Source: Halorientalis regularis (GTDB taxonomy: Archaea; Halobacteriota; Halobacteria; Halobacteriales; Haloarculaceae). Taken from it: a DNA stretch of 64,000 nucleotides. The translations under genes and the position numbers were made by a program. The stretch spans positions 62,001 through 126,000 of the forward strand of contig NZ_JALJCL010000007.1 of NCBI RefSeq assembly GCF_023698535.1, read 5' to 3'. Shown piece by piece: positions 1-64,000 of this stretch; positions within the stretch are counted from its first letter, which is position 1; every line of letters begins with the position of its first letter. The notes below the pieces were generated by a model that saw only the letters and a program-made list of their open reading frames with translations, searched no databases and was not told the origin of the DNA.

Positions 1-1
1 C

Positions 2-277
2 ACGTTCCAGGCGGCGCTGGCGAACGTCCCCGGGACCATCGACGTGGAACTGCGACAGCTCGGCGAGTACGAACCGGAGTCCGAACGGCTCTACGCGCAA
101 CTCACCGAGCGCCAGCAGGAGACACTTCTGGCGGCACTCGAGGTCGGGTACTATCGGACGCCGCGAGAGGCGACACAGCGCGACGTTGCCGACTACCTCG
201 ACCGTTCGGACGGCACCGTCGGCGAACATCTCCGGAAAATCGAGGCGAGGATCCTCACTGCCATCGCGCCACAGTGA
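2..277 (+). CDS. Bat-like HTH regulator, C-terminal fragment
   Basis: This is the 3' end of a gene that begins before the window; the frame is open from base 2. The last 75 residues read as an HTH_10 (bacterio-opsin activator type) DNA-binding domain: a run on LTERQQETLLAALEVGYY, the PREAT turn and a DVADYL-DRS-GTVGEHLRK recognition helix. Proteins of this family usually carry PAS or GAF sensor domains before the HTH, which would lie outside the window. It is a transcription regulator by family; its targets cannot be told from here. Confidence 0.85.
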   Translation, partial: TFQAALANVPGTIDVELRQLGEYEPESERLYAQLTERQQETLLAALEVGYYRTPREATQRDVADYLDRSDGTVGEHLRKIEARILTAIAPQ

Positions 278-307
278 TCGGACGGGTCGGACTGGGTCGC
301 AGCCCGG

Positions 308-1204
308 TTAACTCGCGAGCTTGGTCTCCAGGTCTGCACCGACGAACAGGTCGGTCGCCCGTTCGGTCGCGTCCGTGGTCTCCGCGGTATTTTCGAGCAG
401 CACCGTCTCGCTCGGGAACAACCGCTCGCCGAGTTCCAGGCCGTAGTCGTGGGCCGTCGATCCAGTGACGGTCAGGTACACGCCGAGTCCCGTCTCCGCG
501 ATGGCCGCCTCCTCGACGGCCCCTTCGTCGGGATAAGTGAATTCGATGCCTTCGATGGCATCGGTCCCGAGGACTGCCTCCACCAGGCGTTCGTATCGGG
601 GTGAGATACAGAGGTTTCCTTCGTAGGTGTCGACGAACGACCGGTCCAGATCGGTGTCGAGTTGCCGTCGGGTCTCCGGTGTCGCCAGAAGCGTGTGCCA
701 GACGGTGTCGCCGAGGCCGGAGACGATCCGGACGTCCGTGTCGCGGGGATCGATCCGTTCGTTTACCTCGTCCAGTCCCGTCAGCGGTTCGGGGTCTAGT
801 CCGACCACTTCTTCCAGTACCAGGTCGGCGCTGTCGAACCCGAGCGCAAACTCGTGGGTCCTGAGTGCGCGAAACGGTTCCTCGCGCCCGACGAGCTGGA
901 GGTCGTATCCGTCGAGATCGAGTGTGAGACTGTCGAAGACGATCCGGCGGGGCATCCCCGCGCGGTCGTCACGCAGAAGCGTGAACTCCGGGGCCAATGG
1001 GTCGTCGGTGTCGGAGTAGGCCGAAAGCCGGTCGTACACGTCACGCTCGGCGGTCTGGTTCCCCTTGGTGATCGCTTTCTCGTACTGGAGCGTCGAGATG
1101 ACGTCGTCGGCGAGATCGGTCGTGCCCGTCCGGGCCGCGAGCCGTTCGAAGACGGCCTCCAGCGGCCGTCCCTTGCGCGGGACGGCGACGCGGACAGTAG
1201 TCAT
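308..1204 (-). CDS. HisG-like periplasmic-binding-fold protein
   Basis: A 298-residue protein whose N-terminus (VRVAVPRKGR, residues 4-13) resembles the RIAVPNKGR start of ATP phosphoribosyltransferase HisG. Residues 246-258 (TVTGSTAHDYGLE) resemble the HisG phosphate-binding loop (TGTTLKANGL), and residues 118-134 resemble its GITGLD region. The middle is divergent, so catalysis of the first histidine step is doubtful. It may be a HisG paralogue or another two-lobed anion-binding protein. It converges on the preceding regulator, with 30 bp between their ends. The assignment is by eye only. Confidence 0.45.
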   Translation of the reverse strand: MTTVRVAVPRKGRPLEAVFERLAARTGTTDLADDVISTLQYEKAITKGNQTAERDVYDRLSAYSDTDDPLAPEFTLLRDDRAGMPRRIVFDSLTLDLDGYDLQLVGREEPFRALRTHEFALGFDSADLVLEEVVGLDPEPLTGLDEVNERIDPRDTDVRIVSGLGDTVWHTLLATPETRRQLDTDLDRSFVDTYEGNLCISPRYERLVEAVLGTDAIEGIEFTYPDEGAVEEAAIAETGLGVYLTVTGSTAHDYGLELGERLFPSETVLLENTAETTDATERATDLFVGADLETKLAS

Positions 1205-1246
1205 TATCGAACAGGTCGCGAGCCGAGAGTAAAACGCCGCCGGTTT

Positions 1247-2527
1247 CTAGTCGCTGTCGGCCGCGCCCAGCACGTTGCTGAGCTGTTCGCGCCACTCTTT
1301 GAGTTCCACGATGTCGTCCTCGATGTCGTCGACGCGGTCGTCGACCTCGTCGATGTCGTCCAGTTCATCTTCGAGATCGTCGATAGCGCCCTGGATCGAG
1401 TCGATATCGTCGTCCACGTCTTTCACGTCACCTTTCAGCGACTGCAGGTCACCCTGGATGCCCTCGACGCTGTCTTCCAGTGCGGACACCTGCTGGGTGT
1501 TGTCCTCGATGTCGTCTTCCAGCCCCCCGAGCTGGTCTTCGAGGTTCGACACGTCTTCCTGCAGACCCTCGATGAGGTCCTGGCCAGTTCCGTTCTCCTC
1601 GAGGAACTCTTCGAGTGCGTCCACGTATGCGTCGAGTTCCGTCACGTCGCTCTGGAGTTTCTCGATGCGTGCCTCGACGGCACCGCCGGTCCCACCGCTG
1701 CTCTCGATTTCGAGTTCGGACCGAAGGACTTCGAGATCGTCGTCGTCGACCTCGCCTTCCTCGATCTCGGTGGCGAGCGCCGACGCGACGCTTTCGACAT
1801 CGAGCGACCCGCCGGTGTCTGGCTCGGTGTCTTCGGTCTCGTCGGACTCCGCTTCGGTTTCCTCTCCGGTGTCTGCTTCCTGCTCGTCGGGTTCTTTCGA
1901 CTCCTCTTCGTCGGCGTCCTCGGCCTCGGTCTCGGCCGCATCTTCCGCTTCCTCGTCGGTCTCGTCTTCGTCGCCCAGGAGGTCTACTTCGTCCGGATCC
2001 GCTTCGGCTCCCTCCGCGTTGGGATCGGTGAGATCGAGCGTGCCGATGTCTTCCTCCTCTGCTTCCTCGTCTTCAAGGCCGGGGACGGAGTCGGCGTTCC
2101 CGGAGATAACGTCACGCACCACGTCGCTACCGCTCCCCCCGACGACACCGTCTTCGCCCTCCAGTGGCGGATCGACCTCGGCGATCTCGGGTTCGGTGAG
2201 GAACTGTTCGACGTTGTCCGTCCCCGTAGCCCGGATGCCGTAGACCGTCGTGTACTGCTCTTCGGCTTCGATCTCTCGCTCGAAGGTAATTTCGTCGTCT
2301 TCGATGGTCCAGTACTCGCTGCCGTACTCCGGATGGAACCCCAGATCCTCCACAGCGACGTTTTCCGGCACGTCGTCGACGAGCCTGACCGTCACCGCTT
2401 CGGTCCTGTCCGAGTTGATCCGAAACGCGATCGCGGGGACAGGAAACGCGTCGGCCTCGAACGTCTTGATCACGGTGAGTCCGTTCGAGGCGACGGTCAC
2501 CTCCTCGTAATTTTGCGATTCGCTCAT
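1247..2527 (-). CDS. acidic coiled-coil protein
   Basis: A 426-residue protein in three parts. Residues 1 to about 110 form a folded beta-rich domain. About 110-250 is extremely acidic and low-complexity (Glu, Asp, Ala, Thr). About 270-420 is a long coiled coil with heptad-spaced Leu/Ile/Val between acidic residues (repeats of the type VSNLEDQL, IDDLEDEL). The coiled coil suggests oligomerisation or a scaffold. I chose the ATG at 2527 (MSESQN) rather than an upstream TTG because a TATA-like TTTAATA lies about 25 nt before it. No signal peptide or membrane segment is seen. The function is unknown. Confidence 0.8.
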   Translation of the reverse strand: MSESQNYEEVTVASNGLTVIKTFEADAFPVPAIAFRINSDRTEAVTVRLVDDVPENVAVEDLGFHPEYGSEYWTIEDDEITFEREIEAEEQYTTVYGIRATGTDNVEQFLTEPEIAEVDPPLEGEDGVVGGSGSDVVRDVISGNADSVPGLEDEEAEEEDIGTLDLTDPNAEGAEADPDEVDLLGDEDETDEEAEDAAETEAEDADEEESKEPDEQEADTGEETEAESDETEDTEPDTGGSLDVESVASALATEIEEGEVDDDDLEVLRSELEIESSGGTGGAVEARIEKLQSDVTELDAYVDALEEFLEENGTGQDLIEGLQEDVSNLEDQLGGLEDDIEDNTQQVSALEDSVEGIQGDLQSLKGDVKDVDDDIDSIQGAIDDLEDELDDIDEVDDRVDDIEDDIVELKEWREQLSNVLGAADSD

Positions 2528-2638
2528 GCTTACACTTCGGGTAACCAACGGTATTAAAGCTACGTACCGTTTCTCACCGCGTGGTAGGCACTCACAACCG
2601 CCTTCGACGTTCGCCCGTTGGCTCGCAATAACGACCGG

Positions 2639-3469
2639 TTACAGGTCGACTCGGTCCCCGATCTCGACGATTTCGAGCCGCCGCGGATACTCGTGACTCC
2701 GGACGTGATCGTGTAATGTCGTCGGGTCCGCAGTGAGCCCCTTCCACATGTCCCAGTGGGTAGGGAGCAACCGATTCAGTTCGAGCTGGCGGGCGGCCTC
2801 GCAGATTTGGGTCTCGTCGCTATACCACTTGGTGTACTTGGGTTCCCGGGTCTGCTTGTCGGGAATTTGGCCATCCGAACCGAACGCGAGAACTCCGAGG
2901 TCGATGTCGTAGGCCGCGCCGACGCGTTCGAACGCCTCGCCGGGACGGGCGTCGCCACCGTGGAAGAAAGTCCCGGCGTCGTGATCGAAGACGTAGGACA
3001 CAGGATGGGTCGCGTCGGGGTCGTTCGCGGGCTCGACGTGAATGCGGAGGCTACCCACCTCGAAGGTGTCGCCGTCGCTCACCTCGCGGAACTGATCGTC
3101 GTCGACGGCCCACTCGTCGGTCCAGCCCTCGGACTCGGCGACGGCCAGGGAGTCGTCGGGGCCCACGTAGTCGGCATCGGTTCCGGCGAGGATCGGGGCC
3201 TGACTCGGGCCGTGGACGTGGTCCGAGTGTTCGTGAGTCGCGAGGACGGCGTCGGCCTCGCGCACGTCGGTCGGCTCGAACGGGACCGGAATCATCCGCA
3301 CGGTCCGGGGCGGGTCCCCGGTGCCGAGGTACGGGTCGATAAAGAGGGTGGTCCCGTCGTCGGCCTTCAGGACGAACCCGTTGCAACCGAGATACCAGAT
3401 CGACAGTCCGTCGGGGTCGGCGTCGGCGACGGCCGCGGGCAGCCAATCGCCCCAGTCGCTGTGCACCAT
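2639..3469 (-). CDS. MBL-fold metal-dependent hydrolase (UlaG-like)
   Basis: A 276-residue metallo-beta-lactamase-fold protein. The zinc-binding signature HEHSDH is at residues 79-84, preceded by the typical IDPYL strand (44-48). Later metal ligands are probably the FFHGGDA region and LLPTHWDMW near the C-terminus. The closest family by pattern is the UlaG/L-ascorbate-6-phosphate lactonase group, but members act on many substrates and the true one is not evident. It is a single gene with short gaps on both sides. Confidence 0.8.
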   Translation of the reverse strand: MVHSDWGDWLPAAVADADPDGLSIWYLGCNGFVLKADDGTTLFIDPYLGTGDPPRTVRMIPVPFEPTDVREADAVLATHEHSDHVHGPSQAPILAGTDADYVGPDDSLAVAESEGWTDEWAVDDDQFREVSDGDTFEVGSLRIHVEPANDPDATHPVSYVFDHDAGTFFHGGDARPGEAFERVGAAYDIDLGVLAFGSDGQIPDKQTREPKYTKWYSDETQICEAARQLELNRLLPTHWDMWKGLTADPTTLHDHVRSHEYPRRLEIVEIGDRVDL

Positions 3470-3562
3470 GTCGGTGGGTCCGCCGGGCCGCCAAAGAGGA
3501 TTTCGACCCAGGCGGCGCTGGGGACCACGGCATCGGGAAGAAAACGGACTGGGAGTCCAGAC

Positions 3563-3958
3563 TCAGTCTTCGCAACAGCCGCCGGCCTTCTGGCCGAAGT
3601 CGATCCGCAGAGGCTCGGAGATAGTCTCGTTGATCTCCTGGAGACGGAGTTCGAGTTCGTTCTGTGCCTGCAGGAATTCGGCCATCACCGGGATGTCGTG
3701 GAGGGCCTCCTGTTTGGACTGCAGTTCACGGAGGTCTTCCTGGGTCGCCTCGCCTGTCTGGCGGGCCAGCATGAACTCCTCGCGGAACGATTCGAACTCC
3801 TGGATCTTCTCCTGTGCCTCCTCGTCGTTCTCGACGGCTTCTTTGGCCTCCTCGAAGCGCTGGTAGGCCGGGAGATCGGCGATGGCCTCGCCGAGGTCGC
3901 GGCTGAGCTGGTCGACTGTCGACTGGGCGGACTCGCCGGATTCCGTTTCGATGCTCAT
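3563..3958 (-). CDS. YlbF/YmcA family protein
   Basis: A 131-residue, almost wholly helical acidic protein matching the YlbF/YmcA (com_ylbF) family. The family pattern is an N-terminal helix LGEAIADLPAYQRFEEAKEA, then the EEAQEKIQEF helix and a conserved PVMAEFLQAQNELE segment. In Bacillus these proteins help RNase Y action and competence; the archaeal role is unknown. The C-terminus ends in GGCCED, a vicinal Cys pair that could bind metal or form a redox centre. The start is ATG 3958 or ATG 3964, and I cannot separate them. Confidence 0.75.
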   Translation of the reverse strand: MSIETESGESAQSTVDQLSRDLGEAIADLPAYQRFEEAKEAVENDEEAQEKIQEFESFREEFMLARQTGEATQEDLRELQSKQEALHDIPVMAEFLQAQNELELRLQEINETISEPLRIDFGQKAGGCCED

Positions 3959-4065
3959 CGCCATTGGCTACGTGCTTCAGCGGTTTCAACCTGCCGAACC
4001 GTCGGCCCACACAGCCCCACCGGAGCGGGACCACGGCAGGCCACACCCGACTCGACGGGGCGCTA

Positions 4066-4087
4066 AAAATATCAGTTTCGATATTTT
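4066..4087. promoter_or_regulatory. AT-rich inverted repeat between ylbF-like gene and peptidase
   Basis: AAAATATC and GATATTTT form a perfect 8-bp inverted repeat with a 6-nt spacer, in the 183-bp divergent intergenic region. It stands out from the G+C-rich background. It may be an operator for the peptidase or for the YlbF-type gene. A terminator is unlikely because both genes point away from it. Confidence 0.45.
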
Positions 4088-4141
4088 GAAAGTCACTGCT
4101 TTAGTCGGCGAAGAGAATCATCCTTTAACGGACGTAATTCG

Positions 4142-5566
4142 ATGCTATCTGTCGTATCTCTCCGCACCGTCACAGCTTTTATATTATTGATTCTTGGGTT
4201 GACGGTCGTCGCGGCTGGGAGTGCGGCCGCAGCCCCCGCCGAGGGGAGTCCGAACGCGACCACGGTGGACGGGCCGGCAGTCACGTCGACCGTCGAGCGA
4301 GTGGGCGGGTCCGGGACGCTCCGATACGACCTCACGCTCGCCGGACTGTCAGAGTACGAGCGTGTCAAACTCGTCGTCGGGCGGGACGCTACGGTCGTCG
4401 AGGCCGACGGGATGGCGACCACCCGCCGCGACGGGCGGACGTGGGTGCGGCGGGCTGGCGATAGCGCCACGGCGAGCGTCCGTATCCGGACGACGACCGC
4501 GGCGACCGACCGTCCCACCGAAGGCGGCGAGTACTTCGCGACCGAGTCGTGGTTGCTGGGTCGGGTGCCGCTGGTGGAACTCCGGTGGGCCTCGGCAGGC
4601 GAACGGGTCGAGCGCCGCCGACTGTTCGCCGACGGACGCACTTCCTCGGCCCGGGCCACCGTGAGCAACCGGTACGTACTGGTGGGCGACCAGCGTTCCG
4701 TGTCAGTCACCGCGGCCGACGGTGGAATCCGGATCGTCAGTCCCGTGGGAACCGAACTCGGTCCCGACGAGGACGACCTCCTCCCGGCACTCGGCGACGC
4801 CGCCGAGCGGTTGGACGTGGGTGACCGTGGCGACGACGTGGTGTTGTTCGCGCTGGGGAGTCCCGCCCGTCGGGGCGGCGAGTCGTTCCCGGTCCACGAC
4901 GAGGCGTGGATCAACACTGACTCGCCGCTCGACGACCCCAACAGCGTGTGGCTCCACGAGTACGTCCACACCCGGCAGGACTTCGTCCTCGCCGCGGATA
5001 TGCGGTGGTTCCGGGAAGCCAGCGCCGAATACTACGCCGCACGGTTGGCCTACGAACAGGGACGAATCGACAGGGCCGTGATGGAAGCTCACATCGACGG
5101 GGCCCCGACGACGGCTGCCCTGACCGAGCCAGGCTCCTGGGACGACCCGACGGTCCCGTACACGAAGGGCGCGCGCGTTCTCGCACTGGTCGATCGAAAG
5201 GTCAGGCTCTCGACCGACGGCGCGCGCTCGCTGGAGGACGTGTTCCGGCGGTTGAACGAACACGACGGGCCAGTCACGTACGGGGATTTCAAAGACGCCG
5301 TCGCCGCCGTCGCCGGCCACCGGATGGACGGCTGGCTCGACCGCTACGTCGACGGGACCGCACCGGTTTCGAGTTTCTATCCGGGCGGTCCTGAACGGCA
5401 GGGGTTGCTCGCGCCACTCGTGCAGGTAGTGAACGGAGCGGGGACCGGGGGCGTGTTTTTCGCCCTCTCCCTTTTCTTGAGCGGCGTCGGCTCGGTCCCG
5501 CTGTACCGCTATCTCGACCGGACCGACCCGGACGACCGCGAGGACCGATCCGGCAGGCCGGTCTGA
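4142..5566 (+). CDS. secreted or membrane-anchored gluzincin metallopeptidase
   Basis: A 474-residue protein with an N-terminal signal peptide (hydrophobic core around residues 10-25, AAA cleavage region) and a C-terminal membrane helix (around 435-455) followed by a short charged tail. The middle has a zinc-protease signature, HEYVH, near residue 264. It is followed about 20 residues later by EASAEYYA, whose Glu fits the third zinc ligand of gluzincins (M1-like). The catalytic domain would therefore sit outside the cell, anchored by the C-terminal helix. The N-terminal 170 residues look beta-rich. No substrate can be inferred. Confidence 0.75.
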   Translation: MLSVVSLRTVTAFILLILGLTVVAAGSAAAAPAEGSPNATTVDGPAVTSTVERVGGSGTLRYDLTLAGLSEYERVKLVVGRDATVVEADGMATTRRDGRTWVRRAGDSATASVRIRTTTAATDRPTEGGEYFATESWLLGRVPLVELRWASAGERVERRRLFADGRTSSARATVSNRYVLVGDQRSVSVTAADGGIRIVSPVGTELGPDEDDLLPALGDAAERLDVGDRGDDVVLFALGSPARRGGESFPVHDEAWINTDSPLDDPNSVWLHEYVHTRQDFVLAADMRWFREASAEYYAARLAYEQGRIDRAVMEAHIDGAPTTAALTEPGSWDDPTVPYTKGARVLALVDRKVRLSTDGARSLEDVFRRLNEHDGPVTYGDFKDAVAAVAGHRMDGWLDRYVDGTAPVSSFYPGGPERQGLLAPLVQVVNGAGTGGVFFALSLFLSGVGSVPLYRYLDRTDPDDREDRSGRPV

Positions 5567-5635
5567 GTTCTGGCTAGCGACCCCCGGTATCCGAAAGCGT
5601 CGGCGTTTTACGCGCCCGGCAGTTAGTGGACTGCA

Positions 5636-6691
5636 ATGAGTCAGGATTCGTCGGAGAGTTACCCGGAGGGAGACCTCCGTGGGACGGGGATGTCCCTCAA
5701 ACACGACCGCGAATGGGATTACGAACTCGACCGGATCACCGAGGCCGTCGCCGAGCGCGACGCCGAGACGGTCGGACTGCAGTTCCCCGAGGGACTGAAA
5801 CGGCGCGCCAGCGCCGTCACCGACGACCTCCGTGCGGAACTCCCCGAGGACGTGACCGTGATGACCTCGGGCCAGCCCTGCTACGGGGCCTGCGATCTGG
5901 ACACCTACATGATGCGCAGGACGGACGTGTTCGTCCACTTCGGCCACAGCCCGATGAAGGAGTCCGAGAAGATCATCTACGTGCCGCTGTTCTCGAACGT
6001 CGAAGTCACGCCGATCATGGCCGAATCGCTGGACGAACTCGCCGACCCCGAGGACGACCCCGACGTGGGCCTGGTGACGACGGCCCAGCACATGAACAAG
6101 TTCGAGGAGATGCGCGAGTGGCTCGAAGACCGGGGCTACGAGGTCCACACTCGCCGCGGCGACGACCGGCTGACCCACGAGGGTCAGGTGCTGGGCTGTA
6201 ACTACGCCAGCGCGGACGTGGACGCCGATCAGATCCTCTACGTCGGCGGCGGGAAGTTCCACCCCCTCGGCCTGGCGATGGAGCACCCCGAGAAACACGT
6301 CGTCATCGCCGATCCGGTGAACAACGCCATCACCGTCGCCGATCCCGAGAAGTTCCTGAAACAGCGCTACGCCGCCGTCCACAAGGCCATGGACGCAGAG
6401 GAGTGGGGCGTCATCTTCTGTACCAAGATCGGGCAGGGCCGCTGGGATCAGGCCCAGGAAATCGTCGACGACAACGACAACGCCTACCTGATCACGATGG
6501 ACGAGGTGACGCCGGATCGGCTGACGAACTTCGGGTTCGACGGCTACGTCAACACGGGCTGTCCGCGGATCACGACCGACGACGGCCCGCAGTTCAAGAA
6601 GCCGATGCTCACCCCCGGCGAGTACGAGATCGCCATCGGCGAGAAACCGCTGGACGAACTCTCCTTCGACACCTTCCACGGCACCTGGTGA
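5636..6691 (+). CDS. dph2: diphthamide biosynthesis radical enzyme Dph2
   Basis: A 351-residue protein that transfers the 3-amino-3-carboxypropyl group of SAM to a histidine of elongation factor 2, the first step of diphthamide. It contains the conserved cysteine sites of archaeal Dph2: the pair C82/C86 in PCYGACD, C188 in LGCNYAS and C309 in NTGCPRI, which hold the unusual [4Fe-4S] cluster. GGGKFHPLG and FCTKIGQGR are further family motifs. A TATA-like GTTTTACG lies about 28 nt before the ATG, so the gene is probably leaderless. It stands alone. Confidence 0.95.
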   Translation: MSQDSSESYPEGDLRGTGMSLKHDREWDYELDRITEAVAERDAETVGLQFPEGLKRRASAVTDDLRAELPEDVTVMTSGQPCYGACDLDTYMMRRTDVFVHFGHSPMKESEKIIYVPLFSNVEVTPIMAESLDELADPEDDPDVGLVTTAQHMNKFEEMREWLEDRGYEVHTRRGDDRLTHEGQVLGCNYASADVDADQILYVGGGKFHPLGLAMEHPEKHVVIADPVNNAITVADPEKFLKQRYAAVHKAMDAEEWGVIFCTKIGQGRWDQAQEIVDDNDNAYLITMDEVTPDRLTNFGFDGYVNTGCPRITTDDGPQFKKPMLTPGEYEIAIGEKPLDELSFDTFHGTW

Positions 6692-6856
6692 CTCCCGCAC
6701 CAGCACCGTGACCACTGTTCCGATCTCGCACGCTCGTGGCTGTCAGTCACGACTCTCGCATGTCGATCCCGCAACCATTCGGTGGGGGTGCGAGGATCGA
6801 ATCGCAGAGTGTCATTCAGCCACCTGGAGCCGCTGGCCTGGGCCGCCCGTAGTAAC

Positions 6857-7798
6857 CTAGAACGCGTCGTCGAGGTCGGCGGCGATGCTCTCGATGGCCT
6901 CGTCGGCGGCGTCGACGACGCCGACCATGCTGGCGAAGCCGTGGATCATGTCCTCGTAGTGGTCGCGGGTCACGTCGACGCCGTCGGCTTCGAGGCGGTC
7001 GGCGTAGACCGTCCCTTCGTCACGGAGCGGATCGAACTCGGCGGTGAGAAGCGTCGCCGACGGGACGCCCGAGAGGTCCTCGGCCAGCAGCGGCGCGAAG
7101 TACTCGTTGCGGAGGTGGATCTCGTCCTGAACGTACTGGTCGACGAACCACTCCATGCTCTCGGTTTCGAGGAAGTAGCCCTCGGCGTTCTCCTCGTAAG
7201 AGTCGAAGTCCGCGTCGAGGACTGGCGAACTCACGGCCGGATAGATCAACACCTGGTGGACGAGGTCCGGGCCGTCACGGTCCTGCACGGCGAGGGTGGT
7301 CGCGGCCGAGAGGTTGGCCCCCGCCGAGTCACCGCCGACTGCGATCCGGTCGGTATCCACGTCGATGTGATCGCCGTGTTCGGCGACCCACTCGACGGCC
7401 GCGTAGGCGTCCTCGACGGCCGCCGGGAAGGGGTCCTCGGGTGCGAGCCGGTAGTCAACCGACAGCACCGCACAGTCGGCGGCGTTGGTCAGCGACCGGC
7501 AGAGCGCGTCGTGTGTCTCCAGACTCCCGATGACGAAGCCGCCGCCGTGGAAGTACACGAGCACGGGATGGGGCCCGTCGCCGTCGGGCTGGTAGAGGCG
7601 GACCGGGAGCGCCCCGCCGGGCCCCTGAATCTCGAAGTTCTCGACGTTCGCCACGTCCTCTCCGTCACCGCGCATCGCGGCCATCGCCTCCAGCTGATCG
7701 CGGGCCTCCTCGACCGACACGGCGTAGGTCGGCGGCATCGGCTGGTCGTCGATCATCTGCAATACGGCTTGCACCTGTGGATGTGGTTGGTCTGCCAT
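6857..7798 (-). CDS. alpha/beta hydrolase, hormone-sensitive-lipase family
   Basis: A 313-residue esterase of the HSL (family IV) group, counting from ATG 7798. The HGGGF oxyanion motif and the GDSAGAN nucleophile elbow are both present. The Asp (AEFDPLRDEG) and His (IHGFASM) of the triad follow near the C-terminus. It should hydrolyse small acyl or carboxyl esters in the cytoplasm; the natural substrate is unknown. A TATA-like GAATTAACA about 28 nt upstream supports ATG 7798 over the GTG 12 nt before it. The 165 bp between it and dph2 hold no gene that I can see. Confidence 0.88.
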   Translation of the reverse strand: MADQPHPQVQAVLQMIDDQPMPPTYAVSVEEARDQLEAMAAMRGDGEDVANVENFEIQGPGGALPVRLYQPDGDGPHPVLVYFHGGGFVIGSLETHDALCRSLTNAADCAVLSVDYRLAPEDPFPAAVEDAYAAVEWVAEHGDHIDVDTDRIAVGGDSAGANLSAATTLAVQDRDGPDLVHQVLIYPAVSSPVLDADFDSYEENAEGYFLETESMEWFVDQYVQDEIHLRNEYFAPLLAEDLSGVPSATLLTAEFDPLRDEGTVYADRLEADGVDVTRDHYEDMIHGFASMVGVVDAADEAIESIAADLDDAF

Positions 7799-7923
7799 AC
7801 CGTGGCTCACGGACCGCGCCAGTGTTAATTCTATCCCACGCTGAGCTAACGACGTAAACCAACCCGGCGTTTTGCCGCGCCACTGTTACTCGTGAACGCG
7901 GACGGGTAAAATTACTGAGATGC

Positions 7924-7956
7924 ATACGCAAACATTTTTAAATGAATGCGGCGTAT
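7924..7956 (+). promoter_or_regulatory. TATA box flanked by inverted repeat
   Basis: TTTTTAAA (7935-7942) is a strong haloarchaeal TATA box. ATACGC (7924-7929) and GCGTAT (7951-7956) form a 6-bp inverted repeat that brackets it, so a bound repressor would block TBP. Expected transcription start is near 7965. Confidence 0.5.
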
Positions 7957-7968
7957 CCTCGGGTAGCG

Positions 7969-8019
7969 ATGAGCACAGGTGTTCTCCGGGCTGGCTGTCG
8001 GGGTGAGCGCTCCGTATGA
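7969..8019 (+). CDS. 16-codon upstream ORF, possible leader peptide
   Basis: ATG 7969 is the first start codon after the predicted transcription start (about 7965) and encodes the 16-residue peptide MSTGVLRAGCRGERSV. Its TGA overlaps the ATG of the methyltransferase gene in an ATGA arrangement (8016-8019), so ribosomes finishing it could restart on the downstream gene. It is too short for a domain. This is a prediction from position only. Confidence 0.4.
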   Translation: MSTGVLRAGCRGERSV

Positions 8020-8639
8020 GTACGAAAAGCGGGCTCGCACAGCGGCTGGCGATCGTCGCCGGGTTCGAGAACCCGTCAGCGTCGCTGGAGCAGTACCGGA
8101 CACCGCCGGAACTGGCGGCCCATCTGGTCCACACGGCCGATCTGCAGGGCGATATCGAGGATCGCACCGTCGTCGACCTCGGGTGTGGCACCGGCATGCT
8201 GGCGCTTGGGGCTGCGCTCAGGGGCCCGACGCGAGTCGTCGGGATCGACCTTGACCCCGCGCCCCTGGCGACGGCGACGGAGAACGAGCGGAAGGTGGCC
8301 TCCGCGTCGGCCGTCGAGTGGCTCCGCGCGGACGCGACCAAGGTCCCGCTCCGTCCCGACGGGCCGACGACGGCCGTGATGAACCCACCGTTCGGCGCGC
8401 AGGCCGGCAACGAACACGCCGACCGCGCCTTCCTCGAAACCGCCGCCGAGATCGCCGACGTGTCCTACTCGATCCACAACGAGAACAGCGACGAGTTCGT
8501 CGAGGCCTTCGCCGCGGACGAGGGCGGCGAGGTCACCCACGCGTTCCGGGCCACCTTCGAGTTGCCCAACCAGTTCGACCACCACACCGAGGAGTCCAGC
8601 ACCATCGACGCGGAAGTGTTCCGCGTCGCGTGGCGCTAG
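8016..8639 (+). CDS. METTL5-like SAM-dependent RNA methyltransferase
   Basis: A 207-residue Rossmann-fold methyltransferase. Motif I is VVDLGCGTG (52-60), the acidic end of strand 2 is GIDLD (76-80), and motif IV is NPPF (123-126), the signature of N6-adenine methylases. Length and motif order match archaeal homologues of human METTL5, which makes m6A in small-subunit rRNA. The activity here is inferred from family. A GGTGA ribosome site lies before the ATG. The last 4 bp overlap the end of the convergent rhomboid gene. Confidence 0.8.
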   Translation: MSTKSGLAQRLAIVAGFENPSASLEQYRTPPELAAHLVHTADLQGDIEDRTVVDLGCGTGMLALGAALRGPTRVVGIDLDPAPLATATENERKVASASAVEWLRADATKVPLRPDGPTTAVMNPPFGAQAGNEHADRAFLETAAEIADVSYSIHNENSDEFVEAFAADEGGEVTHAFRATFELPNQFDHHTEESSTIDAEVFRVAWR

Positions 8640-10315
8640 CCTCGGCCCGCGATCCGGACCCGCGTGTCGTTCGTGAACGCGAACAGGCCCCCGGATTTCG
8701 TCCGGTTGAACGCCAATCCGCCGGCCGTGACGTTGTTGCCCACGGTCGGCACTTCTGTCCGGCCGAGCGTCTCGTTACGACTGACCACGGCGAGTCCGAA
8801 GCGTTGCTCGGCAGGTTCGAGGACGATTCGACGGCCGGCGATTCGCGGCTGTACCGTCGAGGGATTCGAGGTAAACGCCAGCCGTCGCCGTTCATCGTGG
8901 GAGAGGTAGACCTTGTAGACGGAGTCGTTGCCGACGGGATTCCAGGCCGTCCGGTTCGCCACGACCCGCTCGTACCGGCCGGGACTGCCCAGGGCCAGCG
9001 TCACCGACCCTCTGGCAGCCAGTTCTCGCTTCCCGGCGAACGTGTAGAATATCTCCCGGGACTCACTGGTGACGATGACGCCACTGGTGTTGACCTTGCC
9101 GCCGCCGAAGGGACCGACGGCGAACGTCGAGGTGTACTGGTCGGTGATCCCCTCAGCGTAGGTGACCTCGTAGCCGTCGACGCTGATCTCGCCGTCCACG
9201 CCGTCGTCGAGGACGAACAGCCCCGTCCAGACGGCCGTCAGCGAGAGCGCGACGAGGAGAGCCCCGAAGACGATTCCGGCCAACTCCCTGGTCCGCAGGT
9301 CCGCCGTCAGCGACCGGTCGGTCAACGGAAGATCGAGACGCGACAGGAACATCCGGTCGCCGTAGCCCCCCATTCCGCCGACGATCAACGCGGCGAGCAG
9401 GAAGATCACGGCCACGCCCACGGCCCGATAGAGCACGAATCGACCGCCGGAAATTGGCGTGTAGAGTTGCCAGAGACCCTGGAGGACGGCGAACAGCAGC
9501 GTCGCGAACCACAGTCGGCCCGGACCGGGTAACCGATCCCGGCGCACTGCCAGATACCCACCGAGCGCGAGCCCGAGGAGGAAGCCGTAGAGATGCCCCT
9601 GGATCGCGATGTTGGCCCAGCCCGGCGTGACGAACACCTCGCTCGCGCGCGAGACGGAGAAGGGGTCGGTCGTCGCCCGGATCACGAGGTCGACGATGCG
9701 CGCCCCGAGAAAGACGAGGATCGACGTGATCGGATAGGACGCGAGTGCGAAGCCCGCGATGGCGAACACGACGCCGGAGAACCCGATGGTCGGTCCGAAC
9801 GAGAACACGCCCGAGAGCAGTCCGACGCCGACCGCGGCGGCCGGAACCGCGAGAATTCTGACGAACGGATTGTCCCGGAGCCGGGCGAACGACTGACTGC
9901 CCCGTGACTGGGGGAAGTGTCCCCACGCGTACTCGGCGACGGGCATGAACGTCAGCGTCCCGACGAGGTTGGACGTGACGTGGTTGAGCCCGGAGTGGGC
10001 GAACGGCGACGTGAGGACCCCGAACGGGTAGAAGTACGACCAGCTGACGAAGGGAATCATCAGCGGCTTTCGCGGGTGTTCGTACCCGGCCTGGACGACG
10101 AGATAGAACGCGGCCACGCCGGCCACCGTCAGCAGCGTGCCCCACGGGATGCCGAGGACGAACCGCCGACGGAGCGCGTGGCCCCAGCGCCCCCGGGGCC
10201 GTTCGAACCGGAGTGTGACGCCCAGCGAGAGCAACACCGACACCAGCACCACGCCGGCCCAGACCCACCAGGGAATCGCCCGCAACAACGCGATCTGTAA
10301 CACGCCGGCTCCCAT
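8636..10315 (-). CDS. rhomboid intramembrane protease with C-terminal domain
   Basis: A 559-residue membrane protein. Its first 340 residues hold about eight hydrophobic segments with the rhomboid hallmarks: HSGLNHVTSN (107-116), the catalytic serine in GFSG (S180) and the catalytic histidine in QGHLYG (H241). The serine and histidine lie in separate membrane helices as required. After a further membrane helix (around 345-370) comes a soluble domain of about 190 residues, rich in Asn-X-Thr sites and probably outside the membrane. That tail is unusual for rhomboids. The substrate is unknown. Confidence 0.85.
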   Translation of the reverse strand: MGAGVLQIALLRAIPWWVWAGVVLVSVLLSLGVTLRFERPRGRWGHALRRRFVLGIPWGTLLTVAGVAAFYLVVQAGYEHPRKPLMIPFVSWSYFYPFGVLTSPFAHSGLNHVTSNLVGTLTFMPVAEYAWGHFPQSRGSQSFARLRDNPFVRILAVPAAAVGVGLLSGVFSFGPTIGFSGVVFAIAGFALASYPITSILVFLGARIVDLVIRATTDPFSVSRASEVFVTPGWANIAIQGHLYGFLLGLALGGYLAVRRDRLPGPGRLWFATLLFAVLQGLWQLYTPISGGRFVLYRAVGVAVIFLLAALIVGGMGGYGDRMFLSRLDLPLTDRSLTADLRTRELAGIVFGALLVALSLTAVWTGLFVLDDGVDGEISVDGYEVTYAEGITDQYTSTFAVGPFGGGKVNTSGVIVTSESREIFYTFAGKRELAARGSVTLALGSPGRYERVVANRTAWNPVGNDSVYKVYLSHDERRRLAFTSNPSTVQPRIAGRRIVLEPAEQRFGLAVVSRNETLGRTEVPTVGNNVTAGGLAFNRTKSGGLFAFTNDTRVRIAGRG

Positions 10316-10357
10316 ACCGGTGCCTCGGCCCCGGTTCCATTCAACCTACCGGACCAG

Positions 10358-11578
10358 TCAGAACCGCGGCAGGTTGGTCAGCTCACCGTCGGGCACGTTC
10401 TCGTCCTCGAATGCCTCGCGCGCGATGGACCGCTTGTGGACCTCGTCGGCACCGTCGATGATGCGGAACGCCCGCACCGACTCGTAGAAGTCCGCCAGCG
10501 GGAGGTGCCGGGAGATCCCCGCGCCGCCACAGGCCTGCAGTGCCAGGTCGATGGTCTCCTGGACGACGTTGGCGGTGTAGTACTTGCTCATGGCGACCTC
10601 GATGCGGGCCTGCTGGCCCCGCCGGATCTTTTCGGCGGCGTGACGCGTCATCGTCCGCGCGGCGTGTAGCTGGGTCTCCTGCTCGGCGATGGCGAACCGC
10701 TGGGCCTGCTTCTCCGAGAGCTGGTCGCCGAAGGCCGACCGCTCCTGCATGTACTCCTTGGCGATACCCAGCGCGCGCTCGGCCATCCCCGAGAAACGCA
10801 TACAGTGGGTCAGCCGGGCCGGACCGAGCCGCTCCTGGGCGATGGCGAAGCCCTCGTTCTCCGGGCCCAGCAGGTTCTCTTCCGGAACTCTGACGTCGTC
10901 GTACCGGATCTCGGCGTGGCTCTCGTGGACCACGTTCGGCCCCAGATGAGGCGTCGGTTCGACGATCTCGACGCCGTCGGCGTCGGCCGGCACGAGGATG
11001 ATCGACGTGCCCGAGTAGGGGTGGGCGTCCATGTCCGTGCGGGCCATCACGAGCAGGAGGTCGGCCTGGTCGCCCTGCGTGGTCCACCACTTGTGACCGT
11101 TGATGACCCACTCGTCGCCGTCTTTCTCCGCCGTGGTCTGCATCATCTTCGGGTCCGACCCCGCGCCCTGCATCGGCTCGGTCATCGAGAAGCCGGAGTT
11201 GATCTCACCGGCCACGAGCGGTTTCAGCCACTCCTCCTGTTGCTCGTCGGTACCGAACATCTCCAGGGTGTGCATGTTCCCCTCGTCGGGGGCGTCCACG
11301 CGCATCGCCGCCTGCCCGAGCAGGCTCTTGCCCGCCTCCTCGAACAGCGGGAGCACGTCCCGGAAGTCGTACCCGCCGCCGCCGAACTCCTCGTCGATCT
11401 GGGGACAGTAGATCCCGCGCTCACGCGCAACCGCCCGCAGGTCGTCGATCTCGTCCTGCGGAACGGGACCGTCCCCCAGGTACTCGCGCTCGACCGGAAT
11501 GACCTCGTTCTGGACGAACTCGTTTGCCTTCTCCCGTAGCTCCATTGCCGTCTCGGAATCCTCGTAGTCGACTACCAT
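10358..11578 (-). CDS. acyl-CoA dehydrogenase
   Basis: A 406-residue flavoenzyme of the acyl-CoA dehydrogenase family. It has the FGGGGYDF N-terminal helical region, FSMTEPMQGAGSD and KWWTTQGDQAD beta-barrel motifs, and a C-terminal helical domain ending QACGGAGISRHLPLADFYE-RAFRI-DGADE. It oxidises acyl-CoA to enoyl-CoA, passing electrons to an electron-transfer flavoprotein (one is encoded at 39.9-44 kb). I chose ATG 11578, with GGGGTGGT before it, over an upstream in-frame start. The gene is divergent from an ACAD10-type phosphotransferase, a frequent partner. Confidence 0.92.
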   Translation of the reverse strand: MVVDYEDSETAMELREKANEFVQNEVIPVEREYLGDGPVPQDEIDDLRAVARERGIYCPQIDEEFGGGGYDFRDVLPLFEEAGKSLLGQAAMRVDAPDEGNMHTLEMFGTDEQQEEWLKPLVAGEINSGFSMTEPMQGAGSDPKMMQTTAEKDGDEWVINGHKWWTTQGDQADLLLVMARTDMDAHPYSGTSIILVPADADGVEIVEPTPHLGPNVVHESHAEIRYDDVRVPEENLLGPENEGFAIAQERLGPARLTHCMRFSGMAERALGIAKEYMQERSAFGDQLSEKQAQRFAIAEQETQLHAARTMTRHAAEKIRRGQQARIEVAMSKYYTANVVQETIDLALQACGGAGISRHLPLADFYESVRAFRIIDGADEVHKRSIAREAFEDENVPDGELTNLPRF

Positions 11579-11594
11579 ACCACCCCTTACGAAC

Positions 11595-11604
11595 ACAACA
11601 TTGT
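11595..11604. promoter_or_regulatory. palindrome over the acyl-CoA dehydrogenase TATA region
   Basis: ACAACATTGT is a perfect ACAA/TTGT inverted repeat 17-26 nt upstream of the dehydrogenase start, overlapping its likely TATA box (TTTTACAAT on the minus strand). On the minus strand it reads ACAATGTTGT and shares ACAATGTT with the site at 11719-11731. A repressor operator is likely. Confidence 0.5.
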
Positions 11605-11718
11605 AAAACATCCCCTACCCGTGACGGCACGGTCCACGGACCACCGCGATTCATCTCCGGCTCCGGACCGCGCCGGCCCGGGCAACCCCCACTTATTCAT
11701 ACGTGGGCCGTAATCTAC

Positions 11719-11731
11719 CTAACAATGTTAG
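11719..11731. promoter_or_regulatory. palindrome near the phosphotransferase transcription start
   Basis: CTAACAATGTTAG is a perfect 6-bp inverted repeat around one central base. It lies about 20 nt after a TATA-like TTATTCATA (11693-11701), i.e. about at the expected transcription start. It shares ACAATGTT with the site in the divergent acyl-CoA dehydrogenase promoter, so one regulator may control both genes. Confidence 0.5.
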
Positions 11732-11765
11732 CGGACACTGGTATCGCGTCCGGGGTGACAGTCCC

Positions 11766-12842
11766 GTGACCGACGAGAGCGAGGCGTACTTCGACCGGAT
11801 CGTCGATACGGAGAAACTGGCCGACTACCTGGAAGCCGAACTCGGCCCCGTCGAGGAGTACGACGTGGCCCACCACCAGGAGGGCCACTCCAACGAGACG
11901 CTGTTCGTCACCTGGGGCGGGCAGGAACTGGTCATCCGGCGGCCACCACCGGGCGAGACCGCAGACAAGGCCCACGACGTACTCCGCGAGTACAAAGTGG
12001 TCGACGCGTTGCAGGAGACCGACGTTCGGGTGCCGACGACGGTGGCGGCCACCGACGACCACGATATCATCGGCTCGGACTTCTACGTCATGGAGCGCGA
12101 GAAGGGAACCGTCTTCCGGGACGAGGAACCCGAACGGTTCCGGAACCCCGACGCGCGCCGACAGATCGGTGTGGAACTGGTCGACCGACTCGCCGAGATC
12201 CACCAGGTCGACTTCGAAGCTGTGGGCCTCGGCGAGTTCGGCTACCCCGAAGGGTTCACCCAGCGCCAGGTGAAGCGGTGGAGCGAGCAGTTCGAGTGGG
12301 CCTTTCAGGTCACGACCGAGGAGCGGGAGGTCCCCGTCGTCCACGACGTGATGGAGTGGCTGAAGGAAAACGCCCCCGAGGACCACCCAGAGACCCTCGT
12401 CCACGGCGACTACAAGCTCGACAACGTGATGTACGCGCCCGCGGACGACCCCGAGATCGCGAGCATCTTCGACTGGGAGATGTCCACGCTGGGCGACCCG
12501 CTCACCGACCTGGGCTGGATGCTGTCGTACTGGTGGGACGCGAAGGACCCCGAGCCACCCGAGTCGACCGACTCGCTGTCGACGACGTTCATGGCGAACG
12601 ACGACTACGTGACCCGCCAGGAACTTGTCGCCCGCTACGAGGACGCGACCGGCTTCGAGTTCGAGCACGAACGGTTCTACCGCGCGCTGGCGGTCTACAA
12701 ACTCGCCGCGCTCGGCGAGATGTTCTTCCGCCGGTTCCTCGAAGGCAACAGCGACGATCCGATGTACCCGAAGATGCGCGATGGCGTCCCCGCGCTGGCC
12801 GACCGCGCCCAGCGGATCATCGACGGCGAGGAACCGCTGTAG
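11766..12842 (+). CDS. phosphotransferase family protein (ACAD10/aminoglycoside-kinase-like)
   Basis: A 358-residue kinase-fold protein. HGDYKLDN is the Brenner catalytic motif (residues around 215-222), and FDWEMSTLGDPLTDLGW is the DFG-like metal site. It belongs to the choline/aminoglycoside phosphotransferase superfamily, the branch related to the kinase domain of ACAD10. That domain phosphorylates 4-hydroxyacyl-CoA so it can enter beta-oxidation, which fits the divergent acyl-CoA dehydrogenase. I chose GTG 11766 because a GGGGTGAC site lies just before it. Confidence 0.82.
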   Translation: MTDESEAYFDRIVDTEKLADYLEAELGPVEEYDVAHHQEGHSNETLFVTWGGQELVIRRPPPGETADKAHDVLREYKVVDALQETDVRVPTTVAATDDHDIIGSDFYVMEREKGTVFRDEEPERFRNPDARRQIGVELVDRLAEIHQVDFEAVGLGEFGYPEGFTQRQVKRWSEQFEWAFQVTTEEREVPVVHDVMEWLKENAPEDHPETLVHGDYKLDNVMYAPADDPEIASIFDWEMSTLGDPLTDLGWMLSYWWDAKDPEPPESTDSLSTTFMANDDYVTRQELVARYEDATGFEFEHERFYRALAVYKLAALGEMFFRRFLEGNSDDPMYPKMRDGVPALADRAQRIIDGEEPL

Positions 12843-12849
12843 AACGTTC

Positions 12850-13440
12850 TCAGTCCGGCCGCTCGATCCGGAACCGGTCGTCGGTACTCGCGTAGTAGTT
12901 GCCCGCCAGCCGACCGACCGCGTCGATCTTGCGCACGTCGACTTTCCCGTCGGTCGTCACGTCGTCGTCGACGTGGACGAGGACGATCTCGCCGAGGATC
13001 ATCGTCCCGACACCCACGTCGACCACGTCGTACAGTTCACACTCGAAGGCGATGTCGGCTGCGGCCACGCGGGGCGGCGTGACCGTCTCGCTCTCGACGC
13101 GCTCCAGACCAGTGTGGTCGAACTCACTCTCCTCGGACGGGAGCGTCGCGCTGGTCTCGTTCATCGACTCGGCCAGGGGTCGGGTGACGACGTTGTGGAC
13201 GAACTCGCCGGTATCGACGACGTTGCGGGCCGAATCCTTCAGTTCGTCCGGCCCCTTGTCGGCGGGCGAGAACATCACGACCGGCGGGTCGACGCTGACC
13301 ACGTTGAAGTAGCTGTAGGGGGCGAGGTTGTCGACGCCGCCCTCGCTCGTCGTCGAGATCCAGCCGATGGGACGGGGGACGACCGCGCCCGTCATCGTGC
13401 GATACAGCGACCGGTCGTACGTTTCGGGGTCGATCTGCAT
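12850..13440 (-). CDS. flavin reductase family, FMN-binding split barrel
   Basis: A 196-residue protein with the pattern of the flavin reductase-like / DIM6-NTAB family: RTMTGAVVPRPIGWIST at the N-terminus, the APYSYFNVVSVDPP FMN-binding loop, and a CELYDVVDVG-MILGEIVLVHV C-terminal barrel. Such proteins bind FMN and reduce flavin or act as small flavoprotein oxidoreductases; the partner is not evident. It converges on the phosphotransferase gene with only 7 bp between. Confidence 0.85.
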   Translation of the reverse strand: MQIDPETYDRSLYRTMTGAVVPRPIGWISTTSEGGVDNLAPYSYFNVVSVDPPVVMFSPADKGPDELKDSARNVVDTGEFVHNVVTRPLAESMNETSATLPSEESEFDHTGLERVESETVTPPRVAAADIAFECELYDVVDVGVGTMILGEIVLVHVDDDVTTDGKVDVRKIDAVGRLAGNYYASTDDRFRIERPD

Positions 13441-13491
13441 GGGGGGTGGAACGTCCGTGTCGAAGGCCCGGACCCCTCTAATCCTGCCGCT

Positions 13492-13911
13492 TCAGAACAG
13501 GCTCACGCCGACGGCGTCGGGCCAGTTGACACTGCCCAGCGCGAGGAAGACGAGCGCGCCGCCCAGCAGGCCCACGTTCTTGAGGAAGTTGATCATCTCG
13601 TCTTGCTGGTCGTCCTCGGCGGCCGCCCAGAAGTCGTGCATCGTCGGCGTCGCCACGAGCAGGAACAGCGCGAGCGCACCCGCGCCGAGGACCGGGTAGG
13701 CCCCGAGCGCGATGGCGAGGCCACCGAACAGTAGCATCCCGCCACTGAACGGGACGGCGAGTCCCGGGAACGGAATGCCCTTGAACTGGGCGTAGGGGAC
13801 CATCTCCTCGCCGTTCAGGAAGTGGTTGAGACCCATGAACGCCAACACAGCGCCGAACAGAACGCGGCCCAGAAGGAACGCGACGCCGGCTCCGGCGGTG
13901 TCGAACACCAT
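13492..13911 (-). CDS. DoxX family membrane protein
   Basis: A 139-residue protein with four hydrophobic segments, starting LLGRVLFGAVLAFMGLNHFLNGEEM. The family is DoxX/SURF4-like, small quinone- or redox-linked membrane proteins often induced by oxidative or thiol stress. It is divergent from an HxlR regulator across 139 bp, which suggests that the regulator controls it. Confidence 0.8.
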   Translation of the reverse strand: MVFDTAGAGVAFLLGRVLFGAVLAFMGLNHFLNGEEMVPYAQFKGIPFPGLAVPFSGGMLLFGGLAIALGAYPVLGAGALALFLLVATPTMHDFWAAAEDDQQDEMINFLKNVGLLGGALVFLALGSVNWPDAVGVSLF

Positions 13912-14007
13912 CAGACCAGCACCTCCGCGACCGCAGGTAGTTCCGTTTCGATACCCAGTTTCACTTTGTTATCTGATTTCATCGCAATACCTGGTTACAA
14001 TGCGAAC

Positions 14008-14035
14008 CTATATAGTCGTTCCCGGACACTATAGT
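14008..14035 (+). promoter_or_regulatory. palindromic promoter of the HxlR gene
   Basis: CTATATAG (14008-14015) is both a perfect palindrome and a TATA box for the HxlR gene. ACTATAGT (14028-14035), a second perfect palindrome, sits at the expected transcription start near 14038. The pair looks like an autoregulatory operator of the HxlR-type protein. Confidence 0.45.
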
Positions 14036-14050
14036 TAGTAGGTGACATCG

Positions 14051-14404
14051 ATGACAGCGGAAGACAATCCCGACGCCTGCCCCATCGTGCGGTCCATCGA
14101 GCAGATCGGATCACAGTGGCGACTCGTCGTCTTGCACGACCTCCGGGAGGAGGAGAAGCGGTTCAACGAACTCAAGCGGTCGACCGGGGCGAGTTCCCGG
14201 ACGCTCTCGCGAGTCCTCGACGACCTCCAGGAGATGGGTTTCGTCTCCCGCCGACTCGAAGAGGACGCACCGGTCGCGACCTTCTACACGCTGACCGACA
14301 AGGGCGAGTCGCTCTGTCCCGTCTTCGACGAGATCGAGACCTGGGCCGACGAGTGGCTAGCCCCCGAAACCGAACCCGAAGCCGAACCGGCAACCGCGGA
14401 CTGA
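14051..14404 (+). CDS. HxlR-family winged-helix regulator
   Basis: A 117-residue DNA-binding protein of the HxlR family. It begins with the conserved Cys-Pro start ([22 protein letters not shown]), followed by the recognition region [28 protein letters not shown] and the wing. The N-terminal Cys is often the redox or electrophile sensor in this family. ATG 14051 has a GGTGAC site just before it. It is divergent from doxX and is followed 4 bp later by the P-II gene. Confidence 0.88.
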
Positions 14405-14408
14405 TCGG

Positions 14409-14777
14409 ATGACTGACGACACGAACGACGACCGCGACATCGAGATGGTCGTGGCGTACATCCGACCGAGCCGACTCGACGCGGTCAAGGAAGGGCTCGC
14501 TGAAGTCGGCGCGCCATCGTTGACGGTGTCGAACGTGCGCGGACGCGGAAGCCAGCCCGCGAAGAAAGAGCAGTGGCGCGGCGAGGAGTACACCGTCGAC
14601 CTCCACGAGAAGGTCAAACTCGAATGTGTCGTCGCGGACGTACCGGGATCGGAAGTGGCGGAAGCGATCTGTGACGCCGCCTACACCGGCGAGGCCGGCG
14701 ACGGCAAGGTGTTCGTCCTCGACGTGGCCGAGGCCTACCAGATCCGGACGGGCGAGCGCGGCCCCGACGCGGTCTGA
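14409..14777 (+). CDS. glnK: P-II nitrogen regulatory protein
   Basis: A 122-residue P-II protein that senses ATP/ADP and 2-oxoglutarate and regulates nitrogen uptake and assimilation. The T-loop spans about residues 45-65 and keeps the tyrosine equivalent to the classic uridylylation site (RGEEYTVDL). The KVKLECVV strand and the [15 protein letters not shown]-loop are both present. No ammonium transporter (amtB) gene is adjacent, unlike the usual glnK context; instead it follows the HxlR gene by 4 bp and may be cotranscribed with it. Confidence 0.88.
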
Positions 14778-14793
14778 TAGGGACGAGGGCGGA

Positions 14794-15825
14794 CTACTCG
14801 TAATGCTCCGGGTAGGCGTCGGCCAGCAGTTCCGGCTGGTCGGTCAGGCGCTCCCGGATCGGTGCGATAGCCTCGTCGATGTAGCCGGCCGCCGCGTTCT
14901 TGAGGTCCTGCGGGTGAAGTTCGCCGTCGACGTAGGTCGCTTCGAGGTCGTCGTAATCCTCGAAGACGAGGTCGCCGCCGTACTCCTCGGGGCGTTCGAC
15001 GACGAAGTCCGCCTCGCGTTCTTCGAGGATCGGGAAGATCAGGAAGCGCACGTACTCCAGCACGCCGTTGTCCTCGACCTCGCCCTGCGGACAGTACGCG
15101 CCGTTTATCTTCTCGTCGACCTGTTCGGGGTCGTCGGTGAGGTTGATCTTCGAGCCGGCCTCGGAGGCACTCATCTTCCCGCCCGAGAGGCCCGACAGCA
15201 GCGGGGCGAACAGACAGACGGGGGACTCGCCGCCGTGGTCGGGGAGGATCTCGCGGCCGAGCATGTAGATGCCCCGTTGATCGATCCCGCCGTAGGCGAT
15301 GTCGGCGTCCAGTGCTTTCACGTCGAGGCTCTGCATCAGCGGGTAGATGAGGCCGCCGAGCGCCGGGCTGTCGGACTGGCGGACGACCTCGCTCGCGGCG
15401 CGCTGGGCCCGCGAGAGCGTGGTTTCGGCGGCCATCCGGTACATCTCCAGCGTGTATTCCTCGTCGAGCTGGAACTCCTGACCGCGCACGAAGTCGATGG
15501 ATTCGGGGTCGCCGCCGGCCGAATCGAGCATCGCGCGGATCGACGCCTCGTAGTACTCGCTGCGGGCGTCGAGCAGGTCCCAGGGGCTCTTCTCGCTGTC
15601 GAGGTGGGCGTGCAGGTCGGCGATCAACACCGTGACGTCGACGCCGGCCCGCTGGAAGTCCGCGAGTTTCCGGATCGTCGTGAAGTGGCCGATGTGCATC
15701 TCGCCGGTGGGGGCGTAGCCGATGTAGGCGGTCGGCTCCCCGTCGAGCAGTTCCTCCAGTTCGTCCTCGGTGACGACCTCCTCGGTGTAGCGCGTCAGGA
15801 GGTCGAGCCGGTCGGCCGTGTTCAT
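14794..15825 (-). CDS. tyrS: tyrosine--tRNA ligase
   Basis: A 343-residue class I synthetase that charges tRNA-Tyr. YIGYAPTGEMHIGHF carries the HIGH motif (44-47), and GGKMSASEAGSKI carries the KMSKS-like loop. Length and motif spacing fit the compact archaeal TyrRS without a bacterial S4 tail. A TATA-like GTTTTAAT lies about 27 nt before the ATG, so the mRNA is probably leaderless. Confidence 0.95.
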   Translation of the reverse strand: MNTADRLDLLTRYTEEVVTEDELEELLDGEPTAYIGYAPTGEMHIGHFTTIRKLADFQRAGVDVTVLIADLHAHLDSEKSPWDLLDARSEYYEASIRAMLDSAGGDPESIDFVRGQEFQLDEEYTLEMYRMAAETTLSRAQRAASEVVRQSDSPALGGLIYPLMQSLDVKALDADIAYGGIDQRGIYMLGREILPDHGGESPVCLFAPLLSGLSGGKMSASEAGSKINLTDDPEQVDEKINGAYCPQGEVEDNGVLEYVRFLIFPILEEREADFVVERPEEYGGDLVFEDYDDLEATYVDGELHPQDLKNAAAGYIDEAIAPIRERLTDQPELLADAYPEHYE

Positions 15826-15929
15826 ACCTCCGAGTCCCGGTGCCGGCGATTAAAACCTTGTCAGTCGCGGTGGCACGACTCGAACCCGGATGGAACAGAC
15901 ACAAGCCAGTCGGTTCCCTAGAGGCAATC

Positions 15930-16385
15930 ATGTACACGGGGAAGACGGAGAAGCCCTGTTGCCTGTGTGGGAACCCCGACACCGAGTCGCGGCTGGACCT
16001 GCCGCCCCGCGCCGTCCAGCAACTGGACAACAGCGGGCCCATCGCCTGGCAGGACATCGTCGGCGAGGTGTCGATTTACTTCTGTGCGAGCGACTGGGAG
16101 ACCGTCGTCGATCTGGTCCTCGACGCCGGGATGAGCCCGCTCTCGCGGTGTAACGCCGCCCGCGCGGACTTCGATCTCCGGGAGGACTTCGAGGCGCTGC
16201 TCAACGACGTGCGCGACGAACCCGACCAGCGACCGCTGGAACGGGAGATGCGCGAGGAGAGCCGCCGCGTGATCGAGGAGTACGACGAGGACGACCACGT
16301 AGAGGTCCGCGACCTCGTCGAGGCCCGCGTCGTCACCTGGGCGCTCGAAGACCTGGCCGACGACACCGTGGCGGCCGACGACTAA
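15930..16385 (+). CDS. hypothetical protein with N-terminal CxxC motif
   Basis: A 151-residue acidic protein. The N-terminus has CCLCG (residues 9-13), and further cysteines occur at YFCASDW and SRCNAARADF, which together could form a zinc site. The second half is a long charged helix (REDFEALLNDVRDE to ALEDLADD). I do not recognise a characterised family. It is divergent from tyrS, and its last 4 bp overlap the end of the convergent hypothetical gene. Confidence 0.65.
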   Translation: MYTGKTEKPCCLCGNPDTESRLDLPPRAVQQLDNSGPIAWQDIVGEVSIYFCASDWETVVDLVLDAGMSPLSRCNAARADFDLREDFEALLNDVRDEPDQRPLEREMREESRRVIEEYDEDDHVEVRDLVEARVVTWALEDLADDTVAADD

Positions 16386-16783
16386 CCGGCCTGCCCCGTC
16401 TCGACTGACAGCTCCGCCCGCCCCAGAGAGATGTACTCGTCGCCCCGCGCGGGCGTCGGAGTCCCCTCCCAGACGAGCCGACAATCGCCGACCCGCGTCG
16501 CCTGCGCCACACCGAGGGCCCGGGCCACGTCTCCGCCGTCAGCCACTCTGACCGTCCAGTTCGTGAGGACGCCGTTGACGCGACTCCAGGTCGTCAACTC
16601 GACAGTGACCGTGCCGTTCCCGTGATCGGTCACCGTCGTGGGACTGACCTCGGGGTACGGCGGCATCTGTGCCACGTCCGGATCCGCAGCCGGGATATCG
16701 GTCAGGTTCCGGACGTACCGGAACCGTATCACTGGGTCCGGACCGCTGGCAATTGCGTCGCCGTCGTCGGCAGTGGCCGTCAA
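16382..16783 (-). CDS. hypothetical protein, start uncertain
   Basis: A 133-residue frame encoding a beta-rich protein with several Asn-X-Thr sites (RNLTD, GNGTV, TNWTV). No signal peptide or lipobox is seen, and the only start is TTG 16783, five codons after an in-frame stop. This may mean a short soluble protein or one that has lost its N-terminus. It lies 49 bp downstream of mrp on the same strand and could share its transcript. Confidence 0.45.
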   Translation of the reverse strand: MTATADDGDAIASGPDPVIRFRYVRNLTDIPAADPDVAQMPPYPEVSPTTVTDHGNGTVTVELTTWSRVNGVLTNWTVRVADGGDVARALGVAQATRVGDCRLVWEGTPTPARGDEYISLGRAELSVETGQAG

Positions 16784-16832
16784 TCCTGAGAAGGCTCAAA
16801 TAGGCGTTTGTGCCACAGCGTCGACGCCGCGA

Positions 16833-17933
16833 TCAGTGCGCGTGATCGTGGTCGTGGTCGTGGTCGTGTTCGTGGTCGTGGTCCGGCGTCGAGCGTTCGA
16901 CGGAGAGGCCGCGCCGGTGGACGATGCCCTGCATGTCGGCGGCCTCGGCGGCGAACTCGCGGAGGGCTGCCCCCGTTTCGGACTCGTCGTCCAGTACCGT
17001 GGGTTCGCCGTCGTCGCCACCCTCACGGACGCGGGGGTCGAGCGGGATCGAGCCGAGGAACGGCATGTCGGACTCGTCGGCGAACTCGCGGCCGCCGTCC
17101 TCGCCGAAGATGTGATGCTCGGAGCCACAGTCGGGACACTGGAAGGAAGCCATGTTCTCGACGATGCCGAGGACGGGCGTGTCGTGCTTGCCAAACATCT
17201 CCAGACCTTTGCGGGCGTCGTCGACGGCCACGTCCTGTGGGGTCGTGACGATGACCGCGCCGGTGACGGGGACACTCTGGAGCATGGTGAGCTGGGTGTC
17301 GCCGGTTCCCGGCGGGAGGTCGATCACCATGTAGTCGAGCGCGCCCCACTCCACGTCCTCCCAGAGTTGGGTGAGGACTTTGTGGACCATCGGGCCGCGC
17401 CAGATGACCGGGTCGTCCTCGCCGACGAGGAAGTCCATGCTCATCAGTTTCATTCCGAACTTCTCGACCGGGACAAGCTGCTCGTCTTTGGTGGCCTTTG
17501 GGCGCTCTTCGGCGGCGACCATCCGCGGGACGTTGGGGCCGTACACGTCGGCATCGAACAGGCCGACCCGGGCACCCATCTGGGAGAGCCCCGCTGCGAG
17601 ATTGACGGCGACGGTGCTCTTCCCCACTCCGCCTTTCCCGGAGGCGACGGCGATGATGTTCTCGACGTTGGGGAGGACCTGTTCCTCGGCGTCGATCCCG
17701 CTGTCGACCGCCGCCGAGAGATCGATCTCCAGCCCCGTGTCGGCCAGTGCCCCGCGTACGTCGTTCGCAATCGCCGTCTCCGCCGGGGAGTAGGGTGCCC
17801 CGAGCGCCAGCGAGATGTGAACCGTCTCGCCGTCGACGGTGATGTCGTTGACCAGCCCGAGTGAGACGAGATCGTCGCCCAGGTCGGGGTCGGTCACGTT
17901 CCGGAGCCGGTCCCGGATGTCGGCTTCGTTCAT
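16833..17933 (-). CDS. Mrp/NBP35-type Fe-S carrier ATPase with His-rich tail
   Basis: A 366-residue P-loop ATPase of the Mrp/ApbC family, which carries and delivers iron-sulfur clusters. Residues 1-80 are a MIP18/DUF59-type domain; the deviant Walker A GKGGVGKST is at 99-107; the CPDCG motif (the CxxC that bridges the cluster between subunits) is near 285. The C-terminus ends in about 16 residues alternating Asp/Glu and His, a likely metal-binding tail. I chose ATG 17933 because the longer frame has no support. Confidence 0.93.
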   Translation of the reverse strand: MNEADIRDRLRNVTDPDLGDDLVSLGLVNDITVDGETVHISLALGAPYSPAETAIANDVRGALADTGLEIDLSAAVDSGIDAEEQVLPNVENIIAVASGKGGVGKSTVAVNLAAGLSQMGARVGLFDADVYGPNVPRMVAAEERPKATKDEQLVPVEKFGMKLMSMDFLVGEDDPVIWRGPMVHKVLTQLWEDVEWGALDYMVIDLPPGTGDTQLTMLQSVPVTGAVIVTTPQDVAVDDARKGLEMFGKHDTPVLGIVENMASFQCPDCGSEHHIFGEDGGREFADESDMPFLGSIPLDPRVREGGDDGEPTVLDDESETGAALREFAAEAADMQGIVHRRGLSVERSTPDHDHEHDHDHDHDHAH

Positions 17934-17996
17934 ACCGCCACTGAGGGGCCGGCGCGGCGATAAGGATTGTGAACTGGGGAACCGATGACACCGAAA

Positions 17997-18018
17997 GTGT
18001 AACCACAATCGATTACAC
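17997..18018. promoter_or_regulatory. inverted repeat between mrp and moaA
   Basis: GTGTAA (17997-18002) and TTACAC (18013-18018) form a perfect 6-bp inverted repeat with a 10-nt spacer. It lies about 20 nt upstream of the moaA TATA box (TTTAAG near 18040) in the divergent mrp/moaA intergenic region. It may be an operator or activator site. Confidence 0.35.
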
Positions 18019-18070
18019 GAGCCCCGCGTTCGTCAGCGGATTTAAGCACGCGGCCACCACAGAACCGGAT

Positions 18071-19099
18071 ATGTTGGTCGACCAGTTCGGGCGCGAGGTG
18101 TCGGGGGTCCGTGTCTCGCTGACGGACCGGTGTAACTTCGACTGCGTCTACTGCCACAACGAGGGACTGGGCGACACTCGCGGGCCGATGGAACCGCAGG
18201 ACGACGAGATGAGTACCGACGACGTGGTTCGGTTCCTGGAGGTCGCCCGGGAGTTCGACGTGGAGGCGGTGAAGTTCACGGGCGGCGAGCCGATGCTCCG
18301 GGACGACCTCGAGGAGATCGTCCGGCGCACGCCCGACGGGATGGAGACTTCGCTGACGACCAACGGCACCTACCTCCCCGGCCGCGCCCCGGGTCTGGTC
18401 GACGCTGGTCTCGACCGGGTGAACGTCTCCCAGGACGCCCTCGACCAGGAGGCGTTCGCCGAGGTCACTCAGAGCGGCGAGTACGAGGCGGTCATCGAGG
18501 GGGTCGAGGCGGCACTCGACGCCGGTCTCCAGCCGGTGAAGCTGAACATGGTCGTGTTCGAGCAGACTGCGGGCTACGTCCCCGAGATGGTCGATCACGT
18601 GGCCGAGAACGACGGGCTCCAGCTCCAGCTCATCGAGTACATGCCCGAACTCGCGGGGCGGCCGGAGTGGGCCGTCGACATCCAGCGCGTCCACGACTGG
18701 CTCGAAGAGCAGGCCGAGCACGTCGAACAGCGGGAGATGCACGACCGCCGGCGCTACTGGGTGGGCGGGAGTCCCGCGAGTGAGTCGGGTGGGAACTCGT
18801 CGGACTCGTCCGACGGTGATCCCACGGACGATACCGGTGGCATGGTCGAGATCGTCGACCCCGTCGGGAACGCGGACTTCTGTGCGAACTGCCACCGCGT
18901 GCGCGTCACGCACGAAGGATATCTCAAGGGCTGTCTCAACCGGAACGACGACCTGCGGTCGATGGGCGAGATGACCAGGCCGGAGATCCGGGACGCGTTC
19001 CGCGAGACGGTCCACGAACGGGTGCCCTACTACGGGGAGTACATGATCAAAGACGACGACGGGGAGTGGACGATCAACGAGGAGTACATCGGCGTCTGA
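18071..19099 (+). CDS. moaA: GTP 3',8-cyclase MoaA
   Basis: A 342-residue radical SAM enzyme for the first step of molybdenum cofactor synthesis. The SAM cluster motif CNFDCVYC is at 21-28, with FTGGEP following, and the C-terminal cluster [18 protein letters not shown] binds substrate GTP. Between them lies a linker of about 25 residues rich in Ser, Gly and Asp (around 236-260) that looks inserted. ATG 18071 has a TTTAAG TATA box 31 nt upstream. It is divergent from mrp, which could supply its Fe-S clusters. Confidence 0.93.
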
Positions 19100-19915
19100 T
19101 TATCGGTAGCCCGCGCCGTCCCGTTCTCGCGGTCGTTGGTCGACGTACAGCATCCCGAGCGTGACGACGAATAGCCACTTCCCGACCTCGTAGACGACGC
19201 GGCGGGCGAACGCGAAGTCGAGCGTCGGGGCGGTCCCGGTCGAGAGCCACTGCAGGGCGGTGACCAGGCCGACGAACCCTGCGAGGAACGCCCCCGCGAC
19301 CAGTCCGGTCGCGAGCAACGCGCCGACGACGGTCCAGCGGGCGTGTCTGACCGCCTTCCAGCCGAGACTCCCCGCGAACGTCGGCCGGGCGCGGTCGATT
19401 ATCGCCGCGGGAACGATCAGCGACGAGGACACCAGCAGGTAGAGCAACAGGGGATAGAGCGGGGCCAGATAGAGTTCGAGCATCCCGGTGGTCCAGACGC
19501 CGGGGACGACACTCGCCACGTCACCGCCCAGCAGCGCGAGCAGTGCGAGCGTGGCGAGCGAGATGGGCAAGAGCGGAACCGCCACCACGGCCGACCCGAC
19601 GACGGTTCCCTGCACGAACGAGATCGGTGTCTGGGGATCGACGCCGGTCCAGTCGGCCACGGCGAGGTAGGTCACCGCGAGCACCGGACAGGAGACGACG
19701 AACTTGGCGGCGAGCAGTTCCAGCGACGTGAGATAGGTGGGCGCGACCGACGCGAGGACGCCGACCGCCAGATACAGCGCCGCGAGCGACGGCAGATCAC
19801 GCAGGAACCTGACCGACCGCACCTGGAGCGAGAGCGTGTGCCCGACCGGTGTCGGGAGCGACGAGACGACGGTCCCGACCCACCCGCGCCCTCGCTCCGA
19901 GCGAGGAGTCGTCAT
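19100..19915 (-). CDS. polytopic membrane protein, unknown
   Basis: A 271-residue protein with about six hydrophobic segments and a positively charged N-terminus (MTTPRSERGRG). Nothing in it points to a known transporter or enzyme. It ends directly against the moaA stop (convergent, no gap). The 282 bp between its start and the tRNA-Ser contain the ribosomal operon promoter. Confidence 0.7.
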   Translation of the reverse strand: MTTPRSERGRGWVGTVVSSLPTPVGHTLSLQVRSVRFLRDLPSLAALYLAVGVLASVAPTYLTSLELLAAKFVVSCPVLAVTYLAVADWTGVDPQTPISFVQGTVVGSAVVAVPLLPISLATLALLALLGGDVASVVPGVWTTGMLELYLAPLYPLLLYLLVSSSLIVPAAIIDRARPTFAGSLGWKAVRHARWTVVGALLATGLVAGAFLAGFVGLVTALQWLSTGTAPTLDFAFARRVVYEVGKWLFVVTLGMLYVDQRPRERDGAGYR

Positions 19916-20090
19916 CGACTCCGGACGGCGAGTACGGTCGCCGGCGCTGTCGATCGCTCCAGTCGAGCCCCCTTCATCGTACGTTCGTTTCAGTCGAGCC
20001 TACAAAATACTCCTCCCTCAAAAGACAGGTTCGGCCACCGGGGGTTCGAGGGTGCGCCGCCGGGGAGGAGCGGGACGCTTCCGTTGCGTT

Positions 20091-20099
20091 TAAATAGAC
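20091..20099 (+). promoter_or_regulatory. TATA box for the tRNA-Ser/ribosomal operon
   Basis: TTTAAATAG is a strong TATA box and the best promoter before tRNA-Ser. It implies a transcript start near 20120 and a leader of about 78 nt removed when the tRNA 5' end is cut. No other promoter is evident before rps13, so tRNA and ribosomal genes probably share this transcript. Confidence 0.55.
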
Positions 20100-20197
20100 C
20101 CTGGCAATAGCTCAGTGTACAGATCGTGTAGGGGCGTCGGGCCCCGAGTCCGAGAGAGACGGCGTGTCTCGCGGGCGGAAATACAACAGCCAAGCGG

Positions 20198-20282
20198 GTC
20201 GTGGTAGCCAAGTCTGGCCCAAGGCGCAGGGTTGCTAACTCTGTGGCGTCAAGCCTCCGGGGTTCGAATCCCCGCCACGACG
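20198..20282 (+). tRNA. tRNA-Ser (GCT)
   Basis: An 85-nt class II tRNA. The acceptor stem is GTCGTGG/CCACGAC with discriminator G, the anticodon stem CAGGG/CTCTG closes loop TTGCTAA (anticodon GCT), a long variable arm follows, and the T arm is CGGGG-TTCGAAT-CCCCG. CCA is not encoded. It lies 20 bp before the rps13 start and is probably processed from the same transcript. Confidence 0.95.
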
Positions 20283-20302
20283 CTCACCGACAACGGTTAC
20301 AC

Positions 20303-20836
20303 ATGAGTGCAGAAGACCCACCCGAGGACGAAAACGCGGAGGAAGAGGAGGAGGACATCCGCTATTTCGTCCGTATCGGACAGACAGACCTCGACGGGAC
20401 GAAATCCGTCGAGCGAGCACTGACAGACATGAACGGTATCGGACACCGGGCCGCCCGGATCATCACCGACAAGACGGACATCGACCGTCGGGACACCTTC
20501 GGTAAGCTCGAAGACGAGGAGATCGAAGAGATCGTCTCGCTCGTCGAGGGCTTCGCCGACGAGGTGCCCGAGTGGATGACCAATCATCAGTCGGACTTCT
20601 TCTCGGGGGAGACGACCCACGAGATCGGCAACGACCTCAACATGACCCGCCGGCAGGACATCAACCGGATGAAGATGATCGACTCCTATCGGGGCGTCCG
20701 TCACAAGCGCGGGCAGAAAGTTCGTGGTCAGCGCACGAAGTCCACCGGTCGTACCGAGGGGACCATCGGCGTCAACGTCGAGGCGATCAAGGAAGAGCAG
20801 GCCGAGGAGGCCGCCGAAGAGGGCGGTGAGGAATAA
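20303..20836 (+). CDS. rps13: 30S ribosomal protein S13
   Basis: A 177-residue S13 (uS13) with the helix-two-turn-helix [33 protein letters not shown] and the basic C-terminal [23 protein letters not shown] that contacts rRNA and the P-site tRNA. Both ends carry acidic extensions (EEEEEDI at the start, [14 protein letters not shown] at the end), a halophile trait. It overlaps rps4 by one base (TAATG). Confidence 0.97.
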
Positions 20837-21354
20837 TGCCACTCGGAACCAAGACCAAACTCTACGAGACGCCGAACCACCCCTTCCAGGGTGAACGAAT
20901 CGCCGACGAGCACGACCTCGTCGCTCGCTACGGACTCAAGAACAAAGAGGAACTCTGGCGTGCCCAGTCGGAACTGCGTTCCTACCGGCGCGAGGCTCGC
21001 CAGTTGCTCGGTGCTACCCAGGGCGACGCCGAAGCGGCCGAGAGTCAGGAGTTCCTGGCCCGGCTGAAGAAGCTCGGCATCCTCAACGAGGAGGACAGCC
21101 TGGACGCCATCCTGTCGCTGGACGTGACCGACGTGCTGGAGCGCCGTCTCCAGACCGTCGTCTACCGCAAGGGCCTGGCCAACACGGCCAAGCAGGCCCG
21201 CCAGTTCATCGTCCACGGACACGTCACGGTCGACGGGAGCCGCGTCACCGAGCCCTCGCGGAAGGTCGCCGTCGCGGAAGGCGACGCCGTCGAGTTCGAC
21301 AGCACGAGTCCGCTAACGGACGAACTCCACCCCGAACGCGCGGAGGAACAGTAA
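20836..21354 (+). CDS. rps4: 30S ribosomal protein S4
   Basis: A 172-residue uS4 of archaeal type, beginning [20 protein letters not shown]. The S4 RNA-binding domain covers about residues 103-160 ([34 protein letters not shown]). It nucleates small-subunit assembly. Start and stop overlap rps13, and rps11 follows after one base. Confidence 0.97.
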
Positions 21355-21355
21355 C

Positions 21356-21748
21356 ATGGCTGAGGAAGGACCTGACGACATCTGGGGCATCGCCCACGTG
21401 CACGCATCGTTCAACAACACGATTATCACGATCACCGACCAGACCGGCGCGGAGACGCTCGCGAAGTCTTCGGGTGGGACGGTCGTCAAACAGAACCGCG
21501 ACGAAGCCTCGCCCTACGCCGCCATGCAGATGGCCGAGACCGTCGCCGAGGAAGTCAAGGCAAAGGGCGTCGAGGGCGTCCACGTTCGCGTGCGCGGTCC
21601 CGGCGGGAACCAGCAGAAGAATCCCGGCCCGGGTGCCCAGGCGACGATCCGGGCGCTGGCGCGAGCCGGCCTGGAGATCGGTCGTATCGAGGACGTGACA
21701 CCAATCCCACACGACGGCACTCGCGGCCCAAAGAACAGCGGGTTCTAA
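21356..21748 (+). CDS. rps11: 30S ribosomal protein S11
   Basis: A 130-residue uS11, part of the platform of the small subunit. It has the family motifs [37 protein letters not shown] and the C-terminal [17 protein letters not shown]. It sits between rps4 and rpoD in the standard archaeal order. Confidence 0.97.
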
Positions 21749-21751
21749 CAC

Positions 21752-22513
21752 ATGGCACCGGACTACGACGTGGAGTTCATCGACCGGGGCGACCGCGAAG
21801 CACGATTCCTCGTACGCGACGCGAGCCCCGCGTTCGCGAACGGGATCCGGCGTGCGATGATCGCCGACGTGCCCACACTCTCCATCGACGAGGTGCGGGT
21901 CATCGAGAACTCGTCGGTGATGTTCGATGAGCAGATCGCGCTCCGGCTCGGGCTGGTCCCGCTGACCACGCCCGAGGACTACGAGATCGGGGAGACGGTC
22001 ACGCTCGCGCTGGACGTCGAGGGACCGGGCACCGCCTACTCGGGCGACCTGGTCAGTACCGACGACCGCGTCGAGCCGGCCGACAAGAACGTCCCGATCA
22101 TCGACCTCAAGGACCCGGAGGGGTCGGAGACCCCCCAGCGCCTGGAGGTCGAGGCCGACGCCGTCCACGACGTTGGCCGTGAACACGCCAAACACCAGGG
22201 CGGCGTGGCGGTCGGCTACCGTCATCTCCAAACTGTGGAGGTCGTCGGTGACGCCGACGAGTACGGCGACGACGACCCCCACATCCTGCGCGGGGTCATC
22301 GAGGAGGACGGCGAGTTGATACCGACCGAGGCGTTCGACCACGACCTGACCCAGCGGTATCCGGGGAAGGAAGTCGAAGTCCACGACGTGCCCAACGCCT
22401 TCGTGTTCCACGTCGAGACCGACGGTTCGATGTCGGTCGACGACCTGGTGATCCAGGCGGTGGACACGGTCCACGGCCGGGCGGGCGAACTCAAAGACGC
22501 GGTACAGCTATAA
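21752..22513 (+). CDS. rpoD: DNA-directed RNA polymerase subunit D (Rpo3)
   Basis: A 253-residue assembly subunit of archaeal RNA polymerase, equivalent to bacterial alpha and eukaryotic Rpb3/AC40. The alpha motif [21 protein letters not shown] spans about residues 29-49. The insertion domain contains none of the four cysteines that hold an Fe-S cluster in some archaea, so this protein should lack the cluster. It is followed by tRNA-Leu. Confidence 0.96.
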
Positions 22514-22587
22514 TGATCGACACTGCCCCTGCACACCGACATGACGCCTCCCGCCCCCTGAAGAGCGGCCGGGCCGACCGGTGGGCA

Positions 22588-22604
22588 ATCGAAAGCGGTT
22601 TGAA
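22588..22604 (+). promoter_or_regulatory. probable tRNA-Leu promoter
   Basis: ATCGAAAGCG (BRE-like, 22588-22597) is followed by TTTGAA (22599-22604). Expected transcription start is about 22628, next to the tRNA 5' end at 22631. The same decamer lies before the L7Ae operon TATA box at 53243, which supports its being a promoter element. Confidence 0.5.
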
Positions 22605-22630
22605 GGGGCAGTCGGAACTGACACGTGCAA

Positions 22631-22715
22631 GCAGGGATAGCCAAGTCAGGCCAACGGCGCAGCGTTCAGGGCGCTGTCCCGTAGGGGTCCGCAGGTTCAA
22701 ATCCTGCTCCCTGCA
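22631..22715 (+). tRNA. tRNA-Leu (CAG)
   Basis: An 85-nt class II tRNA. The acceptor stem is GCAGGGA/TCCCTGC with discriminator A. Anticodon stem CAGCG/CGCTG closes loop TTCAGGG, giving anticodon CAG. A long variable arm and T arm GCAGG-TTCAAAT-CCTGC follow. CCA is not encoded. It sits between rpoD and rpl18e, its usual haloarchaeal position. Confidence 0.95.
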
Positions 22716-22758
22716 TTCTTCGGCTCGCCAGAACCGGCGAGCCGTGAAAGCGAGCAGA
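22694..22758 (+). repeat. 65-nt repeat copy 1: tRNA-Leu 3' end plus hairpin
   Basis: This unit starts inside the T arm of tRNA-Leu and runs past its 3' end through a perfect hairpin, CGGCTCGCC/GGCGAGCCG (22721-22729 with 22736-22744, loop AGAACC), to GAAAGCGAGCAGA. It recurs 102 bp downstream with 58 of 65 bases identical. The hairpin may be a processing or termination signal for the tRNA. Confidence 0.85.
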
Positions 22759-22795
22759 GCAGGTTTGGGCCTCGGGAGGCCGACGGTCTGCCGGT

Positions 22796-22860
22796 GGTTC
22801 AAATCCTGCTCCCTGCATTGTTCGGCTCGTCACGACCGACGAGTCGTAAAAGCGAGCAGA
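22796..22860 (+). repeat. 65-nt repeat copy 2: tRNA-Leu 3' remnant plus hairpin
   Basis: The second copy keeps GGTTCAAATCC and TGCTCCCTGCA of tRNA-Leu but lacks any matching D and anticodon arms, so it is a tRNA 3' remnant, not a tRNA. Its hairpin CGGCTCGTC/GACGAGTCG (22823-22831 with 22838-22846, loop ACGACC) keeps nine pairs despite three stem changes: one C:G pair became T:A and one G:C became G:T. Upstream, GAGCAGG (22757-22763) can pair with CCTGCTC (22805-22811), enclosing a GGCCT-CGGG-AGGCC hairpin. It ends just before the rpl18e ribosome site (GGAGGT). Confidence 0.85.
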
Positions 22861-22882
22861 CACACTTCTTCGGAGGTAGGAT

Positions 22883-23233
22883 ATGAGTAAGACGAACCCG
22901 AGACTCAGTAGTCTCATCGCCGACCTGAAGTCGACCGCCCGGAACTCGGGCGGCGAGGTCTGGGGCGACGTGGCCGATCGGCTGGAGAAGCCGCGAAGCA
23001 CGCACGCCGAAGTCAACCTGGGCCGCATCGAGCGGTACGCCCAGGAAGACGAGACAGTGATCGTGCCCGGGAAAGTCCTGGGCAGCGGCGTCCTGCAGAA
23101 GGACGTCACGGTCGCCGCCGTCGACTTTTCCGGCACGGCCGAGACCAAGATCGACCAGGTAGGCGAGAGCATCACGCTAGAACAGGCACTCGAACGCAAC
23201 CCCGACGGCGGCAACGTACGGGTGATTCGATGA
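22883..23233 (+). CDS. rpl18e: 50S ribosomal protein L18e
   Basis: A 116-residue eL18, starting [20 protein letters not shown], with [26 protein letters not shown] as the core motif. A strong GGAGGT site precedes the ATG, which shows the gene is translated from a leadered transcript starting at or before tRNA-Leu. It overlaps rpl13 by 4 bp (ATGA). Confidence 0.96.
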
Positions 23234-23667
23234 GTATCGCAGAATTCGACGCGGATGTCGTCGTCGAGGCACGTGACTGCATCATGGGCCGGGTCGCCAG
23301 CGAGGTGGCCCAGCGCGCGCTCGACGGCGAGCGCGTGGCCGTGATCAACGCCGAGCAGGCGGTCATCACGGGCAACGCCGAGGACACGATGGAGACGTAC
23401 CGGACGCGCCGCGATCTGGGCTCGGACCGGGGGCCGTACTACCCGAAACAGCCCGACCGCATCTTCAAGCGCGCGATCCGCGGCATGCTGCCGTACAAGA
23501 CGGATCGTGGGCGCGAGGCCTTCGAGAGCGTCCGTGTCTACATCGGCAACCCCCACGACGAGGACGCGGAGGTCGTCGAGGGAACGTCGCTGGATCGACT
23601 CTCGAACATCAACTTCGTCCAGCTGGGCGAGGTCAGCGAAGAACTTGGAGCGAACGTCACATGGTAA
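23230..23667 (+). CDS. rpl13: 50S ribosomal protein L13
   Basis: A 145-residue uL13 with the family motifs [16 protein letters not shown] and [29 protein letters not shown]. It is an early-assembly protein of the large subunit. It overlaps rpl18e by 4 bp and rps9 by 7 bp, showing tight translational coupling. Confidence 0.97.
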
Positions 23668-24059
23668 CTAACACGTCAGGCAAGAAGAAGACGGCCATCG
23701 CACGCGCGACGGTCACCGACGGCGAGGGTCGGGTTCGGGTGAACTCCCAGCCCGTCGAACTCGTCGAGCCGGAGCTGTCGCGGCTGAAGATGCTGGAACC
23801 GTTCCGGATCGCCGACGACGACCTGCGCGAGGAAGTCGACATCGACGTGCAGGTCGAGGGCGGCGGGGTCTCCGGGCAGGCGGACGCGGTCCGAACCGCC
23901 ATCTCGCGCGGGCTCGTCCAGTTCCACAACGACGCGGAACTGCGGGACGCCTACATGGAGTTCGACCGGTCGCTGCTGGTCAACGACGTGCGCCAGACCG
24001 AACCCAAGAAGTGGGGCGGCCCGGGCGCTCGGGCGCGCTACCAGAAGTCCTACCGCTGA
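23661..24059 (+). CDS. rps9: 30S ribosomal protein S9
   Basis: A 132-residue uS9. It has the N-terminal [23 protein letters not shown] and the C-terminal [18 protein letters not shown] tail that reaches the P-site t[19 protein letters not shown] is the central family motif. Its start overlaps the rpl13 end. Confidence 0.97.
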
Positions 24060-24071
24060 GGTGATTCAAGT

Positions 24072-24263
24072 ATGATGGTACCGGTCCGGTGTTTCACCTG
24101 TGGTAACGTCGTCGGCGAACACTGGGAGGAGTTCAAGGCCCGCACCCAGGACGGCGAGGACCCCGAGATGGTCCTCGACGAGCTGGGCGTGGAGCGACAC
24201 TGCTGTCGCCGGATGCTCGTCTCACACAAGGACCTCGTCGACATCGTGGCACCGTATCAGTGA
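24072..24263 (+). CDS. rpoN: RNA polymerase subunit N (Rpo10)
   Basis: A 63-residue zinc-bundle subunit of RNA polymerase (Rpb10 homologue). The ligands are CFTCG near the start and the adjacent pair in RHCCRRM (the CC of the family). Length matches archaeal Rpo10. Either of the two adjacent methionines could be the start; [10 protein letters not shown] is the family-like N-terminus. Confidence 0.96.
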
Positions 24264-24266
24264 CAC

Positions 24267-24443
24267 ATGGCAGGACAGGACAACAGATACGAGAAGGCAC
24301 GCATCATCGGCGCGAGAGCGCTGCAGGTGGCCTACGGCGCACCGGTGCTCATCGACACCGAGCAGACCCAGCCGATCCTCATCGCGGCCGAGGAGTACGA
24401 CGCTGAGGTCCTGCCGTTCACCGTCAGGCGGGGTGAACAGTGA
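24267..24443 (+). CDS. rpoK: RNA polymerase subunit K (Rpo6)
   Basis: A 58-residue Rpo6 (Rpb6/omega homologue) encoded in the short gap between rpoN and eno. It contains the family core [23 protein letters not shown] and ends [11 protein letters not shown]. It helps assemble and stabilise the polymerase clamp. Its TGA overlaps the GTG start of eno by 3 bases. Confidence 0.95.
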
Positions 24444-25690
24444 CGCTGATCGCCGACGTGTCCCTCCGACGGACCCTCGACTCCCGCGGTAACGGAACGG
24501 TCGAGGCTGAGGTGACCACGGACAACGGCGGATTCGGCCGTGCGGCCGCACCGAGCGGCGCGTCCACGGGCGAGTACGAGGCCATCGAACTGGAGCCAAA
24601 CGAGGCTATCGCGAAGGCTCGCGAACTGGCGGTGCCGCGACTCGTCGGCGAGGTGTTCGCCGGCGACCAGCGCGGGGTCGACCAGGCGCTCCACGGCGCG
24701 GACGGCACGAACGACTTCTCGAAGATCGGGGCCAACAGCGCGGTCGCGATCAGCATGGCCGCGGCCAAGGCCGGTGCCGACACGCAGGGGATCCCTCTCT
24801 ACCAGCACCTCGGCGGTGCGTTCCGGGGACGGAACTTCCCGGTGCCGCTGGGCAACGTCGTCGGCGGCGGCGAACACGCCGCGGACGCGACCCACATCCA
24901 GGAGTTCCTGGCCGCGCCCGTCGGCGCGCCCAGCGTCGCGGACGCGGTGTTCGCCAACGCGGCGGTTCACCAGGAAGTCCACGACATCCTGGCCGAGCGC
25001 GGTATCGCGGCCGGGAAGGGTGACGAGGGCGCGTGGGCACCGTCGGTGGACGACGCCGAGGCGTTCGAGATCGTCGCCCAGGCGACCGAGCGCGTCACCG
25101 AGGAGTTCGGCTTCGAGGTCCGGATGGGTCTGGACGTGGCCGGTGCCGAACTGTACGACGCCGACGAGGGCGTCTACAGCTACGGCGAGAAGACCCGCGA
25201 CACGGCCGAACAGATCGACTACGTCGCGGGCCTCGTCGACGAGTACGACCTCGTCTACGTGGAGGACCCGCTCGACGAGGACGACTACGAGGCGTTCGCG
25301 GAACTCACGGACCGCGTGGGGGAGAGCGAGGCGCGTAGCGCCTCAGGAAGTCGAGCGGCGAAGCCGCGAGACCGGACGCTGATCTGTGGCGACGACCTGT
25401 TCGTGACCAACACGGACCGGCTCGCCGAGGGTATCGAGCGGGGTGCGGCCAACAGCATCCTGATCAAGCCCAACCAGATCGGCACGCTGACCGACGCCTT
25501 CGACGCCATCGAGCTGGCGGTCGAGAACGGGTACGAGCCGGTCGTCTCCCACCGGAGCGGAGAGACCGAGGACGCGACGATTGCACACCTCGCCGTGGCG
25601 ACCGACGCGCCGTTCATCAAGACGGGCGCGGTCGGCGGCGAGCGCACAGCGAAGCTGAACGAACTGATCAGAATCGAGGACAACGCATGA
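24440..25690 (+). CDS. eno: enolase with an in-frame insertion
   Basis: A 416-residue phosphopyruvate hydratase (2-phosphoglycerate to phosphoenolpyruvate). N-terminal [15 protein letters not shown], the flexible loop [14 protein letters not shown]-like segment, [20 protein letters not shown] and the C-terminal [17 protein letters not shown] and [17 protein letters not shown] motifs are all present. Residues 295-310 ([16 protein letters not shown]) interrupt the normally continuous [17 protein letters not shown] segment and are encoded by a palindromic 48-bp insert. It starts with GTG overlapping rpoK and ends overlapping rps2. Confidence 0.95.
25322..25369 (+). repeat. 48-bp palindromic in-frame insertion in eno
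   Basis: The insert contains two hairpin-forming units. The first is GAGGCGC-GTA-GCGCCTC (25328-25344), a perfect 7-bp stem. The second is GCGGC-GAA-GCCGC (25355-25367). It is exactly 16 codons, adds small and charged residues, and falls between conserved G and D codons just before LICGDDLF. I saw no second copy in this window. Confidence 0.65.
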
Positions 25691-26499
25691 GTGGAAACGA
25701 AGAAGAGGGTCTCGACGCCGCCGAGTCGGAGGTCGACCCGGAGCCGACCGGCGAGTCCGGTGCGGAGCCGGAGCCCGATCCCGACACGGACGTCGCCGAG
25801 GCCGACGACGAGGAACAGACCCCCGACGCCGAGTCGGGTGACACAGAGGCGGCCGAGGAGGCCGCCGAAGAAGCCGAAGAGGAGCCACGACTGGACGAGG
25901 ACGTCATGCCCGACGACGAGGCGGACCTCCTCATCCCGGTCGAGGACTACCTCGCGGCCGGTGTCCACATCGGGACCCAGCAGAAGACCAAGGACATGGA
26001 GCGGTTCATCCACCGCGTCCGGACCGACGGCCTGTACGTGCTGGACGTCTCGATGACCGACCAGCGCATCCGCACCGCCGCGGACTTCCTGGGCGATTAC
26101 GACCCCGAGCAGATCCTCGTGGCCTCCTCGCGCCAGTACGGTCGCTTCCCCGCGGAACAGTTCGCGGACGCCATCGGCGCTCGCGCACGCACCGGTCGGT
26201 TCATCCCCGGGACCCTCACCAACCCCGACTACGAGGGCTACATCGAGCCCGACGTCGTGGTCGTGACCGACCCCATCGGTGACTCCCAGGCCGTCAAGGA
26301 GGCCATCACGGTGGGCATCCCGGTCATCGCGATGTGTGACTCCAACAACCAGACGAGCAACGTCGACCTCGTGGTCCCGACGAACAACAAGGGTCGCAAG
26401 GCCCTGTCGGTCGTCTACTGGCTGCTGGCCAACGAGACGCTGGATCGGCGCGGAGCCGAACCCGCCTACGCGCTCGAGGACTTCGAGAGCGAACTGTAG
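25687..26499 (+). CDS. rps2: 30S ribosomal protein S2
   Basis: A 270-residue uS2. The ribosomal domain starts at about residue 75 ([29 protein letters not shown]), with [29 protein letters not shown] and [11 protein letters not shown]-like motifs. It is preceded by a 70-residue tail made almost only of Glu, Asp, Ala, Pro and Ser, much longer than in non-halophiles. It overlaps eno (ATGA) and ends the operon. Confidence 0.96.
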
Positions 26500-26515
26500 A
26501 TTTCGCCCCGACTGT

Positions 26516-26528
26516 TTCGCCTTTTTGA
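26516..26528 (+). terminator. T-tract terminator after rps2
   Basis: A TTTTT run (26522-26526) in a G+C-rich setting lies about 23 nt after the rps2 stop and matches archaeal T-rich termination of the ribosomal operon. Confidence 0.45.
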
Positions 26529-26576
26529 CGCTCGACTCCCTCAAGAGCTTAGTTGCTCCCGGTCGACGCCGGGCGT

Positions 26577-26939
26577 ATGGCCGACGATTCGACGATGAAC
26601 GCCCTGATCGGTGGTGTCGTGACGATAGTGCTCTCCTTTACCGGCTTCTCGCCCATCCTGGGCGGGGCGGTCGCCGGGTACCTGAATCAGCGCGACGGCG
26701 TGCGCGTCGGCATCCTGTCGGGACTGGTCGCGCTCGTGCCGATGGTGCTCGGGATGTTCTTCCTCGGCGGTTTCATCGGATTGTTCGCGATGTTCGGTGG
26801 GCGTGGCGGGATGATGGCCGGCGGCGTGGGGCTGTTTTTCATGCTGTTCGCGTTCGTCTTCTTCGCCGTGTTCATCGTCGGGCTATCGGCGCTGGGCGGG
26901 TATATCGGGGAGTACCTGTACGACGAGGACGTGCTCTGA
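26577..26939 (+). CDS. DUF5518-type small membrane protein
   Basis: A 120-residue protein with about four hydrophobic segments, several built of small residues (SPILGGAVAGYLNQRDGVRVGILSGLVALVP). This pattern, especially GG-AGYL, matches haloarchaeal DUF5518 proteins of unknown function. ATG 26577 gives the natural N-terminus MADDSTMNALIGG. Confidence 0.65.
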   Translation: MADDSTMNALIGGVVTIVLSFTGFSPILGGAVAGYLNQRDGVRVGILSGLVALVPMVLGMFFLGGFIGLFAMFGGRGGMMAGGVGLFFMLFAFVFFAVFIVGLSALGGYIGEYLYDEDVL

Positions 26940-26978
26940 ACCCGGTAGTTCCATTACCCGAGAGTGGAATGGGCGGAT

Positions 26979-27971
26979 ATGGTCGTTTCCAGCGCACCGG
27001 GGAAGGTCTATCTCTTCGGGGAGCACGCGGTGGTGTACGGGGAACCGGCGGTGCCGTGCGCGATAGAGCGACGGGCGCGCGTCACCGTCGAGGAACGTGA
27101 CGACGGCGCGCTACGGGTCCACTCCACCGACCTCACGCTCGACGGGTTCACCGTGGAGTACGACGGCGCGGCGGACGCCTCGGCGGACGTGGACGTGCCC
27201 GAGGCACTGGTCGAGGCGGCCGTGGGCTACGTCGACGCGGCGGCCGCTCAGGCCCGTGACGCGGCCGATCGACCCGACGCGGGCTTCGACATCACCATCG
27301 AGAGCGAGCTTCCGCTCGGCGCGGGACTGGGCTCCTCGGCGGCGGTCGTCGTGGCGGGCATCGACGCGGCGACGCGCGAACTGGGTGTCCAGTTGTCCGC
27401 CAGGGAGATCGCCGACCGGGCCTATCGGGTCGAGTACGAAGTGCAGGACGGACAGGCCTCACGGGCGGACACGTTCTGTTCCGCGGTCGGCGGCGCGGTC
27501 CGGGTCGAGGGCGACGACTGCCAGCCCATCCGGGACGTGCCGAATCTACCGTTCGTCATCGGCTACGACGGTGGGGCCGGAGACACGGGCGAGCTCGTCG
27601 CGGGCGTTCGCCGACTCAAAGAGGAGTATCCGTTCGCGGCCGACACCGTCGAGAGCATCGGCGACCTCGTGCGGCAGGGCGAACGTGCGCTCGAAGCGGG
27701 CGACCTCGAAGAACTCGGGCGGTTGATGAACTTCAATCACGGACTGCTGGAGGCACTGGGCGTCTCCTCGCGGTCGCTCGACGAGATGGTGTGGGCGGCC
27801 CGGGAGTCCGACGCGCTCGGCGCGAAACTGACCGGCGCGGGCGGCGGGGGTTGTATCGTCGTGCTGGACGAGACCGAGGAGGCGCGGACCGCGCTGTCGT
27901 ACACCCCCGGATGCGAGGAGACGTTCCGGGCGGAACTGGACACAGACGGTGTGCGGGTGGAGGAGCGATGA
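26979..27971 (+). CDS. mvk: mevalonate kinase
   Basis: A 330-residue GHMP kinase that phosphorylates mevalonate in isoprenoid lipid synthesis. N-terminal SSAPGKVYLFGEHAVVYGEPA, the ATP loop PLGAGLGSSAAVVVA and the C-terminal KLTGAGGGGCIVVL are the three family motifs. It overlaps the next gene by ATGA, so the two kinases of the archaeal mevalonate route are coupled. Confidence 0.95.
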   Translation: MVVSSAPGKVYLFGEHAVVYGEPAVPCAIERRARVTVEERDDGALRVHSTDLTLDGFTVEYDGAADASADVDVPEALVEAAVGYVDAAAAQARDAADRPDAGFDITIESELPLGAGLGSSAAVVVAGIDAATRELGVQLSAREIADRAYRVEYEVQDGQASRADTFCSAVGGAVRVEGDDCQPIRDVPNLPFVIGYDGGAGDTGELVAGVRRLKEEYPFAADTVESIGDLVRQGERALEAGDLEELGRLMNFNHGLLEALGVSSRSLDEMVWAARESDALGAKLTGAGGGGCIVVLDETEEARTALSYTPGCEETFRAELDTDGVRVEER

Positions 27972-28717
27972 CGGTCGTCGTCAAGCTCGGCGGGAGCGTC
28001 GTCACGGAGAAAGACGAGCCCGAGACGCTCGACGAAGCGGCTATCGAGCGCGCGGCGAGGGCAGTCGCGAGCGCCGACGAGGAGGTCGTCGTCGTTCACG
28101 GCGGCGGGAGCTTCGGGCACCACTACGCGACCCGCCACGGCGTCTCCCGGACCGACGGGACGGCGGACGCGCTGGCGGTCCGGGAGATCCACGGCGCGAT
28201 GAAACGACTGAACGACGCGATGGTCGAGGCGCTCGCCGACGCGGGCGTCACAGCGGTTCCCGTTCACCCGCTGTCGGCCGGTGCTCGGGACGGGGAGGGG
28301 CAACTGGACCTGCCGACTGGCCAGGTCCGGACGATGCTGGGCGAGGGATTCGTCCCGGTGTTGCACGGCGACGTGGTCGCCCATGTGGGGGCGGGCGCGA
28401 CCATCGTCAGCGGCGACGAACTCGTCGTGGCGCTGGCGACGGGCGTCGACGCCGACAGAGTGGGACTCTGCTCGGCGGTGCCGGGCGTCCTCGATGCCGA
28501 CGACGACGTGATCGACCGGATCGACGCGTTCGAGGACGTGGCCGCGGTGCTCGGCGGGAGCGACGCCGCGGACGTGACCGGCGGGATGGCTGCGAAAGTC
28601 CGGACGCTGCTGGATCTGGATACCCCGGCGTCGATCTTCGCGCTGGCGGACCTGCGCTCGTTCTTCGAGGGAGAACGCCCGGGGACGCTGGTGGCTGGCG
28701 GCGACGACGAGTCCTAG
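27968..28717 (+). CDS. ipk: isopentenyl phosphate kinase
   Basis: A 249-residue amino-acid-kinase-fold enzyme that converts isopentenyl phosphate to isopentenyl diphosphate, the last step of the modified archaeal mevalonate pathway. It has VVVKLGGSVVT at the start, VVVHGGGSFGHHYA with the conserved catalytic histidine, VLHGDVV, and VTGGMAAKV near the end. The ATG overlaps the mvk stop. Confidence 0.94.
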   Translation: MTVVVKLGGSVVTEKDEPETLDEAAIERAARAVASADEEVVVVHGGGSFGHHYATRHGVSRTDGTADALAVREIHGAMKRLNDAMVEALADAGVTAVPVHPLSAGARDGEGQLDLPTGQVRTMLGEGFVPVLHGDVVAHVGAGATIVSGDELVVALATGVDADRVGLCSAVPGVLDADDDVIDRIDAFEDVAAVLGGSDAADVTGGMAAKVRTLLDLDTPASIFALADLRSFFEGERPGTLVAGGDDES

Positions 28718-28817
28718 CGAACGAGAACCTCTCTCGTCCGTGATAGGCTGTCGAACTGTGGCGTGCGGGAAACCTGACCACGGCGAAGTCTCGTGCTGCC
28801 CGAAACGTGGCGTACTC

Positions 28818-28840
28818 TTATTGGGGATTGTTACCAATAA
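28818..28840. promoter_or_regulatory. inverted repeat over the promoter of the acidic membrane protein
   Basis: TTATTGG (28818-28824) and CCAATAA (28834-28840) form a perfect 7-bp inverted repeat with a 9-nt spacer. The left arm overlaps the TATA-like TCTTATTGG that lies about 30 nt before ATG 28848. A repressor bound here would cover TATA box and transcription start. Confidence 0.45.
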
Positions 28841-28847
28841 CGGCAAC

Positions 28848-30092
28848 ATGACAACTGTGAGAATCGTGGACGGGGCCAGATACGGCTTCAAGATAGTCGG
28901 TCTCGTCTTCGGGCTGTTGGTGGTCAGCGGTGTCCTGTTCGCGCTCGGGGGCCTGCTGGCGACCGGCGGCAAGCTAACGTTACGGTCCCTTCTGGCGCTC
29001 GGCCAGCCAGCGATGCTGGCCGCCGGCGGGTTCTTCGGTCTGGCTGGCGTCGTGGTCCTCTATGCGGGCACCGTGGGGCTGGTCCACAAGCTGATCGCGG
29101 ACAGCGTCACGGCCGGCGTCGAGAACGCGGCGGCGACGGTCGGGACGCCGGCTTCGGCGGACGAGGCCATCGAGGGCGCTGGGCCGGCGGCCAGCGAACC
29201 CGCGTCCGAATCCGAGGCGGAGACGGTCTTCGACCGGGAGGATCGACCGTCGGACGACGATCCCATCACGGCCGACTCGGCATCGGCGACCGACTCCGAG
29301 GCTGAGAAGCCCGAATCGACGGCCGAAACGACCGAACCGGCCACCGAGAAGGTCGAACCGGAGTCGGTCGATCTGGTCGACGAACCGACGCAGAAGCCGG
29401 GTCAGGACCCGTCGTCGGTCGAGCAGACGGCGGACGCCGCCGGTGACAGCGTGGCCGATCCGACTCCGGAGCCGGAACCGAGGGAAGCGAGCGACGACGG
29501 GGGCCCGACAGCCACGACGCCCCGGGAGAGTAGTGGTGAGGCGGGACCCGTCGACGACGAACCTGTCGACAGTGAGGAAGTCGTCGACCCGGTTGCAGAA
29601 CCGGACGACGGTGACGACCTGATCGAATCGGCTCCCGATCCGGACAGGAGTGTCGACGACGAGGTCGCCGGGGACGAACCGGCCCCAGAGGACCGCGAAC
29701 GGGCGATGCCGGAGGACATCGACCGGGCGGTCAGCGAGGCCACAGAAAGCGGCCTGGGTGAGGAGCAGGCAGACACGGCGGCGGAAGCCGACGACGGGGA
29801 GGACCATGCCGAGCCGGTAGCGGCCGGCGGCGAGACCGACAGCGAAGATTCCAGCCCCGACGACGTGTTCACCGAGCCGGAAAACGGATCCGACGACGAT
29901 GACGACCCAGCACCCTCGGAGATGGAGAAAGCGGACGTAATCGACCAGGCGTTCGAGCAGGAGGAAAAAGATGACCTCGACGACGACGCGCACACGATCA
30001 TCGACGACGCCATCGACGAGGGCGAAGTCGAGGACACCACCGACGAACCGGGCGACTGGGAACCGCTCGACGAGAGTGACATGAAAGACTAG
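28848..30092 (+). CDS. acidic membrane-anchored protein, unknown
   Basis: A 414-residue protein. Two hydrophobic segments lie near residues 14-38 and 50-75. From about 100 to the end it is a disordered acidic region (Asp, Glu, Pro, Ser, Thr), with a more ordered helix near the C-terminus ([27 protein letters not shown], where the last part is DD-rich). Two helices with a long negative tail suggest a membrane anchor with a cytoplasmic interaction arm. I know no characterised family. It ends overlapping the convergent dehydrogenase by 4 bp. Confidence 0.75.
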
Positions 30093-31225
30093 AGGTCCAG
30101 TAGCTCTTTCGCGATGATGTTGCGCTGGATCGCGCTCGCTCCTTCGCCGATCTGGTAGAGTTTCGCGTGGCGGTACTGTCGTTCGACCGGGTAGTCGCGG
30201 GTGTAGCCGTTGCCGCCGTGGAGTTGCATGGCGTCGCTGGCGACTTCCTCGGCCACCTCGGAGGCGTAGAGTTTCGCCATGCTGGCGAGTTTCGTGGGCT
30301 TCTCGTCGCGGTCGATGCGTGCAGCGGCGTCGTAGGTGAGCCGACGGGCGTTCTCGACTTTCACCGCCATGTCAGCGAGGGTGTGCTGGACGGCCTGGAA
30401 CTCCTCGAGCTTCCGGTCGAACTGCGTGCGCTCGCCGACGTATTCGACAGCCTCGTCGAGACAGCGCTGGGCGATGCCGAGGGCCTGGGCGGCGATGCCG
30501 ACCCGTTCTTCCTCGAAGAACTCCATGAGCTGATAAAAGCCAGCGTCCTCGTAGCCGACGAGGTTCTCCTCTGGTACTCTGACACCGTCGTAGCGCAACT
30601 GAGCAGTGTCCGAGGCGTTCCACCCCATCTTGTGAATGTTCGACTCGACCTCGAAGCCGTCGCGGTCGGTCTCGACGACGATTGCGGAGATACCGGCGTG
30701 GCCTTCGACGCCAGTTCGACACATCGTGAGGACGTAATCCGCGATGGAGCCGTGCGTAATGAACGTCTTCACGCCGTCGATGACGTACTCGTCTCCATCT
30801 TTTTCAGCGGTCGTCTCGATGCTCGCGGCGTCGCTCCCGTGGTCGGGTTCGGTGTTGCCCAGCGCGCCGATCAGTTCACCCGAGGTGATGCCCGTCAGAA
30901 TCCACTCTTTCTGTGCCTCGGTGCCGTACTCGGCGATCATCCGGGTGCCGAACTCGGTGCCGATAGCCGCGAGCATCCCGGCGTCGGCGCGGGCGATCTC
31001 CTCGGCGAAGATCGAGGCCTCTATCTGGCCCATCCCCGCGCCGCCGTACTCCTCGGGGATCGAGACGCCGATGAGTCCGGCGTCGACGGCCGTCTCCCAG
31101 ACCTCGCGGGGCCACTCGCCGCTCTCCTCGTGTTCACGCGCCACGGGCTCGATCTCGTTCTCGGCGAACTCCCGCGCTGTCTGTCGGACGGCCCGTTGTT
31201 CCTCCGTGAGGGAGAAATCGATCAT
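30089..31225 (-). CDS. acyl-CoA dehydrogenase
   Basis: A 378-residue protein of the short/medium-chain acyl-CoA dehydrogenase type. Motifs include [11 protein letters not shown], the FAD-binding [18 protein letters not shown] with [11 protein letters not shown], and the C-terminal [33 protein letters not shown] (here broken into shorter motifs). The catalytic glutamate lies in this last region (YQIGEG). It donates electrons to ETF. The divergent neighbour is a dienoyl-CoA-reductase-like SDR, so both probably serve fatty-acid beta-oxidation. Confidence 0.93.
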
Positions 31226-31363
31226 AGGCCAGCGACGACGAGTAGTGTGTTAACTATTTCCGAACGACGAGAACCGGCCGCGAGTTTATCGTTTCCTGCG
31301 CCGTGAAAACGTATCACAAGGAATTAGAAACGCATTTACCGTGTCTGGTCGGGCATGTAGGGG

Positions 31364-32173
31364 ATGACAGGGTTCGATCCGACGCCGCCGAGTACGGACG
31401 TGTTCGCGGCGGACTTGTTAGCGGGCGAGACGGCGCTGATCACCGGCGGTGGGACGGGAATCGGGGAGGAGATCGCACTGGCGATGGCCGATCACGGGGC
31501 GGACGTGGCGGTCGCGAGCCGGAACATGGACCACCTGGAGCCGGTGGCCGAGGCGGTCGAGGAGAGGGGCCAGAACGCCTGCGCGACGACCGTCGACGTG
31601 CGCGACGAGGACGAGGTGGACGCGATGACCGAGACGGTGATCGACGAGCTGGGGGCGGTTACGATCCTGGTCAACAACGCGGGGGCGAACTTCATCACGC
31701 CGACCGAGGAACTGTCGGCCAACGGCTGGCGGTCGGTGGTGGGGACGATCCTCGACGGGACGGCATACTGTTCGTTTTCGGTCGGCGAACACATGATCGA
31801 GAACGGCGGTGGGTCTATCATCTCGATGGGCGCGACGAACTCCGAATTCGGCGCGCCCTACCACGCCCACTCCGGGGCGGGCAAAGCGGGCGTCCACAAC
31901 CTGATGCAGTCGCTGGCCAGCGAGTGGGCCAAGTTCGGCATCCGAGCGAACACGGTCGCACCGGGCATCATCGAGACGGAGGGCATCGCCAGCGCGGTCG
32001 GCGGGTCGTTGCCCGAGCAACTGCTGGAGGACCTGGCCGCGGACCGGTTCGGCGACCCCGCGGACTGCGTGCCCCTCGTCCTCTTCCTGGCGAGTCCGGC
32101 CGCGAACTACGTCACCGGGAGTTACTACGTCGTGGACGGCGGCCACCTGCTTCACCAGTCGCCAATGGGGTGA
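31364..32173 (+). CDS. SDR oxidoreductase resembling 2,4-dienoyl-CoA reductase
   Basis: A 269-residue short-chain dehydrogenase. The cofactor loop is TGGGTGIGEEIA, and NNAGANF follows the central strand. At the active site the usual Tyr-xxx-Lys is not formed: the sequence is HSGAGKAGV, with Ser where Tyr is expected. Peroxisomal and mitochondrial-type 2,4-dienoyl-CoA reductases also keep Lys without that Tyr, and the ASEWAKFGIRANTVAPG segment fits them. With the adjacent acyl-CoA dehydrogenase, reduction of dienoyl-CoA from unsaturated fatty acids is a reasonable inference. Confidence 0.75.
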   Translation: MTGFDPTPPSTDVFAADLLAGETALITGGGTGIGEEIALAMADHGADVAVASRNMDHLEPVAEAVEERGQNACATTVDVRDEDEVDAMTETVIDELGAVTILVNNAGANFITPTEELSANGWRSVVGTILDGTAYCSFSVGEHMIENGGGSIISMGATNSEFGAPYHAHSGAGKAGVHNLMQSLASEWAKFGIRANTVAPGIIETEGIASAVGGSLPEQLLEDLAADRFGDPADCVPLVLFLASPAANYVTGSYYVVDGGHLLHQSPMG

Positions 32174-32240
32174 CGCGGTCGAACGTGACGGGGGGCGTCC
32201 AAACCCAACAGTTTTAATAGCGGGTGCCGAAGGGCTGGAT

Positions 32241-32478
32241 AACCGAGCGCACGGCCGCCCGGACTCGGACGCGGCGGCCGGCAACACATCGAGCGGTTCG
32301 GTGTGTCCGGAACGGGACCGACTCCCGTCCGTCGACGCGCGGCGCGGGCCAGATTCTGGCTCGTGGCCGCACGGAATCCGTCGGCGGTCGGGAGTCGCTA
32401 GCTTTCGGACCAGAATCGCCTGATTGCCGGTCACCGCGAGTCGTCCGTCTCCGCGGGGCCCGTCTCGGCGACACAACC
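32241..32478 (+). ncRNA. structured leader RNA or independent ncRNA before rnj
   Basis: A TATA box TTTTAATA (32212-32219) predicts a start near 32241, about 240 nt before the rnj ATG, with no credible gene between. The stretch folds into consecutive hairpins: 32252-32259 with 32273-32280 (8 bp), 32284-32292 with 32298-32306 (9 bp, one G:U), CGGGA/TCCCG at 32313-32327, and GCCAG/CTGGC at 32348-32360. It may be a regulatory 5' UTR or a separate small RNA; the sequence alone does not decide. Confidence 0.4.
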
Positions 32479-33828
32479 ATGGAAATCGAAATTGCGACAA
32501 TCGGCGGTTACGAGGAAGTCGGCCGGCAGATGACTGCGGTGCGAGCGGGCGACGACGTCGTGGTCTTCGACATGGGTCTGAACCTCTCGAAGGTCCTGAT
32601 CCACGACAACGTCGAAACCGAACGGATGCACAGTCTCGATCTGATCGACATGGGCGCGATCCCGGACGACCGGGTCATGTCCGATCTGGAAGGTGACGTG
32701 AAGGCCATCGTGCCGACCCACGGCCACCTCGACCACATCGGCGCCATCTCGAAGCTGGCTCACCGGTACAACGCCCCAATCGTCGCCTCGCCGTTCACCA
32801 TCGAACTCGTCAAACAGCAGATCAAAGGCGAGGAGAAGTTCGGCGTCGAGAACGACCTCCAGAAGATGGAGGCCGGCGAGACGATGCAGATCGGGGAACG
32901 CAACGAACTCGAGTTCGTCAACGTGACTCACTCGATCATCGACGCGATCAACCCGGTCCTCCACACGCCGGAAGGCTCCATCGTCTACGGGCTGGACAAG
33001 CGGATGGACCACACGCCGGTCATCGGCGACCCCATCGACATGAAGCGATTCCGGGAGATCGCCCGCGAGGACGGCGGTGTCCTCTGTTACATCGAGGACT
33101 GTACCAACGCCGGCCGGAAGGGCCGCACGCCCTCCGAATCGGTCGCCCGTCGCCACCTCAAAGACGTGATGTACAGCATCGAGGACTACGACGGCGGCAT
33201 CGTCGCGACCACCTTCTCCTCGCACATCGCCCGTGTGAGTTCGCTCGTCGAGTTCGCCGAGGACATCGGTCGCCAGCCGGTGCTGCTGGGTCGGTCGATG
33301 GAGAAGTACTCCGGGACCGCAGAACGGCTGGACTTCGTGGACTTCCCGGACGACCTCGGGATGTACGGCCACCGCAAGTCCGTCGACCGGACGTTCAAGC
33401 GAATCATGAACGAGGGCAAGGAGAAGTTCCTGCCCATCGTCACGGGCCACCAGGGCGAGCCCCGCGCGATGCTCACCCGGATGGGCCGCGGCGAGACGCC
33501 CTACGAACTGGAGGACGGCGACAAGGTGCTGTTCTCGGCGCGGGTCATCCCGGAACCGACCAACGAGGGCCAGCGCTACCAGAGCGAGAAACTGCTGGGC
33601 ATGCAGGGTGCGCGTATCTACGACGACATCCACGTCTCGGGCCACCTCCGGCAGGAAGGTCACTACGAGATGCTCGATACGCTCCAGCCCCAGCACGTCA
33701 TCCCGGCTCACCAGGACATGGAAGGGTTCGCGCCGTACGTCGACCTCGCGGAGAACATGGGGTACAACCTCGGGCGTGACCTGCACGTCACGCGCAACGG
33801 GAATCTGATCACGCTCGTCGACGAATGA
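32479..33828 (+). CDS. rnj: ribonuclease J
   Basis: A 449-residue MBL/beta-CASP nuclease of the archaeal RNase J group (5'-3' exonuclease). Motif 2 THGHLDHIG and the beta-CASP motifs SGTAERLDF-region, [16 protein letters not shown] and the late [15 protein letters not shown] / HVIPAHQDM histidines are present. It overlaps idsA by ATGA, a coupling of RNA decay with isoprenoid synthesis often seen in haloarchaea. The ATG at 32479 follows the long leader. Confidence 0.95.
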
Positions 33829-34868
33829 CGACCCCACGCGCGGATCAGGCGGCCGTCGAGGAGGCGATCGTCACCCGTCGCGATCTGGTCAACGACGCCA
33901 TCCCCGAGCAGTTGCCGATCATCCGCCCCGAGCGCCTCTACGAGGCGTCCCGGTACCTGCTGGACGCGGGCGGCAAGCGCCTGCGTCCGACCATCCTCCT
34001 CCTGGCCGCGGAGGCCATCGCCGACGCCGACCCGCTCGGCGAGGACTACCACGCCTTCCCCGCTCCGGACGGCCCTGTCGACGTGATGTCGGCGGCGGTC
34101 AGTATCGAGATCATCCAGTCGTTCACCCTCATCCACGACGACATCATGGACGACGACGACATGCGTCGTGGCGTGCCCGCGGTCCACCGCGAGTACGACC
34201 TCGAAACCGCGATCCTCGCCGGCGACACGCTCTACTCGAAGGCCTTCGAGGTCATGCTCGAAACCGGCGCGCCCGCAGAGCGGTCGGTCCGGGCGCTCTC
34301 GGAACTGGCGACGACCTGCACGAAGATCTGTGAGGGCCAGGCTTTCGACATCGACTTCGAGTCCCGCAGCGCCGTCGAACCCGACGAGTATCTGGACATG
34401 GTGGAGCTCAAGACCGCGGTGCTGTACGCCGCGGCCGCGAGCGTCCCGGCCATGTTGCTGGGCGACGACGACGCGGTCGACGCGCTCTACGGCTACGGGC
34501 TGGACATCGGCCGCGCGTTCCAGATCCAGGACGACCTGCTGGACCTGACGACGCCGAGCGAGAAACTCGGCAAGCAACGCGGCAGCGACCTGATCGAGAA
34601 CAAGAAGACACTGGTGACGCTCCACGCCCGCGAACACGGCGTGGACGTGGACAGTCTGGTCGACGCGGACACCGTGGAAGCGGTCGACGAGGCCGAGATC
34701 GAGGCCGCTGTCGGCGAGTTACGCGACGCTGGCAGCATCGAGTACGCACGCGAGGCCGCTCACGCCCTCATCGCCAGCGGCAAGGCCAATCTGGCAGTCC
34801 TTCCGGACAACCACAGTCGGGACCTGCTGGGCGGCATCGCCGACTACCTGATCGAACGGGAGTACTGA
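33825..34868 (+). CDS. idsA: polyprenyl (GGPP/FPP) diphosphate synthase
   Basis: A 347-residue trans-prenyltransferase that elongates isoprenyl chains for archaeal lipids. The first Asp-rich motif is [12 protein letters not shown], and the second is [26 protein letters not shown] is the N-terminal pyrophosphate-binding region. Chain length cannot be set with certainty by eye. The gene overlaps rnj by 4 bp. Confidence 0.94.
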
Positions 34869-34927
34869 GCCGCCGAACCGGTTCCGGGCCGGGATAGTCT
34901 TATTGTCCGACCGATCCAGGACCACGC

Positions 34928-36199
34928 ATGAATACGTCGCGGCGACGGTTTCTCGCCGGACTCGGAGTGACCGTCGGTCTCACCGGCTGTTCGGGTAATC
35001 CCTTCGAGGGCACACCGACGCCGACGTCGGCGTCACTCTCGCCGGATCGACAGTTCGGATACACACACGTTCAGCCCTCCGGCAACCGTGTCCTCGACGG
35101 GGCCGGGTCGGTCTGGGAGACCGATCCAGTCACCGTCGACACGGTCGTTCGCCCGCGGTGGATCGTCGCCCTCCCCGGCGAAGCCGGCAGTCTCTGGACC
35201 GTCGTCGGCGACGGCGGTGACGCCACGACCTACCGGGTCGCGGACGGCGAGGCGACCGAGCTGCAGTCCCACCGTGCGTTGGCCGCGGGTTCGCCGCCGC
35301 TCTCGTACTCGGTCGACGGGGGACCATCGCTGGTGCGGGGCGGCGTAACAGCGACTCGGACCCATCCCGTGCCGACGGACAAGGGCGTGCTGTCAATCGC
35401 TGACGATGGGGACCTCGTCTTGCGGCGAGAATCGGAGACGCGACGGTTTTCGGTCGACGCCCTCCGGGACGGCCGTATCGTCCACGTTACCGGGAGCACG
35501 TACGCCCTGTTGGGCGACGTGACGACCCGGTACGGGCACGCGGCCCTCGGCAACCGGCGCGAAGGCGGCAGTCTCGTCCTCTTCGACGCGTCGGGCCCTG
35601 AAGTCACGGTCCGGACATCCGTCGGTCCGCCGGACGTGATCGAGGGGCTCGCACCGATCGCGGCCGACCTCGACGGTGACGGGCAACGCGAGTTGCTCGT
35701 GACCGTCGCCAACGGCGACGACGGGGCGCGGATCGCGGTGTACGGACAGGACGGTCGCCGACGTGCCACCGGGCCGATCTACGGTCCCGGTTGGCGACAT
35801 CAACTTGCGGTCGCGCCCTTCGGCGGCGGCCGGCTCGAACTGGCGGTCACACGGAAGCCACACGTCGATCACGTCGTCGAGTTCTACCGACTGGAGGACG
35901 ACTCACTCTCCGTGGTCGCGGACTACCCCAACGTGCAGACACACACCTACGGCTCGTACAATACAGACCAGGCCCTGGCCGGGGACTTCGACGACGACGG
36001 CACGGTCGAACTGCTCGTGCCCATCGTCGGGCAGGACGTGCTCCTCGGCCTGGAGCGGACTGACACTGGGGCCGTGACCGACTGGACGCAGTCCCTCGAC
36101 GCACCGCTCACCGCGAACCTCGCGGGCGTCACGCTCGCCGACGGACGGATTGCCGTCGGCACTGGCACGGACCGCGGACTCAGCGTCTGGCAGGGCTGA
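34928..36199 (+). CDS. Tat-exported lipoprotein with FG-GAP/VCBS-like repeats
   Basis: A 423-residue protein with a Tat signal (SRRRFLAGLG, residues 4-13) and lipobox LTGC (C21), so it should be folded before export and lipid-anchored outside. The body is beta-propeller-like, with repeated DLDGDGQRELLV and DFDDDGTVELLV motifs that bind calcium in FG-GAP/VCBS proteins. A TATA-like TCTTATTG lies about 27 nt before the ATG. The surface function is unknown. Confidence 0.8.
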   Translation: MNTSRRRFLAGLGVTVGLTGCSGNPFEGTPTPTSASLSPDRQFGYTHVQPSGNRVLDGAGSVWETDPVTVDTVVRPRWIVALPGEAGSLWTVVGDGGDATTYRVADGEATELQSHRALAAGSPPLSYSVDGGPSLVRGGVTATRTHPVPTDKGVLSIADDGDLVLRRESETRRFSVDALRDGRIVHVTGSTYALLGDVTTRYGHAALGNRREGGSLVLFDASGPEVTVRTSVGPPDVIEGLAPIAADLDGDGQRELLVTVANGDDGARIAVYGQDGRRRATGPIYGPGWRHQLAVAPFGGGRLELAVTRKPHVDHVVEFYRLEDDSLSVVADYPNVQTHTYGSYNTDQALAGDFDDDGTVELLVPIVGQDVLLGLERTDTGAVTDWTQSLDAPLTANLAGVTLADGRIAVGTGTDRGLSVWQG

Positions 36200-36267
36200 G
36201 CCAGGAGCGCGCGCCATGATGACAGGTCGACGGCAACTCTTCACCCACGCCCGACGTTGGGAGTCGT

Positions 36268-36795
36268 ATGATCGACATCGTATCGGTGGTGGGGTGGGTA
36301 CTCCTCCAGTTCGGAGACGTGGGCAGTGGACCGGGTGTGAACGTGAACGTCGACCCGGCGGCCGGGGTGGCCTCCAGCGCGCTCGGCGCGTTCGTCCTGA
36401 CGGTCGTCGTCGGGGCGATCATGGTCGCTATCGCACCGAAGTACACGGAATCCAAGATGGACACCCTCGGCGATGAACCGGTCGGGTCGTTCGTTTATGG
36501 CGTGCTCATGCTCGTACTCTCGGTGATCCTGTTCGTCGCGCTGTTGTTCTCGCTGATCGGGATTCCCGTTGCCATCGTGTTGTTCTTCGCTTTGCTCCTG
36601 GTGTGGGGCGTCGGTTCGGCCATCGCCTTCCTCACCATCGCGACGCGGCTGATCGAGGCCGACGACGGCTGGCTGAAACCACTGCTGGTCGCGGGCGCAC
36701 TGAACGGTGGCCTGACGCTGACCGGGATCGGCGGCCTGGTGGCCTTCTGCATCGGCGCTGCGGGTTTCGGCGCGATCCTCCGGGACTGTCTCTGA
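36268..36795 (+). CDS. small polytopic membrane protein
   Basis: A 175-residue protein with four to five hydrophobic segments: one near 37-55, a long pair (YGVLMLVLSVILFVALLFSLI and the following stretch) and a C-terminal one. Its IGIPVAIVLFFALLLVWGVG pattern occurs in several uncharacterised archaeal membrane proteins. No enzyme motif is seen. Confidence 0.65.
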   Translation: MIDIVSVVGWVLLQFGDVGSGPGVNVNVDPAAGVASSALGAFVLTVVVGAIMVAIAPKYTESKMDTLGDEPVGSFVYGVLMLVLSVILFVALLFSLIGIPVAIVLFFALLLVWGVGSAIAFLTIATRLIEADDGWLKPLLVAGALNGGLTLTGIGGLVAFCIGAAGFGAILRDCL

Positions 36796-36837
36796 GACCA
36801 CCCCGAGAGTTATGCCGGTTCCGCCCGCCAGAGAGGT

Positions 36838-37563
36838 ATGGCCGCGATACAGCTTCTCCGACACGCCACGCTCCTGTTCGACCTCGACGACACGACGTTC
36901 CTCGTGGACCCGATGCTGAGCGAACCCGGCGGGATTCCGCCGATCCCGAACTCGCCAAACGACCGCGAGAATCCGCGCGTCGATTTGCCCGACGTGGACC
37001 TGACGTACGACGCCGTCCTCGTCACCCACCGCCACCGCGACCACTTCGACGACGCGGCGGCCGACCAGCTCCCCGCCGACGTTCCGATCCTCTGTCAGCC
37101 CGAGGAGGCCGAAGAATTTCGTGAAGACGGATTCACGGACGTGCGAGCGGTCGAGAGTACAATCGCCTTCGAGGGCACCGACGTGACACGGACGCCCGCC
37201 CGGCACGGCCACGGGGAGCTGGCCGAGCAGATGGGGCCGTCGTCGGGCTACATCCTCGACGGCTCGCAGACGATCTACCTCGCGGGCGATACGGTGTGGT
37301 ACGAGGCCGTATCCGAGACCGTCGACGCCCACGACCCGGACGCGGTAATCGTCAACGCCGGGGCGGCACAGTTCGTCGAGGGCGAGCCGATCACGATGAC
37401 ACCGGAAGAGGTCGGTTCGGTCCGGGAGACGGTCGCCGACGACGTACCGGTGATCGCGGACCACATGGAGGCGATCAACCACTGTCTCGCGACGCGGGCG
37501 GACCTGGCGGCGGCGGTCGACGGGGTTGCGATCCCGGACGATGGCGAACGGATCGAGCTGTGA
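36838..37563 (+). CDS. MBL-fold metal-dependent hydrolase
   Basis: A 241-residue metallo-beta-lactamase-fold protein of the UlaG/UPF0173-like group. The zinc motif is THRHRDHF (HRHRDH), with RHGHGELAEQMGPSSGYIL and YLAGDTVWY supplying later ligands, and a C-terminal ADHMEAINH. It is distinct from the MBL gene at 2639. The substrate is unknown. Confidence 0.8.
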   Translation: MAAIQLLRHATLLFDLDDTTFLVDPMLSEPGGIPPIPNSPNDRENPRVDLPDVDLTYDAVLVTHRHRDHFDDAAADQLPADVPILCQPEEAEEFREDGFTDVRAVESTIAFEGTDVTRTPARHGHGELAEQMGPSSGYILDGSQTIYLAGDTVWYEAVSETVDAHDPDAVIVNAGAAQFVEGEPITMTPEEVGSVRETVADDVPVIADHMEAINHCLATRADLAAAVDGVAIPDDGERIEL

Positions 37564-37614
37564 GCGGAGACGGAACGGCGGAGTTTTGAGGCGGCGCGCC
37601 GGAGTCACGACAAA

Positions 37615-39330
37615 ATGGACGACGAGGTACGCGAGCGAGTGAAAGAGGAGGCAGAGAAAAACGCCCTCTTCAATGCCCTGAAACACGACAGCGACCCGCA
37701 GGTCGGTGCGATCATGGGGCCGCTGATGGGCGAGAACCCCGAGTTCCGCGAGCACGGCGACGAGATCCCCGAGGTGATCGGACCGGTGGTCGGCCAGATC
37801 GGGAGTATGTCGACCGCGGAGCGCCGCGACCGCCTCGAAGAACTCGATCCGGACCTCGTGGCCGAACTCGACGCCGAGGACGAGGCGGACGAACACGACC
37901 TGCCGGACCTCCCGAACGCCGACGACTACGACGATATCAGGCTCCGGGCCGCTCCGAACCCGAACGGTCCCTGGCACCTGGGCCACGCCCGCATGCCCTC
38001 CGTCATCGGCACGTACAAGGAGCGCTACGACGGGGCCTTCGTCGTCCGGTTCGACGACACGGACCCCGAGACGAAGCGGCCCGATCTGGACGCCTACGAC
38101 GAGATCCTCGACGCCATCGAGTATCTCGGCTTCGAGCCAGACGAGGTGATCCGGGCCAGCGACCGACTGGAGACCTACTACGACCACGCCAGGGAGTTGA
38201 TCGATCTCGGGGGTGCCTACACCTGTTCCTGTCCCCAGGGCGAGTTCTCCGACATGAAAAATTCCGGCGAGGCCTGCCCGCACCGGGACAAAGACCCCGA
38301 GACCACTCGCGAGGAGTTCGAGGCCATGATGGACGGCGAGTACTCGGCGGGCGAGAAGGTCCTGCGGGTGAAAACCGACATCGAACACAAGAACCCCGCG
38401 CTCCGGGACTGGGTGGCCTTCCGGATGATCGACACCCCACATCCGCGCGAGGAAGCCAGCGAGTACCGGTGCTGGCCGATGCTGGACTTCCAGAGCGGGA
38501 TCGACGACCACCTCACCGGCATCAGCCACATCATCCGCGGGATCGACCTGCAGGACTCGGCCAAGCGCCAGCGGTTCGTCTACGACTACTTCGACTGGGA
38601 GTACCCCGAAGTGATCCACTGGGGCCACGTGCAGGTCGACGCCTACGACGTGTCGATGAGCACGTCGACGATCAAAGAGCAGATCGAAGCCGGCGAACTC
38701 GACGGCTGGGACGACCCGCGGGCACCGACACTGGCAAGTCTCCGGCGACGGGGCATCCGGGGGCAGGCCATCGTCGACGCGATGGTCGGACTCGGGACCT
38801 CGACCTCGAACGTCGACCTGGCGATGTCGTCGATCTACGCGAACAACCGCGACATGATCGACGAGGACACCGACCGTGCGTTCCTCGTTCGGGACGGCGA
38901 GCGGTTCGTCGTCGAGGGCGGTCCGGACGCGGGCCATCCGCCGGTCCACCCCAACCACGAGGACCGCGGCGAGCGCGACATTCCCGTGGACGAGGCGGTC
39001 CTGCTGGAACCCGACGACGCGCCGGCCGACGGCGAACGTGTCTGGTTGAAGGGCTACGGGCCGGTCCGTCGCGAGGGTGACGCACTCGAATTCACCGACG
39101 ACGACATCGACGTGGTGCGGGACGGCGACGTGGACGTGATCCACTGGGTGCCCGCCGACGAGAGCCAGCCCCTCCGCCTGCGGACGATGGACGGCGACGT
39201 GTCGGGACACGCGGAACCCGGCATCACCGACTACGACCCTGACGCGATGGTCCAGTTCGAGCGGATCGGGTTCGCGCGGATCGACCGACACGAGGACGAC
39301 GAGACCGTGGCGTACTACGCACACCAGTAG
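37615..39330 (+). CDS. gltX: glutamate--tRNA ligase, archaeal type
   Basis: A 571-residue class I synthetase of the archaeal/eukaryotic GlxRS type. An N-terminal helical domain covers about residues 1-100. RAAPNPNGPWHLGHAR carries the HIGH motif as HLGH, and VSMSTSTIKEQIEAGE holds the KMSKS-equivalent loop as MSTS. A C-terminal beta-barrel binds the anticodon. In archaea this enzyme also charges tRNA-Gln with glutamate for later amidation. Confidence 0.94.
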   Translation: MDDEVRERVKEEAEKNALFNALKHDSDPQVGAIMGPLMGENPEFREHGDEIPEVIGPVVGQIGSMSTAERRDRLEELDPDLVAELDAEDEADEHDLPDLPNADDYDDIRLRAAPNPNGPWHLGHARMPSVIGTYKERYDGAFVVRFDDTDPETKRPDLDAYDEILDAIEYLGFEPDEVIRASDRLETYYDHARELIDLGGAYTCSCPQGEFSDMKNSGEACPHRDKDPETTREEFEAMMDGEYSAGEKVLRVKTDIEHKNPALRDWVAFRMIDTPHPREEASEYRCWPMLDFQSGIDDHLTGISHIIRGIDLQDSAKRQRFVYDYFDWEYPEVIHWGHVQVDAYDVSMSTSTIKEQIEAGELDGWDDPRAPTLASLRRRGIRGQAIVDAMVGLGTSTSNVDLAMSSIYANNRDMIDEDTDRAFLVRDGERFVVEGGPDAGHPPVHPNHEDRGERDIPVDEAVLLEPDDAPADGERVWLKGYGPVRREGDALEFTDDDIDVVRDGDVDVIHWVPADESQPLRLRTMDGDVSGHAEPGITDYDPDAMVQFERIGFARIDRHEDDETVAYYAHQ

Positions 39331-39376
39331 CGTTCGGTCCAAGCTTTAAGTACTTCCCCGGCGGAGGTGAGGATAG

Positions 39377-39712
<336 letters not shown>

Positions 39713-39883
39713 TCGACCCGCCACCCGGCCGCTGACGACTGCCGAGTGCCGACGACGCCGAATTTTCGCCCTCCCGATAGTGACCGTTACCGCTCCAGTT
39801 ACCTGTAAGCTCTTGGAAAAAGCACAATAGCAAAATACCAGGACGACAGTGGTAGTGATGTTCACCCAAATGGCGTGATACCT

Positions 39884-40738
39884 ATGCACACACTGGTACT
39901 TACGAAAGGCGTTCCGGACTTCAGGGAGGGACAGGTGTCGTTCGACGAGGACGGACACCTCGAGCGCGGGAAGACACCGACCGTGATGAACCCCAACGAC
40001 AAGCACGCGCTGGAGGCGGCACTCCAGACGAAGGTTCGTCACGGCGGCACCGTATCGCTGATGAGCATGGGCCCGCCGGGGTACAAGGAGGTCCTGCAGG
40101 AGGGGATGGCAGACGTCTACGCCGACGACCTCTATCTCCTCTCTGATCGTGAGATGGGCGCGGCCGACACGTGGGCCACGTCGATTACACTCTCGACGGG
40201 GATCGACCACCTCGACGACGAGCCCGACATCGTGTTCGCAGGCTTCAAGACCGCCGACGGAGAGACGGGCCACACCGGCCCACAGACCTGCTGGTGTCAG
40301 GACTGGCCCATCGTCACCCACGTCGTCGCACTGGACATCGACGAGGAGGAACGCACACTGCGGGCCAAACGGCTCGTCGAGGGGGACGTGGAGGAGATCG
40401 AGACCGTCGAGGCACCGCTGCCGTGTTTCGTCGTCGCCGATCCGGAGTTCGAACCCACCTACCGGAAGGCCGACCACCGGCTCCGGCACAAGGACCTCCG
40501 GGCCGAGACCCAGGAGCGAGCCGAGAACTTCGAGGACCACCTCGAAGTGTACGATCAGGAAGAGTTGAACCTCGATCCGGACTTCATCGGCCTCGACGGG
40601 TCGCCGACCATCGTGGCTGGCGTCGATCCGATCCCGAAAGCACCCTCCGAACGGGAGGCGACGATGGTCGACCCGGGCGACGAGGCGGGGATGGCATCGG
40701 TGTTCGAAGAACTCGAACCGTACGCGGAGGCTGACTGA
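39884..40738 (+). CDS. fixA: electron transfer flavoprotein beta subunit (FixA)
   Basis: A 284-residue EtfB/FixA protein. N-terminal MHTLVLTKGVPD, the core TVMNPNDKHALEAALQTK, VSLMSMGPPGYKEVL and FAGFKTADGETGHTGPQ are family motifs. It pairs with FixB to bind FAD and nucleotide. GGCGTGAT before ATG 39884 supports this start. The stop is followed after two bases by fixB. Confidence 0.92.
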   Translation: MHTLVLTKGVPDFREGQVSFDEDGHLERGKTPTVMNPNDKHALEAALQTKVRHGGTVSLMSMGPPGYKEVLQEGMADVYADDLYLLSDREMGAADTWATSITLSTGIDHLDDEPDIVFAGFKTADGETGHTGPQTCWCQDWPIVTHVVALDIDEEERTLRAKRLVEGDVEEIETVEAPLPCFVVADPEFEPTYRKADHRLRHKDLRAETQERAENFEDHLEVYDQEELNLDPDFIGLDGSPTIVAGVDPIPKAPSEREATMVDPGDEAGMASVFEELEPYAEAD

Positions 40739-40740
40739 CG

Positions 40741-42402
40741 ATGGAGATCGATCCCACCGAACACGAGATCGCCGACCTCGGACCGAAGATCAAAGACGTC
40801 GACGACGCCGACGAGTTGCGCGAGATGCTGGCGGCCGAGGAAGACGGAGAGGACCGGGTGCCAGTGAAGACGCTCATCGAGGACCGCCTCGAAACGGTCG
40901 AGGGCGAGGACGAAGAGGTCGATCCCGGCGACGCCGACCTGGACGACATGACCGTCGCCGACGTGGCGAACATGGTGCGGGACGTCGAGGACATCGCGGT
41001 CCTCGAAGACCTACTGGAGCGAGAGAAAGCGGGCCAGGACCGCAAGACCGCCAAGAGTCAGATCGAGGGTCGCATCGACACGCTCCGGGACAGTGACGAC
41101 GACGAGGACGAGGAAGTGGTCATCGAGGATCCCGAAGAGAAGTACCCGGACCTCGATCACCCGACGGCCGACAAGAAACACGTCCGGGCGCTCGAAGACG
41201 GCGACTACCGGGACATGTGGGTCTACTGTGAGACCCAGCAGGGCCAGTTGATCGACGTGTCCAGGGAGATGCTCGGGAAGGCCCGCGAGTTGATGGACGG
41301 GTACAACGACGAATATGGAGAGAGCGAGTCAGTCATCGCCGTGCTGATCGGCGACGGCGTCGGCGAGCTGGCCGAGGAGTGCATCGCCTACGGGGCCGAC
41401 CGCGTGATCTACCTCGAAGACGAACGCCTCGACCGGTTCCGACACACGCCGTACACCCGGATATTCTGTGACATGGCGCGCAACGGCGGCCATCCCTTCG
41501 GCCGCGAGGACCGGGCCGAGGACGACTGGCGCGACTACGACGAACCGCGCTACACCGTCTTCCCGGCGACGAACAACGGCCGGGACCTCTCGGCGCTGGC
41601 CCAGGCCGAATTCGACTCCGGGCTGGCCTCGGACTGCTCGGACCTGTTCATCGAACCCGCGGACATCTCCAACCCGGCGAAGACGGGCAAACCCGGCGAG
41701 ACCGTCGAGTTCCAGCGCGTGTTACACATGAAGCGCCCGGACTTCTCCGGGTTCGAGTACTCGACGATCCTCTGTCTGGACAAACCCGGTCGGGAGTTCC
41801 ACCCGCAGGGGGCCTCGGTGATTCCGGGTAGCTTCGACGTGCCGGACCCCGACCCCGAGCGCGAGGGCGAGGTGATCGAACACGAGATGCCCCTCGACGA
41901 CGACTGGTTCAAGGTCGAAGTCACCGACTACGACCAGCTAGAGGGCGGTGTCGACCTCACCGGCAACGAGGTCGTCGTCGCGCTGGGGCGAGGTATCGGG
42001 TCGGACCCGACCGAGGGGATCGAACTCGGGCTCGATCTGGTCGACCAGTTCGAGGAGGCCGACCTCGGGCTGTCACGGGGGGTCATCACGGCCTCCTACC
42101 AGTTCGCGGGCCACGTCGAGCAGTACGTGACCGAGGAACGCCAGATCGGCGAGTCCGGGCAGGAGGTCGAACCCGCCGTGTACATCGCGGCGGGTATCTC
42201 CGGGGCCGTTCAGCACAAGGTCGGCATGGACGAGTCGGACACGATCATCGCGATCAACACCGACGCCGACGCCGATATCGTGGACTTCTCGGACTACTTT
42301 ATCCAGGGCGATCTGTTCGAGATTCTGCCGGAACTGACCGACTCCCTGGAGAACGGCGAACTGGACATCCAGGCGCTGGCAGGAGGTGCATCCGATGACT
42401 GA
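40741..42402 (+). CDS. fixB: electron transfer flavoprotein alpha subunit (FixB), extended N-terminus
   Basis: A 553-residue EtfA/FixB. The EtfA body starts near residue 155 (YRDMWVYCETQQGQLIDVSREML), and the FAD-binding C-terminal domain has VVALGRGIGSDPTEGIELG, SRGVITASYQFAGHVEQYV, YIAAGISGAVQHKVGM and TIIAINTDADADI. The first 150 residues are an acidic, helical extension with two similar repeats (DADELREMLAAEE and VLEDLLEREK types), absent from ordinary EtfA. It overlaps fixC by 8 bp. Confidence 0.92.
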   Translation: MEIDPTEHEIADLGPKIKDVDDADELREMLAAEEDGEDRVPVKTLIEDRLETVEGEDEEVDPGDADLDDMTVADVANMVRDVEDIAVLEDLLEREKAGQDRKTAKSQIEGRIDTLRDSDDDEDEEVVIEDPEEKYPDLDHPTADKKHVRALEDGDYRDMWVYCETQQGQLIDVSREMLGKARELMDGYNDEYGESESVIAVLIGDGVGELAEECIAYGADRVIYLEDERLDRFRHTPYTRIFCDMARNGGHPFGREDRAEDDWRDYDEPRYTVFPATNNGRDLSALAQAEFDSGLASDCSDLFIEPADISNPAKTGKPGETVEFQRVLHMKRPDFSGFEYSTILCLDKPGREFHPQGASVIPGSFDVPDPDPEREGEVIEHEMPLDDDWFKVEVTDYDQLEGGVDLTGNEVVVALGRGIGSDPTEGIELGLDLVDQFEEADLGLSRGVITASYQFAGHVEQYVTEERQIGESGQEVEPAVYIAAGISGAVQHKVGMDESDTIIAINTDADADIVDFSDYFIQGDLFEILPELTDSLENGELDIQALAGGASDD

Positions 42403-44062
42403 CGATTACGAACACTACGAAGCCGTCGTCGTGGGGGCCGGTCCCGGCGGCGCGGCCGCGGCGGCGACGTTGGCACAGAACGGTGTGGAGACACTCGTCC
42501 TCGAACGGGGCGTCGAGTCCGGCTCGAAGAACGTCTCGGGCGGACTCATCTACGCCGAGGAATCGGCACCGTACACCATCGACGGCCTGTTCCCGAACTT
42601 CCGGACGGAAGCGAGCGAGCGACCCGTCACGGAGTACTATCTCCACAACGTGGCCGGTCGGAAGGTCAAGACAATCGACCTGACCGATCTCCACGAACAC
42701 GACACGATGTGGTCCGACGCCGTCCTGCGGCGACACATGGACTCGTGGCTCGAAGATCGGGTCCACGAGGTGACCCGCGAGACCGGCGGCGGCCTCCTGA
42801 CGGGGGTCCGCGTCGACGGCCTGCTCCGGGAGGCCGGCGAGATCGTCGGGGTCACCTGCGAGGAACTGGACCCGATCAAGGCCGACGCGATCATCGCGGC
42901 CGACGGCGTCAACTCCGAGCTGGCCAGGGACGCGGGGCTGATGGACTGGGAGGACCCCGAGGAGTGGTTCCAGGGGGTCAAGGCCATCGTCGACATGCCC
43001 GAGGGAGCCGTCGCCGAGCGGTTCGGCGTGGCCGACGACGAGGGCGTGGCCCACCTGTTCTCGGGCGACCTCTTCGAGGGGGTCCGGGGTGGGGGCTTCC
43101 TGTACACCAACGACGACTCGCTGTCCATCGGGACCGTCTTCCATCTGGACTCGCTGGTCGCGGAGGAGGCCGAGCCCCACGAACTCCTGGACGCCCTGCT
43201 CACTCATCCACTGCTGGACCAGTGGCTCCAGGGCGAGTACGAGGAACTGGAGTACGGAGCGAAACTCGTCCCGGACTCGAAGAAGGCCGCCCATCCCTCG
43301 CCCCACCGGGGCCGGCTCATGCTCGTCGGGGACGCCGCCGGGCAGATGCAGGCCCAGGGGCCGATCATCAAGGGGATGAACCACGCCGTCTCGGCGGGCG
43401 CGCTGGCCGCCGAAGCCTTCAGCGAGGCCCAGACCCGGGATCGGCCCGCGGAGGCGGGCCAGCGCTACGAGACGAAACTCCGCGACGAGGGCGTGATGAA
43501 GAAACTCCGTCCCACCCCTTACAAGATCGCGAGCGCCGTCGGCGAGAACGATGCCGTAGCATCGATGACTGACTCGCTCGTCGACTCGTCGCTCGGGAAG
43601 CTGGGCATCAAAGCGGCCGACCGGCTGGGCCTGCTCGGGCGGTCGTTCAACTCTCCGTTCGTGATGTCGGTCATGCCCGACACGCGGACGCCGTACGTGA
43701 CCGCGCCGACGGCCATCGCGGAGGCGCTCGGGACGCCCGTCCGGGCGGAAAACGACGTGGAGCCGCCGGACCTGGCCGACCGCATCGGCGACCTGACCTA
43801 CGACGTGGGCGACCCGCACATCGAGTTACAGGACAACTCCTACGAGGCCAGCGGGGCCGCCGTGGCAGCCTGTCCGGTCAGCGCGAAGGACTTCGGCGGC
43901 GGCTGTTACCGCGACGAGACGGTCAAGACCAACGGCCACGAGGAACACCTCGTAAGCCTGGACACCCAGCCCTGCGTCGAGTGTGGCACCTGTGCCATCG
44001 TCGCCGACACGGAGTGGGAACACCCTGCCGGCGGCAAGGGCGTGGAGTTCAAGCAGGGCTGA
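42395..44062 (+). CDS. fixC: FixC-FixX fusion, ETF-quinone oxidoreductase
   Basis: A 555-residue FAD protein. GAGPGGAAAAATLAQNG near the start is the dinucleotide site, and LMLVGDAAGQMQAQGPIIKGMNHA is the C-terminal FAD motif. The last 75 residues form a FixX-like ferredoxin domain with CVECGTC and the conserved tail EWEHPAGGKGVEFKQG. It should accept electrons from FixAB and reduce quinone. An AGGAGGTG site lies 7 nt before ATG 42395. Confidence 0.92.
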   Translation: MTDDYEHYEAVVVGAGPGGAAAAATLAQNGVETLVLERGVESGSKNVSGGLIYAEESAPYTIDGLFPNFRTEASERPVTEYYLHNVAGRKVKTIDLTDLHEHDTMWSDAVLRRHMDSWLEDRVHEVTRETGGGLLTGVRVDGLLREAGEIVGVTCEELDPIKADAIIAADGVNSELARDAGLMDWEDPEEWFQGVKAIVDMPEGAVAERFGVADDEGVAHLFSGDLFEGVRGGGFLYTNDDSLSIGTVFHLDSLVAEEAEPHELLDALLTHPLLDQWLQGEYEELEYGAKLVPDSKKAAHPSPHRGRLMLVGDAAGQMQAQGPIIKGMNHAVSAGALAAEAFSEAQTRDRPAEAGQRYETKLRDEGVMKKLRPTPYKIASAVGENDAVASMTDSLVDSSLGKLGIKAADRLGLLGRSFNSPFVMSVMPDTRTPYVTAPTAIAEALGTPVRAENDVEPPDLADRIGDLTYDVGDPHIELQDNSYEASGAAVAACPVSAKDFGGGCYRDETVKTNGHEEHLVSLDTQPCVECGTCAIVADTEWEHPAGGKGVEFKQG

Positions 44063-44083
44063 GGACCGCGGCACTCACGCTCG

Positions 44084-44470
44084 ATGACGGACACCGAATC
44101 GTACCACGACCGGATCGAGTCCGCCGTGGAGCGCTACCGGGCTGACCGGGACGCGTTCGACCCGCCGGATGATCCGCCGGCACCGGACCGGGCGATGGCC
44201 TACTGCCGGGAGGGGCTCGGGCCGACGGTGATGATCTACGTCGACGCCCGGGCCAACGACTGGGGGGTGCGGTTCTCCGAACGGGAGTTCGACCTGTTGC
44301 ACGAGGCGGTGAACGGCTACCTCTCGCTGTACACGGCCTGTTACGGTGTCGAGACAGAGCCCGATGCGACGGTGCGCGAGGCCGCCGAACTCCTGCTCGA
44401 CACCCACAACATCCGGGACGTGGCGGCGATGCTGACCGGCGTTCCGGAGCGCGGGACCGTCGACGACTGA
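44084..44470 (+). CDS. hypothetical acidic protein
   Basis: A 128-residue protein without membrane segments or cysteine clusters. It has a beta-strand pair (TVMIYVDARANDWGVRFSERE) and helical ends. It lies 21 bp after fixC and could share its transcript. I recognise no family. Confidence 0.6.
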   Translation: MTDTESYHDRIESAVERYRADRDAFDPPDDPPAPDRAMAYCREGLGPTVMIYVDARANDWGVRFSEREFDLLHEAVNGYLSLYTACYGVETEPDATVREAAELLLDTHNIRDVAAMLTGVPERGTVDD

Positions 44471-44556
44471 CGGCACGAGGCGGCGGTGTCGAGTCGGACC
44501 GTCGGAACGCAGACGAGATGCGAAGGATCAAAGCCCCGACAGCCACGAGCGGTGAT

Positions 44557-44961
44557 ATGTCCACCCGGAGCTACGACTTGTCGCAGGTGAAGCCGGCGCT
44601 CGTCTACGTGATGGGGACCATCTACGTGGTCGCCGGCGTGTTCCACGTCGTCGTGCCGGACCTGTTCGCCCAGATCGTTCCGCCGCAACTGCCGGCGGCC
44701 ACGGCGCTCGTCTACCTCTCGGGGATCGCCGAGATCGGCCTGGGGATCGGCGTGATGATACCCCGGACGCGTCGGATCGCGGCCTGGGGGCTGATCGCGC
44801 TGTTGCTGTCGGTCTTTCCCGCGAACGTTTACATGGCCACGTCCGGCGTCGTGATCCAGGGCGCGCCGGCGGCCATCGCCGAGCCGGGACTCGGACGCTG
44901 GGTTCGGCTCCCGTTCCAGGGGGTCCTGATCGCCTGGGCGCTGTGGTACACGTACGAGTAG
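44557..44961 (+). CDS. DoxX-like four-helix membrane protein
   Basis: A 134-residue protein with four hydrophobic segments and the DoxX/MauE-like pattern YVMGTIYVVAGVFHVVVPDLF and LSGIAEIGLGIGVMIPRTR. It resembles the DoxX protein at 13492 in size and layout but is clearly a different paralogue. An earlier in-frame ATG at 44518 would add 13 residues; the start is uncertain. Confidence 0.7.
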   Translation: MSTRSYDLSQVKPALVYVMGTIYVVAGVFHVVVPDLFAQIVPPQLPAATALVYLSGIAEIGLGIGVMIPRTRRIAAWGLIALLLSVFPANVYMATSGVVIQGAPAAIAEPGLGRWVRLPFQGVLIAWALWYTYE

Positions 44962-44991
44962 TCGATACCGTGCCGACCGCGACTGGCTTTC

Positions 44992-46878
44992 TCAGAGCGT
45001 CTCGACGCCGGTGAACTCGAAGCGGACACCGCCGGCAGTCGACGAGTCACCGTGTTCCTTCCCCACGTTCGCGTCGCGTTCGGTCACCGTGACCGACCAG
45101 TCGTGGGCCTGGGCGATGTCGTCGACGATGGTGAGTCCCAGCCCCGGGCTGTCGTCGGCCGTAGAGAAGCCCATCTCGAAGATGCGGTCTCGGTGCTCGG
45201 GCGGGATTCCGGGACCGTCGTCCTCGACGAGGAAGCCGGGTTCGGCGTCCGACTCGGCACCGTCGGGACCGGTCTCCGAGTCGATCGGCCCGAGTCGGAC
45301 GGTGACCGCTTCGTCGGCGTGCTCGACGCTGTTGCGAAAGAGGTTCTCGAGGAGTTGTTCGAGACGGCCCACGTCGGCGAGGATGTGCGCGTCCGTGTCG
45401 ACGGTGAGGGTCGCGTCGCCGGTCGGGATCGACGCCCAGCGGTCGCGGGCGACGGTGGCGAGTGAGACTGGCGACGGGTCGTCGATGGTTCTGCCCTCGC
45501 GGGCCAGTGTGAGGACCTCGTCGATCAACCGCTCCATGCGGTCGACGGCGCGGTGGCCCCGGTCGAGGTGGTCGCTGTCGACGTCGGCGTCGAGCAGGTC
45601 GAGCGATGTCGAGACGGTTTCCAGCGGGTTGCGGAGGTCGTGGCTGATGACCGAGGCGAACGCTTCCAGCCGTTCGTTCTTGCGTTCCAGGTCGATTTCG
45701 TTGCGTTTCCGCTCGGTGATGTCCCGTGTCGTCGCGAGGATGAGATCGTTGTCGTCGTCGGTCACCAAGGGTCGGATCCGCAGTTCGAGAAACTCCGTGT
45801 CCGGAGGCACGTTCGGTTCGAGAACGAGTGTGACCTCGTCACGGTCCCCGGCGGCGATGTCGTCGACCGCCGCCCGAACGTCCGCGACCGCCGACTCGGA
45901 GAAGATGCCGAGTTCGTCGAGATGGGAGACGTGCTCCCCGATCCACGCCTGCGCCGAGAGGTCGACGGTCTGTGAGGCACGGAAGTTGATGAACTGGAAC
46001 CGATAGTCCCGGTCGAGGACGTAGACGCCCTCGTCCATGCTTTGGATGACCGAGCGATGCCAGTCGAGCTCGGCTTCGCTCTCCTTGCGGGCGGTCACGT
46101 CCCGGACGTTGCCGACGATCCCTTCGATGCCCGGGTCGTCGAGCAGGTTCCGGGCCCTGATCTCGACCCAGCGCCAGGAGCCGTCCCGGTGTTTCGTCCG
46201 GAGTTCCACCGTCTTCTCCGCGTTCGGCGCGTCCAGCACGTCGGCCAGTTCAGACCGAATCCGGTCCACGTCGTCGGGGTGGAGGTACTCGAACGCGTTT
46301 TCACCCGTCAGGTCCTCGGGCTCGTAGCCGAGAATCCGCTCGACCGACGGGGTGACGTAGGTCAGGGTCCCCGCCGCGTCGATGATGAAGATGTAGTCGG
46401 CGGAGTGTTCGAGGAGCTTGGAGAAGCGAGTCCGCGTCTCGTCGACCTCGCGCTCCGCGACGTGGTGTTCGACCGAGTTGACGATCCGGTTCGCCAGCAG
46501 TGCGTACTGGTCTTCGCGGGGTCCCTTCTGGAGGTAGTCGGTCACGCCCGCGGAGATCGCTTCGCTGGCGATCTCCTCGCTCCCTTTGCCGGTAAAGAGG
46601 ACGAACGGGAGTTGCGGGTGGTCCTCGCGGACGCGCCGGAGGAACTCCAGCCCGTCCATCTGTGGCATATCGTAGTCGCTGACGACGCAGTCGAACGACG
46701 ACGCCGCGAGTTGCTCCAGGGCGGCCCGCGGGTTCGTCTCGGTCGTCACGTCCAGCGGTTCGTCGGTCCGGTCCAGCATCTCACCTGCCAGGTCCAGAAA
46801 CGCTGGGTCGTCGTCGACGTGCAGGACACTGATCGGTCGGGCGGCCAATCCACTCGGTGAGAGGTGTCGGTCGTCCAT
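44992..46878 (-). CDS. hybrid sensor histidine kinase (REC-PAS-PAS-HisKA-HATPase)
   Basis: A 628-residue cytoplasmic signalling protein with no membrane helices. A receiver domain comes first (about 15-130, phospho-acceptor D68 in SDYDMPQMDG), then two PAS domains (about 150-270 and 275-395). The kinase follows, with the His box FASVISHDLRNPLETV, N box NLFRNSVEHA, and G boxes EDDGPGIPPEHRDRIF and PGLGLTI. A receiver at the N-terminus suggests it acts inside a phosphorelay. The signal is unknown. Confidence 0.9.
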   Translation of the reverse strand: MDDRHLSPSGLAARPISVLHVDDDPAFLDLAGEMLDRTDEPLDVTTETNPRAALEQLAASSFDCVVSDYDMPQMDGLEFLRRVREDHPQLPFVLFTGKGSEEIASEAISAGVTDYLQKGPREDQYALLANRIVNSVEHHVAEREVDETRTRFSKLLEHSADYIFIIDAAGTLTYVTPSVERILGYEPEDLTGENAFEYLHPDDVDRIRSELADVLDAPNAEKTVELRTKHRDGSWRWVEIRARNLLDDPGIEGIVGNVRDVTARKESEAELDWHRSVIQSMDEGVYVLDRDYRFQFINFRASQTVDLSAQAWIGEHVSHLDELGIFSESAVADVRAAVDDIAAGDRDEVTLVLEPNVPPDTEFLELRIRPLVTDDDNDLILATTRDITERKRNEIDLERKNERLEAFASVISHDLRNPLETVSTSLDLLDADVDSDHLDRGHRAVDRMERLIDEVLTLAREGRTIDDPSPVSLATVARDRWASIPTGDATLTVDTDAHILADVGRLEQLLENLFRNSVEHADEAVTVRLGPIDSETGPDGAESDAEPGFLVEDDGPGIPPEHRDRIFEMGFSTADDSPGLGLTIVDDIAQAHDWSVTVTERDANVGKEHGDSSTAGGVRFEFTGVETL

Positions 46879-47044
46879 CACGGATACACACGGTCGAATG
46901 CCGGCGGCAAATCGTGTTACATCAGGATCCTATCCGTATTAAATCCAGCCCCTGTATCGGAGATATTAATCGCCGGCGGCAGTGCCGTCGGGACAGCCCC
47001 CCAGTTGACAAACAGTTAAGTGTCGTGGCGTGGTAACGCATCGC

Positions 47045-47779
47045 ATGGAACTCACAGAACAGTTAGAGTTCGGCCACCGCGGGCGCAGAGACGTGTACGA
47101 GTACGTCGAGAGTCACGGCGACGTGGGCCAGGAGCAAGCGCGCGACGCGCTGAACATGGAGCCACGGGAGTTCGGCCACCACGTAGCGATCCTGAAGCGG
47201 GACGGGATTCTCACGGAGACCGACGATGGCCACCTCCAGATCGCGTACGACGAAGCCGCCGAAGAGGAGTACGAGGAAGACGAGATCGAGTACACGATCC
47301 GCCAGGCCAGACAGGCGGACATGACCGGGATCGTCGGCGTGATGCGGTCGGCCATCGACGCGGGCACCTACGTCGTCGCCGAGAGCGTCGCCGACATGAT
47401 CGACCACGAGGAGGTCCTGCTCCGGCACAACGAACTGGAGTCGCGGATGTTCTTCGTCGCCTGCGTCGAGGACGACGTGGTCGGCTGGGTTCACCTCGAG
47501 CACCCGGAGATGGAGAAGCTGTCACACACGGCGGAACTCACCGTCGGCGTCCTCGACGAGTACCGGGAACACGGTATCGGGAGTCACCTCCTCCAGCGCG
47601 GCCTCGAATGGGCCGCACAGCAGGGCTACGAGCGCATCTACAACAGCGTGCCCTCGACGAACGAGACCGCCATCGCGTTCCTGAAAGCACACGGCTGGGA
47701 GGAAGAGGCGCGCCGTCGCGATCACTACAAGATGAACGGCGATTACATCGACGAAGTGATGATGGAGACCGACCTCTAG
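47045..47779 (+). CDS. GNAT N-acetyltransferase with N-terminal winged helix
   Basis: A 244-residue two-domain protein. Residues 1-75 look like a small winged-helix DNA-binding domain (GRRDVYEYVESHGDVGQEQARDAL, ILKRDGIL, GHLQIAYD). Residues 85-244 are a GNAT domain with the acetyl-CoA loop YREHGIGSHLLQRGLEWA and VPSTNETAIAFLKAHGWEEEA. The fusion could be an acetylase that is also a regulator. A TATA-like AGTTAAGTG lies about 28 nt before ATG 47045. Confidence 0.82.
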   Translation: MELTEQLEFGHRGRRDVYEYVESHGDVGQEQARDALNMEPREFGHHVAILKRDGILTETDDGHLQIAYDEAAEEEYEEDEIEYTIRQARQADMTGIVGVMRSAIDAGTYVVAESVADMIDHEEVLLRHNELESRMFFVACVEDDVVGWVHLEHPEMEKLSHTAELTVGVLDEYREHGIGSHLLQRGLEWAAQQGYERIYNSVPSTNETAIAFLKAHGWEEEARRRDHYKMNGDYIDEVMMETDL

Positions 47780-47931
47780 AAGTCCGCGTCGTCGAGCGGA
47801 TCGGCGACCACACCGTCTTTCTGCGCCCAGACTCGGGCGTGGCCGGCACACACCAGTCGGTTCTCGTCCCAGGGGATGTGTAGTTCCACGGCGGCCGACG
47901 CCTCACAGTCGGCCTCCGAACAGGTAGGCAT
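47776..47931 (-). CDS. small zinc-finger-like protein
   Basis: A 51-residue protein. Its N-terminus has CSEADCEASA (Cys 4 and 9) and a second pair site VCAGHARVW (Cys 28, His 31), giving a C-x4-C...C-x2-H arrangement typical of small haloarchaeal zinc-finger proteins. Its end overlaps the GNAT gene end (convergent). I assign no function. Confidence 0.6.
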   Translation of the reverse strand: MPTCSEADCEASAAVELHIPWDENRLVCAGHARVWAQKDGVVADPLDDADF

Positions 47932-47991
47932 AGATGGCGATACGTCGGCCTCCCTAATCGTTCACCCGATAACGGCCGACGGCCCGCTCGC

Positions 47992-49095
47992 TCAGTCGTC
48001 GCCGACCACCTGGGTTCGTCCCAGTTCCCGTTCGAGTCGGTCGGCCTGATCCAGGCGGAGCGAGCGTGCCTGCTCGGGCGTCACCGTCCCCTCGCCGTCG
48101 ATGTCGTGTGCCAGCGGTTCGTACGCCGCGATGTCGAACCCCATGCGTTCCAGGTACGACCGGACTGACCCCGAGTCCAGTCCCTCACGGATGGCGGCGT
48201 TCACGTGCTCGATCACCGTCTCGAACGCCGGGAGGACGATCTCCTCGTCGGTCACGCGGCCGGTGTCGTCCCCGATACGGACCGGCGTGTCCGCGGCGTT
48301 CGTCGCGACGGTGGCCACCGAGTCGGCGAGGCGGACGACCTGACTGGGGAGTGCGGTGTCGGGTGAGCGCCACTCGACGGTGCCGAACCGGTCCCGCAAC
48401 TGAACGGGCGTCCAGACCGCGCTCTCGGGGTCGAAGTTCGCTGCGACGGCGCGGCGGTCGACGCCCGCCTCGTCGGCCGCCCGTTCGAACTCCTCGTAGC
48501 GCCGTTCGAGCCGGCGGGCCCACTGCTCGCGCTCGTCGAGATAGCGCCACAGTCGTCCCTGGTGTGGGAGGTCGTCGTAGGCCAGCCAGCGGTACAGCTT
48601 CGACCGCGCGCCGGCGGCCAGTTGTCGACCGCGAAAGTACGGCGAGGAGTTGACCAGCGCCAGCGCGGGATCGAGCGCGATCAGCGTATTCAGCTGGTCG
48701 ATCTCGTCACCCGGCGACTGCTCGACGTGGACGTGAGTGCCCGCGCAGTGGCGGACGTACTCGAAGTCGTCGCCGAGAATGCGGTCCTGAATCCGGGTCC
48801 GCTCGCTGGGGCGGTCCCGGAGTACCCCGTCGTGGATCGGTGTCGCCAGCGGCACGAGACGCTTCCCCGACCGCTCGGCCCGGCGCAGGACGGCCCCGAT
48901 CCGCTCGAACAACTCGCGGCGGAGCTCGCGGGTCGTCTCACACGGTGTGGTCTTGATCTCCAGCAGTGGCTCCACGAACTCACGCTCGACGCCCGGGGAC
49001 GCGTTCACGAGGTCGCCCGGCTCGACCAGCCGCCCCTCGGCGTCGACGACCCAGTACTCGACTTCGATGCTCCGACGGAGCGAGTTCCCTGACAT
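47992..49095 (-). CDS. gshA: glutamate--cysteine ligase family protein
   Basis: A 367-residue GCS2-type ligase. N-terminal RSIEVEYWVVDAEGRLV, EPLLEIKTTPCET, the metal and substrate region HCAGTHVHVEQS, and ALVNSSPYFRGRQ are family motifs. Haloarchaea make gamma-glutamylcysteine as their main low-molecular-weight thiol, and this enzyme family makes it. ATG 49095 gives the natural start; the leader is about 85 nt if the TATA box AAATATTT near 49210 is used. Confidence 0.85.
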   Translation of the reverse strand: MSGNSLRRSIEVEYWVVDAEGRLVEPGDLVNASPGVEREFVEPLLEIKTTPCETTRELRRELFERIGAVLRRAERSGKRLVPLATPIHDGVLRDRPSERTRIQDRILGDDFEYVRHCAGTHVHVEQSPGDEIDQLNTLIALDPALALVNSSPYFRGRQLAAGARSKLYRWLAYDDLPHQGRLWRYLDEREQWARRLERRYEEFERAADEAGVDRRAVAANFDPESAVWTPVQLRDRFGTVEWRSPDTALPSQVVRLADSVATVATNAADTPVRIGDDTGRVTDEEIVLPAFETVIEHVNAAIREGLDSGSVRSYLERMGFDIAAYEPLAHDIDGEGTVTPEQARSLRLDQADRLERELGRTQVVGDD

Positions 49096-49281
49096 AGTGA
49101 TCCCGACACGGGACCGGCAGTGCCGACGATCGGGCACCGAGGTCCGTGATAACGTTTGTCATTTCGACGGACGAGCCACTCCGACAAGTAAGTTCCGCCA
49201 CGTGCAAATATTTTCGCGGTCTTTCCATTCAAAACGGACATGTTCTCGACCTGGAGTTGCTGTTTACGTCAAACAATACAG

Positions 49282-49303
49282 AAAAAGATGCCTGATCGTC
49301 AGG
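49282..49303 (-). terminator. hairpin plus T-tract terminator after the tmcA operon
   Basis: Read on the minus strand, CCTGA-CGA-TCAGG (49291-49303) is a 5-bp hairpin followed by CATC and TTTTT (49282-49286). It lies just after the stop of the DUF456 gene, the last gene of the tmcA pair. Confidence 0.6.
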
Positions 49304-49311
49304 TGGCCCAC

Positions 49312-49824
49312 TCAGACGAGGATGGCGAGCAGGAATCCGAGGACCAGCAGTGTCGTCAGCAGGAACTGTGCGACGGTACTCGCGAGCATCCCGACGGTCG
49401 TGTAGACGGCCGTACGGGCGCTGGCGGCGCCGTCGCCGGTCCGGCGGATCTCCGCGAGGAAGACGACGCCGGCGACGCCGAGCAGGATGCCCACCGGTCC
49501 GGCGACGAAAAACAGCAGGAAGCCGGCGACACCGGCCAGGAGGCTCGTCGTGGTACTGGCCCCGCTTACTTTCGCCGAGACCGCGCCGGCGAACCAGTCG
49601 ACCACGACGATCAGCAGCCCCAGCGCCGTCAGTGCGCCCAGGACGAGCACGCCGGGGTCAGTGTAGCCCGTCGACCACCAGTAGAGGTAGACACCCCCCA
49701 GCGAGATGAGCGCGCCCGGGACCAGCGGGACGAGCGTGCCGAGAACGCCGGCCAGTGCGAGACCAATCGCGAGCCATACAACCAGGTCCGTGCCGAGAAC
49801 GGTCGTGAGTACGGGTCCAGTCAT
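49312..49824 (-). CDS. DUF456 membrane protein
   Basis: A 170-residue protein with about five hydrophobic segments. GTLVPLVPGALISLGGVYLYWW and PVGILLGVAGVVFLAEI match the DUF456 pattern of small-residue-rich repeats. Its start overlaps the tmcA stop by 4 bp, so the two are coupled. The function is unknown. Confidence 0.8.
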   Translation of the reverse strand: MTGPVLTTVLGTDLVVWLAIGLALAGVLGTLVPLVPGALISLGGVYLYWWSTGYTDPGVLVLGALTALGLLIVVVDWFAGAVSAKVSGASTTTSLLAGVAGFLLFFVAGPVGILLGVAGVVFLAEIRRTGDGAASARTAVYTTVGMLASTVAQFLLTTLLVLGFLLAILV

Positions 49825-52064
49825 CTGTATCGGTCAGCCTCCGTCAGTGCCGCGTCCGAACCGAATTCGTCGACGAGCGGCTCCAGCGCGTCGCCTAGCG
49901 CGCGCATCGCCTGTGCCGTCGAGGGGTAGTCGAGGTCGTCGGCGACGACATCCCACGGCCGGCCCTGCAGTGCCTTCGAGACCAGAAGCCGCTCCTGGCG
50001 CGCCGTGAGGTCGTGGTCCACGTCGGCCGTGAAGTAGGTGACGGCCAGCCGGCGGTACAGGCCGGGTGCCATGTCGAACAGCCCCGGACCGAAAGCCGCG
50101 CTCGCGATCTGTCGCCACTCCCAGTCGGCGAGGTCCGGGTCGGCGTCCCGGTCCAGCGCCGAGAGCGTCGCCCGAGCCACGTCGGGATCGAGGTCGGCCA
50201 GCGGGTCCGCCAGCACGTCCCCGGCGCGCGCGACGAACTGGTCGGCGTGGCGCTCGAACAGGGCGGCCCCGGCGTCGCTCGTTGGGTCGAGCATCAGCGC
50301 GGAGTACTCCCCGCTCTCGTCGTTGCGCGTCGTCGAGAGGTGCACAGGTGTGAAGTCGTTGCCGGCCCAGAACTCCAGCAGTTCCGGGGTCGCGCCGTAC
50401 CCGACGCCCAGCCAGTCCACGTCGTCGGCGAACTCCTCGCGGATCTCGCCGAGCAAGCGTGACCCCAGCCCACGGGACCGGGCCGCGTGGTGGGTTGCGA
50501 TCCGGAGGACGCGGTAGCCCACGGGGACGCCGGCGGATTCGTCCCGGAGCTGGGTCGTCAGCACGTCCGGGAGCATGTTCCCGCGGATCCGCGCCCCGTC
50601 GTACATCTCCGCCCGCGTCTCGGCGTCGAGCCCGCCTTCCCGGGCCAGCAGTGCGACCGAGACGACGTGGCCGTCGAACAGCAGGGCGCGGACGGCGACG
50701 TTCGGGGCGTCCAGCAGTCGGGCCAGGTCGTCGGGTTCGGTCCGGTAGTGCGCCAGCACGAGCAAGCCGAACACCTCCCGGAGCAGGGGCTCGTCGGCCA
50801 GCAGGTCCGGGGCGTCGAGCCCGACGTACTCGACGGACTCGGGTTCGGCGTCGGCCACGAGCGGGTCGACCGGCGGGCTGGCGTCGAGCAACAGCGCGCG
50901 GAAGCCCCACACCTCCACGGGGTCGCCGGCCGCGTGCCGGATCGGCTCGGCCATGCGGATTTCACCGACTGCGTGGTCGCTCTCGTCGAGAGCGTCGCGA
51001 AAGCGCACGGAGAAGCCCCGACCCGCGCCCTCGTAGCCGTGGACGGTGGTCGTGAACGCCACAGCGGGCGCGTCGAGGAACGATTCGAGCACGTGGACCG
51101 GGAGCGCGGCCGCCTCGTCGACGATTACCGCGTCGGGGCCGTCGGGGAGGCCGCCATCCGCCATGTCGGCCGCCCGCCGGAATCGGACACGGCCCTCCGG
51201 CGCGGTCAGTTCGTGGGGTGTCTCCGGATCGTCGGCGGAGACGAGAGCGTCCGCGGCGTCGAGGCGTTCGCGGGCACGCGCGAGGACTTCGGCGGCGTTG
51301 CGGTACGCGGGTGCCGTGACCAGCACGTCCTCGCCAGCGAATGCGAGCGCGCCGGCGGCCAGCCCCGCGGCGCTTGACTTCCCCCGCCCGCGGTCGGCCT
51401 CGACCACGACGGCCTGGCCGTCCTCGCGCAGGCGTTCGAGTTCCCGCACCGCCTCGACCTGATCGTCGGTCAGGCAGGCCGCGTAGACGTGATCGGGGAA
51501 AGTTCGGGCGTCGGGGATCGAAACCCCCGGCCGGCCCAGGACCGGCGCGGGGTCGGTCAGGCCGTCGCGTTCGACCCGCTCTGCGTCCACGTCGACGACG
51601 GCGATCCCGGGGTGTTCCCGGAGTGTGTCGACGAGTCGGCGGCGGAAGTGGCCGCTGACGGCCGACAGGTCGGCGGGTGGGACGGCCAGTCCCTCGTCGA
51701 ACCCGTCGCGACGGTCGGGCCAGGCGTCGAGGGGCGGCGTCAACAGGATCAGGAGGCCACCGCCGTCGACGACGCCGACGGCCCGGCCGACGGTGTTGGG
51801 GCGACAGGCCGCGTGCAAATCGAGGACGACGCCATCGCGGGTGGTGCCGAGCAGTTCCGCCGACCGTTCGGGCGGGAGCTGTTCGCAGTCGAGCGCGGGA
51901 TCGGGACCGACCAGCGTCGCCTCGGCGGGATCGACGGCCGCAGCGTCGAGGGCCTCCGCGGCGGCCCGGCGGGTCCGCTCGGGGTCGCCCGCGAGGACGA
52001 GCAGGCGGCGCTCGTCGGTCTCGCGGGCCTCTTCTCGTAACCGGCGGACGGCACCGTCGAACAT
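49821..52064 (-). CDS. tmcA: tRNA(Met) cytidine acetyltransferase TmcA
   Basis: A 747-residue RNA acetyltransferase (NAT10/Kre33 homologue) that makes N4-acetylcytidine. An N-terminal DUF1726-type domain is followed by an RNA-helicase-like ATPase (Walker A in EADRGRGKSSAAGLAAG, Walker B IVDEAAALP). A GNAT acetyl-CoA domain follows (AARSRGLGSRLLGEIREEF), then a tRNA-binding tail. It is the first gene of the pair with DUF456. Confidence 0.94.
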   Translation of the reverse strand: MFDGAVRRLREEARETDERRLLVLAGDPERTRRAAAEALDAAAVDPAEATLVGPDPALDCEQLPPERSAELLGTTRDGVVLDLHAACRPNTVGRAVGVVDGGGLLILLTPPLDAWPDRRDGFDEGLAVPPADLSAVSGHFRRRLVDTLREHPGIAVVDVDAERVERDGLTDPAPVLGRPGVSIPDARTFPDHVYAACLTDDQVEAVRELERLREDGQAVVVEADRGRGKSSAAGLAAGALAFAGEDVLVTAPAYRNAAEVLARARERLDAADALVSADDPETPHELTAPEGRVRFRRAADMADGGLPDGPDAVIVDEAAALPVHVLESFLDAPAVAFTTTVHGYEGAGRGFSVRFRDALDESDHAVGEIRMAEPIRHAAGDPVEVWGFRALLLDASPPVDPLVADAEPESVEYVGLDAPDLLADEPLLREVFGLLVLAHYRTEPDDLARLLDAPNVAVRALLFDGHVVSVALLAREGGLDAETRAEMYDGARIRGNMLPDVLTTQLRDESAGVPVGYRVLRIATHHAARSRGLGSRLLGEIREEFADDVDWLGVGYGATPELLEFWAGNDFTPVHLSTTRNDESGEYSALMLDPTSDAGAALFERHADQFVARAGDVLADPLADLDPDVARATLSALDRDADPDLADWEWRQIASAAFGPGLFDMAPGLYRRLAVTYFTADVDHDLTARQERLLVSKALQGRPWDVVADDLDYPSTAQAMRALGDALEPLVDEFGSDAALTEADRYR

Positions 52065-52157
52065 ACGCGCTTCTCGACGGGCCGCCGGCTTGTGTCTGGC
52101 GGTCGTGCCGGGTTTCGCGCCCGAACACTCAACTAGACGGCCTCGGAAGAGCCGCTC

Positions 52158-53186
52158 ATGTCGACGCTACGGACCCCCCTCTGTGATCGACTCGGTATCG
52201 ACGTGCCCGTGGTGCAGGCCCCCATCGGGAGCGTCTCCTGTCCCGACCTCGCGGCCGCCGTCTCCGAGGCCGGCGGACTCGGGACGCTCGCGGTCACCTG
52301 GCTCGGCCTCGAGGCCACGGCGTCGGTTATCGAGGCGACCCGCGAACGCACGGATCGCCCCTTCGGTGTGAACCTCGTCCTCGATCCGGACACGACCGTC
52401 CACGCGACAGAAGATCACCTGGAGGTCTGTCTCGACGCGGGCGCGGAGGTCGTCTCTTTCTCGTTCGGCGACGCTGCCCCCTACGTCGAACAGGTCCACG
52501 ACGCCGGCGGGACGGTCCTCCAGACCGTCGGGAGCGCAGAGGAGGCACAGACGGCCGTCGAAGCGGGCGTGGACGTGCTGGTCAGCCAGGGCTGGGAGGC
52601 CGGCGGGCACGTCCAGAGCGACGTGGCGACGATGCCGCTGGTGCCCGCGGTCGCCGACGTGGCGGGCGAGGACGTGCCCGTAATCGCGGCCGGCGGCATC
52701 GCGGACGGGCGCGGGCTGGCCGCCGCGCTTGCGCTGGGTGCGGACGGGGCGTGGCTCGGGACACGGTTCGTCGCGGCCGCCGAGTCACAGGCCCACCGGG
52801 AGTACCAGCAGGCAGTGACGGCGGCCGACGCGCGCGAGGCCGTCCGGTCGGAGCTGTACGACGGCGGCTGGCCCGGCCAGCCCCATCGGACGCTCGAAAA
52901 CGACACGTACGCCGAGTGGGCCGAGGCCGGTGAACCACCGACCGGCGAACGCCCGGGCGAGGGCGAGGAGGTCGCACGATACGGGAACGGACACCCGGTC
53001 GAGCGGTACGACGACGATCCGCCGATCGCGGACGTGGAGGGGGCCGTCGACGAGATGGCCATGTACGCCGGTCAGAGCGTGGATCTGACCGACAACGTAC
53101 GCCCGGCCGCCGACATCGTCGACGAACTGGCCAGAGAAGCACGCGAGCGTATCGAGTCCCTGTCAGAATTCGCGACCGGGTCCTGA
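52158..53186 (+). CDS. nitronate monooxygenase family flavoprotein
   Basis: A 342-residue FMN TIM-barrel protein. N-terminal DVPVVQAPIGSVSCPDLAAAV, SQGWEAGGH with the catalytic histidine, and PVIAAGGIADGRGLAAALALGADGAWLGTRF match the 2-nitropropane dioxygenase/nitronate monooxygenase family (motifs shown in parts). Family members also include enoyl-ACP-reductase-like enzymes, so the substrate is open. It is divergent from tmcA. Confidence 0.85.
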   Translation: MSTLRTPLCDRLGIDVPVVQAPIGSVSCPDLAAAVSEAGGLGTLAVTWLGLEATASVIEATRERTDRPFGVNLVLDPDTTVHATEDHLEVCLDAGAEVVSFSFGDAAPYVEQVHDAGGTVLQTVGSAEEAQTAVEAGVDVLVSQGWEAGGHVQSDVATMPLVPAVADVAGEDVPVIAAGGIADGRGLAAALALGADGAWLGTRFVAAAESQAHREYQQAVTAADAREAVRSELYDGGWPGQPHRTLENDTYAEWAEAGEPPTGERPGEGEEVARYGNGHPVERYDDDPPIADVEGAVDEMAMYAGQSVDLTDNVRPAADIVDELAREARERIESLSEFATGS

Positions 53187-53242
53187 GCCGGGGGCAACTG
53201 GCCCGGAAATCATGTGTGGACGGCTGCCACGGTTGTGGCGGC

Positions 53243-53260
53243 ATCGAAAGCGCTTTTAGC
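53243..53260 (+). promoter_or_regulatory. promoter of the L7Ae operon
   Basis: ATCGAAAGCG (53243-53252) followed by CTTTTAGC (53253-53260) forms a BRE/TATA pair. Expected start is near 53283, leaving a leader of about 120 nt before rpl7ae. The decamer is identical to that before tRNA-Leu. Confidence 0.6.
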
Positions 53261-53282
53261 AGGGGATAGCCAATGAAGGGAT

Positions 53283-53402
53283 ACAGCCTGCGCGGGGTTG
53301 ATGATGCTCCTAGCCTCTCAGGACTTTGTCGTCCGCCGTCACGAGTGATCGGCGGACTCTCAGGCGGGGGAGCGCGAGCCCACGCGCGGGAGGTGAACAC
53401 CA
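53283..53402 (+). promoter_or_regulatory. structured leader of rpl7ae
   Basis: The leader contains TGATGA (53299-53304), identical to the core of a box C motif, and a hairpin GTCCGCCG/CGGCGGAC (53331-53338 with 53350-53357). The octamer CTCTCAGG occurs on both sides (53315-53322, 53357-53364). L7Ae binds kink-turns, so a binding site on its own mRNA is plausible, but a complete kink-turn was not proven by eye. Confidence 0.4.
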
Positions 53403-53765
53403 ATGTCAGTATACGTCGATTTCGACGTCCCAGCCGACCTCGCCGAGGACGCCCTCGAGGCTCTGGAGGTCGCACGGGACACAGGAGTTGTAAAGAAAGG
53501 GACAAACGAGACGACCAAAGCCGTCGAGCGAGGGAACGCCGAGCTCGTCTTCATCGCCGAGGACGTGCAGCCCGAGGAGATCGTCATGCATCTCCCCGAG
53601 CTGGCCGACGAGAAGAACGTGCCCTATCTGTTCGTCGAGTCCCAGTCCGACGTGGGTCACGCGGCCGGGCTGGAGGTCGGCAGTGCCGCGGCGGCCATCG
53701 TCACGGCCGGCGAGGCTAGCGGCGACGTCGACGACATCGCACAGAAGCTCGAGGACCTCCAGTAG
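53403..53765 (+). CDS. rpl7ae: 50S ribosomal protein L7Ae
   Basis: A 120-residue L7Ae, which binds kink-turns in rRNA, box C/D and H/ACA guide RNAs and RNase P. Motifs are [27 protein letters not shown] and [19 protein letters not shown] (each a known RNA-contacting region). It begins the operon rpl7ae, rps28e, rpl24e, ndk. A GGAGGTG site precedes the ATG. Confidence 0.96.
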
Positions 53766-53775
53766 GTGACTCGAT

Positions 53776-54006
53776 ATGAGCGCAGAAGAAACTGAAGACG
53801 GAGGCGGCTCGACGCCCGCGGAGGTCATCGAAGTCGTCGGCCGAACCGGAATGCACGGGGAGGCCATGCAGGTCAAGTGTCGCATCCGCGAGGGCGAGAA
53901 CCAGGGCCGCATCATCACCCGGAACGTCCTCGGTCCGGTCCGCGAGGGCGACGTACTCCAGCTCCGGGAGACGGCCCGCGAGGCCGACCAGATCGGAGGA
54001 CAATAA
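53776..54006 (+). CDS. rps28e: 30S ribosomal protein S28e
   Basis: A 76-residue eS28. The core is [23 protein letters not shown], then [26 protein letters not shown]. It lies 10 bp after rpl7ae and overlaps rpl24e by one base. Confidence 0.96.
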
Positions 54007-54485
54007 TGCCACGAACCCGCGAATGTGACTTCTGTGGCGACGACATCGAACCCGGCACGGGCACCATGTTCGTGCAGAACGACGGCTCGACCGTCATGTT
54101 CTGCTCCTCGAAGTGCGAGAAGAACGCCGACCTCGGCCGTGAAGCCCGCGACATGGGTTGGACCGAGGCCGGCCGCGCCGCCGGTGGCAAACGCGCCGCC
54201 GAAACGGCCGACGAACCCGACGAGCCCGAAACCGAGGAACAAGTCGAAGCCGAACCCGAAGACCCCGCGGCGACCGAAGGCGACGTCGTCGAGGATACGG
54301 GCGCGGCCCCCAACCTCGAAGACGCCGAGTCCGAGGCAACGCCTGGCCCGGAAGACGAAGGTGCCGACGAAGCGGCCGCCGACGCGGACGCCGACTCCGC
54401 AGCGGCCGTCGACGATGCCGACGAGGCGGAAGCCGACGACGAGGCCGACGAGGACGACGCGGAAGAAGAGGAGGCCGAGGCATAG
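54006..54485 (+). CDS. rpl24e: 50S ribosomal protein L24e with long acidic tail
   Basis: A 159-residue eL24. The first 62 residues are the whole normal archaeal protein: CDFCGDDIEPGTGTMFV and MFCSSKCEKNADLGREARDMGWT carry the four zinc cysteines. The remaining 97 residues are a low-complexity Glu/Asp/Ala/Pro tail, so the protein is well over twice the usual length. The single reading frame runs through to the stop next to ndk, with no sign of a frameshift. Confidence 0.93.
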   Translation: MPRTRECDFCGDDIEPGTGTMFVQNDGSTVMFCSSKCEKNADLGREARDMGWTEAGRAAGGKRAAETADEPDEPETEEQVEAEPEDPAATEGDVVEDTGAAPNLEDAESEATPGPEDEGADEAAADADADSAAAVDDADEAEADDEADEDDAEEEEAEA

Positions 54486-54959
54486 ATGAGCCATCACGAC
54501 GAGCGGACGTTCGTGATGGTCAAGCCCGACGGCGTCCAGCGCGGCCTGATCGGCGAGATTATCGGCCGCCTCGAAGAGCGCGGCCTGAAGCTCGCCGGCG
54601 CGAAGTTCATGCAGATCGACGAGGAGTTGGCCCACGAGCACTACGGCGAACACGAGGACGAGCCCTTCTTCGACGGCCTGGTCGAGTTCATCACCTCCGG
54701 TCCGGTGATGGCCATGGTCTGGGAGGGCGCGGACGCCACCCGGCAGGTCCGCCAGATGATGGGGACGACCGACCCCGCCGAAGCCCAGCCAGGCACCATC
54801 CGCGGTGACCTCGGGCTGGACCTCGGACAGAACGTCATCCACGGCTCCGACCACGAGGATCCCGGCGCGAACGAACGGGAGATCGACCTGTTCTTCGACG
54901 AGGACGAACTGGTCGACTGGGAGAAGTCGGACGCCGAGTGGGTGTACGAGGACGTCTAA
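54486..54959 (+). CDS. ndk: nucleoside diphosphate kinase
   Basis: A 157-residue NDK that balances NTP pools. [19 protein letters not shown] is the N-terminal motif, and [22 protein letters not shown] holds the phospho-histidine (NxxHGSD). Its ATG directly follows the rpl24e stop. Confidence 0.97.
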
Positions 54960-54974
54960 CGCGTCTCCGAACCC

Positions 54975-54990
54975 TTTTCACGTATTTTGT
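54975..54990 (+). terminator. T-rich terminator after ndk
   Basis: Two TTTT runs (54975-54978 and 54985-54988) occur within 30 nt of the ndk stop, consistent with T-tract termination of the L7Ae operon. Confidence 0.35.
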
Positions 54991-55080
54991 AGCGTCGAGA
55001 GCGACGGCCCCAGTCGTCAGGTCGCTCGCGAACGGGCAGGCCGGGAGTAACTATTTGACCGCCGGCCCGATAGCGAGGGT

Positions 55081-55464
55081 ATGCGCGACGGCCAGCGTGG
55101 GCGATTGCTCGACGACGAGCGCGGGACGGCGACACTGGCGGTCGGCGGTGGGTCGACGTTCCCGTTGCTGGTCGGACTCGTTCTCGGTGGCCCGATGCTG
55201 GCCGCGTTGCTCGGCGCTGCGGTCCGGCGAGAGCGAGCCGCCGACTACGTGGCGACGGCCGGCGCGGCCCTGATCGCCGTGTTCGCGCTGACCGGGACGA
55301 CCGGGTTCGCGCCCCACTGGACGGTACTCGGCATCGTTGCGATGCTGGCGGTCGTGGCTGGCCACTGGCTCAGCTTCCGGGGTGACCGGGCGAGTCTGGT
55401 GATCGTCGGGTGTATCTACGCCGCGCCGGTGGCGCTGGCGGTGGCGCTACTGGCAACGCTGTAA
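55081..55464 (+). CDS. small membrane protein, unknown
   Basis: A 127-residue protein with about four hydrophobic segments and a charged N-terminus (MRDGQRGRLLDDERG). No family motif is recognised. Confidence 0.6.
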   Translation: MRDGQRGRLLDDERGTATLAVGGGSTFPLLVGLVLGGPMLAALLGAAVRRERAADYVATAGAALIAVFALTGTTGFAPHWTVLGIVAMLAVVAGHWLSFRGDRASLVIVGCIYAAPVALAVALLATL

Positions 55465-55483
55465 CTGGTCGATACTCCCGGGC

Positions 55484-55705
55484 TCACTCGGTGAAGATGT
55501 CGATGGACGCCTCGACGAGACAGACGATGGTCGTGACGAACGTCGAGAGGAGGCGCTCGACGAGGGAGATGAACACGCGGTACGCGTGTGCGACGCGCCG
55601 GCCGAGCTGGTAGATCCGCCAGAGTCCGCGCAACAGTGTGGCCCGCTCCGGATCGTCTATCTGATCGAGCATGCGCGAGACGCGGGCCGCGGGCGCGGTA
55701 GTCAT
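55484..55705 (-). CDS. small hypothetical protein with C-terminal hydrophobic helix
   Basis: A 73-residue frame beginning MTTAPAARVSRMLDQIDD and ending with a hydrophobic stretch (VERLLSTFVTTIVCLVEASIDIF). It converges on the preceding membrane protein and is divergent from the RuBisCO gene. The first part is an amphipathic basic helix. Coding status is moderate. Confidence 0.5.
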   Translation of the reverse strand: MTTAPAARVSRMLDQIDDPERATLLRGLWRIYQLGRRVAHAYRVFISLVERLLSTFVTTIVCLVEASIDIFTE

Positions 55706-55820
55706 CCTACTTGCACGTTCCAGCAACCGGCGTCTTACACGTTTCGGCTCCCGACAGCAGTTCGGTCCCGGACCGCCATCCGGCGGCAGTTTAAGGGCCC
55801 ATGGCGACCAAGACCGTGGC

Positions 55821-57068
55821 ATGCCCGGCATCAACTACGAGGACTTCCTCGACCTGGACTACGAACCCCGCGACTCGGAGCTGGTCTGTACGTTCGCCGT
55901 CGAGGTGGCCAGTGACATGGACATGGCCGACGCGGCCGGCCGCGTCGCCTCCGAGAGTTCCAACGGCACCTGGGCCGAACTCCAGGTCGAGGGGTCGATC
56001 ACCGACCTCTCGGCGACGGCCTGCGCCATCGACGGGAATCGCGTCACGGTGGCCTACCCCGACGCGCTGTTCGAGGAGGGCAACATGGCACAGGTGTTGT
56101 CCTGTATCGCCGGGAACATTCTGGGGATGAAAGCCGTCGAGCGCATCCGCCTGCTCGATTGCGAGTGGCCAGAACCGCTGGCGACTTCCTTTCCCGGCCC
56201 GCAGTTCGGCACGGGCGTCCGCGAGGAGATCTTCGACGCCGGCGACCGCCCGATCACCGCGACGGTCCCCAAACCGAAGATCGGGCTGTCGACCGGCCAG
56301 CACGCCCAGATCGGCTACGAGGCCTGGACCGGCGGGCTGGACCTGCTCAAGGACGACGAGAACCTCACCGACCAGGCGTTCAATCCCTTCGCCGACCGGC
56401 TGACGGAGTCGCTCGCCCAGCGTGACCGCGCCGAGGACGAGACCGGCGAGACGAAATCTTACCTCGTCAACGTCACCGCGGACACCCGTCGGATGCTCGA
56501 ACGGGTCGATATGGTGGCCGAACACGGCGGCGAGTACGTCATGGTGGACGTGGTCACCTGTGGCTGGTCAGCAGTCCAGCGCGTCCGCGAGCGCTGTGCG
56601 GAGCACGGGCTCGCCATCCACGCCCACCGCGCGATGCACGCCGCCTTCGACCGGGTGCCCGACCACGGCGTGTCGATGCGGGTCATCGCACAGGTCACGC
56701 GCCTCTGCGGGGCCGACCAGCTCCACACCGGGACCGCCGACCTCGGCAAACTCGAAAACGAGGATTCGGCGGGGATCAACGAGTGGCTCTATTCCGATCT
56801 GCACGGTCTGAACGACGTGCTCCCGGTCGCGTCGGGCGGTCTCCACCCCGGTCTCGTCCCGGAACTGATCGACCGGCTCGGGAGCAACCTCTGCGTCCAG
56901 GCCGGCGGCGGCGTCCACGGCCACCCCGACGGGACCCACGCCGGGGCGAAAGCACTCAGAGCAGCGGTCGACGCGGCCGCGGCGGGCGAAGACATCGGGG
57001 CGAAAGCCGAGGCGGTGCCGGAACTCGCGACGGCAATCGAGAAGTGGGGGACGGAGACGCCGCGGTGA
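55821..57068 (+). CDS. rbcL: ribulose-bisphosphate carboxylase, type III
   Basis: A 415-residue archaeal (form III) RuBisCO large subunit that fixes CO2 onto ribulose 1,5-bisphosphate from nucleotide breakdown. Catalytic residues are visible: KPK at 151-153, the carbamylated lysine motif GGLDLLKDDE (K177, D179, E180), HAHRAMHAAF, the loop-6 lysine in GTADLGKLE, and the phosphate sites SGGLHPG and GGGVHGHP. A TTTAAGG TATA box lies about 30 nt upstream. The isomerase that makes its substrate is 1.3 kb away. Confidence 0.96.
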   Translation: MPGINYEDFLDLDYEPRDSELVCTFAVEVASDMDMADAAGRVASESSNGTWAELQVEGSITDLSATACAIDGNRVTVAYPDALFEEGNMAQVLSCIAGNILGMKAVERIRLLDCEWPEPLATSFPGPQFGTGVREEIFDAGDRPITATVPKPKIGLSTGQHAQIGYEAWTGGLDLLKDDENLTDQAFNPFADRLTESLAQRDRAEDETGETKSYLVNVTADTRRMLERVDMVAEHGGEYVMVDVVTCGWSAVQRVRERCAEHGLAIHAHRAMHAAFDRVPDHGVSMRVIAQVTRLCGADQLHTGTADLGKLENEDSAGINEWLYSDLHGLNDVLPVASGGLHPGLVPELIDRLGSNLCVQAGGGVHGHPDGTHAGAKALRAAVDAAAAGEDIGAKAEAVPELATAIEKWGTETPR

Positions 57069-57081
57069 GTCGCGTGCCGCC

Positions 57082-57519
57082 CTAACGGGCTTCGTCGGTC
57101 CAGTCGGGTTCGGCGACGGTGACGTCCCCGACGGCGGTGGTGCGTATCGAGAGGGAGAGGTCCTGTCCGGTGTTCGCGTTCTCGAAGGAGAAGTGCGCGG
57201 ATTGGATCACACCAGCCCGGTCGACGAGCAGCGTCGCGCTGGGGTCGGTCGTGTTGCGCGGTCGCTGGTTCGTCGCGGCGAAACTGTCGGCACTGAACCG
57301 GTACAGCGGCGTTCCCTCTCGCGTGACGTTGCCGTCGAACCCGAAGTCGTACCTCAGGAAGTAGTCGGCTTCGGTGAATCCGATGGTCCCCCGCTGGAAC
57401 TGTCGTCGCGTTCGCTGGCGTGTGGTTTCCGACACAGTGGTAGTCGGGGCCTGTCCGTCGAACGTATCGTTGTAGCGTTCGTAGCGGTCGTCTGTGGATA
57501 AAACCGCGAGAGGTTTCAC
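57082..57519 (-). pseudogene. N-terminally truncated haloarchaeal lipoprotein domain
   Basis: A 145-codon frame that ends like many haloarchaeal cell-surface lipoproteins (PLYRFSADSF, TLLVDRAGVIQSAHFSF, VTVAEPDWTDEAR), but has no signal peptide or lipobox. Its only upstream start is a GTG that overlaps the kinase stop. Either a 5' part was lost by deletion or the fragment is a new short gene read through from the kinase transcript. I call it a likely remnant. Confidence 0.45.
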
Positions 57520-58397
57520 TCGTCGAGCAGACTCTCGATCCGGTCCCGGGACAGCGGTGCCGACGGACCACGCTCGCCGGCGGCCAATGCGCCACAGGCG
57601 TTGGCGACGGCCAGACAGCGGTCGAACTCCGGGTCGGACTTGTCGAGCCACACCGTCAGGAAGCCGGCGGCGAAAGCGTCGCCCGCGCCAGTCGTGTCGA
57701 CGACCTCGACGGGGAACCCGTCGTGGCTGGCGTAGTGGCCACAGGGCGTCAACACTTCCGCGCCCGCCGCGCCGTGTTTCAGCACGACGGTCTTGTCGAG
57801 GCCGTCGGCTGGCCCGAGGTGGTCCTCGATGGCCGTCGCCGCCTCGCGCTCGTTGACGAAGACCAGATCCGCGCGGGCGAGCGGGGCCGTAAAATCCCGT
57901 GCGTCGATGCGACGCCCGGGGTCGAAACTCACCCGGAGACCGTGATTGTGGGCACGGTCGGCCAGTTCGGCGGCCGTGTCGGGGTCCTGGCTGGTGAGGT
58001 GGAGGTGGTCGGCGGCCGCGAGGGTGGCGTCGTCGAGGTCGTCGGATCCGAACGCTTCGTTGCCGCCCTCGTTGCCGAGCACCGCCACCTCGCCATCCGG
58101 GTCGACCACGAGGTACTTCACCGCAGTCTCGGCGGCGGTGACCACAAGCGCGTCGGAGTCGACGCCAGCCGAATCGAGCGCCCGGGCCGCGAGGTGGCCG
58201 TTCTCGTCGTCGCCCACGCTCCCGAGTATGGCAGCGTCGTTGCCCAGCGCAGCCAATCCAGTGGCGGCGTTGCTGGCGCTCCCGCCACAGGACTGGGACT
58301 GATCGGTGATGGTCGCCTCGCCGTCGGCCCCGGGCAGTCGGTCGACAGAGAGCGTCACGTCCCAGTTGACGTGCCCGGCACAGATCACGCGCGCCAC
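57516..58397 (-). CDS. PfkB-family sugar/nucleoside kinase, probable ribose-1-phosphate kinase
   Basis: A 293-residue PfkB kinase. CGGSASNAATGLAALG is the N-terminal substrate motif, and VVDTTGAGDAFAAGFL carries the anion hole and catalytic Asp. It starts with GTG 58397, 10 bp after the ribose-1,5-bisphosphate isomerase gene, with GAGGTGG before it. This position suggests it makes ribose 1,5-bisphosphate from ribose 1-phosphate, as shown for a PfkB enzyme in a haloarchaeal pentose bisphosphate pathway. A nucleoside kinase is the alternative. Confidence 0.85.
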   Translation of the reverse strand: MARVICAGHVNWDVTLSVDRLPGADGEATITDQSQSCGGSASNAATGLAALGNDAAILGSVGDDENGHLAARALDSAGVDSDALVVTAAETAVKYLVVDPDGEVAVLGNEGGNEAFGSDDLDDATLAAADHLHLTSQDPDTAAELADRAHNHGLRVSFDPGRRIDARDFTAPLARADLVFVNEREAATAIEDHLGPADGLDKTVVLKHGAAGAEVLTPCGHYASHDGFPVEVVDTTGAGDAFAAGFLTVWLDKSDPEFDRCLAVANACGALAAGERGPSAPLSRDRIESLLDE

Positions 58398-58407
58398 GGG
58401 CCACCTC

Positions 58408-59364
58408 TCACACCGGGCCCTCCCACGGGCGCGCGGAGGTCTCGCCGAACAGTTCACGCATCAGCGTGACGATGCTCTCCGGCGGGAACTGCCCGCGCTC
58501 GGTGACGATGGCGTCCATGTAGCGGGGCGGCGTCACGTCGAAGGCCGGATTCTCGACGGTTATCTGCCCGATCTCCTCGCGCTCGCTCGGGTCGATAACC
58601 TCGTCCTCGTCGCGCATCTCGATCTCGACGGTGTGGCCAGTCATGGTGCCCGGGTGGAGTTTGATGATCTGGGCCGCGGTCATGATCGGGACGCCGCGTT
58701 CCCGGGCCGACACCGCGAGGCCGCTTGTCCCGATCTTGTTGACGACGGAGCCGTCCGCCGCGACGGCGTCGGCCCCGACGAGGACGTGATCCACCTCGTC
58801 GAGGTAGCGCCGGGCGGCACTGTCGACGATCAGCGTCACGGGCACGTCCCACTGCCGGAGCTGTTCGGCGGTGATGTGGCCCTGATTGCGTGGGCGGGTC
58901 TCCTTGACGACCGCCGAGAGGTCCTTGCCCTGGTCGAGGGCCGCCTCGACGCAGGCCAGAGCGTCCGTCGAGTGGCAGTGTGTCATCACGGTGTCGCCGT
59001 CGCGCAGTCGGTTGGCACCGATCTCGCCGAGGTCGTCCTGGGCGCGGTCGAGTTGCGACTGGAACCGCTCGGCAGCATCGACCGCGGACTGTCGGAGCGA
59101 CTCGACGGTCGTGCCGTCCATCCCCTGGAAGACGAACCGGAGCGCGTTGGGCAGCGAGACGGCGGTCGGGCGCGTGTCGTAGAGGTAGCTGGCGGCCGCG
59201 TGCATCTCCGCCCGAAACTGGTCGGCCGTCCCGGCGTCGCTCGCCCTGGCCTGGGTTGCGAGGGCCTCGGCCGCGGCGCCGGCGATGGTCGCCGCGCCGC
59301 GAATCTCCATCTCGGCGATGTCGGCGGCGACGGCCTCGACCGCCGGGGCAACCTCCGTGTCCAT
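58408..59364 (-). CDS. e2b2: ribose-1,5-bisphosphate isomerase
   Basis: A 318-residue protein of the eIF2B-alpha-like family that isomerises ribose 1,5-bisphosphate to ribulose 1,5-bisphosphate, the RuBisCO substrate. The catalytic cysteine should be C130 (MTHCHSTD) and the catalytic aspartate D199 (VLVGADAVAADGSVVNKIGT), matching the known Cys/Asp pair of the Thermococcus enzyme. It precedes the PfkB kinase in one operon. Confidence 0.92.
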   Translation of the reverse strand: MDTEVAPAVEAVAADIAEMEIRGAATIAGAAAEALATQARASDAGTADQFRAEMHAAASYLYDTRPTAVSLPNALRFVFQGMDGTTVESLRQSAVDAAERFQSQLDRAQDDLGEIGANRLRDGDTVMTHCHSTDALACVEAALDQGKDLSAVVKETRPRNQGHITAEQLRQWDVPVTLIVDSAARRYLDEVDHVLVGADAVAADGSVVNKIGTSGLAVSARERGVPIMTAAQIIKLHPGTMTGHTVEIEMRDEDEVIDPSEREEIGQITVENPAFDVTPPRYMDAIVTERGQFPPESIVTLMRELFGETSARPWEGPV

Positions 59365-59429
59365 AGCGTCGAACTACGCGGTCGGCCGTAAAAAGTGACC
59401 GGGCGGCCACACCGGGGTTCGGCGGTCAC

Positions 59430-60974
59430 TCACTCCATGTACCCGAGTTGCTTCAGCCGCTCGGCGACCTCCTCGTCGTCGTGGCTGTCGTCCGCGTCGG
59501 CGAGTGTGATCGGTTCGCGACGCTCCCAGTCGCGGTCGTCGGCGAAGATATCGAGGACCTCGCCGGTCATGTCCTCGGGCACGTCACAGCCGCTGGCGAC
59601 CAGCAGGGTCGGCGCGATGTCGAGGATGCTGATGTCGTCTATCTCGCCCGCGGCCTCGAAGTCCGGGCCGTTGGCGAGGAAGATGCCGTTGGGCGTGTTC
59701 TCGGCGGCCCAGCGGTCCGGACCGGTCTGGATCACGCCGCCACCGACGCCGTCGTTGACGTGGACGCCCGGGCGCTGATCGACGACGACCGCCGGCGCTT
59801 CGTCGACGTTCGGTCCCTCGTAGACCTCCTCGCCGCGGTACACGTCGGTAAAGATACGGCCGTGTTCGTCCTCGACAGCGGCGAGGTCGGCCAGCAACTC
59901 CTCGCGGACGGCCTCGGTGTCGAAGTCGGGGTTGAGGTAGATCGGCCCCTGGGCGCTGGCGACGGCCTCCGTCCGGTCGAGGTCGATGGCCTCCAGCTTG
60001 CGGGACCGCTTCAGGCCGGCGCTCTGGGGGACCAGTTCCTGGATGGGCTCGGGGACCACTTTCGCGAGGAAATCGACCGCGCCGACCCGCTTTGCGGCCG
60101 CGAGGACCGTTTCGCGGTCGATCCCGACCCGCTTGAGCAGGCCGTCGACGGTCTGGGTGCGGGTCTGGTAGCCGTTCTCGGCCAGCCACTCGTTGACGTA
60201 GAACTCCGTCTGGGTCGCCGCCGACCCGTGGTCGGACATCAGCACGAGGTTGGTGTCATCCAGATCCTGCAGGCGACCGACCCACTCGTCGACGAGTTCC
60301 CAGGCGCGCTTGCTCGGCTCTTCGTCCCAGAAGAAGTGGTGGATGACGTTCAGGTAGAAGAGCGTGACGTGCATGAAGTCGAGGTCCCGTTCCTCGAACA
60401 GCGAGAGCGCGACCTCGAAGCGCTTGTCCAGCAGTTCGATGATCGCATCGACTTCCGCGTCGCGTTCCTCGTTCGACGAGAGGAGCGGATCGGGATGGAC
60501 GCGGTAGTCGAAGCGGTCTTCCAGCTCGGCGGCCAGGGATTCGGGGGCGGTGTAGCCCGAGGAGATCGAGCGGTACTCGCCCTCGACGGCATCGGGGCCG
60601 CCGGCGACGACCAGGTCGTCGATGTTCCGGGGTGGGTACATCGTCGGCATGTTGACGACGCCGGCGGTCTGGCCATCGTCGTTGAGGTAGTCCCACAACT
60701 CGGCGGTGTCGAAGTCACCGCCGTTGACGACCTCGATGACGCCCTCGTCGAGATCGATCCGCTCGAACCAGAAGACGCCGAACCCGCCCGGGTCCTTGCC
60801 GGCTGAGTAACACTTCCAGTTGGGGAAGGTCACGGGCGGCAGGCAACTCCGGTGCTGTGCCCAGGCCGATTCCTCGCGGAGGGCAGCGAGGTTCGGGAGG
60901 TCGCCGGCCTCGATCCAGGGGTCGAGTAACCGCCAGCTCGCCCCGTCGAGGCCCACGACGAACGTCCGTGTCAT
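59430..60974 (-). CDS. alkaline-phosphatase-superfamily phosphodiesterase/pyrophosphatase
   Basis: A 514-residue protein of the type I phosphodiesterase/nucleotide pyrophosphatase group. N-terminal FVVGLDGASWRLLDPW supplies a metal Asp, PPVTFPNWKCYSAGKDPG holds the nucleophile Thr region, and LVLMSDHGSAAT holds the Asp-His metal pair. There is no signal peptide, so it acts in the cytoplasm. It is divergent from the glycan genes and may act on nucleotide-sugars or lipid-linked intermediates, which is an inference from location. Confidence 0.8.
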   Translation of the reverse strand: MTRTFVVGLDGASWRLLDPWIEAGDLPNLAALREESAWAQHRSCLPPVTFPNWKCYSAGKDPGGFGVFWFERIDLDEGVIEVVNGGDFDTAELWDYLNDDGQTAGVVNMPTMYPPRNIDDLVVAGGPDAVEGEYRSISSGYTAPESLAAELEDRFDYRVHPDPLLSSNEERDAEVDAIIELLDKRFEVALSLFEERDLDFMHVTLFYLNVIHHFFWDEEPSKRAWELVDEWVGRLQDLDDTNLVLMSDHGSAATQTEFYVNEWLAENGYQTRTQTVDGLLKRVGIDRETVLAAAKRVGAVDFLAKVVPEPIQELVPQSAGLKRSRKLEAIDLDRTEAVASAQGPIYLNPDFDTEAVREELLADLAAVEDEHGRIFTDVYRGEEVYEGPNVDEAPAVVVDQRPGVHVNDGVGGGVIQTGPDRWAAENTPNGIFLANGPDFEAAGEIDDISILDIAPTLLVASGCDVPEDMTGEVLDIFADDRDWERREPITLADADDSHDDEEVAERLKQLGYME

Positions 60975-61200
60975 GGCCGAGTCGACGATACGGACGCAAC
61001 TATGTCTTTCCGTCCGCGTTCGCGGGCGGAACTCGCCACAGCGACCGCGAACCCGGGACAACGACAGGTTGAAGTGAGCCGACCCGGGCCACTTCACCAG
61101 TGCCCGTCGTCGCTCACGCCGCGCCGCAAGCCGTCCTCCAGCCACCGACGACGACCAGTTCGTCGTCCCAGTCGCGGTCCCGACCACACGGAGGGTCCCC

Positions 61201-62094
61201 ATGAGCGACCGCGCCGTCCTCTCCATCGACTTCGAGTTGTTCTCGCAGACGCCGGCCTACCGGTCGGCGTCGGGCGAGATGGCCGAGACCGGCGTCGGCC
61301 TCGCGGGTGGCGAGTTCCTCCGCGAGACCCTCCGCGACCACGACGCGACGGCGACCTGTTTCGTCGTCTCCGAGGTCGCGGAGGACTACCCCGACGCCGT
61401 AACCGCGCTCGCCGACGCCGGGTTCGAAATCGGTTCACACACTCACAGCCACCGCCACCTCTCGGAGCTGTCGCCAGCCGACTGCCGCGAGGAGATCGGG
61501 CGGTCGAAAGCAATTCTGGAACGCGTCACCGGCGAATCGGTGACTGGCTTTCGCGCGCCGTCGTTCGACATCGCACCGACCCAGTTTGACGCGCTCTCCG
61601 AGGCCGGGTACCGCTACGACTCCAGTGTCGTCCCGAGCCGGACGATTCCGGGCTGGTACGGCGGCGAGTTCGACCTCCACCGACCCGCGCCCGCGTCCGA
61701 GGTCGACCCCGACGCACCGGCGGGACTGGCCGAACTGCCCGTCAGCGTCATGCCGGGTCTGCGCCTCCCGCTGACGGGGACCTGGATCCGGTTTTTCGGC
61801 CCGCGATACACGATCCTCGGGATGCGACTGCTGGCCCGGCGCGGGATCACGCCGGTCCTCTACGTCCACCCGTGGGAACTCGTCGATCTGCCCGCCGTCG
61901 AGGGTGTCCCGAGTCGCGTCTACTACCACACCGGCGACTGGATGCGCCGGGCGATAGCGCGCATCCTCGAACAGGACTTCACGTTCACGACCGCCCGGTC
62001 CGTGGTCGAGCACAGCATCGCGACCGATCCGGCCGGTGCGACCGGAACGGCCGTGTCGGTCGGCGAGACCGAAAACAGACTGGAGGAGCGATAG
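61201..62094 (+). CDS. polysaccharide deacetylase family protein
   Basis: A 297-residue NodB-type deacetylase. AVLSIDFELF has the catalytic Asp, GSHTHSHRHLSEL the metal histidines, and GFRAPSFDIA the conserved RxPxG-like strand. A C-terminal VLYVHPWEL segment matches the DUF3473-like end of such proteins in glycan clusters. A GGAGGGT site precedes ATG 61201. It is followed by the flippase-like gene after one base. Confidence 0.87.
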   Translation: MSDRAVLSIDFELFSQTPAYRSASGEMAETGVGLAGGEFLRETLRDHDATATCFVVSEVAEDYPDAVTALADAGFEIGSHTHSHRHLSELSPADCREEIGRSKAILERVTGESVTGFRAPSFDIAPTQFDALSEAGYRYDSSVVPSRTIPGWYGGEFDLHRPAPASEVDPDAPAGLAELPVSVMPGLRLPLTGTWIRFFGPRYTILGMRLLARRGITPVLYVHPWELVDLPAVEGVPSRVYYHTGDWMRRAIARILEQDFTFTTARSVVEHSIATDPAGATGTAVSVGETENRLEER

Positions 62095-62095
62095 C

Positions 62096-63130
62096 GTGTC
62101 CGAGCGCACCCGTCGCGGGATCGCGGTCACGCTCGTCCAGTACGCGGTCGGCATCGCGGCGCTGGCCTGGCTGGTGACCCAGATCGACATCGGGAACGTC
62201 CTCACCCTGCTCGGCCGGCTAGATGCCGCGACGGTCCTGGCCGTGCTGGCTGTCAGCGTCGCCGGCCTCCTGGCACGCTTCTACACGTGGTACGTCGTGA
62301 GCCGTCCGTTCGGGGACGTGCGCTACCGGGAGGCCGCCAGCGCCGACCTGATCGTGAAGTTCGTCAACCAGTTGCTCCCCTCGCGGCTCTCCGGCCGGGT
62401 CGCCGCGCCGTTCGTCATCCGGAGCCAGATGGGGATCAGTTACGCCGACGCGACGGCGACGGCCGGCGTCCACACGGGCATCTACGCGGTCTATTACGGC
62501 CTCGTCGCGGTGGTCGGCGTCGGGTTCGTCTCCGGCCGACTCCCCTGGGGCTTGCTCGCGCTCGTGGGCCTCTCGACGGGACTCTACGTCGCCGCCGGCG
62601 GATTCGTCCTCATCGCGGGGATGAACCTCGCATTTCTGGACCGGGTGATCGAGGGACTCGCCGCGCTGATCGGCCGGGTACCACGCGTCGGCGCTGGGCT
62701 GGCCGAGCGCCTGCGCAACGTGATGGAGTTCACCACTGCCTCGACGGTCTCGTTCCGGGCGCTGACGACCGACCCGCGCGTCTGGCTCCACTACGGGGCG
62801 GGCTGGCTCGGCGCGCTGGTCCTCGCACCCGGTCTGCGAGTCCTCCTCTTGCTCGGTGGCTTCGGGTCGGGATTCGAGCCTGTTGTCCTGCTCCCGGTCG
62901 TTCTCGTGGCGGCCTACAGCGTCACTCTGCTCCCGCTCACCCCGGGCGGTGTCGGCGTCACCGAAGCGACCGCGACCGCCGTGTTCGTCGCGCTCGGGGT
63001 CCCCAGCGATGTGATCGTGCCGGTCATCCTGATCGACCGCGTACTCGGGACCTACCTGCCGGCGGTCGCGGGCTGGTACCCCACGCTGAAAGTGGACGTG
63101 TCCTCGCTGGCTCCGGATCGAGAGGCGTGA
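62096..63130 (+). CDS. flippase-like membrane protein (UPF0104/AglD-like domain)
   Basis: A 344-residue polytopic protein with about eight membrane helices. LPSRLSGRVAAPFVIRSQMGISYADATAT, and PLTPGGVGVTEATATAVFVALGV, are the signature of the lysylphosphatidylglycerol synthetase transmembrane region/UPF0104 family (motifs in parts). Members sit in glycan export and lipid modification. It starts with GTG 62096, with GGAGG before it, just after the deacetylase stop. Confidence 0.82.
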   Translation: MSERTRRGIAVTLVQYAVGIAALAWLVTQIDIGNVLTLLGRLDAATVLAVLAVSVAGLLARFYTWYVVSRPFGDVRYREAASADLIVKFVNQLLPSRLSGRVAAPFVIRSQMGISYADATATAGVHTGIYAVYYGLVAVVGVGFVSGRLPWGLLALVGLSTGLYVAAGGFVLIAGMNLAFLDRVIEGLAALIGRVPRVGAGLAERLRNVMEFTTASTVSFRALTTDPRVWLHYGAGWLGALVLAPGLRVLLLLGGFGSGFEPVVLLPVVLVAAYSVTLLPLTPGGVGVTEATATAVFVALGVPSDVIVPVILIDRVLGTYLPAVAGWYPTLKVDVSSLAPDREA

Positions 63131-63140
63131 ACGCCGGCGC

Positions 63141-64000
63141 TCAGAACGGCGGGAACCGGCCGTAGCCACACTCGCCGTCCCGCTGTAAGATGACGGTGTA
63201 CTGGTTCTCCGCGAGTTCCTGCTCGTCGGCGAACTGGTCGGTCTGGGGAACCAGCCCGACGTGGAACAGGTCCGTCAGCGACCCCGGCGTCGGTCGATCC
63301 GGGACGAAGTTCGGCGGGCGCGGGCCGAACTCGGCGACGATGCGGTAGCTGTATTCGCCCGAGAGGAGTTCCCGGAAATATTCCTGCTGGGCGCGACCGT
63401 TTCGGTAGTAGGTGCCGTTTTTCAGGTAGAGCAGGTCGCGATACCCCAGCTGGATGTACTCGGGGCAGTCGACGATGGCGGCCGCTTCGGCGTCGTCTTC
63501 CGGTCCGAACAGGTGGTTGATCCGCATGTCGTGCGGGACGGCGGCGTCGTGGAAGTCACGCCGGTACACCTCCATCGTGGCGTTCCCGTCGGCGTTGTCC
63601 TGAAGCCACTCGGTCGCCTCGTCGCGGGGCATCGAGGCATAGCCGCCGACGCCGACCCCGGCGTAGATGCCCGTCGTCACCAGCAAGAGCGCGATCACCG
63701 CGGTCCCGATGTCGGGCTCTCGCTCGCGCAACCCGATCAGCGACAGCGCGACCAGGAGTGCGATCAGGGGGAAGGTCGGCAACAGGTGGTGAACACGGAA
63801 GTCGTGCCACCGCGAGAACAACAGCAGGTAGATCACGAGCGGGAGGACCGTCAGCGCGTAGGCGGGCGTGTACGTCGCGCGATCGCGCAGGGTGGCGAGG
63901 CTGGCGACGACGCCGACCAGCGATGCAAAAAAGAGCGGAAGTCCGAGTCCACTGAAGTAACCCCGCAGGAACCACCACCAGGTCGGTGCGGTCGGACCGG
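63141..64000 (-). CDS. membrane glycosyltransferase (GT39/ArnT-like), C-terminal part
   Basis: The frame is open to the window end, so the gene's N-terminus lies outside. The visible 286 residues hold hydrophobic helices (GYFSGLGLPLFFASLVGVVA, LTVLPLVIYLLLFS) joined by RWHDFRVHHLLPTFP, then further helices and a soluble C-terminal domain. The RVHHLLPTFPLIALL pattern, a membrane helix after an Arg-His motif, is common in GT39 and ArnT-type dolichyl-phosphate-sugar transferases. It converges on the flippase-like gene with 10 bp between. It probably belongs to a surface glycan cluster. Confidence 0.72.
   Translation of the reverse strand, partial: GPTAPTWWWFLRGYFSGLGLPLFFASLVGVVASLATLRDRATYTPAYALTVLPLVIYLLLFSRWHDFRVHHLLPTFPLIALLVALSLIGLREREPDIGTAVIALLLVTTGIYAGVGVGGYASMPRDEATEWLQDNADGNATMEVYRRDFHDAAVPHDMRINHLFGPEDDAEAAAIVDCPEYIQLGYRDLLYLKNGTYYRNGRAQQEYFRELLSGEYSYRIVAEFGPRPPNFVPDRPTPGSLTDLFHVGLVPQTDQFADEQELAENQYTVILQRDGECGYGRFPPF

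Follow-up and report, generated by a model that had tools for sequence, protein, structure and literature searches.

Repeat units ending in copies of tRNA 3′ ends form tails behind many haloarchaeal tRNA genes

In Escherichia coli MG1655, the rtT element of tyrT/tyrV consists of 178-bp tandem repeats that lie immediately downstream of tRNA-Tyr. Every repeat closes with a duplicate of the 3′ end of that tRNA, and the element is annotated as encoding the RttR RNA and the Tpr peptide. In Haloferax, a tRNA-like element that precedes 5S rRNA is reportedly a substrate of tRNase Z. Holzle 2008 and 2012 are cited for this 5S rRNA-preceding element in PMC7714728. The 3′ ends of tRNA genes also serve as integration targets: the attL/attR sites of archaeal tyrosine recombinases carry a tRNA 3′ end duplicated behind the intact tRNA, and att sites down to 8–13 bp are known (PMC8371274), whereas casposases insert at tRNA-Leu 3′ ends with a duplication of 14 bp, 4 bp of which belong to the tRNA (PMC6977970). 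Last, haloarchaeal PATEs, which are non-autonomous IS605-like elements, and bacterial REP/BIME are short palindromic non-coding sequences with hairpins that suit single-stranded DNA, and PATEs produce no target duplication (PMC3119063). Here we describe tails of short repeat units behind haloarchaeal tRNA genes, starting from a tail that lies between tRNA-Leu(CAG) and rpl18e.

The window, that is, the whole 64,000-nucleotide stretch of Halorientalis regularis DNA that was analysed, contains a 65-nt repeat that a first-pass annotation had noticed at the end of tRNA-Leu and that we confirm: 22694-22758 and 22796-22860 are equal at 58 of 65 bases and start 102 bp apart. The first 22 bases of the repeat, GGTTCAAATCCTGCTCCCTGCA, are identical in both copies and occur at only these two sites in the window. 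About 80 bp lie between the copies, the natural repeat unit measures 102 bp, and a partial unit that consists of H1b only follows (Table 1). The covariation described earlier for the two hairpins, H1 and H1b, likewise holds, as both form 9-bp stems and, relative to H1, one C:G pair of H1b has become T:A and one G:C pair has become G:T. The annotation had further seen GAGCAGG (22757-22763) pair with CCTGCTC (22805-22811) and had likened the segment to an incomplete tRNA; the pairing stands, but the likeness does not, because the 5′ arm, GAGCAGG-TTTGGGCC, is an inverted T-arm copy and 22757-22811 folds as a long rod. Folding of 22757-22860 yielded -60.3 kcal/mol versus -36.2 kcal/mol for shuffles (z -6.8), with 0 of 200 shuffles as stable. 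The inverted arm is worn and gapped in the window copy and better kept in congeners, where it reads GGATTTGAGCC...GGTTCAAATCC in genome G001 and GCGGATTCGAACC...GGTTCGAATCC in G003. We found no second tRNA and no pseudogene cloverleaf with D and anticodon arms in this interval, in which ARAGORN and Rfam call one tRNA.

Table 1 Features of the interval from tRNA-Leu(CAG) to rpl18e in the window
Feature	Position	Strand	Evidence
tRNA-Leu(CAG), host gene of the tail	22631-22715	+	ARAGORN; Rfam RF00005, 47.7 bits
Copied segment, the final 22 nt of the tRNA (G52 to discriminator base)	22694-22715	+	Exact second copy at 22796-22817; 22-nt boundary common to 183 units of many tRNAs
H1 hairpin, 9-bp stem	22721-22744	+	Fold z -3.3; pairing across 7 homologous tails
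H2 5′ arm, degenerate inverted copy of the tRNA-Leu T-arm/acceptor 3′ strand	22757-22771	+	Pairs in the fold with the 22-nt copy; arms of relatives better preserved
H2 core, variable module separating inverted and direct T-arm copies	22772-22795	+	Core type varies among orthologous units sharing H1
Direct 22-nt copy of the tRNA-Leu 3′ end, end of unit	22796-22817	+	Identity 22/22
Complete tail unit, 102 bp	22716-22817	+	Clean presence/absence among congeners: G002, G005 empty; G001, G003, G007 one unit
H1b hairpin, start of a second, incomplete unit	22823-22846	+	Directly 3′ of tRNA-Leu in G004, G006; order H1-H2-H1b also in G143 (other genus)
GGAGG, Shine–Dalgarno-like, of rpl18e	22872-22876	+	Sequence; spacing similar in relatives
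rpl18e (ribosomal protein L18e), gene behind the tail	22883-23233	+	ORF; homologue behind tRNA-Leu in surveyed genomes

Two further features adjoin or cross this interval. An inverted repeat, ACTGCCCC...GGGGCAGT, lies between rpoD and tRNA-Leu at 22522-22538 and 22596-22612 with a 57-nt loop; both arms are also present in relatives of the genus, and the repeat may serve the tRNA-Leu/ribosomal operon as a promoter or RNA element. Open frames of 125 aa (22513-22890, + strand) and 296 aa (22666-23556, - strand) run through the tRNA and the tail and are almost certainly spurious.

To place the tail among its relatives, we compared the interval 5′ of rpl18e in 131 Haloarculaceae genomes. The tRNA-Leu(CAG) site is empty in 122 of them, a short spacer alone separating tRNA-Leu from the start codon, and the nine genomes with an insert comprise six of the eight Halorientalis genomes, G143 from a second genus, and G144 and G145 from a third. 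Within the genus of the window, G002 and G005 have empty sites. H1, H2 and the 22-nt copy are present in G001, G003, G007, G144 and G145, and the same series followed by H1b in the window genome and G143; G004 and G006 carry an H1b-type hairpin alone, the product that recombination between the two 22-nt copies would leave. The outcome for the second hairpin, on whose conservation the first-pass annotation had let its reading depend, is therefore mixed, with hairpins of the H1/H1b type in 9 of 131 genomes and none in 122. Over the seven homologous tails, 93% of the cells of H1 are paired and two pairs have changed on both sides, and in G144 and G145 the T-arm letters of H2 are replaced while the segment folds all the same. 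In the filled site of G001, the native flank CTTCTCT..GGAGG stands only 3′ of the second (last) copy, and this single flank is the pattern of insertion rather than of tandem duplication of the flank.

A second match in the window's own genome revealed a similar arrangement at tRNA-Asp, and a pattern scan of the genus added tails at Met, Arg, Cys and other tRNAs. The repeat thus belongs to a recurrent family and is not a tRNA-like RNA confined to this operon, one of the three origins proposed earlier, and the stem mismatches given below do not favour a small tRNA-like RNA. In the own genome, the last 22 nt of the tRNA are recopied within 760 nt at 23 of 44 tRNA genes outside a cluster on contig C4, a count that is the sole unselected figure for tails. 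This dense cluster of about 18 tailless tRNA genes (G000:C4:112000-117400; L186), which served as an internal control and is perhaps part of a mobile element, has a copy at 1 of 18 genes, and that copy sits in a neighbouring tRNA. Arrays contain one to five units: Val(TAC) and Ser(CGA), for example, are each followed by five, and Lys(CTT) by three that hardly differ. The number of 22-mers at a locus varies among congeners from 1 to 4 at Lys(CTT) and from 1 to 6 at Val(TAC). Neighbouring units of one array often differ in type (Ser-CGA, Val-TAC); identical tandem units occur at Lys, Leu-GAG and Glu, indicating that simple duplication occurs too.

A tail unit of about 100–160 bp consists, in this order, of H1, an inverted copy of the T-arm of that tRNA, a structured core and, in direct orientation, a second version of the 22 nt with which the tRNA ends. 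Across haloarchaeal families, we gathered 183 distinct units with a median length of 117 bp, which belong to 35 tRNA/anticodon types; many of them came from a pattern that already demanded the inverted T-arm, so that percentages over all 183 are biased. Identity of the copy to the tRNA is 0.84–0.99 over positions 1–22 from the tRNA end and falls to 0.39 at position 23 and, on the other side, to 0.48 at the first downstream base; because candidates had to match at 17 of 22 bases within the segment but faced no such demand outside it, the inner identities are partly selected and the drop at the edges is the informative part. This boundary bears on the proposal that a complete tRNA-Leu gene was duplicated and decayed into the tail. 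The exactly copied 3′ end would suit such a duplicate, but the 22-nt boundary is constant across tRNAs, the units have conserved parts of their own and no tRNA is called within them, and we rejected the proposal as scarcely credible.

The inverted T-arm matches at 11 or more of 12 bases in 99 units, compared with a maximum of 9 in shuffles, and it fits the T-stem of its own tRNA better than those of others (0.59 versus 0.30 and 0.49 versus 0.28 at two positions; Wilcoxon 1e-8 on gapped scores). Beyond the T-stem, the fit to the acceptor strand was little better than for swapped tRNAs in ungapped alignment, which marks the inverted arm as a T-arm copy in general; that of the Leu tail seems longer. 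Several core types, which fold stably, are shared between different tRNAs and between distant families. Orthologous units may keep H1 and differ in the core, as do unit 1 of Val(TAC) in G000 and G003 and unit 2 of Met in G000 and G004, so the core is exchanged independently of H1 and the unit is modular. A search of the cores by eye for kink-turn or H/ACA features established none.

The apices of the hairpins are mostly GNA triloops, and the apex of many cores reads CGARC-GNA-GYGAG. This apex motif is present in 61 of 183 units (about a third) compared with 0.22 in dinucleotide shuffles, is strand-specific (opposite strand in 3 units), and is enriched about 40-fold behind tRNAs, at 40 per 43 kb versus 20 per 916 kb elsewhere. 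In 75 contexts, the central N takes all four bases (A 26, G 21, C 14, T 14), and the pair flanking the apex is Watson–Crick in 73 (G-C 42, A-T 28, C-G 3), the others being one G-T and one C-C. H1 has the form CGARC..GYGAG or the fully paired form CTCRC..GYGAG in 96 of 183 units together (about half), where about 8 are expected. Both the apex motif and the CGARC..GYGAG form of H1, which are typical but not obligatory in the family, are absent from the window copy. The complete unit in the window adjoins a tRNA, ends in a copy of the last 22 nt of that tRNA and has H1 and an inverted T-arm between, and we are highly confident that the window feature belongs to the family, in which it is a small, worn member, a tandem array of one complete and one partial unit.

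Next, we examined how widely the tails are distributed, using the strict pattern GATTYGAACC-N12-42-GGTTCRAATC. Within the order Halobacteriales, 136 of 293 genomes and 56 of 87 genera contain it, and a reversed-pattern control gave 0. Named matches include Haloferax, Haloarcula, Halorubrum, Natrinema, Halobacterium, Natronococcus and Halonotius. A phylum-wide draw found it in 28 of 43 members of the order and in 0 of 204 other genomes. Of the 65 matches at named haloarchaeal loci, 54 lie within 900 nt of a called tRNA that stands on the proper side; several of the others visibly adjoin a tRNA end missed by ARAGORN. Rfam models above the gathering score gave tRNA alone in the window stretch and nine array loci, with no RtT match there, plus one L4-Archaeoglobi ribosomal leader elsewhere in one locus (RF03135, 75 bits, haloarchaeal L159:2562-2658). 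The tail units have no match in collections of phage or plasmid DNA. Viral contigs hold 15 matches to the pattern, none recognised as haloarchaeal or haloviral, and those inspected resemble phage tRNA clusters or near-identical palindromes around one tRNA-like end.

Such palindromes, near-perfect and of the form GATTTGAACC..CCTCTGG..CCAGAGG..GGTTCAAATC, adjoin the tRNA-like end CCATGCCCCGCTA in Bifidobacterium and similar viral contigs (L211, L212, L326, L329, L330, L332, L334, L336, L337, L338) and are probably prophage attachment or inversion sites. A few bacterial tails with inverted and direct 3′-end copies look rtT-like (L262, L268 and L278, at tRNA-Pro, a TTACTCCGACCA-ended tRNA and tRNA-Ser); the look-alikes include tRNA-Pro of a Rhodospirillaceae bacterium, tRNA-Ser of an actinomycete and an alphaproteobacterial array. 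Other bacterial matches to the pattern were set aside as chance or another kind.

An integration scar at a tRNA was the nearest of the three origins proposed by the first-pass annotation, for relatives have empty sites and an exact duplicate of the tRNA 3′ end terminates the insert. What does not hold is a scar of a provirus or plasmid, as units of about 100–160 bp stand behind many different tRNAs across haloarchaea. We consider it very improbable that a provirus, plasmid or casposon once sat at tRNA-Leu and was deleted to about 80 bp, even though duplication of a tRNA 3′ end classically marks attR and tRNA-Leu 3′ ends are casposase targets as well (PMC6977970). The narrow unit size and the architecture are common to 35 tRNA types, and the phage, plasmid and viral-contig searches above speak against such an origin too. 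Unlike tRNA-integrated elements, the tails have neither integrase nor cargo, only about 80–140 bp between repeats (80 bp in the window), at most five tandem units and a host range of 35 tRNA types. Casposon/CRISPR-type integration resembles the tails in its target, the tRNA 3′ end, in target duplication and in array-like growth; however, the tail repeat is 22 nt whereas the casposon duplication of 14 bp overlaps the tRNA by only 4 bp (PMC6977970), and inserts of about 80 bp make units far too small for cas1.

The closest anatomical counterpart is rtT. Like haloarchaeal units, its repeats stand in tandem directly behind a tRNA, are each terminated by a duplicated tRNA 3′ end and contain an inverted copy of the 3′ strand, GGGGAAGGAT, whose 10-nt length was equalled in 3 of 2000 shuffles, and the hairpin-rich core of rtT includes CGAGC-GCCA-GCGAG, the CGARC..GYGAG form of many haloarchaeal H1 hairpins. 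Differences are its single tRNA locus, the longer unit, the near-identical copies, and a copy that begins later in the T-arm and takes in CCA; a GNA apex was not found in rtT. Judged by anatomy, and with no claim of sequence homology, the haloarchaeal tails are a class-wide variant of the rtT kind. A word search of the open-access literature returned no description of the haloarchaeal tails; E. coli offers a similar, isolated case, but the class-wide family appears to be undescribed so far.

Do the units act as RNA? They could be structured tRNA 3′ trailers that tRNase Z cuts at each tRNA-end copy, giving small stable RNAs, or that tune expression of the tRNA or rpl18e. Their stable folds, their position on the sense strand of the tRNA in the path of read-through, a copy that ends precisely at the tRNase Z cut site and the annotation of rtT as giving RttR RNA are all consistent with this. 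The element preceding 5S rRNA is similar in that a helix resembling the tRNA acceptor/T-arm occurs in a haloarchaeal non-tRNA transcript; in the tails, by contrast, the 3′ strand pairs with the inverted copy across the T loop too, leaving no T loop. Stem mismatches in the units, which are few events, comprise 15 G-T and 17 A-C and therefore lack a G-U excess, whereas tRNAs in the same analysis show 29 G-T and 8 A-C, a control informative only in looser settings. From these small numbers, the ratio would argue against selection on an RNA fold. PMC6582339 and PMC11101458 present d(GCGAAGC) as a very stable DNA minihairpin, citing Hirao 1994 and Yoshizawa, and report GNA loops as generally stable in DNA; a GNA triloop with a free N is a DNA motif. 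Given also that units are gained and lost between congeners and missing at tRNA-Leu in 122 of 131 Haloarculaceae, we regard a role as functional RNA as unlikely.

Replication errors alone might also build such tails. Inverted copies and fold-back cores would arise by template switching at the near-palindromic T-arm, multiply through unequal recombination at the 22-nt repeats and retain complementary arms through quasi-palindrome correction, with nothing mobile involved. Identical units in tandem agree with this account, as do complementary arms without G-U excess, and template switching can preserve symmetric palindromes without selection or mobility. We nevertheless find it doubtful that errors suffice, since core types with fixed asymmetric internal sequences and the GNA apex recur behind different tRNAs in distant families, adjacent units in an array frequently belong to different types, as at Ser-CGA and Val-TAC, and the native flank at tRNA-Leu is unduplicated.

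Together, the GNA triloop apices and the missing G-U excess favour amplification at tRNA 3′ ends by way of folded single-stranded DNA. The tails share with PATEs and REP/BIME a short, palindromic, non-coding make-up with hairpins suited to single-stranded DNA, and differ from PATEs in being anchored at tRNA ends with a 22-nt copy. We suggest that recombination or insertion would place new units next to the 3′ end of a tRNA gene, leaving or regenerating the 22-nt end, that the unit would probably be used as folded single-stranded DNA through its GNA-loop hairpins and inverted T-arm, and that homologous recombination between the 22-nt repeats would then expand and contract the arrays. As a whole, this scheme of units added through folded single-stranded DNA and arrays altered by recombination is plausible, and we hold it tentatively. 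Its more specific form, an integron-like system in which a putative recombinase would insert folded single-stranded cassettes at most tRNA 3′ ends, regenerating the 22-nt end and building and shuffling arrays, with E. coli rtT as a bacterial outlier of the same process, is a speculation that we think rather improbable.

About half of the tRNA genes in the window's genome bear tails. These disturb annotation by producing spurious ORFs and false partial tRNAs, and they form variable leaders before the genes behind tRNAs, here a ribosomal protein operon. In the window, the tail lengthens the stretch from tRNA-Leu to rpl18e and probably has no essential role. If the units are RNA, they would represent an overlooked RNA class within haloarchaeal tRNA transcripts. 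If they are inserted as folded DNA, a class-wide process would operate at the spots where viruses and plasmids integrate, and its enzyme can be sought. On either reading, the tyrT repeats of E. coli are no longer a mere curiosity.
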